From Nitrosomonadales bacterium (GTDB lineage: Bacteria; Pseudomonadota; Gammaproteobacteria; Burkholderiales; SG8-39), in NCBI GenBank assembly GCA_005240145.1, contig SBAS01000057.1:1-42891 (forward strand): a stretch of DNA of 42,891 nucleotides. Reading direction: 5' to 3'. The notes under the pieces were generated by a model. The model was not told the origin of the DNA. It did no database searches and saw only the letters and a list, made by a program, of their open reading frames with translations. How positions within the stretch are numbered: position 1 is the first letter of the stretch; each line of letters begins with the position of its first letter. Made by a program: the position numbers and the translations under genes. Shown here piece after piece: positions 1-42,891 of this stretch.

Positions 1-959
1 ATTGCCGCCGCGAGTGCAACCGGGTCGCGCGGCGCGACCAATAGCGCCGTGCGTTCGTGCTCGGCGAGCTCGGGTATGCCGCCGACGGGCGTCGTCACGC
101 AGGGCAATTCAACCAGCATTGCCTGCACCAGTGCCTGCGGCACGCCTTCGTTGGCGTACGAGGGCAGCGCGAAGATGTCCAGCGCGCGCAGCCACGGCAG
201 CACATCGGCCTGCTGTCCCTGCATGCGCACGCGGCCCTTCAAGCCCAGTTGCGCGACGCGCTGCTCGAGCACCTCGCGCATCGGCCCGTCGCCGACGATC
301 ACCAGTTCAATGCGCTCGGGCAGCCGCTGCATTGCGTCGAGGAGAAACAGGTGCCCTTTCCAGCTGCGCAGCGTGGCGACAATGCCCACCAGGGTCTTGT
401 CCTGGGGCAGGCCGAAACGCGCGCGCATGGCCTTCCTTTCGCCCGGGCGGAAGCGCCCGGCGTCGATTCCGGTCGGTACCGACTCGATGCGCTCCGCGCT
501 GTAGCCGTTGCGCGCCACGAGCTCGTTCTTCAGCGCCTCTCCCGTGGTGACCACGCGCGCGGCGGCATGCATGTAAAGCCAGCGGGAAAGCAGCCCGCGC
601 GGCACCGGCGCGGAGATATGGCGCGTACGCACGATCGGCACCGGGTTGCCGAGCAGGCGCTGCGCCAGCGCCGCGAGCCAGGAATCGGTCGAACTGTGCG
701 TGTTGATGACATCGCCACGGTTTGCGCGCAGCCATGCTCTGAGCTCGCGCAGGGCGTGCAGCCGTTTCCTTTCGATCGGCAGGGCGACCACGGGAACACC
801 CCAGTTCGCCGCTTCGTCATGGATGCGCGCCTCGCGCGGGCAGACGAGCCTGACGGCGTGGCCGCGGCGAATCAGCCCCTGCGCTTCGGCAAGGATGCGC
901 ATCTCCTGTCCGCCCCAGCCGAGCGAGGACTCGGTGTGGACGATGTGGAGAGCCCTCAT
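1..959 (-). CDS. Glycosyltransferase family 4 (GT-B), C-terminus cut by window edge
   Basis: About 319 codons are visible and the reading frame runs off the left edge. The protein starts MRALHIVHTESSLGWGGQE, the usual glycine-rich N-terminal loop of GT-B glycosyltransferases. It has a donor-domain stretch with VGIVATLRSWKGH and, near residues 265-285, the acidic motif region ANEGVPQALVQAM followed by PVGGIPE, typical of GT4 enzymes that use nucleotide sugars. It probably adds a sugar during LPS core or other surface-glycan assembly at the cytoplasmic side of the inner membrane. The ATG overlaps the msbA stop as ATGA, so the two are translationally coupled. The acceptor cannot be told from sequence. 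Confidence 0.85.
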   Translation of the reverse strand, partial: MRALHIVHTESSLGWGGQEMRILAEAQGLIRRGHAVRLVCPREARIHDEAANWGVPVVALPIERKRLHALRELRAWLRANRGDVINTHSSTDSWLAALAQRLLGNPVPIVRTRHISAPVPRGLLSRWLYMHAAARVVTTGEALKNELVARNGYSAERIESVPTGIDAGRFRPGERKAMRARFGLPQDKTLVGIVATLRSWKGHLFLLDAMQRLPERIELVIVGDGPMREVLEQRVAQLGLKGRVRMQGQQADVLPWLRALDIFALPSYANEGVPQALVQAMLVELPCVTTPVGGIPELAEHERTALLVAPRDPVALAAA

Positions 960-2740
960 GCTTTTGCGTCTGCTGAAACAAATTGAATCCGGTACAACCT
1001 GGCGTAAACGCCGTCCTTTGCCAGCAACTCCGCATGCGTTCCCGCCTCCACAATGCGCCCGCCCTCGAGCACCACGATACGGTCGGCGCGCTCGATGGTG
1101 GACAGCCGGTGTGCGATCACGATCGTGGTGCGCCCGCGCATCAGCGTTTCCAGGGCCGACTGCACCAGCCGCTCGGATTCGGAGTCGAGCGCGGAGGTCG
1201 CCTCGTCGAGGATCAGCACCGGCGCATTCTTCAGCAGCGCGCGCGCGATGGCGAGGCGCTGGCGCTGCCCGCCGGAGAGGCGCATGCCGTTCTCCCCGAT
1301 CGGCGTGTCCAACCCCTGCGGCATCTCGCGGATGAACGCCATGGCATGCGCCGCCTCCGCAGCCGCGACCACTTCGGCGTCGCCCGCCGCGCCCATCGCG
1401 CCGTAGGCAATGTTGGCGCGAATGCTGTCGTTGAACAGCACCACTTCCTGCGACACCAGCGCGAGATTGGCGCGCAGGCTCTCCAGCTTGAGGTCCTGGA
1501 GGTCGTGTCCGTCGAGCAGCACGCGGCCGGCATCCGGTGCATAGAAGCGCGGCAGGAGATTCGCGAGCGTGGTCTTGCCCCCGCCCGAGCCGCCGACCAG
1601 TGCCACGGTTTCGCCCGGCCGTACCTTGAAGCTCACCGAGGAGAGCGCGGGCTCGGTGCGCGTCGGATAGGTCAGGCTGACATTCTGGAATTCGATCTCG
1701 CCGCGCGCACGCGGCAGCACTTCGGTGCCCGGGTCTGCCTCCGCGGGCGCGTCGATCAGCTCGAACACGCTTTCGGCGGCGGCCAGCCCGCGCTGCAGCG
1801 GTGCGTTGATCTCGGTCAGGTGCTTCAGCGGCGCGAGCAGCATCAGCATCGCGGTAAAGAAAGACGCGAACTCCCCCACCGTAATGCGTCCGGCGAGCGA
1901 GTCTTCCATCGCCAGGTACAGGATGATCGCGAGCGCAATCGCCGCGAGGGTGTGCGTCACCGGCGTGGTGAGCGCTGCCGGGACGGTCTGGCGCATGTTG
2001 AAGCCGCGCAGGCGCTGGCTGGCGCGCTCGAAACGCCGCGCTTCGTAGTCCTGCCCGCCGAAGACCTTGACCACCTTGTGGCACTCGATGGTCTCTTCCA
2101 GCACATGCACCAGCTCGCCAACGGCATGCTGCGCTTCGCGCGCCATGCCACGCAAGCGCCGCGACAGCAGGCGCACGAATAGCGCGATCAGCGGCCCCAC
2201 CGCGAGCGCCACCAGCGTCAGCTTCCAATTGAGGTAGAAGAGCCATGCCAGCAGGCCGATCACGGCAATGGAATCCTTTACCACCACCGTCAGGACGGTG
2301 GTCGCCGCCGCCGTCACGCCGCCGACGTCGTAGGCGATCTTGGAGAGCACCGCGCCCGAACTGTGGTCGTCGAAGAACTTCGCCGGCAGGCGCACGAGGC
2401 GCGCGAACATCGCCGCGCGCAGGTCCAGCACCACGCGGTTCGACACCCAGGCGAGAAAGTACGCGGAGCTGAAGGTAAGTATGCCGCGTACCAGGAAAAT
2501 GCCCACCAGCGCGGCCGCGAATACGAGGGGCGGAAACATGGGCTGCTTGCCGGCGCCAAAGCCACCGTCCAGCAATGGTTTCATCAGGGCCGGAAACAGG
2601 GGCTCGGTCGCGGCGGCCGCGATCATGCCCAGCAAGGCCAGGCCAAACGCCTTGGCGTACGGGCGCACGTAGGACAGCAGCCTGAAGTACAGCGCGCGGT
2701 CGCGTCGTGCGCTGGACGCCGCTTCGCGCATTTTGCTCAC
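956..2740 (-). CDS. msbA: Lipid A export ATP-binding/permease protein MsbA
   Basis: This 594-residue ABC half-transporter flips lipid A-core across the inner membrane as a homodimer. The N-terminal half is an ABC exporter membrane domain (hydrophobic segments near 30-55, 70-100, 148-170, 172-190, 262-278, 290-305). The ATPase domain follows, with Walker A GGSGGGKT at about 383-390, signature LSGGQ at 488-492 and Walker B LILDEATSALD at about 509. Length fits MsbA (about 580). The start is a GTG at 2740 that overlaps the preceding gene's stop as GTGA; an ATG three codons later (2731) is the alternative. The flanking LPS glycosyltransferases support MsbA rather than another type I exporter. Confidence 0.93.
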   Translation of the reverse strand: MSKMREAASSARRDRALYFRLLSYVRPYAKAFGLALLGMIAAAATEPLFPALMKPLLDGGFGAGKQPMFPPLVFAAALVGIFLVRGILTFSSAYFLAWVSNRVVLDLRAAMFARLVRLPAKFFDDHSSGAVLSKIAYDVGGVTAAATTVLTVVVKDSIAVIGLLAWLFYLNWKLTLVALAVGPLIALFVRLLSRRLRGMAREAQHAVGELVHVLEETIECHKVVKVFGGQDYEARRFERASQRLRGFNMRQTVPAALTTPVTHTLAAIALAIILYLAMEDSLAGRITVGEFASFFTAMLMLLAPLKHLTEINAPLQRGLAAAESVFELIDAPAEADPGTEVLPRARGEIEFQNVSLTYPTRTEPALSSVSFKVRPGETVALVGGSGGGKTTLANLLPRFYAPDAGRVLLDGHDLQDLKLESLRANLALVSQEVVLFNDSIRANIAYGAMGAAGDAEVVAAAEAAHAMAFIREMPQGLDTPIGENGMRLSGGQRQRLAIARALLKNAPVLILDEATSALDSESERLVQSALETLMRGRTTIVIAHRLSTIERADRIVVLEGGRIVEAGTHAELLAKDGVYARLYRIQFVSADAKA

Positions 2741-3870
2741 GCGAGGTTCGAGTAGAGTTGGGTGAGGTTGCTGGCCATGGCGTCGATTCCGTAGCGCTCG
2801 GCGGTACTGCGCGCGGCGGCACGCAGTCCTGCGCCCCCGCTTTCATCTGCCGCGACTTCCGCCGCAACGTGCATCAACTGCGTCAACCCGGCGACGTCGC
2901 CGGGGTCGCAGATCCAGCCATTCTCTCCGTGCCGCACGGATTCGGCGGCGCCGCTGCGCCGTCCGACAATGGCGGGCAGGCCCATCGCCAGCGCCTCCAG
3001 GAAGGAATTCGGGAACGGATCGTAGCGAGTCGGAAGCATAAAGCAATCTGCCGCCGCATAGAGCGGGCGCACGTCTTCCCGGCCGCCCAGCAGCCTTACG
3101 CGCTCGCCCAGGCCCCTGGCGGCGGCCAGCGCCGCGAAGCGCGCAGCATGGCGATCGGCTCCGGCCACCGCCAGCCGGTAGCGCGCCTCGCCGCAGCCCG
3201 CGAGCGCGCCGATCGCGGCATCCAGCCCCTTGCGCGCGAACCCGGAGCCGACGAAGACGAACAAGGTCTCGCCGGCGGCGACCTGCAGCTCGGCGCGTGC
3301 CTGCGCGCGCAGCGCCGCGCGATGGCGCGGATGAAAATACTCGAGATCGACACCGTTGTAGATCACGTGCAGCTTCTGCGGCGCGAGCCCGAAGCGCTGC
3401 CGGATCTCCTCGCGCACCATGCCTGAATTGCAGATCACTGCGCGCAGGCGCGGGTGCTCGAACATGCGCCGCTCGGCCGTGCAGAGGTAGTCGTGGTGGG
3501 GATTGAGGGCAATGCCGAGGCGCTCCATGCTCCCTGCCGCGGCGAGGCGGATGTCCAGCCATTCCGCGTGCACGCCGTCGCCCGCGCGGTAGAGGTCGCA
3601 GCCGGCAATTCGCTCGTGCGACTGCACCAGATCGAACTTGCCGGCATCCCAGGCGCTCCTCGCGGCGCGCGCGAACGACGCGTCGCGCCAGAGGTTGCCG
3701 AGACAGAACGGATCGATCCCCACAAAACGCCGCGCGCCCCAGCCTTCGGCCCGGCGCGCGATCAGGGTCAGTTCGGCCCCGGCGCGCTCAAGCGCCGGGA
3801 GGGCGCGTTCGATGAAGCGCTCGGCGCCGCCATAGGGGTTGTAGCGCTGCCGCACCAACGCAACCCGCAC
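2737..3870 (-). CDS. WaaG-like LPS core glycosyltransferase (GT4)
   Basis: The protein has 377 residues from a GTG start at 3870, 5 bases after the stop of the heptosyltransferase gene; the start was chosen because VRVALVRQRYNPYGGAERF is the conserved GT-B N-terminus. A longer in-frame extension to 3945 would run back into the upstream gene and has no family character. The stretch CDLYRAGDGVHAEW resembles the corresponding region of WaaG (LPS glucosyltransferase I), and the donor-site motif is YDPFPNSFLEALAMG, a D-x7-E variant of the usual E-x7-E. It probably transfers a hexose to the heptose region of the inner core. The sugar donor is inferred, not seen. Confidence 0.85.
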   Translation of the reverse strand: MRVALVRQRYNPYGGAERFIERALPALERAGAELTLIARRAEGWGARRFVGIDPFCLGNLWRDASFARAARSAWDAGKFDLVQSHERIAGCDLYRAGDGVHAEWLDIRLAAAGSMERLGIALNPHHDYLCTAERRMFEHPRLRAVICNSGMVREEIRQRFGLAPQKLHVIYNGVDLEYFHPRHRAALRAQARAELQVAAGETLFVFVGSGFARKGLDAAIGALAGCGEARYRLAVAGADRHAARFAALAAARGLGERVRLLGGREDVRPLYAAADCFMLPTRYDPFPNSFLEALAMGLPAIVGRRSGAAESVRHGENGWICDPGDVAGLTQLMHVAAEVAADESGGAGLRAAARSTAERYGIDAMASNLTQLYSNLA

Positions 3871-3875
3871 GGCTC

Positions 3876-4958
3876 TCAGCGCTCCTGGCTCAGCAGATCC
3901 TGTGCCGCCGCGTAGACCTCGTCCACGCCCAGCGTCGTGAGGCACTCGCTCACCTTGCTGCCGCCGCAGCCGTCATTGCCGCAGGGACGGCAGGGGTGGG
4001 TGCTCGTGACGACGCGATGCTTCACGCGCCATGGGCGCCATTCGTCATCGCCGCTGGGACCGAACAGCGCCACCGCTGGCGTTCCCATCGCTGCGGCGAG
4101 GTGCATCGGCATCGAATCGACCCCGACGAAAAGCCGCGCACGCGCAGTGAGGGCGCCTAGTTCCTTGATGGAGAGCTTGCCTGCCAGATTTATCGGTTTT
4201 GATTTCGCTTTTGAAAGAACTTCATCTATCAAGGCCATTTCAGCCGGCTCGGGCGCCGCGCTAATCACCACGCGATGGGTCGACGCAAGGCGATCGATCA
4301 GCTCTGCATTGCGCTCGGCTGTCCAGGACTTGAAACTCCAGCGCGAGGCCGGATGAATATGGATGTAGCCGCGCTCAGGCAAGCCCTCCGCGGCAAGCAG
4401 CGCCGCGATGCGCGCTTCGGCTTCGGCGCCCGGGATGAACCGCAGGCGCCGCTCTTCCATCGAAGGCTGCACGCCGATGCGCCGCAGCGCGTCGAGATTC
4501 GCCTCGACCCTGTGCCGGCGCCCGTTGGGCGCGAGCGGATAGAGGTGCGTGAAGCTGCGCGCCCAGAATTTGCCGCGCCCCGGCACAGCCGGCGCGACGC
4601 TGGCGCGCGGGCCGAGAGCGCGCGCGAGCCAGGCCCCGCGCGGCTGCTCGGTGAGGTGCACCAGAAGATCGTAGCGCCGCGCCCGCAGCGCCCGAAAAAG
4701 TTCCCGTTCCAGAGAAAATCTGGACAGGGCGCCTTCCTGCTTCCAGTTCCGCCCGACCGCAAGCAATTGGGTGAGTGCTGGGTGCCCTTCGAGCATCGGC
4801 GCGGTGTCGTCGTACACCAGCGCGTCGATCTCGATCCTGGGACCGTGCGCCTGGAGCACGGCCAGCACCGGCGAGGCCAGCAGCACGTCGCCGTGGTGGC
4901 GCAGCACGACCACCAGTGCGCGCGCGATTTCCTTGAGCGAAACTGCGTCTTTCAGCAT
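3876..4958 (-). CDS. waaQ: Heptosyltransferase, GT9, WaaQ-like
   Basis: The protein has 360 residues from ATG 4958, which lies inside the end of the upstream DUF71 gene (7-base overlap). The N-terminus VVVLRHHGDVLLASPV matches the LRHHGD motif of WaaQ (LPS heptosyltransferase III). The donor-binding region HPASRWSFKSW and the loop VGVDSMPMHLAAAMGTP are typical of ADP-heptose transferases, and the cysteine-rich tail CRPCGNDGCGGSKVSECL is also characteristic of WaaQ-type enzymes. It should add a heptose to the inner core of LPS in the cytoplasm. An AT-rich patch lies at 4186-4240 within otherwise GC-rich coding sequence. A TTG at 4967 is a less likely start. Confidence 0.87.
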   Translation of the reverse strand: MLKDAVSLKEIARALVVVLRHHGDVLLASPVLAVLQAHGPRIEIDALVYDDTAPMLEGHPALTQLLAVGRNWKQEGALSRFSLERELFRALRARRYDLLVHLTEQPRGAWLARALGPRASVAPAVPGRGKFWARSFTHLYPLAPNGRRHRVEANLDALRRIGVQPSMEERRLRFIPGAEAEARIAALLAAEGLPERGYIHIHPASRWSFKSWTAERNAELIDRLASTHRVVISAAPEPAEMALIDEVLSKAKSKPINLAGKLSIKELGALTARARLFVGVDSMPMHLAAAMGTPAVALFGPSGDDEWRPWRVKHRVVTSTHPCRPCGNDGCGGSKVSECLTTLGVDEVYAAAQDLLSQER

Positions 4959-5644
4959 GCGGCGCAAGATAGCACGTCGGCATAGACGAATCCGTCTCGC
5001 TCGGTGACCTCGCCCACGCGTGTGGCGAGCGGCGCGCGAAACATGGGGCCGGCGAATGCGAAAGTGTGAAACTCGCCGCGCTCACCGCACGCGTCTACGC
5101 CTTCGGGAATGCGGCGCACGAAGTCTGAATCAAACAGCGCACCGGCCCATTCGCGCGGTGCCTGACGCGGATCCACGCAGGTGATCCACGCGCGCAAGCC
5201 GCCCGCGGTCATCTCCTCTGCGAGAGACCGCGTCGGCAATCCCCAGAGCGGAAAAAGGAGCTCGACGCCCATCGCCGCGAATTGCCGTTCACGGTAGCGG
5301 CGAATGTCTTCGAGAAAAAGATCGCCGAATGCCGCATGCGTAATGCCTTTGTGCTTCGCCCGCGCCATGAAATCCGCGATGGCCGCTTCGTAGACTGCGT
5401 TCGGACAGGGACTTGGAATCGGTATCCTGTGCAGCGTGAGTCCCAGAGCCGCCGCCTGTGCCTGGAGCAAGTCGGGGCGCACATCGTGGACAGCCACGCG
5501 GCCGCTGGCCTCAGCGACGGTAGTAAAGAGCCCCGCAACTTCGACTGCCGGCGAACGCAGGAGTTGACGCAGGGCCCAGGCGCTGTCTTTGCCGCTCGAC
5601 CATGCAAGAAGAGTGGGCTTACGCGGCGACGGTAACGCGTCCAT
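4952..5644 (-). CDS. DUF71/COG2102 PP-loop ATPase, predicted B12-salvage amide ligase
   Basis: This 230-residue ATP-pyrophosphatase-fold protein has the PP-loop SSGKDSAW at residues 16-23 and the DUF71 motif CGERGEFHTF near residues 200-209. Eukaryotic and archaeal relatives are diphthine-ammonia ligases (Dph6). Bacteria lack diphthamide, and published comparative genomics of DUF71 proposed that a bacterial subgroup works in B12 salvage. Placement directly behind btuB-cobQ-btuM under a cobalamin riboswitch fits that subgroup. ATG 5644 was chosen because the PP-loop strand begins ten residues later; upstream in-frame starts (5668, 5686) would extend into the BtuF remnant. It overlaps that remnant by 26 bases. 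The exact substrate is unknown. Confidence 0.82.
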   Translation of the reverse strand: MDALPSPRKPTLLAWSSGKDSAWALRQLLRSPAVEVAGLFTTVAEASGRVAVHDVRPDLLQAQAAALGLTLHRIPIPSPCPNAVYEAAIADFMARAKHKGITHAAFGDLFLEDIRRYRERQFAAMGVELLFPLWGLPTRSLAEEMTAGGLRAWITCVDPRQAPREWAGALFDSDFVRRIPEGVDACGERGEFHTFAFAGPMFRAPLATRVGEVTERDGFVYADVLSCAAC

Positions 5645-5804
5645 CGGCCCACGCCCGGACAATCGCATGTATCCGTTCCACGCCATCGGTGAGCGCCGCA
5701 GGCCCAGGCTGCAGGATTTCCGCCGATTTGATTTCGAAGAGCTGGTTATCGCGTACCGCCGGGATTGCAGACCAACCGGGTCGCGCGCATAACGCCGTGA
5801 TCAA
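5619..5804 (-). pseudogene. BtuF C-terminal remnant (cobalamin-binding protein)
   Basis: A 61-codon frame contains only the end of a BtuF/FhuD-type periplasmic cobalamin-binding protein: RPGWSAIPAVRDNQLFEIKS followed by ILQPGPAALTDGVERI, the well-conserved C-terminal block of the family. Roughly the first 200 residues, including signal peptide and N-lobe, are absent; the upstream DNA in this frame is antisense-like sequence within btuM. A TTG at 5804 overlaps the btuM stop as TTGA, so the fragment could still be translated. It most likely marks a deletion that removed the front of btuF and joined its tail to the end of btuM. A functional mini-protein is possible but unsupported. Confidence 0.8.
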
Positions 5805-6370
5805 GCCCTCTGGGATCGCGGCCCCACAAGCGTCACGAGCACGTGCAATCCCGCCGCAAGGACGATGTAGGCCGCGGCGCCCGATGCATATGGCGGAAAG
5901 TACTTGGCGACCCTGGATGCATACTCCACCCAGCTCATCTCCGGGAAATATCCGGACAGCAGGTAGAAGCTCGCATTCGAGATCAGAAAAGCGACGGATA
6001 CGCTCAGTGCGACTGCGCCAACGAACGGTGCCAGCGCGAGCCACTCCATGCGGTGTCGGTTCGCGTACCAGACGCCCCCCAGCCAAAGGCTCGCATACGT
6101 CGGAATGAGGAAGGCATAGGCGGGGGTAACGCACCAGTCGCTCACGCCGCCGAGCGTAATAGCGAGATAGTCGATCAGCGCGGCCTCCGCCAGATAGCAG
6201 GCGAGCAGTGCAGGGCGCCGCAAAAAGAACCCGCCGAGGAAAAACACCGCCAACGATGCATCCGGAAAGTAGGTTGCTGAACCAAAGTGATGGAAACGCG
6301 TCGCAACCATGAGCAAGGCAAGCAAGAGCGCGATGCTGGTTTGTCCGCTGCGAGCAATCGTCTGATTCAT
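5801..6370 (-). CDS. btuM: BtuM-type cobalamin transporter (solitary S-component-like membrane protein)
   Basis: This 189-residue, very hydrophobic protein has about six membrane segments (near 12-24, 36-50, 53-72, 82-99, 105-127, 150-176). Counting from ATG 6370, the cysteine in [14 protein letters not shown] is residue 80, the position reported for the cobalt-binding, decyanating cysteine of Thiobacillus denitrificans BtuM. Size, topology, residue position and location between cobQ and a BtuF remnant behind a B12 riboswitch all agree. BtuM proteins resemble ECF S-components but act without an ECF module; none is encoded here. The ATG overlaps the cobQ stop as ATGA. It would move cobalamin across the inner membrane after BtuB. 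Confidence 0.88.
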
Positions 6371-7899
6371 CGTTTGGCTCCGCAAAATCGCAGGATTGAT
6401 TCGAGTTCCAGGTGTTCTTCAATGCAGTCGGCGAGCCGCTCGAGGCTGGCTTCACGTGCAAGGTCCAAGTTTACCGCCTTTGCGTCTGGCAGTCCCGCCC
6501 AGTCGAGGATCGCCGCGAGCGCCCTCGGGTGATCGAACACGCCGTGAACATACGTGGCGAGGACTTGGCCGTCTACCGACTGCGCACCGTCTGGCGCACC
6601 GTCAATCCGGGCTGCGGGTCGCTTGAATGCTGGTCCCCGGCTTACTCCCACATGAATTTCGTAGCCTTGTATTTGTGCTTCGCGCTTTGTGCCCGGAAAA
6701 ATAACCCCATTGACGTTGCGCCGCTGCTTGCGACGTGTCAGATCCGTTTCCATATCGAGCACGCCCAAACCTCGGCTTTCTCCAATCGGCCCTTCCACGC
6801 CTTCGGGGTCGCGAATAGTGCGTCCAAGCATCTGCATTCCGCCACACAAACCGATGAGCTTTCCACCGTAGCGCAGGTGGCGCAGGATGGATTCGCGCCA
6901 CCCCTGAGCTTCGAGGAACCCGAGATCAGCGCGCACATTCTTGCTTCCGGGAAGGACGATCAGATCGGCGGCGGGCAGGGATTCCCCCGGGCCGACAAAC
7001 CGCACCTCAACCCCTGGTTGCAGGCGCAGCGCGTCTAGATCGGTGTGGTTGCTGACGCGCGGGTACACAGGTACCACCACCCTGAAAGCCTGGTGCGAAC
7101 CGGAAACGGATTTTTCCGGAAGGGCGTCCTCGGCATCCAGCGTCAGACCCTGCAGGTAGGGCAGGACTCCGACGACCGGCTTGCTCGTTCTGGATTCGAG
7201 CCAATCGATTCCGGAATCCAGCACTGCGCGTTCGCCGCGAAACCGATTGATCACAAAACCGACGATGCGATCGCGCTCGGAAACAGTGAGGCATTCGAGC
7301 GTACCTACAAGATGTGCGAACACGCCGCCGCGATCGATATCCGCGACCAGTACTACAGGACAATCCACGGCCTCAGCGAATCCCATGTTGGCAAGATCAT
7401 GCGCCCGCAGATTGATCTCCGCCGGGCTTCCCGCACCCTCAACCACGACCGCGTCGAATCCTCTGTGCAGGCGCGCGAACGACTCCAGAACCGCTTCGAG
7501 CAGTTCCGGTTTGGCACGCTGGAAATCGCCAGCTTCGAACTCCGCCCGCGGTTCGCCGTGCACAATCAACTGCGCGCGAACATCGCTCTCCGGCTTCAGG
7601 AGCACCGGATTCATGTCGGTGAGAGGCGCCACCCTAGCAGCCTGCGCCTGCAAGGCCTGTGCCCGGCCAATCTCGCCGCCGTCCGCCGCCACAGCGCTGT
7701 TGAGCGACATGTTCTGGGGTTTGAATGGCGCAACCCGCAGTTCTCGGCGGGCGAGAATCCGGCAAAGTCCGGCAACCAGCGTGCTCTTGCCGGCGCCCGA
7801 ACTGGTGCCCTGCACCATCAGCACGCGTTCAGCCCTGAAACTGCGCCGAGTAGCCGGGCGTGGCTGTTCGGGCAGATCAGAAGCAGGCATGCCCGGCAT
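6367..7899 (-). CDS. cobQ: Cobyric acid synthase CobQ/CbiP
   Basis: The 510-residue enzyme amidates side chains b, d, e and g of adenosylcobyrinic acid a,c-diamide using ATP and glutamine. The N-terminal dethiobiotin-synthetase-like domain shows the P-loop [12 protein letters not shown] at about 29-40, then KPQNMSLNS and [11 protein letters not shown]. The C-terminal class I glutamine amidotransferase domain has the nucleophile loop [11 protein letters not shown] and the late histidine in YVHGVFDHP. It starts 10 bases after btuB. No other corrin-ring genes lie in the window, so here it may serve salvage of incompletely amidated corrinoids, though the rest of the pathway could lie elsewhere. 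ATG 7899 is the first of two close candidates (7890). Confidence 0.95.
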
Positions 7900-7909
7900 T
7901 CGGCCGCCG

Positions 7910-9721
7910 CTAGAAACCGTGGCTGAGCAGCGCGCTCAGCTTGCGGCCCTGGGTATTGAATCCGTGCGCAAGCGTGTACTTCTTGTCGAACGCGTTTTCG
8001 AGCCGGAGCGAGATGGCGGTTTCTTTCGAAATTTCATAGCGCGTCATGAAATTGAATACCGCAAAGCCGGGCAGTTCAACTCTGGCAAATGTAACGAGGT
8101 GGTTGTCGAACCGCCTGCCGCTGGCCAGCATTTCCCCGGTAACCCGCCACGGACCCACGCTTTTCGCCACTGAAAGACTGCCGAACTCCTTGGCGCGGCG
8201 CACGAGCTGGAGATGGGTCGTTGCGGTGTGCTGAATCGGATCCTGCATGGTTAAGCTCGCCTTTAAATCGAACCCCTGAAAGGTTCCGCCGTAGCTCGTT
8301 TCGATACCGTCAATCGTGTTAAGCGGAAAGCCATCGATCAGATCGTAAATACGCGAGTGGAACCCGACCACGCGGAAAAGATGCCCGGCGGCCGCGTATT
8401 GCACCCCGGCTTCGAAGCTGCGGGCACGTTCCGGCAGCAGGTTCGGATTCCCGAAACCTGGAAAAAACAGTTCGTTGAACGTGGGCGCGCGAAATGCGGT
8501 GCTGGAGGCCGCGGTCAATTTCCAACTGCCGGACAACTCGTAGCCGTAGCCGACATAGTGCGTGCGGCTGGCCCCGTAGTCCGAGTATTTTTCATTGCGC
8601 AACGATATCTGCAGATTGTTCGCCCCGAACCGGCCGTTATACGCGCCGATCAGGCCATCCACGCTGCGCCCCGAGCGGGCATACGCCGTGTTGCTGCCGA
8701 TCGACTGGCGAAGAAAGTCGGCCGTCACGATGAACTTGTGATCGGCATGAAATGGGATTTCGTTCTGCCAGGTAAGTTGCGAGTTGGCCGTCTTGGCCCG
8801 GCTCGCGAGGGTGCTATTAGTGAAGGAATTAAACTGATCGAAACCCTCGGAGTAAGTGATTTTCGACTGCCACCATTCTGCAAGCCGATTGTTGGAATAG
8901 AGCGCCCACGAACCAACGCTTGTGTCCGCGGTATGCTTGTCGTTTACGGACGCGGCAAAGGCATTGTCAAACTCCACCTTGCCGTCGCTGGCGAAGTAGC
9001 GCGCACCCAGCTGATGATCGGCGTTGATCCTGCGCTCGAGGAATCCTGACAACGACAGGTTTCGATAGCCATCGCGGTCCGGGTTGGTAGTCGCGGAATT
9101 CGTCGGCTTCTGTGCCGAGAATCCACTGGTCGAAAAATGCGACGCGTTGAGGTTGAACTTGGTGTCCCCCGCCGTGCCCGCGTACTGCGCGCGCAGGCGT
9201 TGCTCTCCTTGTTCGCCAAGGCCTGCATCGATGCTGACTCGCGGAACGCCACGGCCTGTCTTGGTGAATACCTGGATAACGCCCCCGATTGCGCCGGACC
9301 CATAGAGGCTGGAGACGTTGCCGCGCACGATCTCGACCCGTTCGATCTGGTCCAGCATGAACTGGTCGATCGCCGTCGAGCCGAAGTTGAGGTTGCTGAG
9401 GCGCATGCCGTCGACCAAAACCAGCACTTGGTTGGTCGTGGCGCCGCGCAGGAACGTGGAGCTGACCGTGCCTACGCCGCCGCTCTGCGAAAATTCGAAT
9501 CCCGCCTCCTTGCGCAAGAGACTGGGAAGGTCAACGGCGCCCGAAGCACGGATCTCGCGCGAAGTGATCACGGTGGTATGCGGGATGGCGTCGCGCATGC
9601 GTTGCTCAAATCGCGATGCCGTGACGACGATCGCGTCATCCTCCGGCACAACTTGGGCAATTGCTGATGCAGGAACGAGCGCGAATAAAGTCGCGGCTTT
9701 TACAGCGAAACGAATGGACAT
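7910..9721 (-). CDS. btuB: TonB-dependent vitamin B12 outer-membrane receptor BtuB
   Basis: The 603-residue protein begins with a signal peptide ([21 protein letters not shown]), followed by a TonB box-like [10 protein letters not shown], a plug domain ([48 protein letters not shown]) and a β-barrel ending in an aromatic residue (ALLSHGF). The plug sequence [18 protein letters not shown] is typical of BtuB. ATG 9721 is chosen over an upstream in-frame start at 9772 because the signal peptide begins there and an AAGGGGAG ribosome site sits just upstream. A cobalamin riboswitch 160 bases upstream on the same strand settles the ligand. It is the first gene of the minus-strand run. Confidence 0.95.
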
Positions 9722-9850
9722 GCTCTCCCCTTGCTCTGGCAGCCAGCGTCCCCGCAGGCTGCGATGCTGCAAACGGACGAAGCAGGGCGAAGCGCGCTAG
9801 CGCCAACAATTGCCGCCCGCAATCGTCCAACAGCGGCCTCAGACTGCGAG

Positions 9851-9868
9851 ACCGGCCCGTGGGCCGGT
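9851..9868 (-). promoter_or_regulatory. Hairpin between B12 riboswitch and btuB (candidate expression platform)
   Basis: A perfect inverted repeat with 8-base arms (ACCGGCCC / GGGCCGGT) and a 2-base centre lies in the btuB leader, just downstream of the riboswitch aptamer. No run of T residues follows on the minus strand, so a standard Rho-independent terminator is not supported. It may be part of the expression platform, or the switch may act on translation or through Rho. The rest of 9722-9884 shows only the btuB ribosome-binding site. Confidence 0.45.
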
Positions 9869-9884
9869 ATACGGGCTGGCGCGT

Positions 9885-10055
9885 TCCTGGGCACGAGAAC
9901 CGCTCTGACTCGTCCCAGTCTCTGCATCGCCTTCCCACGGAATATGGTTCCGCAGTGGCACTCGATGCAGCGTTACCGCGCTTACCGTTGCGGGGGCAGC
10001 ACAGGTCGTCTAGGCCAGATAGCCTTCGATCCCTGTTTCCCGTTTAACCCGCGCC
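9885..10055 (-). ncRNA. Cobalamin riboswitch (AdoCbl type)
   Basis: Read on the minus strand, this leader shows the conserved cobalamin aptamer blocks in order: AAACGGGAAACAGG near the 5' end, then CTGCCCCCGCAACGGTA (core, about 9983-9999), GCCACTG (9953-9959), GGGAAGGC (9929-9936), and a B12-box-like GAGTCAGAGC near 9902-9911. It lies 160-330 bases upstream of btuB, where binding of a cobalamin normally shuts off expression. It should regulate btuB, cobQ, btuM and the DUF71 gene, and possibly the LPS genes that follow without a gap. Ends are approximate by about ten bases. Confidence 0.95.
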
Positions 10056-10159
10056 GCAGAAACACGGCGAGGGCACCAACGTGGCAGAGCGAGCATATCA
10101 CCGCCGTATTGGGCGGCGCAGCATGATCAGGTATCACTTGCAGAAGCAGCCCTTATTTC

Positions 10160-10188
10160 TTGACGCTGTAGCAGTTTTGCAACATAGT
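10160..10188 (+). promoter_or_regulatory. Candidate sigma-70 promoter for the zapA operon
   Basis: TTGACG (10160-10165) and CATAGT (10183-10188) are separated by 17 bases, a good vegetative promoter arrangement. The predicted transcription start would fall at about 10195, the GTG proposed for the next gene, so that gene's message might be leaderless while zapA has its own ribosome site. The match may also be chance. Confidence 0.45.
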
Positions 10189-10194
10189 TCCGGC

Positions 10195-10386
10195 GTGGAC
10201 GCGGAGCTCAATTCCCTCGACGCCAAGGTCGCGCAGTTCGTGGGCCTGTGCGAGCGCTTGCGCACCGAGAACCATGACCTGAGGCAGCAACTGGCCACGG
10301 CAAAGAACGACGCCAAGCGGCTGAACGAGCGCATCGAGGGCGCCAAGCTGAAGCTCGAGAGCCTGCTCGCGCGCCTGCCCGACTAG
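10195..10386 (+). CDS. Short coiled-coil protein, TIGR02449-like, upstream of zapA
   Basis: From GTG 10195 the protein is 63 residues (VDAELNSLDAKVAQFVGLC...), almost entirely a heptad-patterned helix (LCERLRTENHDLRQQL...LNERIEGAKLKLESLLARLPD). Small proteins of this kind (TIGR02449) commonly precede zapA in proteobacteria and resemble ZapB in size and coiled-coil character; a link to cell division is inferred from position only. Start choice is uncertain: an in-frame ATG at 10123 adds 24 residues without family character. Neither start has a clear ribosome site. The gene ends 11 bases before zapA. Confidence 0.75.
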   Translation: MDAELNSLDAKVAQFVGLCERLRTENHDLRQQLATAKNDAKRLNERIEGAKLKLESLLARLPD

Positions 10387-10397
10387 GCGGGACCCCC

Positions 10398-10709
10398 ATG
10401 GCCGAGAGCGCCAAGACCATCGAAGTCAGCCTGCTGGGCCGCAACTACAAGATCGCCTGCGAAGAGGGGGAGCGCGAAGCGCTGCTCGAAGCGGTGGCTT
10501 ACCTCGAAGGCAAAATGGGCGAGATCAAGAAGGCCGGCAAGGTGAACGGCACCGATCGCATCGCGGTGATGGCCGCGCTCAATATCGCGAACGAATTTCT
10601 ATCCATCAAGGTCGGCAACGGCTTTGACATCGGACAGGCCAAGCGTAGAATTTCCCTCATCGAGGCGAAGCTCGACGAGGTGCTCGCCCAGCAGGACAAG
10701 CTGTTTTGA
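10398..10709 (+). CDS. zapA: Cell division protein ZapA
   Basis: The 103-residue ZapA stabilises the FtsZ ring by cross-linking FtsZ filaments. The N-terminal globular part contains KTIEVSLLGRNYKIACEEGE and the C-terminal part is the usual long coiled-coil helix (RIAVMAALNIANEF...AKRRISLIEAKLDEVLAQQ). ATG 10398 follows a GGCGGGACCCCC leader 11 bases after the coiled-coil gene. Downstream lies 6S RNA, the arrangement seen across proteobacteria. Confidence 0.95.
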   Translation: MAESAKTIEVSLLGRNYKIACEEGEREALLEAVAYLEGKMGEIKKAGKVNGTDRIAVMAALNIANEFLSIKVGNGFDIGQAKRRISLIEAKLDEVLAQQDKLF

Positions 10710-10744
10710 TTCGCGCGATCGGCGTATTGCGGCACGTGAGTTAC

Positions 10745-10950
10745 GCTTCTTTGTCCCCTGCTGTGTTCGACAGGGCCCATATTTTCCGAACCGATAGCTT
10801 CCCCAGGTTGCGGCCTCTAGTGCCACTGTTGTGATCGTCCCTCGCCTTCGGGCCCGCCGGACGAACCTGATGTGGCCGGTACGCGACCACCCTGATTAAG
10901 CAGGGTTCGGAGGCCGGGCCCGCCGGCACGAGCGGGGGACTCCCATATTT
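10745..10950 (+). ncRNA. ssrS: 6S RNA (SsrS)
   Basis: The roughly 200-base gap after zapA folds as a long imperfect hairpin: GTCCCC (10753-10758) pairs with GGGGAC (10935-10940), and further in GGGCCC (about 10773-10778) pairs with GGGCCC near 10917-10922, with asymmetric loops and a large central bulge region between. This closing-stem design, the length and the zapA neighbourhood are those of 6S RNA, which mimics an open promoter and sequesters sigma-70 RNA polymerase. Ends are estimated. Confidence 0.8.
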
Positions 10951-10966
10951 TTCTCCTATTTCCACT

Positions 10967-11428
10967 ATGACTGCCTGGCTCATGAAATCCGAGCCCGACG
11001 AGTGCTCGATCGACGACGCGCTCGCCGCGCCCAAGCGCATCACCCCCTGGACCGGGGTGCGCAACTACCAGGCGCGCAACTACATGCGCGACACGATGCG
11101 CGTCGGTGACGGCGTTCTCTTCTACCATTCGAGTTGCCCGGAGCCCGGCATTGCAGGGCTTGCCGAGGTCGCTTCAGCGCCCTACTTCGACCCGTCGCAG
11201 TTCGACAGGAAGAGTCCTTATTACGACCCGAAATCCGATCGCGCCGCGCCGCGCTGGAGTTGCGTCGAGGTGCGCGCGTTGAAGAAAACCCGCTTGATGC
11301 CCCTCGCCGAGATGCACGGCCAGGCGGCCCTCAAGGCAATGTGGGCCCTGCGTCCGGGCAACCGGCTCTCGATCACGCCGGTCACCGCAGCCGAATGGAA
11401 ATTCATCTGCGCCAGGCTGGGGCGATGA
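10967..11428 (+). CDS. EVE domain protein (PUA-like fold)
   Basis: The 153-residue protein is a complete single EVE domain: [17 protein letters not shown], then [15 protein letters not shown] and [23 protein letters not shown], and [19 protein letters not shown] domains share the YTH/PUA fold and bind modified bases in nucleic acids; the bacterial stand-alone form (relative of thymocyte nuclear protein 1) has no firmly settled role. The gene lies between 6S RNA and hemE and overlaps hemE by four bases (ATGA). Confidence 0.93.
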
Positions 11429-12468
11429 ACGACATCCTGCTGCGGGCGCTGGCGCGCCAACCCACCGAGTACACGCCGGTTTGGCTGATGCGGCAGGCGG
11501 GGCGCTATCTCCCCGAGTACAACGCGACCCGGGCGAAGGCGGGAAGCTTCCTCAAGCTGGCCAAAACACCGGCGCTGGCCGCCGAGGTGGCGCTGCAGCC
11601 GCTGGCGCGCTTCCCGCTGGATGCGGCGATCCTCTTTTCCGACATCCTCACGATTCCCGATGCCATGGGCCTGGGACTTTACTTCGCCGAGGGCGAAGGC
11701 CCGCGCTTCGAGCGGCCACTGCGCGATGAAGCGGCGATCGCGCGCCTAGCCGCGCCCGATCCCAGCGCCGAACTGCGCTACGTCCTCGATGCCGTGCGAG
11801 AGACCCGCAGCGCCCTCGGCGGCAGGGTCCCCCTCATCGGTTTTTCCGGCAGTCCATACACGCTCGCCTGCTACATGATCCAGGGCTCGGGCAGTGACGA
11901 CTGGCGGCGGGTGAAGGAAATGCTCTACGCCCGCCCCGACCTGTTGCACCGCATTCTCGAAGTCAACGCGCGGGCCGTTGCGGATTACCTGAACGCGCAA
12001 GTCGAAGCCGGCGCGCAGGTGGTGATGCTGTTCGATACCTGGGGCGGGAGTCTCACCGCGGCGCAATACGAGGAGTTTTCGCTCTCCTACATGCGCAAGG
12101 TGATATCCCAGGTGCACAAGGCGCCGCGCATCGTTTTCACCAAAGGCGGCGGAGGTTGGCTGGAAAGCATCGCCGCGAGCGGCTGTGAGGCGGTCGGACT
12201 TGATTGGAACGTCGACCCAGGCGAAGCGCGCCGCAGAATCGGCGGGAAGGTCGCGTTGCAAGGCAATCTCGATCCCGCCGTGCTCGGCGCACCGCCGGCG
12301 CGCGTGCGCGAACAGGTGCGCAACGTACTCGATGCCTTCGGCGCAGCGCCCGGGCATGTTTTCAATCTCGGGCACGGCATCACCCCATTTGCACGCATTG
12401 ACGCGGTCGAAGCCCTCGTAGACGAAGTACGCACTTACAGCACTCGGCTCAGGGCCTGTCCGGACTGA
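11425..12468 (+). CDS. hemE: Uroporphyrinogen decarboxylase HemE
   Basis: The 347-residue enzyme decarboxylates the four acetate side chains of uroporphyrinogen III to give coproporphyrinogen III in haem synthesis. Both family signatures are present: [13 protein letters not shown] near residues 20-32 and [18 protein letters not shown] near 137-154. The catalytic-pocket segment [12 protein letters not shown] is intact. ATG 11425 overlaps the EVE gene stop (ATGA); the upstream in-frame extension is EVE coding sequence in another frame. The stop is followed at once by a DnaA-box match. Confidence 0.97.
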
Positions 12469-12469
12469 C

Positions 12470-12654
12470 TTATGCACACTGGGACGGCAGAGGGAGAAAT
12501 CACGTCGTTGCGGGGCGTAGACGAACCTCGACATTTGCAACACCTTGAACCTAGAGCGAATATGCGCTTCGGAAGGCGCGCCAAAGCGCGACCCGTTACG
12601 CGCCTGTGGAGAAGTTACGGAAGCGTGGCGGTTTTATTCACAGATTTATCCACA
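12470..12654. promoter_or_regulatory. DnaA-box cluster in the hemE–priA gap
   Basis: The 266-base gap holds three exact matches to TTATNCACA on the plus strand: TTATGCACA (12470-12478), TTATTCACA (12634-12642) and TTATCCACA (12646-12654). TGTGGAGAA (12605-12613) is a one-mismatch box on the other strand. The last two are 3 bases apart and are followed by an AT-rich stretch (about 12665-12680, AATTCAAATTTTT). In such GC-rich DNA this density is unlikely by chance. It may be a DnaA-regulated priA promoter, a DnaA-titration site, or part of a replication origin. Confidence 0.7.
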
Positions 12655-12712
12655 AGAGCATTCGGAATTCAAATTTTTCCTTGTGGCGCAAGGAGAACGG
12701 CAACATTTGCAA
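12531..12712 (+). repeat. Direct repeat ACATTTGCAA, two copies 172 bases apart
   Basis: The 10-mer ACATTTGCAA occurs at 12531-12540 and again at 12703-12712, bracketing the paired DnaA boxes in the hemE–priA gap. Its AT-rich composition stands out. Function is unknown; it may bind an accessory protein or be coincidental. Confidence 0.5.
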
Positions 12713-12734
12713 TGCGAAAGCTCACCCTTTGCGC

Positions 12735-14753
12735 ATGAGGGTTTTGCGTATTGCACTCGATGTACCGGTCGCCAAAATATTCGAGTACCTGATCGACGGC
12801 GCAACGCCGGTTGAGCCAGGCGATCGCGTCGAGGTTCCTTTTGGTGCGCGCCCACGCGTCGGAGTTGTCGTTGAAATTGCCGCAGCGAGTTCGGTCGCGG
12901 CCTCAAAGCTGAAACGGGTCGAGCGCGTGCTGGACGGGGCACCCAGGCTGCCGGCCGAGTGGCTTGAGCAGATGCGCTTCCTGTCTTCCTACTATCAGCG
13001 GCCGTTCGGCGAAACCGTGGCAGGCGCGCTTCCGGCACGCCTGCGTTCCCTCAAGCCGCTCCCCAAGCGCGCGAAATCGGCTGCGGACAACGCGAGCGAG
13101 AAGGCGCAGCCCCCTGTGGGCGGGCACGCACCCAATCCCGCGCAGGCCCGCGCAATCGAAAGCATCAGCGTCGCGCTCGGGGCTTTCCGCCCGTTCCTGC
13201 TGCACGGCATCACGGGCAGCGGCAAGACCGAGGTGTACCTGCGGGTGATCGCGCAGGTGCTCGCCCGGGGCTTGCAAGCGCTGGTGCTGGTTCCGGAGAT
13301 CGGCCTGACGCCGCAACTGGAGGCACGGTTCCGCCGGGCGTTCCCCAGCTCTCACATTGCCGTGCTGCACAGCGCGCTTGAGGACACCGCACGCACGCAC
13401 GCATGGCTCGACGCCGCGCGCGGTGATGCGTCGATCATCCTCGGCACGCGGCTGGCGGTCCTCACGCCCCTGCCGCGGCTCGGCATTGTGGTCGTGGACG
13501 AAGAGCACGATGCCTCCTTCAAACAGCAGGAGGGCCTGCGCTACTCCGGTCGCGATGCGGCGGTGCTGCGCGCCAAGCTGGCCGGGTGCCCGGTCGTGCT
13601 CGGCTCGGCGACACCGTCGCTGGAAACCTGGTTCAACGGCGGCGCGGGCCGCTACACCTTGCTCACCCTGCCCGAACGGGCCGTGCCGGGCGCACGGCTG
13701 CCCACGGTCAGGACCGTGGACTTGCGCCTCGAGAGCGCCGAGAACGGCCTCGCCAAACAGGTGCTGGAAGCCATAAGCGCGCGCCTCGCGCGCGGCGAGC
13801 AAAGCCTCGTCTTCATCAACCGCCGCGGCTATGCGCCGGTCCTCGCCTGCGAGTCCTGCGGCTGGGCCGCGGGCTGCACGCGCTGCAGCGCGCGCCTGGT
13901 GCTGCACGCGAGCGCCGAGCGCGGGCGCGAGCCCGGAGCCGGTAGCCTGCGCTGCCATCACTGCGGCGCGCGGGAAAACGTCCCGCGCGCCTGCCCGACC
14001 TGCGGCAATGTGGACCTGCGGCCGCTGGGCCGCGGCACGCAACGCGTCGAGGAAACGCTGGCAGTGCTGTTTCCGGCGGCACGCATTCTGCGCATCGACC
14101 GCGACACCGCTCGCAAACGCGCCGCGCTCGCGCGCACCCTCGATGGCATCGGTCGCGGCGAGGGGGACATCCTGGTCGGCACGCAGCTGCTCGCCAAGGG
14201 ACACGACTTCCCGAACCTGACGCTGGTTTGCGTGCTCAATGCCGACAACGCGCTGCTCTCGACCGACTACCGCTCCGCGGAACGGCTTTTTGCCCTGCTG
14301 GCCCAGGTAGGCGGGCGCGCGGGCCGCCGCGAACAGCCCGGCGAGGTGCTGGTGCAGACGCGCTACCCGGCGCACCCGATGTTCCGGGCGCTGATGCGGC
14401 ACGATTACGCCGGTTTCGCCGCATCGCAGCTCGCGGAGCGCGAAGGCGCTGGATTTCCGCCTTTCGTCCACGAAGCCGCGCTGCGCGCCGAAGCGAAGAA
14501 AGTCGACTCGGCGATGATGTTCCTGCGCGCTGCGGCGAGGCTCCTGGAGGTGCCGGCAAGCGTGCAGATCTACGATCCGGTGCCGCACCTGATCACCCGG
14601 CGCGCTGGCGTTGAACGTGCGCAACTGCTGCTGCAGTCGCATTCACGCCCGGCGCTGCAGGAGTTCCTGCGCCTGTGGTCGGCCGCCCTGCCTGCTTCCT
14701 CTTCGAGCGGTGTGCGCTGGCATCTCGACGTGGATCCGATCGAGTTTGACTAA
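12735..14753 (+). CDS. priA: Primosomal replication-restart helicase PriA
   Basis: The 672-residue PriA reloads the replisome at stalled forks. It begins with the DNA-binding domain (MRVLRIALDVPVAKIFEYLIDGA). The helicase core has Walker A GITGSGKTEVYL at about 158-169, DEEHD near 255, and QQEGLRYSGRDAA. Eight zinc-binding cysteines appear as CESC, CTRC, CHHC and CPTC between residues about 371 and 430. Between the second and third pairs is a short insertion (SAERGREPGAGS). ATG 12735 is chosen because MRVLRIALDVP is the family N-terminus; an in-frame ATG at 12606 adds 43 residues that overlap the DnaA boxes and lack family character. Confidence 0.96.
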   Translation: MRVLRIALDVPVAKIFEYLIDGATPVEPGDRVEVPFGARPRVGVVVEIAAASSVAASKLKRVERVLDGAPRLPAEWLEQMRFLSSYYQRPFGETVAGALPARLRSLKPLPKRAKSAADNASEKAQPPVGGHAPNPAQARAIESISVALGAFRPFLLHGITGSGKTEVYLRVIAQVLARGLQALVLVPEIGLTPQLEARFRRAFPSSHIAVLHSALEDTARTHAWLDAARGDASIILGTRLAVLTPLPRLGIVVVDEEHDASFKQQEGLRYSGRDAAVLRAKLAGCPVVLGSATPSLETWFNGGAGRYTLLTLPERAVPGARLPTVRTVDLRLESAENGLAKQVLEAISARLARGEQSLVFINRRGYAPVLACESCGWAAGCTRCSARLVLHASAERGREPGAGSLRCHHCGARENVPRACPTCGNVDLRPLGRGTQRVEETLAVLFPAARILRIDRDTARKRAALARTLDGIGRGEGDILVGTQLLAKGHDFPNLTLVCVLNADNALLSTDYRSAERLFALLAQVGGRAGRREQPGEVLVQTRYPAHPMFRALMRHDYAGFAASQLAEREGAGFPPFVHEAALRAEAKKVDSAMMFLRAAARLLEVPASVQIYDPVPHLITRRAGVERAQLLLQSHSRPALQEFLRLWSAALPASSSSGVRWHLDVDPIEFD

Positions 14754-14783
14754 CGCGCAGGCGCGATCCTGACGAGACCCGAC

Positions 14784-14789
14784 GGTATA
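14784..14789 (+). promoter_or_regulatory. Probable -10 element of argS
   Basis: A perfect TATAAT stands alone in GC-rich DNA 15 bases before the argS ATG. No good -35 box lies 16-18 bases upstream. The implied transcription start is near 14796, giving a leader of only about ten bases. Confidence 0.55.
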
Positions 14790-14804
14790 ATTCGCGCCCT
14801 TTTC

Positions 14805-16433
14805 ATGCCGACCCCCAAGGACACCGTTCAGGCCATTCTCAGCGGTGGCGCGCGCCGGATCGCCCCCGGCAGCGCGGTCGAAGTCTTGCTCGAGCGCCCG
14901 CGGCATCCCGAGCACGGCGATTACGCGAGCAACGTCGCGCTGCAACTGGCTAAAACGCTGGGTCGCAAGCCGCGCGACATCGCCGAGGACATCATCGCGG
15001 CGACCCGCGGCGAAATTGACCAGAGCGGCGCCTGCGAGCCACTGCAGATCGCTGGCGCGGGATTCATCAATATCCGTCTCAAGCAGGCCTCGAAGACGCA
15101 GATCGTGCGGCGGATTCTCGACGCCGGCGCGGCTTTCGGCCGGCAAGCAGCGGACAAACCGCAGCGCATCCAGGTCGAATTCGTCTCGGCGAATCCGACC
15201 GGGCCGCTGCACGTCGGGCACGGCCGCCAGGCGGCGCTGGGCGATGCGCTCGCCGCGCTGCTCGAATCCCAGGGTCACGCGGTCACCCGAGAGTTCTACT
15301 ACAACGACGCCGGCGCGCAGATCCAGAACCTTGCGCTCTCGGTGCAGGCACGCACCAGGGGCATCAAGCCCGGAGAACCGGACTGGCCGGAGGACGGTTA
15401 TGCCGGCGAGTACATCGCGGATATTGCAAAAGAGATCGTTGACGCGAACGATCTCGATGCCATCCGCAGGTATGCGGTGACCTTTCTCAGGAAAGAGCAG
15501 GACGCCGATCTGCAGGCCTTCGGCGTGAAGTTCGATGTCTATTTCCTGGAGTCGAGCCTCTACGCCGACGGCAAGGTCGAGGCAGCGGTGCGCGGACTCA
15601 TCGCGAGCGGCAAGACCTACGAGAAGGACGGCGCGCTGTGGCTGCGCACCACCGACTACGGCGACGACAAGGACCGCGTGGTGCGCAAGTCCGACGGCGG
15701 CTACACCTACTTCGTGCCGGACGTCGCCTATCACGTCACCAAATGGCAGCGCGGATTCGCCAAGGTGATCGACGTCCAGGGCACCGACCACCACAGTGCG
15801 GTGACGCGCGTGCGCGCCGGCCTGCAGGCGCTCGGCATCGGCATTCCGTCGGGCTATCCGGATTACGTGCTGCACAGCCTGGTCAAGGTAATGCGCGGTG
15901 GTGCGGAGGTGAAGATTTCGAAGCGCGCCGGTGCCTATGTGACCGTGAGGGACTTGATCGAATGGGTCGGGCGCGACGCCGTGCGGTTTTTCCTCGTGTC
16001 GCGCAAGGCCGACACGGAATTCGTTTTCGACGTCGATCTTGCCCTGGCGAAAAGCGAAGAGAACCCGGTGTACTACGTGCAGTACGCCCATGCGCGCGTG
16101 TGCAGCGTACTGGCGCAGTGGGCCGGCGACCCGGCGTCGCTGGGCGCGGCGGATCTCGCCTTCCTCAAGAGCGCGAAGGAACTCCAGCTGGCGCAGCGCC
16201 TGGCCGAATTTCCGGAAATGCTGGGGAACGCAGCGGTGGAGCTGGCGCCGCACGCAGTCGCGTTCTACCTGCGCGCCCTCGCGGGCGAATTCCACAGCTA
16301 CTATAATGCCGAGCGCATCCTGGTCGAGGACGTGGCATTGCGTGATGCGCGGCTCGCGCTGTGCGCGGCGGTCCGGCAAACGCTCGCCAACGGCCTCGCG
16401 CTTCTCGGTGTGAGTGCGCCGGAGAAAATGTAA
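14805..16433 (+). CDS. argS: Arginyl-tRNA synthetase
   Basis: This 542-residue class I synthetase charges tRNA-Arg. The N-terminal additional domain (residues 1-110) is followed by [14 protein letters not shown] with the HIGH-type motif HVGH at about 136-139. The KMSKS-type loop reads KISKRAG near 370, and the anticodon-binding helical domain ends with [15 protein letters not shown]. Length is slightly below the usual 560-590, without a missing motif. The stop TAA shares a base with the next gene's ATG (TAATG), so argS and the SPOR gene are coupled. Confidence 0.97.
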
Positions 16434-17035
16434 TGGCCAAGCCCGCCAGACGTTCCGTTCCACCGAGTCGATCAGGCGGCAGCTTCCTCCTCGGCATGTT
16501 CGTCGGCCTGGTCATCGGCCTCGGCGTCGCGCTGGGCGTCGCGTTCTATCTCAACAAGACGCCGTTGCCTTTCATCGGCAAGTCCAAGCCGGCTGCCACA
16601 AAAGACGGCAAGGACGCGGCCGGCGATCCGGCCAAACCACCCGCCATCGCCGGCATGCCGCAAGGCGGGGCCAAGGCTGCCGACAAACCCAAGTACGACT
16701 TCTACAAAATACTTCCCGGCGGCGAGGAACCGGTCACGGACCGCGAATTGAAGGACGCCGCCAAGCCCGGCAAGGGTCAACCGGAGCTCGCCACGGGCGT
16801 TTATTTCATCCAGGCGGGGTCATTTCAGAACCCGGCCGACGCCGACAACCAGAAGGCGAAGATCGCCATCCTCGGCTTCGAGTCGGCCGTTGAGCCCACG
16901 GTGCTGCCAGACAAGGGAACCTGGTACCGGGTGCGGCTCGGGCCCTACACCGCGCTGGAAGACCTGAACAAGACGCGGCGGGTGCTGGTGCAGAACGGAA
17001 TCGATGCCAGCCTGGTCAAAATCAAGGACAACTAG
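16433..17035 (+). CDS. SPOR-domain membrane protein, FtsN-like
   Basis: The 200-residue protein has a short basic cytoplasmic N-terminus, one membrane helix (about residues 17-40, SFLLGMFVGLVIGLGVALGVA), a Lys/Ala/Pro-rich linker and a C-terminal SPOR domain (about 122-198, TGVYFIQAGSFQNPADADNQK ... WYRVRLGPYTALEDLNKTRRVL). SPOR domains bind denuded septal peptidoglycan, so a role at the division septum is likely. The order argS–SPOR–dsbA is common in betaproteobacteria. ATG 16433 overlaps the argS stop. Confidence 0.92.
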   Translation: MAKPARRSVPPSRSGGSFLLGMFVGLVIGLGVALGVAFYLNKTPLPFIGKSKPAATKDGKDAAGDPAKPPAIAGMPQGGAKAADKPKYDFYKILPGGEEPVTDRELKDAAKPGKGQPELATGVYFIQAGSFQNPADADNQKAKIAILGFESAVEPTVLPDKGTWYRVRLGPYTALEDLNKTRRVLVQNGIDASLVKIKDN

Positions 17036-17055
17036 GAAAACCGGAAAGAAGGCCT

Positions 17056-17694
17056 ATGGACACGATTCGCCGCACTCTGCTCACCGCCATCGCACTCCTG
17101 CCGTTTGCCGCGCGCGCGCAGCAGGCAGGCGAGGGCGCCGCGTATTCCACCCTCAAGAGTGAACTGCCGCTCGAGACCCCGGGCAAAGTCGAGGTGGCCG
17201 AGTTCTTCTGGTACGGCTGCATCCACTGCTACAACCTGGAGCCGCTGCTCGAAAAATGGGCCTCCCGGCTGCCGGCCGACACGTATTTCCGGCGCATCCC
17301 CGCGGTGTTCAACGAGCGCTGGGCGCACGATGCCTCCATTTTCTACGCCTTCGAGGCGCTCGGCGTGCTCGAGAAGCTGCACCGCCCGCTCTTTGACGCG
17401 ATTCACAGGGATGGCTTGAAAACGGACCGGCCCGCGGCGCTGGGCGAATGGCTGACGAAGAACGGACTCGAGCCGAAAACGTTCGAAGCGACGATGAAGT
17501 CCTTCGCCGTGCAAAGCAAGGCGAAGCGCGCCACGCAATTGACCGGTACTTCGCGCATCGACGGCACACCCGCGTTGATGGTGCAGGGGCGCTACACCAT
17601 CAGCACCGAGCAGGGCAAATCGCGCGAAGGCATGCTTGCCACCGCCGATGCGCTGGCAGGCACGGTGCGCAAGAGTCTCGCAGGCAGGAAATAG
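17056..17694 (+). CDS. dsbA: Thiol:disulfide interchange protein DsbA
   Basis: This 212-residue periplasmic oxidase puts disulfides into secreted proteins. A signal peptide (MDTIRRTLLTAIALLPFAARA) precedes a thioredoxin fold with helical insertion. The active site reads FFWYGCIHCYNLEP, with cysteines at 55 and 58, and the cis-proline loop is DGTPALMV. The dipeptide between the cysteines is Ile-His rather than the usual Pro-His of DsbA, which could change redox potential. The gene starts 20 bases after the SPOR gene. Confidence 0.93.
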   Translation: MDTIRRTLLTAIALLPFAARAQQAGEGAAYSTLKSELPLETPGKVEVAEFFWYGCIHCYNLEPLLEKWASRLPADTYFRRIPAVFNERWAHDASIFYAFEALGVLEKLHRPLFDAIHRDGLKTDRPAALGEWLTKNGLEPKTFEATMKSFAVQSKAKRATQLTGTSRIDGTPALMVQGRYTISTEQGKSREGMLATADALAGTVRKSLAGRK

Positions 17695-17731
17695 CGGGCC
17701 GCACCAGGACTGGCGTCCAGCGCTCCTTCAC

Positions 17732-17815
17732 ATGCGCCGTGTCTTTATCACCGGCGCATCCACGGGCATCGGCGCCGCGCGCGCGCCGCGCAAGTCTCGC
17801 GACGTAAGACTTTAG
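17732..17815 (+). pseudogene. N-terminal remnant of a short-chain dehydrogenase (SDR)
   Basis: A 27-codon frame begins MRRVFITGASTGIGAA, the first strand and TGxxxGxG nucleotide-binding loop of an SDR, then departs into RAPRKSRDVRL and stops at TAG 17813. The remaining 220 or so residues are missing, and the next gene starts 9 bases later. In related genomes as I know them an SDR often follows dsbA, so this looks like a deletion remnant in its original place. Confidence 0.75.
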
Positions 17816-17824
17816 CCCCGCGCC

Positions 17825-18556
17825 TTGGCCAGGATCGTCTCGCTCGTTCCGTCCATCACCGAGCTGGTGTGCGAACTCGGCCTCGCCGCTGAGCTCGTGG
17901 GCAGGACCGGCTTCTGCATCCATCCGCAAGAGGTGTTGCAGCGGATACCCAAGGTCGGCGGCACCAAATCGGTAAACCTGAAAAAGATCCGCGAACTCGC
18001 GCCCACCCACGTCATCCTCAACGTGGACGAAAACAGGAAGCAAACCGCCGCGGCGCTGGCCGAGTTCGTGCCGAACGTCATCGTCACGCACCCACTCGCG
18101 CCGCTGGACAACCTGGCGCTGTACCGGCAGATCGGGAGCGCCTTCGGCAAGGAGCGCGAAGCCGAGGCACTCTGTTCCAGATTTGAGTTTTCCTTTCGTG
18201 AAATCGAAAAGCGCAAATTTCCGCAAAGAAAAGTGCTTTATCTGATCTGGAAAGACCCATGGATGACGGTGTCTCGCGACACGTACGTTTCGCGCACGCT
18301 GCTGCTGTTCGGCATGCAGACGGTTCCCCAGAATGTTGACGCACGCTATCCGGAATTGAACGGTCTCGATGTGGCAGGAACGGATCTGGTCCTGCTCTCC
18401 ACGGAGCCGTACCGGTTTCGTGAATTGCATGTGAAGGAAATTCACCAACTGACCGGCAAGCCCGTGTCGCTGATCGATGGCGAAATGACTTCCTGGTACG
18501 GCAGCCGCGCCATTCGTGGATTGCGCTATCTTGCGGACTTCACCGCCTCTGTCTGA
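17825..18556 (+). CDS. BtuF-like helical-backbone metal receptor (cobalamin-binding family), no signal peptide
   Basis: The 243-residue protein starts MARIVSLVPSITELVCELGL and contains GRTGFCIHP, VPNVIVTHPLAP and VLYLIWKDPWMTVSRDTYVSRTL, then a terminal block DGEMTSWYGSRAIRGLRYL. It is related to BtuF/FhuD substrate-binding proteins and to entries called cobalamin-binding protein. The only possible start is TTG 17825, because a TAG lies four codons upstream in frame; no signal peptide can therefore be encoded, and the protein should be cytoplasmic unless exported with a partner. No ABC permease or ATPase is adjacent. An AT-rich patch lies at 18178-18245. Function is inferred from family only. 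Confidence 0.82.
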   Translation: MARIVSLVPSITELVCELGLAAELVGRTGFCIHPQEVLQRIPKVGGTKSVNLKKIRELAPTHVILNVDENRKQTAAALAEFVPNVIVTHPLAPLDNLALYRQIGSAFGKEREAEALCSRFEFSFREIEKRKFPQRKVLYLIWKDPWMTVSRDTYVSRTLLLFGMQTVPQNVDARYPELNGLDVAGTDLVLLSTEPYRFRELHVKEIHQLTGKPVSLIDGEMTSWYGSRAIRGLRYLADFTASV

Positions 18557-18568
18557 AAGGAAGCCGTC

Positions 18569-19453
18569 CTGAGCCAGGAGATCAGCATCCAGTTCACGCG
18601 CTTTTCGGCGTTCTACTCGCCCCTCATTGCCACCATGGCTGGCGGCTTTCTGAAGGAAGAAGGGCTACAGGCCCGGCACTCGGTGTCGGCGCCGGGTACT
18701 TCGGCGATCTCGGGTCTCGTCGACGGCTCGGTGCACGTCGCCCAGTCCGCGCCCTCCCAGGGGTTCGGACCCCTTGAGCAGGGCAAGACGCCGCCGGTGC
18801 TGCACTTTGCGCAGATCAACGAAATGGATGGTTTTTTCCTCGTCGGCCGCGCGCCCGAACCGCAGTTTTCCTGGCAGCGGCTGCAGGGCCGCAAGCTGCT
18901 CGTCGACCACGGCGCGCAACCGCTGGCGATGTTCAGGTACGCCTGCCACAAGCGCGGCCTCAACGTAAAGGACGCCATTCTGGTGGACGCGGGCACCACC
19001 GAGCAGATGATCGAGGCCTTCAAGAGAGGCGAAGGCGACTATGTGCACCTGCAGGGGCCGGGACCGCAACAGCTTGCGCAGGAGGGCGCGGGCCACATCG
19101 TCTCCGGGCTAGGACCCGCCGTCGGTCCCTGCGCCTTCTCCAGCCTCGCCGCCACGCGCGAGTGGCTCAGGACCGACACGGCCCGTGCGTTCATGCGCGC
19201 CTACCGCAAAGCGCGCGCCTGGCTGCTCGCGACACCCGCGGCCGAAGTGGCGAAAGCCGAGGCCTCGTTCTTTCCCGACGTGCACCCGGCGGCGCTGACC
19301 GAGACCATCGCTACCTACCAGAAGCTCGGCAACTGGACCCCTCACGTCGAAATCACGCGAGCGGCCTGGGAGGCGACAGTGGATATCTTCCTGCACGCGG
19401 GCCTGATCAAGCGCCGGCACCGCTACGAGGATGTGATCGCGCCGCCGCCGTGA
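18569..19453 (+). CDS. NMT1/THI5-like substrate-binding-fold protein, probable CTG start
   Basis: The fold is that of periplasmic-binding-protein type 2 of the NMT1/SsuA group: SIQFTRFSAFYSPLIATMAGGF, KEEGLQARHSV, a SAPGTSAISGLVDGSVHVA segment, and a C-terminal helix AWEATVDIFLHAGLI. An ATG at 18635 would cut off the first β-strand. The frame is open upstream only to TGA 18554 and contains no ATG, GTG or TTG, so CTG 18569 with AAAGGAAG six bases upstream is the likely start (294 residues). There is no signal peptide and no transporter partner nearby. It is coupled to the next gene by TGATG. Ligand unknown. Confidence 0.75.
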   Translation: MSQEISIQFTRFSAFYSPLIATMAGGFLKEEGLQARHSVSAPGTSAISGLVDGSVHVAQSAPSQGFGPLEQGKTPPVLHFAQINEMDGFFLVGRAPEPQFSWQRLQGRKLLVDHGAQPLAMFRYACHKRGLNVKDAILVDAGTTEQMIEAFKRGEGDYVHLQGPGPQQLAQEGAGHIVSGLGPAVGPCAFSSLAATREWLRTDTARAFMRAYRKARAWLLATPAAEVAKAEASFFPDVHPAALTETIATYQKLGNWTPHVEITRAAWEATVDIFLHAGLIKRRHRYEDVIAPPP

Positions 19454-21174
19454 TGGAAAAGCGGGTCAACCGCTGGCTCACTGAATTCGAGAAGGCGCTC
19501 GCCGAGGGCGACGCTGCGTCCCTCGAAGCCCTGTTCCTGCCCGACGCGCACTGGCGCGACCTGCTCGCTTTCAGCTGGCAGGTGATGACGGTTAGCGGAG
19601 CCAAGCAGGTGGTCGACGCGCTCAAGCAGCACCGCGTCGGCGCAAGCGGATTCGAGATCGACCGCAAGCGCACCCCTCCGCGCCGCGTTACGCGTGCCGG
19701 CACCGAGGCCATCGAGGCGATTTTCCGCTTCGAAAACGATCGCCTCCGCGGCCAGGGCGTACTGCGCCTCCTTCCCGAAAGCGGTCTGCGGGCCTGGACG
19801 CTGCTCACCGCGCTGGACGAGATCAAGGGTTTGGAGGAAAGCACCGGCAGCCGCCGGCCGCACGGCGAGTCGTACTCCCGGGATTTCCGCGGGCCGAACT
19901 GGCTCGATCTGAGAAAGAAATCCGTCACCTACGAGGGCAGGGATCCGCTAGTGCTCATCGTCGGCGGCGGGCACGCCGGGCTGTCGATCGCTGCGCGCCT
20001 GAAACAATTGGGCGTCGACGCGCTGATCGTCGACCGCAACGGCCGCATCGGCGACAACTGGCGCAAGCGCTATCACGCCTTGACGCTGCACAACCAGGTG
20101 CAGGTCAATCACCTGCCGTACCTCTCCTTTCCGCCGAACTGGCCGACGTACATTCCGAAGGACAAGCTGGCGGGCTGGTTCGAGGCCTACGCCGAGACGA
20201 TGGAGCTGGATTTCTGGACCGGCACAGAATTCAGCGGCGCCAGCTACGACGCAGACTCACTGCGCTGGACGGTCCGGCTGGGCACCCGCACTCTGCACCC
20301 GAAGCACATCGTCATGGCGACCGGGGTCAGCGGCACGCCGCGGCGGCCCGACCTGCCGGGCCTGAAGAATTTCAAGGGGCGCGTGCTTCATTCCCACGAC
20401 TACGACTTCCCGGACGAATGGCGCGGGCGCGATGCCATCGTCATCGGCACCGGCAACAGCGGCCACGACATCGCGCAGGACCTGCATTCCAACGGCGCCC
20501 GCGTGACCCTGGTGCAGCGCAGCCCGACTCTGATCGTCAACATCGAGCCGAGCGCGCAGCTGCCTTACTCCCTGTACAACGAAGGCACGCCGCTCGAGGA
20601 CTGCGACCTGATCACTTCCTCGGTGCCCATGCAACTGCTGCGCAGGACGCACCGCATGCTCACCGAGGAGGGGCGCAAGCTCGACAGGAAACTAATCGAC
20701 GACCTTGCCCGCGCCGGCTTCAAGATCGACACCGAGGACCAGACCGGCTGGCAGTTCAAGTACCTGCAGCGCGGCGGCGGCTACTACTTCAACGTCGGCT
20801 GCTCGGACCTGATCGTCGAGCGCAGGATCGCCCTGGCGCACTTCTCCGACATCGAAGAATTCACCGATGCGGGCGCGAGGATGCGCGGCGGCAAGGTTAT
20901 CCCGGCCGACCTCGTGGTGCTGGCGACGGGCTACACCGGGCCGGAGGAGCTGGTACGCAAGCTGTTTGGTGACGCGGTCGCGGATCGCGTCGGTCCCGTC
21001 TGGGGCATCGACGAGGGGCGCCAGGAGATGCGCAACATGTGGATGCGCACCGGCCAGCCCGGCTTGTGGTTCATCGCGGGCAGCTTCGCGCAGTGCCGGA
21101 TCTACTCCAAGTATCTTGCGCTGCAGATCAAGGCCACCGAGGCCGGGCTGATCCGGGAATCCGGCAAGCAATAG
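19453..21174 (+). CDS. Flavin-dependent monooxygenase with N-terminal NTF2/SnoaL-like domain
   Basis: The 573-residue protein has two parts. Residues 1-140 look like an NTF2/SnoaL-type α+β cone (VNRWLTEFEKALAEGDAASLEALFLPDAHWRDLLAF). The rest is an FMO-type flavoprotein: FAD loop VLIVGGGHAGLSIAA near 167, the FMO/BVMO-like segment FKGRVLHSHDYDFP near 307, NADP loop IVIGTGNSGHDIA near 329, and VVLATGYTGPEELV. It should oxygenate a small molecule with NADPH and O2; the substrate is unknown. ATG 19453 overlaps the stop of the substrate-binding-like gene, suggesting that protein may deliver or sense the substrate. It converges on phaC 16 bases away. Confidence 0.87.
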   Translation: MEKRVNRWLTEFEKALAEGDAASLEALFLPDAHWRDLLAFSWQVMTVSGAKQVVDALKQHRVGASGFEIDRKRTPPRRVTRAGTEAIEAIFRFENDRLRGQGVLRLLPESGLRAWTLLTALDEIKGLEESTGSRRPHGESYSRDFRGPNWLDLRKKSVTYEGRDPLVLIVGGGHAGLSIAARLKQLGVDALIVDRNGRIGDNWRKRYHALTLHNQVQVNHLPYLSFPPNWPTYIPKDKLAGWFEAYAETMELDFWTGTEFSGASYDADSLRWTVRLGTRTLHPKHIVMATGVSGTPRRPDLPGLKNFKGRVLHSHDYDFPDEWRGRDAIVIGTGNSGHDIAQDLHSNGARVTLVQRSPTLIVNIEPSAQLPYSLYNEGTPLEDCDLITSSVPMQLLRRTHRMLTEEGRKLDRKLIDDLARAGFKIDTEDQTGWQFKYLQRGGGYYFNVGCSDLIVERRIALAHFSDIEEFTDAGARMRGGKVIPADLVVLATGYTGPEELVRKLFGDAVADRVGPVWGIDEGRQEMRNMWMRTGQPGLWFIAGSFAQCRIYSKYLALQIKATEAGLIRESGKQ

Positions 21175-21190
21175 CAGCGTCAGGAGGATG

Positions 21191-22981
21191 TTATTGCGCC
21201 TTGCCCAGGCGCAGCTTGACGTAGCTTCCGGGGCCGTCCTCCAGAGCATTGGTTGGGGTTCTGGCGGGAATTTTCTCACTCGCGTTTCGCGCCTCGATCC
21301 AGGCTTGCCAGTCCTCCCACCATGAGCCCGGATGCCGGGTCGCGGTCTGGAACCATTCGTCCGCCGTATCCGGGTGGGCCTCGTTGGTCCAGTAGTGGTA
21401 CTTCTTCGCCGCCGGCGGATTGACGATCCCGGCGATGTGGCCGGAACCGCCGAGCACGAAGCGCACTTCGCCACCGAGGTGCCTGGATCCCTTGTAGGTG
21501 GTCTTCCAGGGCGCGATGTGATCCTCCGCGGTGGAGATGAAATACGACGGCACCTTCACCATCGACAGGTCGATCGGCTCGCCATCCAGCGTAATACCGC
21601 CCGGCACCCCGAGCAGATTCTTCAGGTACATGTTCCTCAAGTAGAAGCTGTGCATGCGCGCCGGCATGCGGGTTGAATCCGAGTTCCAGTACAGCAGGTC
21701 GAACGGGAACGGGTCCTTGCCCATGAGGTAGTTGTTGATCACGAACGACCACACCAGGTCGTTGGCGCGCAGCAGGTTGAACGTCGATGCCATTTCGGAG
21801 CCTTCGAGGTAGCCCCGCTCGTTCATCTTCTTCTCGAGACTCGAGACCTGCGCTTCGTCGATGAAGACGCCCAGCTCGCCCGGCGCGGAAAAATCCAGCA
21901 GGCTGACGAAGTAGGTGGCGCTGCGGACCCGATCCAGCTGCTTTTTCTCGGCCAGGTAACCCAACGTGGCCCCCAACAGCGTGCCACCGAGGCAATAACC
22001 GATGAAATTCACCTGCCGCTCACCGGTAGCCTTCTCAACCGCCTCGAGCGCGGCGAGCGGCCCCTGCTTCATGTAGTCCTCGAAGCCCATCTGCGCGAGG
22101 CGCACATCCGGATTGACCCAGGAGATCACGAACATCGTATGCCCCTGGTCCAGCGCCCACTTGATGAAGGAGTTCGACGGGCGCAGGTCGAGGATGTAGT
22201 ACTTGTTGATCCAGGGCGGAATGATCACCAACGGCGTCTTGTAGACCTCCTTCGTCGCCGGCTCGAACTGGATCAATTGCATCAGCTCGGTCTGGAAGAC
22301 GACCTTGCCCGGCGTAGTAGCGACGTTCTTGCCGATCTGGAATGCGCTCTCGTCGGTCATGCTGATTTTCAGCTTGCCGCCGCCCTTTTCCATGTCGGCG
22401 AGCAGGTTGTTGAGGCCTTTGAGCAGGTTCTGGCCGCCGCTGGCCAGCGTCTCGCGCAGCACTTGCGGATTGGTGAGCGCGAAATTGGAGGGCGAGAGCG
22501 CGTCGACGTACTGGCGCGTGAAGAATGCCACCTTCTTCTCCGACTCGGGCGACATTCCCTCCACGTTCGCGACCGCATGCTGGATGTTGCGCGACGCGAT
22601 CAGATAGGACTGCTTCATGTAATCGAAGAGGAAATTCGAGCTCCAGTCATCGTCCTTGAAGCGCCCGTCGCCCTTCGCCGGCGCCGCGACCGGAGCGGCC
22701 GCCACGCCAATCATCTTCATCCAGCTCGACTGCCAGAGCCGTATGTAGTCGAGCATGATATTGGTGGAAAACGCGGTGAGCGCCGCGAGATCGGCGAACA
22801 TGCGCGAATACAGGTCCATGTAGGCCTTGGCGACGCCCAGTTCGTCGCCGCCCGCGGCTGCAATGCTCGCGGAGGGGTCCTGCGCCGCGAAATCGCCGAG
22901 CAGCTTCGCCGAGCGCTCGGCAACCTCCTGCAGGACGCGCGCCGTTTCCTCGGGATTCAGGGGATGCATCTTGTCGTCCAT
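21191..22981 (-). CDS. phaC: Class I polyhydroxyalkanoate synthase PhaC
   Basis: The 596-residue enzyme polymerises hydroxyacyl-CoA into polyhydroxyalkanoate on granules. It has the class I N-terminal region, then an α/β-hydrolase domain with the lipase-like box GYCLGG (catalytic cysteine near 330), the aspartate in STAEDHIAPW near 487 and the histidine in GGSGHIAG near 515. ATG 22981 follows the strong ribosome site GAGGAG; a GTG one codon earlier is possible. No phaA or phaB lies adjacent, so precursors must come from elsewhere, possibly from acetyl-CoA made by the neighbouring liu pathway. The MBL hydrolase gene lies 9 bases upstream. Confidence 0.96.
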   Translation of the reverse strand: MDDKMHPLNPEETARVLQEVAERSAKLLGDFAAQDPSASIAAAGGDELGVAKAYMDLYSRMFADLAALTAFSTNIMLDYIRLWQSSWMKMIGVAAAPVAAPAKGDGRFKDDDWSSNFLFDYMKQSYLIASRNIQHAVANVEGMSPESEKKVAFFTRQYVDALSPSNFALTNPQVLRETLASGGQNLLKGLNNLLADMEKGGGKLKISMTDESAFQIGKNVATTPGKVVFQTELMQLIQFEPATKEVYKTPLVIIPPWINKYYILDLRPSNSFIKWALDQGHTMFVISWVNPDVRLAQMGFEDYMKQGPLAALEAVEKATGERQVNFIGYCLGGTLLGATLGYLAEKKQLDRVRSATYFVSLLDFSAPGELGVFIDEAQVSSLEKKMNERGYLEGSEMASTFNLLRANDLVWSFVINNYLMGKDPFPFDLLYWNSDSTRMPARMHSFYLRNMYLKNLLGVPGGITLDGEPIDLSMVKVPSYFISTAEDHIAPWKTTYKGSRHLGGEVRFVLGGSGHIAGIVNPPAAKKYHYWTNEAHPDTADEWFQTATRHPGSWWEDWQAWIEARNASEKIPARTPTNALEDGPGSYVKLRLGKAQ

Positions 22982-22990
22982 CACTCCTCC

Positions 22991-24016
22991 TCAGGCCGGC
23001 GCGAAGCGCGCCACGCCGTCGCCGCCAACGCTGCGCGCGAGGCGCCCATCGTATTGCAGATAGTGCAGGTGGGCGATTGCCTCGCCCATGGCAAAAAAGA
23101 TCTGGCTGGTATCGAGCTTGCGCCGGAACAGGATTTCGAGCACCTCGGCCGCGCTGCGCGGCGCAGCGGCACAGGCCGCCTGCAATTCGGCCAGGCGCTC
23201 CGCGTGGTGGGCCTCGAGCTGCGCGACGCGCGCATGCGCACCGCGAAATGGCAACCCATGGGAAGGCAGGACGAGGACATCCTGCGGCAGTTCGAGGTAG
23301 CGCCGGATCGAATCGAGGAACAGGCGCAACGGATTGGACCATGGATCGATCGGCCGCACCGCGACGTTGGTCGAGATGCGCGGCAGCAGCATGTCGCCCG
23401 AGATCAGCACATTCAGCGCCGCGCAGTACAGCGACGCATGCTCGGGCGCGTGACCATGGCCGACGATCACCTTCCAGCTGCGCCCCCCGACCGTGATGCG
23501 TTCGCCTTCGTGCAGCCGCCGGTGCGAGAGCGGAAAGTCGGGCACCAGCGATCGGTACAAGCCGCCGCGCAACAGCAGCTCCGCGCCACGGGCGTCATCG
23601 AGGCCGTTGGCGCGAAAGAGCTCCAGCTGCGCCTCGGTGGTATAGCCGGCGGAACTGTTGCGTGCCGCATGCACCGTGAGAAACTCGCCCCGCGTCATCC
23701 AAAGCGCAGCGCCGAAACGCTGGCACAGCCAGGCGGCGTTACCGGCGTGATCCGGATGGTAGTGCGTGACAAGAACGCGCGGCACCGGTTTCGAACCGAT
23801 CCTCTCGGCGACGATCTTCTCCCACAGCGCGCGTGTCGGCTCGTTGCCAAGGCCCGTGTCGACCAGGAGCCAGTCATCCCCGTCTTCGAGCATCCAGAGA
23901 TTGATATGGTCGAGCTGGAACGGCAGCGCCATGCGCAGCCAGTGCACGCCGGGCGCGAGCTCGCGCGTCGTGCCGGGCGCCGGCGGTTCTGCAAACGGAT
24001 ATTCGGGCGCTGCCAT
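22991..24016 (-). CDS. MBL-fold metallohydrolase, glyoxalase II-like
   Basis: The 341-residue protein carries the metal-binding motif THYHPDHAG near residue 85, then GHGHAPEHASLY and the later SGDMLLPRIS and LPSHGLPF segments with the remaining ligands. The C-terminal helices (EVLEILFRRKLDTSQIFFAMGEAIAHLHYL) match the LACTB2-like group. It probably hydrolyses a thioester or similar small molecule; the substrate is not evident. It shares a transcript with phaC and is divergent from liuR, with only about 30 bases between starts. Confidence 0.87.
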   Translation of the reverse strand: MAAPEYPFAEPPAPGTTRELAPGVHWLRMALPFQLDHINLWMLEDGDDWLLVDTGLGNEPTRALWEKIVAERIGSKPVPRVLVTHYHPDHAGNAAWLCQRFGAALWMTRGEFLTVHAARNSSAGYTTEAQLELFRANGLDDARGAELLLRGGLYRSLVPDFPLSHRRLHEGERITVGGRSWKVIVGHGHAPEHASLYCAALNVLISGDMLLPRISTNVAVRPIDPWSNPLRLFLDSIRRYLELPQDVLVLPSHGLPFRGAHARVAQLEAHHAERLAELQAACAAAPRSAAEVLEILFRRKLDTSQIFFAMGEAIAHLHYLQYDGRLARSVGGDGVARFAPA

Positions 24017-24045
24017 GTTTCGGAATAGAATTCGTGCACCCTATC

Positions 24046-24435
24046 ATGGCCCTGGAGAAGGAACGCGCCGAGTTTTCCATCGGCGAACTCGCCACCGAGT
24101 TCGACGTCACGCCGCGCGCGATCCGCTTTTACGAAGATCACGGGCTGCTGGCGCCGAAGCGCGCCGGCCAGCGCCGCATCTATTCTCCGCGCGACCGCAC
24201 GCGACTCAAGCTCACGCTGCGCGGCAAGCGCCTCGGCCTCACGCTGTCAGAAGTCCGCGAACTGATCGACATGTACGAGCCGGGGCGCGACGAGCGCCCG
24301 CAGTTGAAGCGTTTCCTCGCGGTGCTGGAGACGCACAAGTCGACCCTGCTGCAGCAGCGCGCCGACATCGAGGCGCAGCTCACCGAGCTGCAGGCGTTCG
24401 AGAAGCGCGTGCGCAAGCAGCTCAAGCGGCGTTGA
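24046..24435 (+). CDS. liuR: MerR-family regulator LiuR
   Basis: The 129-residue protein has a MerR-type winged-helix domain (FSIGELATEFDVTPRAIRFYEDHGLLAPKR, residues about 10-39, then RIYSPRDRTRLKLTLRGKRLGLTLSEVRELIDMY) and a C-terminal coiled coil for dimerisation (ETHKSTLLQQRADIEAQLTELQAFEKRVRKQL). The text and its place before isovaleryl-CoA dehydrogenase identify LiuR, regulator of branched-chain amino-acid degradation. No effector-binding cysteines typical of metal sensors are present. ATG 24046 is used; GTG 24034 would add four residues. A palindromic operator overlaps its own stop codon. Confidence 0.9.
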   Translation: MALEKERAEFSIGELATEFDVTPRAIRFYEDHGLLAPKRAGQRRIYSPRDRTRLKLTLRGKRLGLTLSEVRELIDMYEPGRDERPQLKRFLAVLETHKSTLLQQRADIEAQLTELQAFEKRVRKQLKRR

Positions 24436-24453
24436 CGTTTACGTAAACGTCAA
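24432..24453. promoter_or_regulatory. LiuR operator within the liuA promoter
   Basis: A perfect 22-base palindrome is built from TTGACGTTTAC and its reverse complement GTAAACGTCAA. It matches the known LiuR motif built on TTTACGTAAA. It overlaps the liuR stop codon and lies 23 bases before the liuA ATG. TTGACG at 24432 could be a -35 and TAGCCT at 24455-24460 a -10 with a 17-base spacer, so the operator sits in the spacer as usual for MerR proteins. Confidence 0.88.
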
Positions 24454-24476
24454 GTAGCCTAGCGGACTCCGCGGCC

Positions 24477-25622
24477 ATGGAATACCCCTTCCTCCGTTTC
24501 GAGCACGGCGAAACCATCGACATGCTGCGTGCCTCGGTGCGCGAGTTCGCGGCCAGGAAAGTCGCGCCGCGCGCAGCCGAAGTCGATGCCAGCAATCAGT
24601 TTCCGGCTGACCTGTGGAAGAAACTCGGCGCGCTCGGCCTGCTCGGCATCACGGTCGAGGAAGAATACGGCGGCACCGGCATGGGCTACCTCGCCCACAT
24701 CATCGCAGTGGAAGAACTCAGCCGCGCCTCGGCCGCGGTCGGCCTGTCCTACGGGGCGCACTCCAACCTCTGCGTCAACCAGTTGCGCAGAAACGGCAGC
24801 GATGCGCAGCGCAGAAAGTACCTGCCCAAGCTGATCTCCGGCGAGCACGTCGGCGCGCTCGCCATGTCGGAACCGGGCGCCGGCTCGGACGTCGTCGGCA
24901 TGCGATTGAAAGCCGAAAGACGCGGCAACCGCTACGTCCTGAACGGCAACAAGATGTGGATCACAAACGGTCCCGATGCCGATGTGCTTGTCATCTACGG
25001 GAAGGGTGAAGGCATTACCGCCTTTATCGTCGAGAAGGGCATGAAAGGCTTCAGCACGGCGCAAAAGCTGGACAAACTGGGCATGCGCGGCTCCAACACC
25101 TGCGAACTCGTGTTCCGGGATTGCGAAGTGCCGGCCGAGAACATCCTTGGTGAAGAAGGCAAAGGCGTGAAGGTGCTGATGTCCGGACTGGACTACGAGC
25201 GCGCGGTGCTGGCCGGCGGGCCGCTCGGCATCATGGGAGCGTGCCTCGACGCAGTGCTGCCTTACGTGCATGAAAGGAAGCAGTTCGGCCAGCCGATCGG
25301 CGAATTCCAGCTGATGCAGGGCAAGCTCGCCGACATGTACGCCACCTACTCCGCCTGCCGGGCCTACGTCTACGCGGTGGGCCAGGCGCTGGATCGCGGC
25401 GAAACCACGCGCAAGGACGCAGCGGGCGCGATCCTCTACGCCGCCGAGAAGGCGACCTGGATGGCGGGAGAGGCGATCCAGTCGCTCGGAGGCATGGGCT
25501 ACATCAACGAATCGCCCACCGGCCGCCTGTGGCGCGACGCGAAGCTGTATGAAATCGGCGCCGGCACCTCCGAAATCCGCCGCTGGCTGATCGGCCGCGA
25601 ACTGTTCGAGGAAACGCGGTGA
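24477..25622 (+). CDS. liuA: Isovaleryl-CoA dehydrogenase LiuA
   Basis: The 381-residue FAD enzyme oxidises isovaleryl-CoA to 3-methylcrotonyl-CoA. It carries the acyl-CoA dehydrogenase signatures [14 protein letters not shown] and [33 protein letters not shown]. The catalytic glutamate is in the isovaleryl-CoA type position, [18 protein letters not shown] near residue 241, not in the C-terminal loop, where glycine replaces it (IGAGTSE). It is the first gene after the LiuR operator and overlaps the carbonic anhydrase gene by four bases (GTGA). Confidence 0.96.
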
Positions 25623-26218
25623 CCGACATCGCCGAACTTTTCAGGCACAACCGCGACTGGGCGGCGGACATGCGGGCCACCGATCCGGATTTCTTCAACA
25701 ACCTGGCGCACCAGCAATCGCCCGAGTTCCTCTGGATCGGCTGCTCCGACAGCCGCGTGCCGGCGAACCAGATCACCGGGCTGGCGCCCGGCGAGGTATT
25801 CGTGCATCGCAATGTCGCCAACCTTGTGGTGCACACCGATCTCAACTGCCTGTCGGTGCTGCAGTTCGGCATCGACCTGCTGCGCGTGCGGCACGTCATC
25901 GTCTGCGGGCACTACGGTTGTACGGGCGTACGCGCCGCGCTGCACGGCCAGAAAGTGGGCCTCGCGGACAACTGGCTGCGTCACGTGCAGGACGTGCGAG
26001 AGCAGCACGCGGTGGAACTCGACGCGATCGCCGATCACGTAGCACGCGAGCGGCGCCTGTGCGAATTGAACGTGCTGGCGCAGGTGCGACACGTGTGCGA
26101 GGCGACTGTGGTCCAGGACGCCTGGGCGCACGGCCGGCCGCTTGCGGTGCACGGCTGGATCTACGGCGTGGAGGACGGCCTGCTGCGCGACCTGAAATGC
26201 ACGCGGGAGGGCGCGTGA
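25619..26218 (+). CDS. β-class carbonic anhydrase
   Basis: This 199-residue zinc enzyme interconverts CO2 and bicarbonate. The ligands fall exactly where they do in E. coli Can: Cys42 and Asp44 in [11 protein letters not shown], and His98 and Cys101 in CGHYGCTGV. The start is GTG 25619 overlapping the liuA stop. Encoded inside the liu operon, it probably supplies bicarbonate to the biotin-dependent methylcrotonyl-CoA carboxylase (liuB/liuD); that link is inference. It overlaps the next small ORF by four bases. Confidence 0.95.
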
Positions 26219-26331
26219 AGCTGTCGACGCCGCTCTCGCGAGCACTGCCAGCCGCCGAACTGGTTGCAAAGCTGAATGCAGAAGCCATCGAATCGATCCA
26301 GCAGCTGAAAGGACTGATCCATGCATCCTGA
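26215..26331 (+). CDS. Unrecognised 38-residue ORF between carbonic anhydrase and thiolase
   Basis: The frame runs from GTG 26215 (overlapping the carbonic anhydrase stop as GTGA) to TGA 26331, 11 bases into the thiolase gene. The product is basic at the N-terminus and then a probable amphipathic helix (AAELVAKLNAEAIESIQQLKGLI). Double coupling to both neighbours argues that it is translated; without it a 100-base gap would break an otherwise gapless operon. No family is recognised. It might be a small partner protein or just a coupling leader for the thiolase. Confidence 0.55.
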   Translation: MKLSTPLSRALPAAELVAKLNAEAIESIQQLKGLIHAS

Positions 26332-27505
26332 TCCGATCGTGATTGTTGCCGCCGCGCGCACGCCGATGGGCGCTTTCCAGGGCGAATTGAAGGGCTTCGC
26401 GGCGCCGGAGCTGGGCGCCGCCGCCATTCGCGCCGCCGTGGAGCGCGCGAAGCTGAAGCCGGACGAGGTGCAGGAGGTGCTCATGGGCTGCGTGCTGCCG
26501 GCCGGACAGGGGCAGGCGCCGGCGCGCCAGGCCGCGCTCGGCGCCGGGCTCGCGCTCTCCACCGGTTGCACCACGGTGAACAAGATGTGCGGCTCCGGCA
26601 TGAAGGCAGCGATGCTCGCGCACGACTCCCTGGTTTCCCTTGCCAACGAAATCATTGTGGCCGGCGGCATGGAATCGATGACGAACGCGCCCTATCTGCT
26701 GCCCAAGGCGCGCGCCGGCCTGCGCATGGGCCACGGCCAGGTGATCGACCACATGTTCTACGACGGCCTGGAGGACGCCTACGAGAAGGGCCGCCTCATG
26801 GGAACCTTCGCCGAGGAGTGCGCGGGAAGCTACAAGTTTTCGCGCGAGGCGCAAGACGCCTTTGCTATTGAATCTTTGCAACGAGCAAAAAAAGCGAATA
26901 ACCAGGGCTGGTTCGCGTGGGAGACCACGCCGATCGCCATCAAGGCCGGCAAGGACGAGAAATTCATCGAAACCGACGAACAGCCGTTCAAGGCGAATCT
27001 GGAGAAGATTCCCACGCTCAAACCGGCCTTTCGCAAGGACGGCACGGTGACGGCGGCGAACTCCTCCTCGATTTCCGACGGCGCCGCGGCGCTGGTGCTG
27101 ATGCGCCGCTCGACGGCGGACAAGCGCGGCCTCGCACCCATCGCCACGATCGTCGGCCACTCGACGCACGCGCAGGCGCCTGCGTTGTTCACGACGGCAC
27201 CGGTCGGCGCAATTAGAAAATTACTTGAAAAAACAAATTGGCAAGCAGAAATGGTCGACCTCTATGAAATCAACGAGGCCTTCGCGGTGGTGACCATGGC
27301 GGCGATGAAGGAACACGGCCTGCCGCACGACAAGGTGAACGTGCACGGCGGGGCCTGCGCGCTCGGCCATCCCATCGGCGCCTCGGGCGCGCGAATCCTC
27401 GTCACCCTCATAGGCGCGTTGCGCAAGTACGGCGGCAAGCGCGGCGTGGCGTCGCTGTGCATTGGCGGCGGCGAGGCCACCGCCATGGGCATAGAGATTG
27501 CATGA
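26321..27505 (+). CDS. Acetyl-CoA acetyltransferase (thiolase)
   Basis: The 394-residue thiolase has the nucleophilic cysteine in TVNKMCGSGMKA near residue 89, NEAFAVV, the histidine loop GGACALGHPIGASGAR and the second cysteine in SLCIGGGEATAMG. It cleaves acetoacetyl-CoA to two acetyl-CoA or runs in reverse. In the liu operon it can process acetoacetate from HMG-CoA lyase once activated, and it could also feed phaC. Two patches of A/T-ending codons (26860-26905 and 27209-27253) contrast with the GC-rich rest. It overlaps the next gene by four bases. Confidence 0.95.
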   Translation: MHPDPIVIVAAARTPMGAFQGELKGFAAPELGAAAIRAAVERAKLKPDEVQEVLMGCVLPAGQGQAPARQAALGAGLALSTGCTTVNKMCGSGMKAAMLAHDSLVSLANEIIVAGGMESMTNAPYLLPKARAGLRMGHGQVIDHMFYDGLEDAYEKGRLMGTFAEECAGSYKFSREAQDAFAIESLQRAKKANNQGWFAWETTPIAIKAGKDEKFIETDEQPFKANLEKIPTLKPAFRKDGTVTAANSSSISDGAAALVLMRRSTADKRGLAPIATIVGHSTHAQAPALFTTAPVGAIRKLLEKTNWQAEMVDLYEINEAFAVVTMAAMKEHGLPHDKVNVHGGACALGHPIGASGARILVTLIGALRKYGGKRGVASLCIGGGEATAMGIEIA

Positions 27506-27903
27506 GCGCCAGCAAGGCAGCCTTGCAGAAGCTGCTCGCGCGTTCGCGCTTCGTCGGCGGCTACGGGCTGAAGCTGGTTGCGGTGACGGATGCGGCTTGC
27601 ACGATTGCGATGCCGTTTCGCCGCGCGCTGGAGCGTCCAGGCGGCACGGTGAACGGCCCGGCTTTCATGGCGGCGGCCGATTGCGCGGTATGGCTCATCA
27701 TCAAGCGCCACATCGGCATGGAGCACGACGCGGTGACCTCCGAATTGAACACGGCGTTCCTCAACGCCGCCCGCCGCGAAACCGTTTACTGCACCGCGCG
27801 CATCCTGAAGCTGGGCAGGCGCATCATCTACGGCGTCGCCGAGTGCCATGACCGCCGCGGCAAGATCTTCACGCATCACAGCGTGACCTACGTGCGTATC
27901 TGA
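27502..27903 (+). CDS. Hotdog-fold thioesterase, PaaI/YiiD-like
   Basis: The 133-residue protein fits a single hotdog domain: a central helix with PGGTVNGPAFMAAADCAVWLIIK, then the strand EHDAVTSELNTAFLNAA and TVYCTARILKLGRRIIYGVAECHD. Members hydrolyse acyl-CoA thioesters. In this operon it may relieve stalled acyl-CoA intermediates; the substrate cannot be read from sequence. ATG 27502 overlaps the thiolase stop as ATGA. Confidence 0.82.
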   Translation: MSASKAALQKLLARSRFVGGYGLKLVAVTDAACTIAMPFRRALERPGGTVNGPAFMAAADCAVWLIIKRHIGMEHDAVTSELNTAFLNAARRETVYCTARILKLGRRIIYGVAECHDRRGKIFTHHSVTYVRI

Positions 27904-27915
27904 AGCCGCGCTGAC

Positions 27916-29054
27916 ATGACCGTTGCCGCGCACCACGAGCAGATTCGCGCTACCGTGCGTCGCTTCGCCCGCGAACGCCTGGCGCCGCACGCAGCGCGCT
28001 GGGACCGCGACAAGCACTTTCCGCGCGAGGAAGTCGCGGCGCTCGCGGCAATGGGCCTGTGCGGCGTCACGATCCCGGAGGACGCGGGCGGCGCCGGCAT
28101 GGACTACAGCGCCCTCGCCATCGCCTGCGAGGAAATCGCCGCCGGCGACGGCGCCACTTGCACCATCGTCATGGTGACGAACCTCGTCGCCAACATTCTG
28201 CAGGGCTACGGCAACGCGGCGCAAAAGAAGGAATTCCTCGCTCCGGTGGCGCGAGGCAAATTCCTCGGCGCGTTCTGCCTCACCGAGCCGCAGGCGGGGT
28301 CGGATGCCGCCGCAATCACGACGCGCGCCGAGAAAGCGGGCGCGCATTATGTGCTGAACGGGGTCAAGCAGTTCATTACCTCGCGTCGCAATGCCGAGAT
28401 TGCGATCGTGTTCGCGGTCACCGACCGCAGCGCCGGCAAGAAGGGCATCAGCACTTTCGTGGTGCCGACTTCAACGCCGGGCTACAGCGCCGCCCGCATC
28501 GAGGACAAGACCGGGCAGCGGGCTTCCGACACCGCGCAGGTGCTGCTCGAGAACTGCAAGGTACCCGCGGCGAACCTGCTCTCCGTCGAAGGTGCGGGCT
28601 ACCGCATCGCGCTGGCCAATCTGGAGTCGGGGCGGATCAATGTCGCGGCGCAAGCGACCGGCATGGCGCGCGCCGCGCTCGAAGCCGCGCTCGCCTACGC
28701 CGGCGAAAGGAAGAGCATGGGCAAAACCCTGCTCGAGCACCAGGCGGTCAACTTCAGGCTCGCCGACATGGCCACGGCAGTCGAAGCTTCGCGACAGCTC
28801 TATCTACACGCCGCGGCGCGGCGCGACGCTGCAGCGCCCTGCCTGAAGGAAGCCTCGATGGCAAAGCTGTTCGCCTCCGAAGCGGCGGAGAAGGTGACCT
28901 CGGACGCGATCCAGATCCACGGCGGCTACGGCTATGTGACAGACTTCCCGGTCGAGCGCATCTGGCGCGACGTGCGCGTCTGCCAGATCTACGAGGGCGC
29001 GAGCGACATCCAGCGCCTCGTCATAGGCCGCGACCTCGCACAAGGACTGACCTG

Positions 29055-29055
<1 letters not shown>
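27916..29055 (+). CDS. Acyl-CoA dehydrogenase, second paralogue
   Basis: This 379-residue FAD enzyme has [14 protein letters not shown] and the C-terminal [34 protein letters not shown], with catalytic glutamate in the short/medium-chain position (YEGAS), unlike liuA. It probably oxidises another short acyl-CoA. Substrate is not defined; isobutyryl- or 2-methylbutyryl-CoA would fit the branched-chain context. Its stop shares bases with the liuB start (TGATG). Confidence 0.93.
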
Positions 29056-30640
<1,585 letters not shown>

Positions 30641-30641
<1 letters not shown>

Positions 30642-30968
30642 TGCGGCAGGCCACCATGTCCGAGTACCGCGCAACCGTCGAGTGGCAGCTGCAGGGAGAA
30701 TTCAAGTACGCGAGCTATTCGCGCGCCCACGCGATCGAACTTGGCCATGGCATCGAACTTCCCGGCAACGCCGCGCCATGGAATATTCCCGGAACGGTGC
30801 CGTGGACGCCAGGCGATGACGCGCGTTACCCTCAGGCCGCAGGTAAGGTTCTCCGGCGTCAAACCGACGCCGGAACAGTTCGCGGACCTGCATCACAAGA
30901 CCCATGAGCGCTGTTTCATCGCCAATTCCGTGAAGACCGAAGTGATCGTCGAAGCCAACATCGCCTGA
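30641..30968 (+). pseudogene. OsmC-family protein, internally deleted and frameshifted
   Basis: Two pieces of one OsmC-like protein lie in different frames. The first (ATG 30641 or 30656) reads MSEYRATVEWQLQGEFKYASYSRAHAIELG up to about 30800. The second, one frame over, reads AMTRVTLRPQVRFSG then ADLHHKTHERCFIANSVKTEV and ends at TGA 30968. The central 60-70 residues expected between them, including the redox cysteine helix (usually SSCH), are missing. Peroxide-reducing activity must be lost. The first frame starts in the liuB stop (TAATG), so a functional OsmC gene probably once sat in this operon. Confidence 0.85.
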
Positions 30969-30975
30969 AAGACAC

Positions 30976-31800
30976 ATGCCCGAAAATCTGCTTGTGGATA
31001 AACGCAACATGGTTGCCATCGTAACGCTTAACCGTCCCGAGGTGCGCAACGCGTTCGACGATGTCCTGATCGCGAATCTGACCAGGGTTTTCGAGGATCT
31101 GGAGAAAGATGACACCGTTCGCGCCGTGGTCCTCGCCGGCGCGGGGACGGCATTCTGCGCCGGAGCGGACCTCAACTGGATGAAACGCATGGCGGGGTAT
31201 GGCTATGAGCAAAACCTCGCCGACGCCGAAGCGCTGGCGCGCATGCTCAGGACGCTCGACCGGCTTTCCAAGCCGACCATCGCGCGCGTGCACGGCCCCG
31301 CTTATGCCGGGGGCGTCGGCCTGGTGGCAGCCTGCGACATCGCGATCGGCTCGCACGAGGCGGAGTTCCGCCTCACCGAAGTGAAGTTGGGCCTCTCGCC
31401 CGCCACCATCAGCCCCTACGTGATCCGCGCCATGGGCGAGCGCCTCGCACGGCGCTATTTCCTCACCGGGGAAGTGATCGACGCGGGTGAGGCGTACCGT
31501 TTGCGCCTGTTGTCGGATGTCGCGTCCAAGGAGGAACTCGATGGCGCGGTGAATGCGCTCCTCGGGCACCTCGTCATCGGGGGACGCGCAGCGCAAGCCA
31601 AGATCAAGGACCTGGTGCGCACTGTGGCCGCGGGCCCGGCGGACGACGCCATGATCGCCGACACCGCGCGACGCATCGCGGAGATCCGCGTCTCACTGGA
31701 GGGCAAGGAAGGCATCGCCTCCTTCCTCGAAAAACGCAAGCCGGGCTGGGTGAAGCAGTTCGAGGCGGTGCGGGTAAAGCCGCCGAGAAAGAAAAAATAG
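30976..31800 (+). CDS. liuC: Methylglutaconyl-CoA hydratase LiuC
   Basis: This 274-residue crotonase-fold enzyme hydrates 3-methylglutaconyl-CoA to HMG-CoA. The oxyanion-hole segments are AGTAFCAGADLNWMKRMA near 55-72 and ARVHGPAYAGGVGLVAACDIAIG near 108-130; the LNWMKRMAGYG stretch is characteristic of LiuC within the crotonase group. The C-terminus is lysine-rich (KPPRKKK). It starts 7 bases after the OsmC remnant and runs into the secreted hydrolase gene with one base between. Confidence 0.93.
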   Translation: MPENLLVDKRNMVAIVTLNRPEVRNAFDDVLIANLTRVFEDLEKDDTVRAVVLAGAGTAFCAGADLNWMKRMAGYGYEQNLADAEALARMLRTLDRLSKPTIARVHGPAYAGGVGLVAACDIAIGSHEAEFRLTEVKLGLSPATISPYVIRAMGERLARRYFLTGEVIDAGEAYRLRLLSDVASKEELDGAVNALLGHLVIGGRAAQAKIKDLVRTVAAGPADDAMIADTARRIAEIRVSLEGKEGIASFLEKRKPGWVKQFEAVRVKPPRKKK

Positions 31801-31801
31801 C

Positions 31802-33394
31802 GTGTTGCGGATCGCCCTGTGCCTGCTGCTCGCGGCGCTGTCCGGCCCTTGCGCCGCCGCGATGGAGATCGCGAATGTCGAGACCCGCTATCTCAGGGGA
31901 GGCAAGCGCGCCAGCGTGCGGATATTGATCAATGCGCCGGAATCCGGGCTCAAGGCCTGGTTGCTCGAGGTGCCGGGAGGCCGCGCGGTGGGCTGGGTGA
32001 AGGAAACGGAAGGTAAGCCAGAGTACGGTTTTTCCCTGACGCCGTTTGCCCGCATCAGCGAAAGCCTCAAAGGTCTGGGCATCGCGCATGTGGTCATGGA
32101 CGCGCCCTCCGATCATCCCGGCGGCGTGCCCGGGAACTGGTTCGAGGACCCCGACCATCACCAGGACATCGGCCGCGTCGCGCAGTTTTTGCGCGACAAG
32201 TCCGGCGCCTTGCCGGTGTATCTTGGCGGCTACGCGAGCGGTGCAGCCGCGGCGCTCGCCTACGGCGCGCAGGCCTCGGACAATCTCGCCGGCATGGTCC
32301 TGGTCGGCGGCAACTACACGCAGATGCGCGAATTTTCCGCCGAGCGTGTACGCGCACCCGTATTGATGCTGCACGCAGCGAGCAACCGCTGCGCCAGCGC
32401 GCCGGTGATCGAGGCGCGCGAATTGGCGCGCAAGGGGCGCTACGCGCTGGTGGAGATCTATAACAAAGAATGGGGACGGGCCAACAACTGCGGCACCGGC
32501 TCGCAAACGGCGCTGCATGGACGGGACGCGGATCTCATCGCGGCGATAACGAAATGGATTGCGCGCGAGCCCTTGCCCGAGGCGATCGGCGATCCGAAGG
32601 TCGGCGTCGCCTTCAACGAGCAGGTCCACTTCTTCGATTCCGGCTCCGGGCTCGGCAGCAACCGCCTGGAAATGACGCTCTACCTGCCGCGCGGCGCCGG
32701 CCCGTTCCCGCTGCTGGTATTCAACCATGGCGATATCACGTCTGAAAGCTCGCATATCCGGCGCAAGGCGCGCGTGCGCGACTTCGATTTTGCGACCGTG
32801 TTTCTCGATCTGGGGGTCGCGGTGGGGTTTCCGGCGCGCCCGGGCGTCGGCATGTCGCAGCGCAGCTACCAGCGCGATTTCTCGCGCAACGACGGCGACG
32901 CGCTCTACAAGGGCAGGGTGCACGCGAAGGAAATCTTTGCCGCGGTCGAATATCTGCGCAAGCTGCCGCAGATCGCACGCGACCGGATCGTGCTCTCGGG
33001 GCAATCGGCGGGGGGCTTCGCATCCTCGACCGCGGGGGGGATGAACCCGGATTGGCTGGCCGGGGTGATCAATTTCGCCGGCGGCAGAACCGATATTCGC
33101 CAGGGCGAGCAGGCAAGCGGACAGAACCGCATGATGATCGAAGGCTTCGCCGAGCTCGGCCGCACCACGCGCGTGCCGGTGCTGCTCGTATTCGCCGAGA
33201 ACGACAGCCGCTACAGCGCCGAAACCATCCGCGCCTGCCACGAAGCGTTCGTGCGCGAAGGCGGCAAGGCGACGCTGGCGCTCTACCCGCCGCAGCCCGG
33301 CGATGGCCATTTCGTCATCACCAATCGCGCGCTCTGGAGCGGCGAAGTGAAGCGCTATCTGGTGTCCATCGGCCTGGCGACGGCGGAGAACTGA
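31802..33394 (+). CDS. Secreted tandem α/β-hydrolase-like protein
   Basis: The 530-residue protein starts at GTG 31802 with a signal peptide (MLRIALCLLLAALSGPCAAA). The first half contains GLGIAHVVMDAPSDHPGG and GGYASGAAAALAY; the elbow reads GYASG, not a normal GxSxG. The second half (from about residue 275) is a dienelactone-hydrolase-type domain with FPLLVFNHGD, nucleophile elbow LSGQSAGGFAS, acid loop LLVFAENDSRY and histidine GDGHFVI. So one degenerate and one apparently active domain are joined. It could cut an ester outside the cytoplasm, perhaps releasing branched acyl units. Substrate unknown. Its position between liuC and liuD is unusual. Confidence 0.8.
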   Translation: MLRIALCLLLAALSGPCAAAMEIANVETRYLRGGKRASVRILINAPESGLKAWLLEVPGGRAVGWVKETEGKPEYGFSLTPFARISESLKGLGIAHVVMDAPSDHPGGVPGNWFEDPDHHQDIGRVAQFLRDKSGALPVYLGGYASGAAAALAYGAQASDNLAGMVLVGGNYTQMREFSAERVRAPVLMLHAASNRCASAPVIEARELARKGRYALVEIYNKEWGRANNCGTGSQTALHGRDADLIAAITKWIAREPLPEAIGDPKVGVAFNEQVHFFDSGSGLGSNRLEMTLYLPRGAGPFPLLVFNHGDITSESSHIRRKARVRDFDFATVFLDLGVAVGFPARPGVGMSQRSYQRDFSRNDGDALYKGRVHAKEIFAAVEYLRKLPQIARDRIVLSGQSAGGFASSTAGGMNPDWLAGVINFAGGRTDIRQGEQASGQNRMMIEGFAELGRTTRVPVLLVFAENDSRYSAETIRACHEAFVREGGKATLALYPPQPGDGHFVITNRALWSGEVKRYLVSIGLATAEN

Positions 33395-33395
33395 C

Positions 33396-35419
<2,024 letters not shown>

Positions 35420-35423
<4 letters not shown>

Positions 35424-36076
35424 CGCAAACCCTCGCACTGATTCGGCAGCGGCTCTTCAGCTCCGTGCTCTCGGACTGCCTGGATGCCGTGGGCTATCGC
35501 AACCAGGCGATGCACGCCGGCATCCGCCCGCTGGACGAGTCGCTGGTGCTCTGCGGCCGCGCGCGCACCGCGCTTTACGTGGATGTCTACGACGCGCCCG
35601 AGGGCGAGAATCCCTATGAGCTGGAGATCCAGCTGGTGGACGACCTCAAGGCGGACGAAGTGCCGGTATTCGCCTGCGGCGCGTCCGGGCGCATTGCGCC
35701 CTGGGGCGAGCTGCTGTCCACAGCGGCAAAGGCGCGCGGCGCGGCGGGGACCGTGATGGACGGCCTTACGCGCGATGTGCGCGCGATCCGGGACATGAAG
35801 TTCCCGGTATTCGCGAACGGCATCGGTCCGCTCGATTCCAAGGGTCGCGGCAAAGTCGCGGCGCTCGACGTTCCGGTGGAAGTCGCCGGCGCGCGCGTGG
35901 CGCAGGGCGATCTCGTCTTCGGCGATGCCGATGGCGTCGTGGTGGTGCCACGCGCGGTGGAGGCGCAGGTCATCGCGGCGGCACTCGCCAAGGTCGCCGG
36001 CGAAAACGCCACGCGCGAAGCCCTGGCGCGGGGCGAGAAACTGGCCGACGTCTTCAGGCGCCACGGCATCCTGTAG
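35420..36076 (+). CDS. RraA-like / HMG-CHA aldolase-family protein
   Basis: The 218-residue protein has the RraA fold: SDCLDAVGYRNQAM, GRARTALYVDV, WGELLSTAAKARGAAGTVMDGLTRD and VAQGDLVFGDADGVVVVPRA. The GE and DGxxRD segments match the divalent-metal and acid substrate site of class II 4-hydroxy-4-methyl-2-oxoglutarate aldolases. That reaction type (cleaving a branched 3-hydroxy acid) is chemically close to HMG metabolism, and the gene sits between liuD and liuE. A specific role in the pathway is inference; it is not a usual liu member. Confidence 0.85.
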
Positions 36077-36085
36077 CATTCCCGC

Positions 36086-37003
36086 ATGAGCAGTCTTCCG
36101 CGCAAGGTTCGAATCGTCGAAGTCGGCCCGCGCGACGGGCTGCAGAACGAGAAGGGCGAAGTGCCGACAGCGGTGAAGCTCGAGCTCATCGGGCGCCTCG
36201 CCGACGCAGGCCTCCCGGCGGTCGAAGCCACGGCCTTCGTGTCGCCGAAGTGGATCCCGCAGATGGCTGACCACACCGAGGTGCTGGAGCGAATCCGCAG
36301 GAAGCCGGGCGTTTCCTACCCGGTGCTGACGCCGAACCTGAAGGGGTTCGAGGCGGCACGCGCAGCGGGCGCGACTGAAGTTGCGGTTTTCGGCGCGGCG
36401 TCGGAAGCGTTCTCGAGGAAAAACATCAACTGCTCGATCGCGGAATCGCTGGCACGCTTCCGGCCCCTGATTGAGAAGGCGATGCAGGAGAAAATCAAAG
36501 TCAGGGGTTACGTCTCCTGCGTCGTCGGTTGTCCCTACGAGGGCGACATCGCGCCGCGAAAAGTGGCGGAGGTGGCCGCCGCGCTCTACGACATGGGCTG
36601 CCATGAAGTGTCGCTCGGCGACACTATCGGCGTTGGAACCCCCGGTAAAACCCGCGCGATGATCGAAGCCTGCATGCAACGCATTCCGGTGGAGAAGCTT
36701 GCCGGCCACTATCACGACACCTACGGCCAGGCGCTCGCCAATATCTACGCGTCGCTGGAACTCGGCGTCGCCACCTTCGACTCTTCCGTCTCGGGGCTTG
36801 GCGGCTGCCCGTATGCCAAGGGAGCCTCGGGCAACGTCGCCACCGAGGACGTGGTCTACATGCTGCACGGCCTGGGCATCGAGACCGGCATCGACCTGGA
36901 GAAGGTGGTCGACACGGGAATCTGGATTTCAACCATCCTGCAGCGCACGCCGGGTTCCAAGGCCGGGCGCGCCATCGCGGCAAAGAAAGAAAAATCCGCT
37001 TGA
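36086..37003 (+). CDS. liuE: Hydroxymethylglutaryl-CoA lyase LiuE
   Basis: This 305-residue TIM-barrel lyase splits HMG-CoA into acetoacetate and acetyl-CoA, the last step of leucine catabolism. It shows [14 protein letters not shown] at the N-terminus, the metal-binding [10 protein letters not shown] near 208, and the active-site signature [20 protein letters not shown] with catalytic cysteine near 237. Its stop overlaps a TTG start of the DUF1289 gene. Confidence 0.96.
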
Positions 37004-37215
37004 TCGCCTCGCCCTGCGTCAAGGTCTGCGTGATGGATGCAGAACTGCGCTATTGCGCGGGTTGCCTGCGCACGCTGGACGAAATCGCGCGCTGGGGCGA
37101 AATGACCGATGTCGAACGCCGCTTGGTGATGACGAGCCTAGCTTCGCGCCCACGGGGGGAGCGTCTTGTTCAGGAAAGCCCGCATCCCGGCCAGCGCCTC
37201 GGGCCGGCGCAATAG
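37000..37215 (+). CDS. DUF1289 small cysteine-motif protein
   Basis: The 71-residue protein starts at TTG 37000 (TTGA overlap with liuE). It carries the DUF1289 pattern SPCVKVC...[15 protein letters not shown], four cysteines that may bind a metal. The conserved domain ends near residue 45; the tail ([16 protein letters not shown]...) is antisense to the C-terminus of the convergent crotonase gene for 78 bases and lacks family character, so the original stop may have been lost. Function unknown. Confidence 0.85.
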
Positions 37216-37944
37216 GCGCACCAGTTCGACGCTGGCACGGTCCATCACCGCTTCGTCGCTGTTGCTCGCGCACATCAGGGTCAGGCGCTTCGCCGCGGCA
37301 AGCGCATCCGGCTCCATCCTGCCGACATCGCGCAACACGCTCTTGAGCGAACGTTCGATGCCAAGCGCGCTGGCGCAGAGCTGCTGGGCCAGGCCCAGAC
37401 GCTGCGCCGTCGCCGCGTCTGCGATCGCGCCGGTTACCGCGAGGTAACGCACTGCGCCCTCCCCCAGGCGCCGCACGAGGTACGGCAGGACCTGGGACGG
37501 AATGAAGCCCGAGCGCGGCTCCGGTATGCCGAACTTCGCCGAGCGGTGCAGGATGACGACATCCGAACAGCAGACCATGCCGAAGCCGCCGCCTACCGCC
37601 GGCCCCTCGACGACCGAAATCACCGCCTGCGGAAGCCGGTTGAGCTTTGCCAACACCTTGCCGAAGAGGCGGTAGTCCGCCACGAGCGGATCTGGCCCAC
37701 TGCGCGGTTTGGGCGGCAGCTTGGACATGGCGCCCAGATCGCCACCCGCGCAGTAGGAGCCACCGCTGCCGCGCAACACCAGCGCACGCACCTTCCGGTC
37801 GCCGTGAACGCTATCGACCGCCTCGCCGATCTCGGCCATCATGGCGTGGTTGAGGGCGTTGCGCCGCTCGGGTCGGTTGAAGACGAGATGCGCGGCGCTG
37901 CCTTCGCGGCGCAGTACGATGTAGCGATAAGGCATACTCGTCAT
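37138..37944 (-). CDS. Enoyl-CoA hydratase/isomerase family protein (crotonase 1)
   Basis: This 268-residue crotonase-fold protein shows LVFNRPERRNALNHAMM, oxyanion segments GGSYCAGGDLGAM and VEGPAVGGGFGMVCCSDVVI, and EPRSGFIPSQVLPYLVRRLG. The usual second catalytic glutamate position is occupied in the GFIPS loop in a non-standard way, so hydratase versus isomerase activity is open. It is divergent from the SDR gene with only 23 bases between starts (ATG 37944, or ATG 37935). Confidence 0.87.
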   Translation of the reverse strand: MTSMPYRYIVLRREGSAAHLVFNRPERRNALNHAMMAEIGEAVDSVHGDRKVRALVLRGSGGSYCAGGDLGAMSKLPPKPRSGPDPLVADYRLFGKVLAKLNRLPQAVISVVEGPAVGGGFGMVCCSDVVILHRSAKFGIPEPRSGFIPSQVLPYLVRRLGEGAVRYLAVTGAIADAATAQRLGLAQQLCASALGIERSLKSVLRDVGRMEPDALAAAKRLTLMCASNSDEAVMDRASVELVRLLRRPEALAGMRAFLNKTLPPWARS

Positions 37945-37967
37945 AGTAAGCGCAGAGGGGAAATTCG

Positions 37968-38726
37968 ATGCAACTCAAGGACAAGGTCGCCATCGTCACG
38001 GGCGCCGCGCGAGGACTCGGCCGCGCCTACGCCGAAGCCATGGCGCGCGAAGGCGCGGCGGTGGTGGTGGGTGATGTGCGCGATTGTGCCGAGACGGTGG
38101 CGGCAGTCCGCCAGGCCGGCGGGCGCGCGTTCGGCGCCACGCTCGATGTCGCCAGCTTCGCTTCCTGCCAGGCGCTCGCAGATGCCGCCGTCAAGGAATT
38201 CGGCCGCGTCGATGCGCTCGTCAACAACGCCGCGCTCTACGCCAACCTGAAGGGCGGTCGCTTCGACCAGCTGGATGAGGCGCAGTGGGACCGGGTCATG
38301 CAGGTGAACGTCAAGGGCCTGTGGAACTGCTGCCGTGCCGTCGTGCCGCTCATGCGCGCGCAGAAGTCGGGCTCGGTGATCAACATCTCCTCGCTCGCGC
38401 CGCTCTACGGCCTGCCCTACGCGCTGGATTACTCCGTCTCGAAGGGGGCGGTCATCGCCCTGACCCGCTCGCTCGCACGCGAGCTGGGGCGCGACTGGAT
38501 CAGGGTCAACGCGGTCGCGCCGTCGGCGGTGATGACCGAAGGCACCAAGGAATTCTTCGGCGAGAAACTGGAAAAAGCGAAGCAGGTCATCGCCTCGGGC
38601 CAGTCGCTGCAGCGCAATCTTGAAACAGACGACCTCACCGGCACGATCGTCTACCTTGCCTCGGACGCGAGCCGCTTCGTCACCGGCCAGACCATCATGG
38701 TCGACGGCGGCACGGTTTTCCTGTAG
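37968..38726 (+). CDS. Short-chain dehydrogenase/reductase
   Basis: The 252-residue classical SDR has the cofactor loop VTGAARGLGRA near 11-21, NNAA near 85, catalytic serine in INISSLAP, and YSVSKGA (Tyr-x-x-x-Lys) near 155. The end VTGQTIMVDGGTVFL is typical of FabG-like members. GDVRD after the second strand suggests NAD(H) preference. AGAGGGG upstream is its ribosome site. It could act on a 3-hydroxyacyl-CoA given the crotonases on both sides; the substrate is unknown. Confidence 0.9.
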   Translation: MQLKDKVAIVTGAARGLGRAYAEAMAREGAAVVVGDVRDCAETVAAVRQAGGRAFGATLDVASFASCQALADAAVKEFGRVDALVNNAALYANLKGGRFDQLDEAQWDRVMQVNVKGLWNCCRAVVPLMRAQKSGSVINISSLAPLYGLPYALDYSVSKGAVIALTRSLARELGRDWIRVNAVAPSAVMTEGTKEFFGEKLEKAKQVIASGQSLQRNLETDDLTGTIVYLASDASRFVTGQTIMVDGGTVFL

Positions 38727-38729
38727 CGC

Positions 38730-39521
38730 TCAGAGGTTGCCGAAATCGCCGTGCCGGCCCTTGCCCGAGGCGAAGCGCGCGGCGCCGGCTGCGCCCTCGG
38801 CGTAAAAAGCAGGAATGCCGTTGGTCCACTCCTTGCGCATCGCGTCGCGCAGCGATAGGCCCTCCTGCGCGTAGACCGAGCGCCGGTCGGCGCGCATGCA
38901 GGCCTGCGGAAAGCGCGCGATCTCCTGTGCCAGCGTCTCGGCGCGCTGCCGGGCCTGGCCATCGGGCACCACGTGTTCACACAGGTTGATGCGCAGCGCC
39001 TCTTCGGCCGTCACCTTGCGGCCGGTGAGAATGAGATCGAGCGCGCGGCCGCGGCCGACGATGCGCGGCAGGCGCACCGTGCCGCCGTCGATCAGCGGCA
39101 CGCCCCAGCGCCGGCAGTAGACGCCGAAGTAGGCGGACTCCTCCATCACGCGCAGATCGCACCACAGCGCAATTTCGAAGCCGCCCGCAACCGCAGGGCC
39201 GGCGACGGCCGCGATCACCGGTTTGTCGAGAACCAGTCGCGTTGGCCCCATTGGCGCGCGTGGCAGCGGTGCGCGCTCGTCGGCCGGATAGGAATTCGCA
39301 TCGATCCGGCTGCCCTGCGCAGCGTGCTTGAGGTCGAAACCGGCGCAGAATGCGCCGCCTTCGCCCCAAAGTACCGCGACCGCCGCCTCGTCGTCGCGCT
39401 CAAAACTGAGGAACGCAGCCTCAAGTTCCGCCGCACTGGCTGGGTCCATCGCGTTCTTCGCCTCGGGCCGCGAATGAACAACGGTCCAGACCTTGCCCCG
39501 TTTTTCGATGCGCACGCTCAT
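38730..39521 (-). CDS. Enoyl-CoA hydratase family protein (crotonase 2)
   Basis: The 263-residue protein has the crotonase fold: [19 protein letters not shown], oxyanion segments [12 protein letters not shown] and [20 protein letters not shown], and [21 protein letters not shown]. It belongs to the group usually annotated crotonase/enoyl-CoA hydratase. Its ATG overlaps the stop of crotonase 3 (ATGA), so both are made from one message. It converges on the SDR gene with 3 bases between stops. Confidence 0.88.
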
Positions 39522-40369
39522 GTGGATTTCCTTCCTGACGGAATCGGTTTGCCGCTATCACGCCATTTCACCGCCTCGTGAAAGCCATGCTTCGCCGCGT
39601 ACTCCCTGAACCAGACCCCCTCCGGCGTATGGCGAGTGATGCCGTCGAACAGCGTCGCCATCATCTGCGTGCTGGCAAGGCCCATGTTGTCGTAGGCCTG
39701 GTTGATCATGAGCTTCTGCATCATCAACTGGTTCTTCGGTACGCCCGCCATGCGCCTTGCAAGCGCATCCACCGTCCTGTCGAGATCCTTCGCGGGCACG
39801 GCCTGATACACGAGGCCCATTTTCTCGGCGGCCTTGCCATCCACCGTGTCGCCCGTCAGGAGCATCCGCTTCGCCCTCTCCGCGCCCAGGCGATACACCC
39901 ACATCGCCGTGGTCGGGCAACCCCAGACGCGCGCCGGCATATAGCCGATCTTCGCGTCCTCGGCCATGATCACGATGTCCGCACATAGCGCGATATCACT
40001 GCCGCCGGCCACCGCGTAGCCGTGCACCTTGCAGATCACCGGCTTGTAGCTGCGCCAGAGGGCGAAGAAATCGTCGGTATTTCTCTTCATGCCGCGATAG
40101 TCCCGCATCGGATCCCAGGGCATGGCCTGGGTCCAGCGATTGGTGCGATCGCCCTCGGCAAACTTTTTCAGGTCGTAGCCGGCGCAAAAAGCCTTGCCCG
40201 CACCCGCCAACACGATCACGTGGACGCGGTCGTCCTCGTTGGCTTCTTCCACTGCGCGCCGGATCTCGCCTGGCATCTTGTCGTCGATCGCGTTCAGCCG
40301 AGCCGGCCGGTTGAGCGTGACGCGGGCGATGCGGCCCGCGACCGCGTATTTGAGTGTCGTGTATCGCAT
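39518..40369 (-). CDS. Enoyl-CoA hydratase family protein (crotonase 3)
   Basis: The 283-residue protein has [20 protein letters not shown], oxyanion segments [18 protein letters not shown] and [20 protein letters not shown], and an unusually large insertion around [55 protein letters not shown] follows. ATG 40369 is preceded by GGGAGG; the longer frame upstream (to 40663) is antisense to the isomerase gene. It is divergent from that gene with 30 bases between starts. Confidence 0.88.
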
Positions 40370-40399
40370 GGAACCTCCCTGCGGATAGGATAGCAATCC

Positions 40400-41029
40400 A
40401 TGCGCAAAGCCATGTGGTATTTCGATTTCGTTTCCCCCTTCGCCTATATCGGCCTGCATCGCCTGAAGGAACTGCCTGCCGACCTCGTGCTCGAGTACCG
40501 CCCGGTGCTGTTTGCGGGCCTGCTCAATCACTGGGGGCAGAAGGGTCCGGCCGAGCTCCCGACCAAGCGCCGCCACACCTATCGCTGGAGCCACTGGTGG
40601 GCGCACAGCCTCGGCATCCCGTTGCGTTATCCGGCCGCGCATCCCTTCAATCCGCTGCATCACCTGCGCCTCGCCATCGCCTGCGGCTCAAAGCCCGAAG
40701 CCGTGCGCAAAATCTTTGATGCGATCTGGAACACCGGCGAGGACGCGTCGGATCAGGGAAAGTTCGCGGCTTTGTGCGCAGAGTTGGGGGTAACGGCCGA
40801 CGCGCTCGCCGCCCCGCAGGTCAAGGATGCCCTGAAAAAGAACACCGAGGCCGCGGCCCGAGCCGGCGTTTTCGGTGTGCCGACCATCGAAGTGAATGGG
40901 GAACTCTTCTGGGGCGCCGACTCGATGGAATTCCTGCGCGCGTTCCTCGCCGATCCAGCTGCGGTGCACAACCCCGAGATGCGCCGCCTCGACGCGCTGC
41001 CGGTGGGCGCGGCGCGGAAAACCGGATAG
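40400..41029 (+). CDS. 2-hydroxychromene-2-carboxylate isomerase family (DsbA fold)
   Basis: The 209-residue protein resembles kappa-class glutathione transferases: [18 protein letters not shown] with serine in the active loop instead of a Cxx[19 protein letters not shown], and the cis-proline segment [22 protein letters not shown]. The family isomerises aromatic ring-cleavage intermediates with glutathione, but many members have unknown substrates. No aromatic-degradation genes are adjacent, so the naphthalene-type role should not be assumed. Confidence 0.88.
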
Positions 41030-41081
41030 GGGGTCGAGTTGCCTTATCTGCACCTCCTCACGTACTAAGCGAAAATCAGCC

Positions 41082-42137
41082 TTACTCCGCGTTCCGCTCC
41101 ACGCTGTACACGCCCACCGGCTGGGTCTTGCCGCGCAGCACGATGTCGCCGATCAATTCGAGCCGATACGGCGCGCCGACGAGCCGATCCTTCACGGCGT
41201 CGGTGACAAGCAGGGCTTTGCCGTGCTCGTTGCAGAGCGCTTGCACGCGCGCCGCGGTGTTGAGCACGTCGCTGTGGTACACGATGGCGCGTTTCAGCAC
41301 GCCCACTTCGACGACGGTGACGCGCCCCAGATTGACGCCTGCCTTGAATTCCGGCGACAGCCCGTACGCCGTCTCGTAATGCGCGCGCCGGGCCGCGAGC
41401 CGTTCGGCGAACTGAAAATAGGCCCTCAGGCAGTTGGCGTCCGCCGCCGCGAGTCCCACCGGCCAGGACAGCACCGCCTCATCGCCCACGTACTGGTACA
41501 CCTCGGCGCGGGTCGTCAGCAGCACCGCGGTCAGGTCCCGAAAGCAGTCCTGGATGAGGCGACTGTAGAGGCGATGCCCCAGCCGCTCCGCGATCGCGGT
41601 CGAGGACTTCAGGTCGAGGAACATGAACGCGCGCTCCTCCACCACCGGCTTGCGGTAGCGCCCGACGAGCAGGTTGGTGAAATCGACGTAACCGATCTTG
41701 GCGCGCAGGGTGTGAAATACCGACAGCGCGAAATTGCCGATCAGCGCGCCGAGCATCAGGAACTGCACCGTGGCGCTGAAGACATACCGGGAATAGCCGA
41801 CTTTCGCCGGGTCGATGTTGCCCCTCGCCACGTCAAGGTAGTAGTTGGCGTACGAGATCGCGGCCAAGGCGAGGCCGCAGACGATGAAGAGGTAAAGCGT
41901 GCGCAGCAGGATGATCCTGCTCAGGGCGTTGTCGTAAAAGCGCAGCGACTCCAAGCGAAGTTCGACGGCGGTGTAAACGATCCCGACGCACAGGCCGAGT
42001 ATCGCGCCGTTGACGAAAATCCTGCTGGCGGGGATCCGTACCGGCAGGTCGATGAAGGCCATACTGCCAATGTCGTGGTAGCGCACCCCGAGAATGAAGG
42101 TGAACAGCCCGATCCAGAACAGCACGTTGGCGAGCAA
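41082..42137 (-). CDS. Membrane-anchored class III adenylate/guanylate cyclase
   Basis: From TTG 42137 the protein is 351 residues. Four membrane segments (about 2-18, 41-60, 78-100, 125-150) precede a cyclase homology domain: AFMFLDLKSSTAIAERLG with the first metal-binding aspartate, YQYVGDEAVLSWP with the second, GVNLGRVTVVEVG, and SDVLNTAARVQALCNEHG. It should make a cyclic nucleotide in response to membrane or regulatory input. The start is uncertain: the sequence just upstream (VNPEVRLASFSARR) looks coding and no ATG or GTG is available, so the true N-terminus may be a little longer. Confidence 0.87.
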   Translation of the reverse strand: MLANVLFWIGLFTFILGVRYHDIGSMAFIDLPVRIPASRIFVNGAILGLCVGIVYTAVELRLESLRFYDNALSRIILLRTLYLFIVCGLALAAISYANYYLDVARGNIDPAKVGYSRYVFSATVQFLMLGALIGNFALSVFHTLRAKIGYVDFTNLLVGRYRKPVVEERAFMFLDLKSSTAIAERLGHRLYSRLIQDCFRDLTAVLLTTRAEVYQYVGDEAVLSWPVGLAAADANCLRAYFQFAERLAARRAHYETAYGLSPEFKAGVNLGRVTVVEVGVLKRAIVYHSDVLNTAARVQALCNEHGKALLVTDAVKDRLVGAPYRLELIGDIVLRGKTQPVGVYSVERNAE

Positions 42138-42180
42138 TCGCCTGGCGCTGAACGACGCCAGGCGAACTTCGGGATTGACT

Positions 42181-42360
42181 TCAGCCCCCCATGTCGTAGA
42201 AGAACTCCTCGCGCACGATTTTCCCGCCGCGGATGGTATAGAGGCCGACTTCGTTCATCTTCATGCGCTTACCCGAGGGCCTGTTGGTCACGTCGTACTG
42301 GAAGCCGACGACAAACCGGTCGCCGTGAGGCCAGGGGCCCGTGACCGAATGAGCGGCGGC
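42181..42360 (-). pseudogene. SnoaL/NTF2-like protein, C-terminal remnant
   Basis: The last 60 codons of a SnoaL-like α+β cone protein are present: GPWPHGDRFVVGFQYDVTNR, KRMKMNEVGLYTIRGGKIVREEFFYDMGG. The front 70-80 residues of the fold are missing; the frame upstream of 42360 is antisense to the kinase gene and low in family character (Arg-rich). It lies between the kinase stop (42374) and the cyclase gene. Probably a deletion remnant. Confidence 0.7.
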
Positions 42361-42373
42361 CCCCCGGTTCCGA

Positions 42374-42891
42374 TCATGCCGCGCCTGCGAGCGGCGCCGC
42401 GGCGCGCGGTAGCCACAGCGTGACCGCGGTGCCATGCCCGGGCTCGCTTTGCAGCTCGGTGTGCCCCCCCTGCAGCTCGACGATCTCCTTGACGATGGCG
42501 AGGCCGAGGCCGGAGCAGGGAACGTTGCCCGAGGGGTCGGCGCGGTAGAAGCGCTCGCAGGCGCGCTGCAGTTGCGCCTGCGTCATTCCGATGCCGCCAT
42601 CGGTCACGCGGATGCCGATGCAGTCCGCGGGACCGCCTTCGGTTGCCGGTTCCACGGTAATCGTCGAACCGGGAGGCGAGTACTTGCAGGCGTTCGAGAG
42701 CACGTTCAGCAGCGCCTGGCGCGTCTTGTCGGGATCCACGTTGACGAACCAGTCCGCCGGCGGCGGACTCATGCGCAGCGAACGGGCGCCGGCGCCGGCG
42801 GGCTCGGCGTTCACCACCTCCTGGACCAATGAGGCAAGCGGCTGCGCCGAGACCCGGAAATCCTTGCCCTGGCGCGCCTCGATGCGGGCGA
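42374..42891 (-). CDS. Sensor histidine kinase, C-terminal part (N-terminus outside window)
   Basis: About 172 codons are visible and the gene continues past the right edge. The segment ARIEARQGKDFRVSAQPLASLVQEVV is the end of a dimerisation helix. The ATPase domain has N-box NVLSNACKYSPPGS, G1 VTDGGIGMT, F-box RFYRADPSGNVPCSG and G2 GLGLAIVKEIVELQGG, all intact. The phosphorylated histidine and sensor region lie outside the window, so the signal cannot be inferred. Confidence 0.9.
   Translation of the reverse strand, partial: ARIEARQGKDFRVSAQPLASLVQEVVNAEPAGAGARSLRMSPPPADWFVNVDPDKTRQALLNVLSNACKYSPPGSTITVEPATEGGPADCIGIRVTDGGIGMTQAQLQRACERFYRADPSGNVPCSGLGLAIVKEIVELQGGHTELQSEPGHGTAVTLWLPRAAAPLAGAA

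Follow-up and report, generated by a model that had tools for sequence, protein, structure and literature searches.

A conserved DnaA-box and IHF-site element between hemE and priA in Burkholderiales: a candidate non-origin regulatory site of the datA/DARS type

Two kinds of DnaA-binding site are told apart in Escherichia coli by their architecture: datA, in which same-direction DnaA boxes face each other across an IHF bend, and DARS, which contains a head-to-head pair of boxes. The minimal datA measures 183 bp, with three essential same-direction boxes and one IHF site (PMC5742627), and the distance to that IHF site matters (PMC10380432); at DARS2, shifting the IHF site alters activity (PMC4245941). 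The opposed boxes I and II of E. coli DARS make a head-to-head ADP–DnaA pair (PMC8682772), and datA, DARS1 and DARS2 all titrate DnaA as well (PMC12371093). The first kind (datA, the site of DnaA–ATP hydrolysis, DDAH) turns the initiator DnaA off, and the second (the DnaA-reactivating sequences) turns it on. Reviews already mention both DARS-like sequences in many proteobacteria and the conservation of DARS2 in E. coli-proximal beta- or gammaproteobacteria, so elements of this kind are known. Accounts of datA itself concern E. coli and closely related bacteria. A literature search retrieved no description of such an element at hemE–priA, nor of paired copies or of a datA spacing joined to a DARS core.

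For comparison, the distances within datA, DARS1, DARS2 and oriC were read from the MG1655 genome. With box 2 of datA placed at 0, its IHF site lies at +65 and its box 3 at +162 (65 + 97 bp), and inclusion of the weak box at −12 gives a span of 183 bp, equal to the published minimal size. The cores of DARS1 and DARS2 have boxes 14 and 12 bp apart in the orientation + − −, and the IHF site of DARS2 is 87 bp from box III. The box–IHF–box layout was absent from E. coli oriC.

The window, by which the whole stretch of 42,891 nucleotides is meant, is contig C58 of a 3.24-Mb genome in 130 contigs that is 96% complete. Its local gene order is zapA, 6S RNA (10752–10942, + strand), a gene for an EVE-domain protein, hemE, priA and argS, several of these names having been assigned by reading translations. 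The hemE gene for uroporphyrinogen decarboxylase (11425–12468, + strand) begins with MNDILL, its homologues matching from residues 1–2, and is separated by a 266-bp gap from the ATG of priA (12735–14753, + strand), the replication-restart helicase, which begins with MRVLRIALDV and matches PriA_3primeBD, PriA_C and DEAD. Homologues of PriA mostly align from about this start, and since the homology begins at ~12735, a location of the boxes within the PriA coding sequence was ruled out. Farther to the left, a cobalamin riboswitch (9845–10095, − strand) lies upstream of genes for a TonB-dependent, BtuB-like receptor and a cobyric acid synthase-like protein.

The gap contains an intergenic element of 185 bp (12470–12654). 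Box 1, TTATGCACA (12470–12478), starts 2 bp past the hemE stop codon and is followed after 68 bp by an IHF-like site, CAACACCTTGAAC (12538–12550), with two mismatches to YAANNNNTTGATW; 96 bp farther on comes box 2, TTATTCACA (12634–12642), and 12 bp past it box 3, TTATCCACA (12646–12654), all of these on the + strand. An inverted box with one mismatch to the consensus, TTCTCCACA, lies at 12605–12613 on the − strand. A sequence-only reading of this DNA had described three exact boxes with one near-match on the opposite strand, and an AT-rich stretch beside the closest pair; both descriptions held, the stretch lying at 12663–12690 between the close pair and priA. The IHF-like site and its fixed spacing are additions to that picture.

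A chance cluster was ruled out by shuffled windows, by the rarity of the box genome-wide and by an order-wide pattern scan (see below). The element holds three exact copies of TTATNCACA, all on the + strand, against 0.2 expected for the window, which has four in total; shuffled windows had a mean of 0.20 and a maximum of one. Only 23 exact boxes were found in the whole 3.24-Mb genome, and 13 of them lie no more than ~20 bp from contig ends, where all seven that were read belong to one shared repeat sequence. When these 13 are set aside, three of the ~10 remaining exact sites fall within 185 bp. The contig-end repeat itself is ~98 bp long, starts with GTACACTTATCCACAAACCAGAC and carries the exact box near its outer end. 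Judged by the position of the box, it is present at 13 contig ends, of which seven were read (L011–L016 and L018), and it resembles an insertion-sequence terminus.

The element shares with datA the arrangement of three same-direction boxes around a single IHF site, its distances of 68 + 96 bp corresponding to 65 + 97 bp in datA and its total length of 185 bp to 183 bp. The IHF site is thus at the matching distance, although its two mismatches count against a datA-like reading. The two also differ in that the tandem 12-bp pair of datA (low-affinity box 7 and box 2) is on the opposite IHF arm from the pair seen here, in the setting (tRNA-Gly/queG in datA, hemE–priA here), and in the DARS-type core that many relatives of the window element have. 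A box-7 equivalent at −12 of box 1 was not enriched among 92 aligned elements, and the element was consequently filed as datA-like rather than as a member of datA.

The likeness to DARS1 and DARS2 resides in the right arm, where boxes 2 and 3 stand 12 bp apart in positions equivalent to those of boxes III and II. In half of the 92 aligned elements this arm is a DARS core read backwards, completed by an inverted box at 14 bp in a spacing identical to that of E. coli DARS1 and DARS2. The resemblance raises the alternative that the window copy is itself a DARS-type site, promoting ADP release from DnaA and raising DnaA–ATP before initiation, and the use of IHF by DARS2 would fit this. On the other hand, the box I position of the window copy (12660–12668, − strand) carries no box, with six mismatches, so the three-box head-to-head core of E. 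coli is missing, and in this genome the full core sits instead in the copy at xseA (described below). The element also differs from DARS in having a strong outlying box on the far side of the IHF site and in an IHF distance of 96–98 bp from box III, that of DARS2 being one turn shorter. A DARS-type role for the window copy is thus considered unlikely.

The layout was followed through 92 aligned copies, which were chosen by a box-spacing filter, so that only the position of the IHF motif, the box at 14 bp and the two spacing modes count as independent observations. It reads box 1 (whose presence was a selection criterion), 65–70 or 76–80 bp, IHF motif, 96–98 bp, box 2, 12 bp, box 3. The best IHF motif fell 96–98 bp before box 2, a single 3-bp bin, in 76 of the 92, and scrambled or reverse-complement motifs reached 10–20 of 92 in that bin. 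None of the close matches among the 92 had a distance of 71–75 bp between box 1 and the IHF motif. The two spacing modes differ by a whole helical turn, as expected if the two arms have to come together over a bend. With positions counted from box 3, DnaA boxes were clearly enriched at only three places: at −12 in the same direction, which was partly a selection criterion; at +14, inverted, in 50% of the 92; and at −41, inverted, in ~10%, the last being the box found at 12605 in the window.

The sequence-only reading had made its case depend in part on whether the boxes recur in sister genomes, and they proved to be highly conserved. When 60 relatives were searched with PriA, the element was found in 44 of 51 readable priA upstream regions, its carriers ranging from members of the same genus and family to many other families within the order; among the 51, the upstream region in one genome (G050) had no element and that in another (G040) had one with degenerate IHF spacing. 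Same-genus relatives have the IHF motif at the equivalent place, mostly with 0–1 mismatch, and several of them have TTATCCACA or TTGTCCACA at the position of the inverted 12605 box. An order-wide scan with a strict pattern matched 114 of 300 genomes and with the reversed pattern none of the 300; at class level, 22 of 274 genomes matched, and the reversed pattern had no match in the 274. Multiple copies or part-copies, in tandem or close together and mostly upstream of priA, were seen at L137 (G045), L041/L194 (G043, with two tandem copies of the element), L216 (G327) and G114:C27:28974-29531, and three genomes (G106, G149, G163) each have two elements ~27–28 kb apart.

GTDB was then scanned with one geometric pattern, its gaps bracketing both the datA and the hemE–priA layouts, and 80 of the matches listed were examined. 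At least ~15 of these 80 are enterobacterial datA beside queG and/or tRNA-Gly (64–66/95–98), many are hemE–priA elements of named Burkholderiales (Duganella, Janthinobacterium, Collimonas, Undibacterium, Noviherbaspirillum, Aquitalea and Pseudogulbenkiania), and the remaining examined loci among the matches listed come mainly from non-enteric gammaproteobacteria; a handful of unrelated loci among these listed matches is probably due to chance. The shared layout of the element and datA/DARS is not proof of shared descent. In Oleiagrimonas and Rhodanobacter (L248, L296), the box–IHF–box layout immediately precedes argS, which in the window comes next after priA.

A second copy is present in the same genome, in the gap between exbB and xseA (G000:C110:98904-98938; L010 4904-4938). 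It has a weak box 1, an IHF motif at +69 with two mismatches, box III at +165, box II at +177 and an inverted box I at +191, and thus a complete DARS-type core; the xseA-adjacent layout is repeated with the same spacing in most relatives examined. A further box cluster, with two exact and two one-mismatch boxes, lies a short way upstream of the replicative helicase gene dnaB (G000:C19:6229-6334, L009). In other genomes, elements stand beside polA, recB, a uvrD-like gene, argS, rdgC, hrpA (in the hrpA–fadL gap), comM and mtnA, the neighbours at several of these distant loci having been named by reading translations. Such placement beside unlinked genes is as expected for a site that acts in its own right.

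The usual linkage to priA could nevertheless reflect transcription control, a third option of the sequence-only reading, in which DnaA, together with IHF, would couple replication restart to initiation. Most genomes have the element a short distance upstream of priA, and it is still there in two (L182 and L201) that have no hemE match within the ~1.5 kb examined; further copies lie upstream of genes of DNA metabolism (xseA, polA, recB, uvrD-like). Control of priA is nonetheless quite unlikely, given that box 3 can stand anywhere from ~10 bp to more than 100 bp from the priA start while the internal spacing stays fixed, and that copies also occur at the unrelated mtnA, comM and hrpA–fadL. As for hemE, its candidacy as the partner gene was not supported by L182 and L201.

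The explanation favored here, with somewhat better than even confidence, is that the element is a betaproteobacterial non-origin DnaA–IHF regulatory site of the datA/DARS type. DnaA would bind box 1 to one side of the IHF site, and boxes 2 and 3 to the opposite side; a sharp bend made by IHF would let the DnaA of both arms meet on one and the same helix face, and the contact between the arms would alter the nucleotide state of DnaA. Genes for IhfB and Hda are present in the genome, both scoring above curated cut-offs. By the E. coli rules, the window copy is most likely datA-like because all its strong boxes have the same direction and DARS box I is absent, and it would then, like E. coli datA, promote the hydrolysis of DnaA-bound ATP after initiation. 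The copy at exbB–xseA, with its complete head-to-head core, appears DARS-like by the same rules and is the likelier of the two to recharge DnaA, which would amount to a division of labour between the copies. For the family as a whole, reactivation has as much support as inactivation, since half of the relatives have the DARS core as right arm.

A more far-reaching proposal is that the widespread beta- and gammaproteobacterial form, with a distal box, an IHF hinge and a DARS core, is a composite that joins the layouts of datA and DARS in a single piece of DNA, and that it might serve as a DnaA switch which IHF can set either way; this is tentative and rather unlikely. If true, the enterobacterial datA and DARS would be its separated halves, and a parallel split would have taken place in this genus, with box I gone from the priA copy (datA-like) and the full core kept in the xseA copy (DARS-like).

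The suggestion of the sequence-only reading that the cluster is a DnaA titration site came close to the datA/DARS-type explanation, and it was in the passive form of titration that it fell short, since the IHF-spaced layout suggests a switch. A passive site would bind DnaA without affecting its bound nucleotide. This would account for the clustering of strong boxes and agree with the additional titration by E. coli datA, DARS1 and DARS2, and also with the location: of the 15 genomes that have both genes on a shared contig or a closed chromosome, 13 have priA ~25–235 kb from dnaA, so that the element is usually near the origin, as datA is, and would be duplicated early. Passive titration, however, does not call for an IHF site at a set position or for spacing by helical turns, and is judged improbable. 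Another group of boxes, with five exact copies within 550 bp, was seen ~50 kb from dnaA in one relative (G043:C1:5138163-5138711).

The alphaproteobacterial origin, as in Caulobacter, has DnaA boxes beside hemE, and the sequence-only reading had accordingly offered oriC as one option. Boxes, an IHF site, a neighbouring AT-rich stretch and the nearby hemE would agree with a chromosomal replication origin of this kind, as would the genes of the window, which point mostly leftward to the left of ~9.8 kb and mostly rightward to the right of it. The GC-skew test named in that reading went against it. Skew within the window alone was uninformative, and the window's own genome is fragmented, with no closed genome in the genus, so the evidence comes from relatives. 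In one genome of the same family (G029), a 160-kb stretch around the element has negative skew to its left and to its right, and the change from negative to positive comes at dnaA on the dnaA contig; in another (G018), the skew is likewise negative before and after the element. In an order-level genome (G055), the cumulative skew falls past the element to a minimum at dnaA, 230 kb on, and in G040, whose element is the degenerate copy, the minimum lies at ~1.6–1.8 Mb, ~1.5 Mb from the element at 0.14 Mb, with dnaA at 1.28 Mb. The dnaA–dnaN gap has its own recurring DnaA boxes in the order and is the likelier origin.

The element also differs from the Caulobacter-type origin in following priA rather than hemE, and in occurring elsewhere, at unlinked genes. 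The parallel with the hemE origin is therefore probably coincidental, and the probability that the element is oriC is very low. Origin prediction from clusters of DnaA boxes can pick such elements, which calls for caution; on chromosome 1 of Burkholderia cenocepacia, dispersed boxes and an IHF site have been reported, and the exact origin was left unsettled by the authors (PMC4948915). With a conserved, paired, non-coding candidate at hemE–priA and exbB–xseA across Burkholderiales, the question of how DnaA–ATP is adjusted outside the enterics becomes directly testable.
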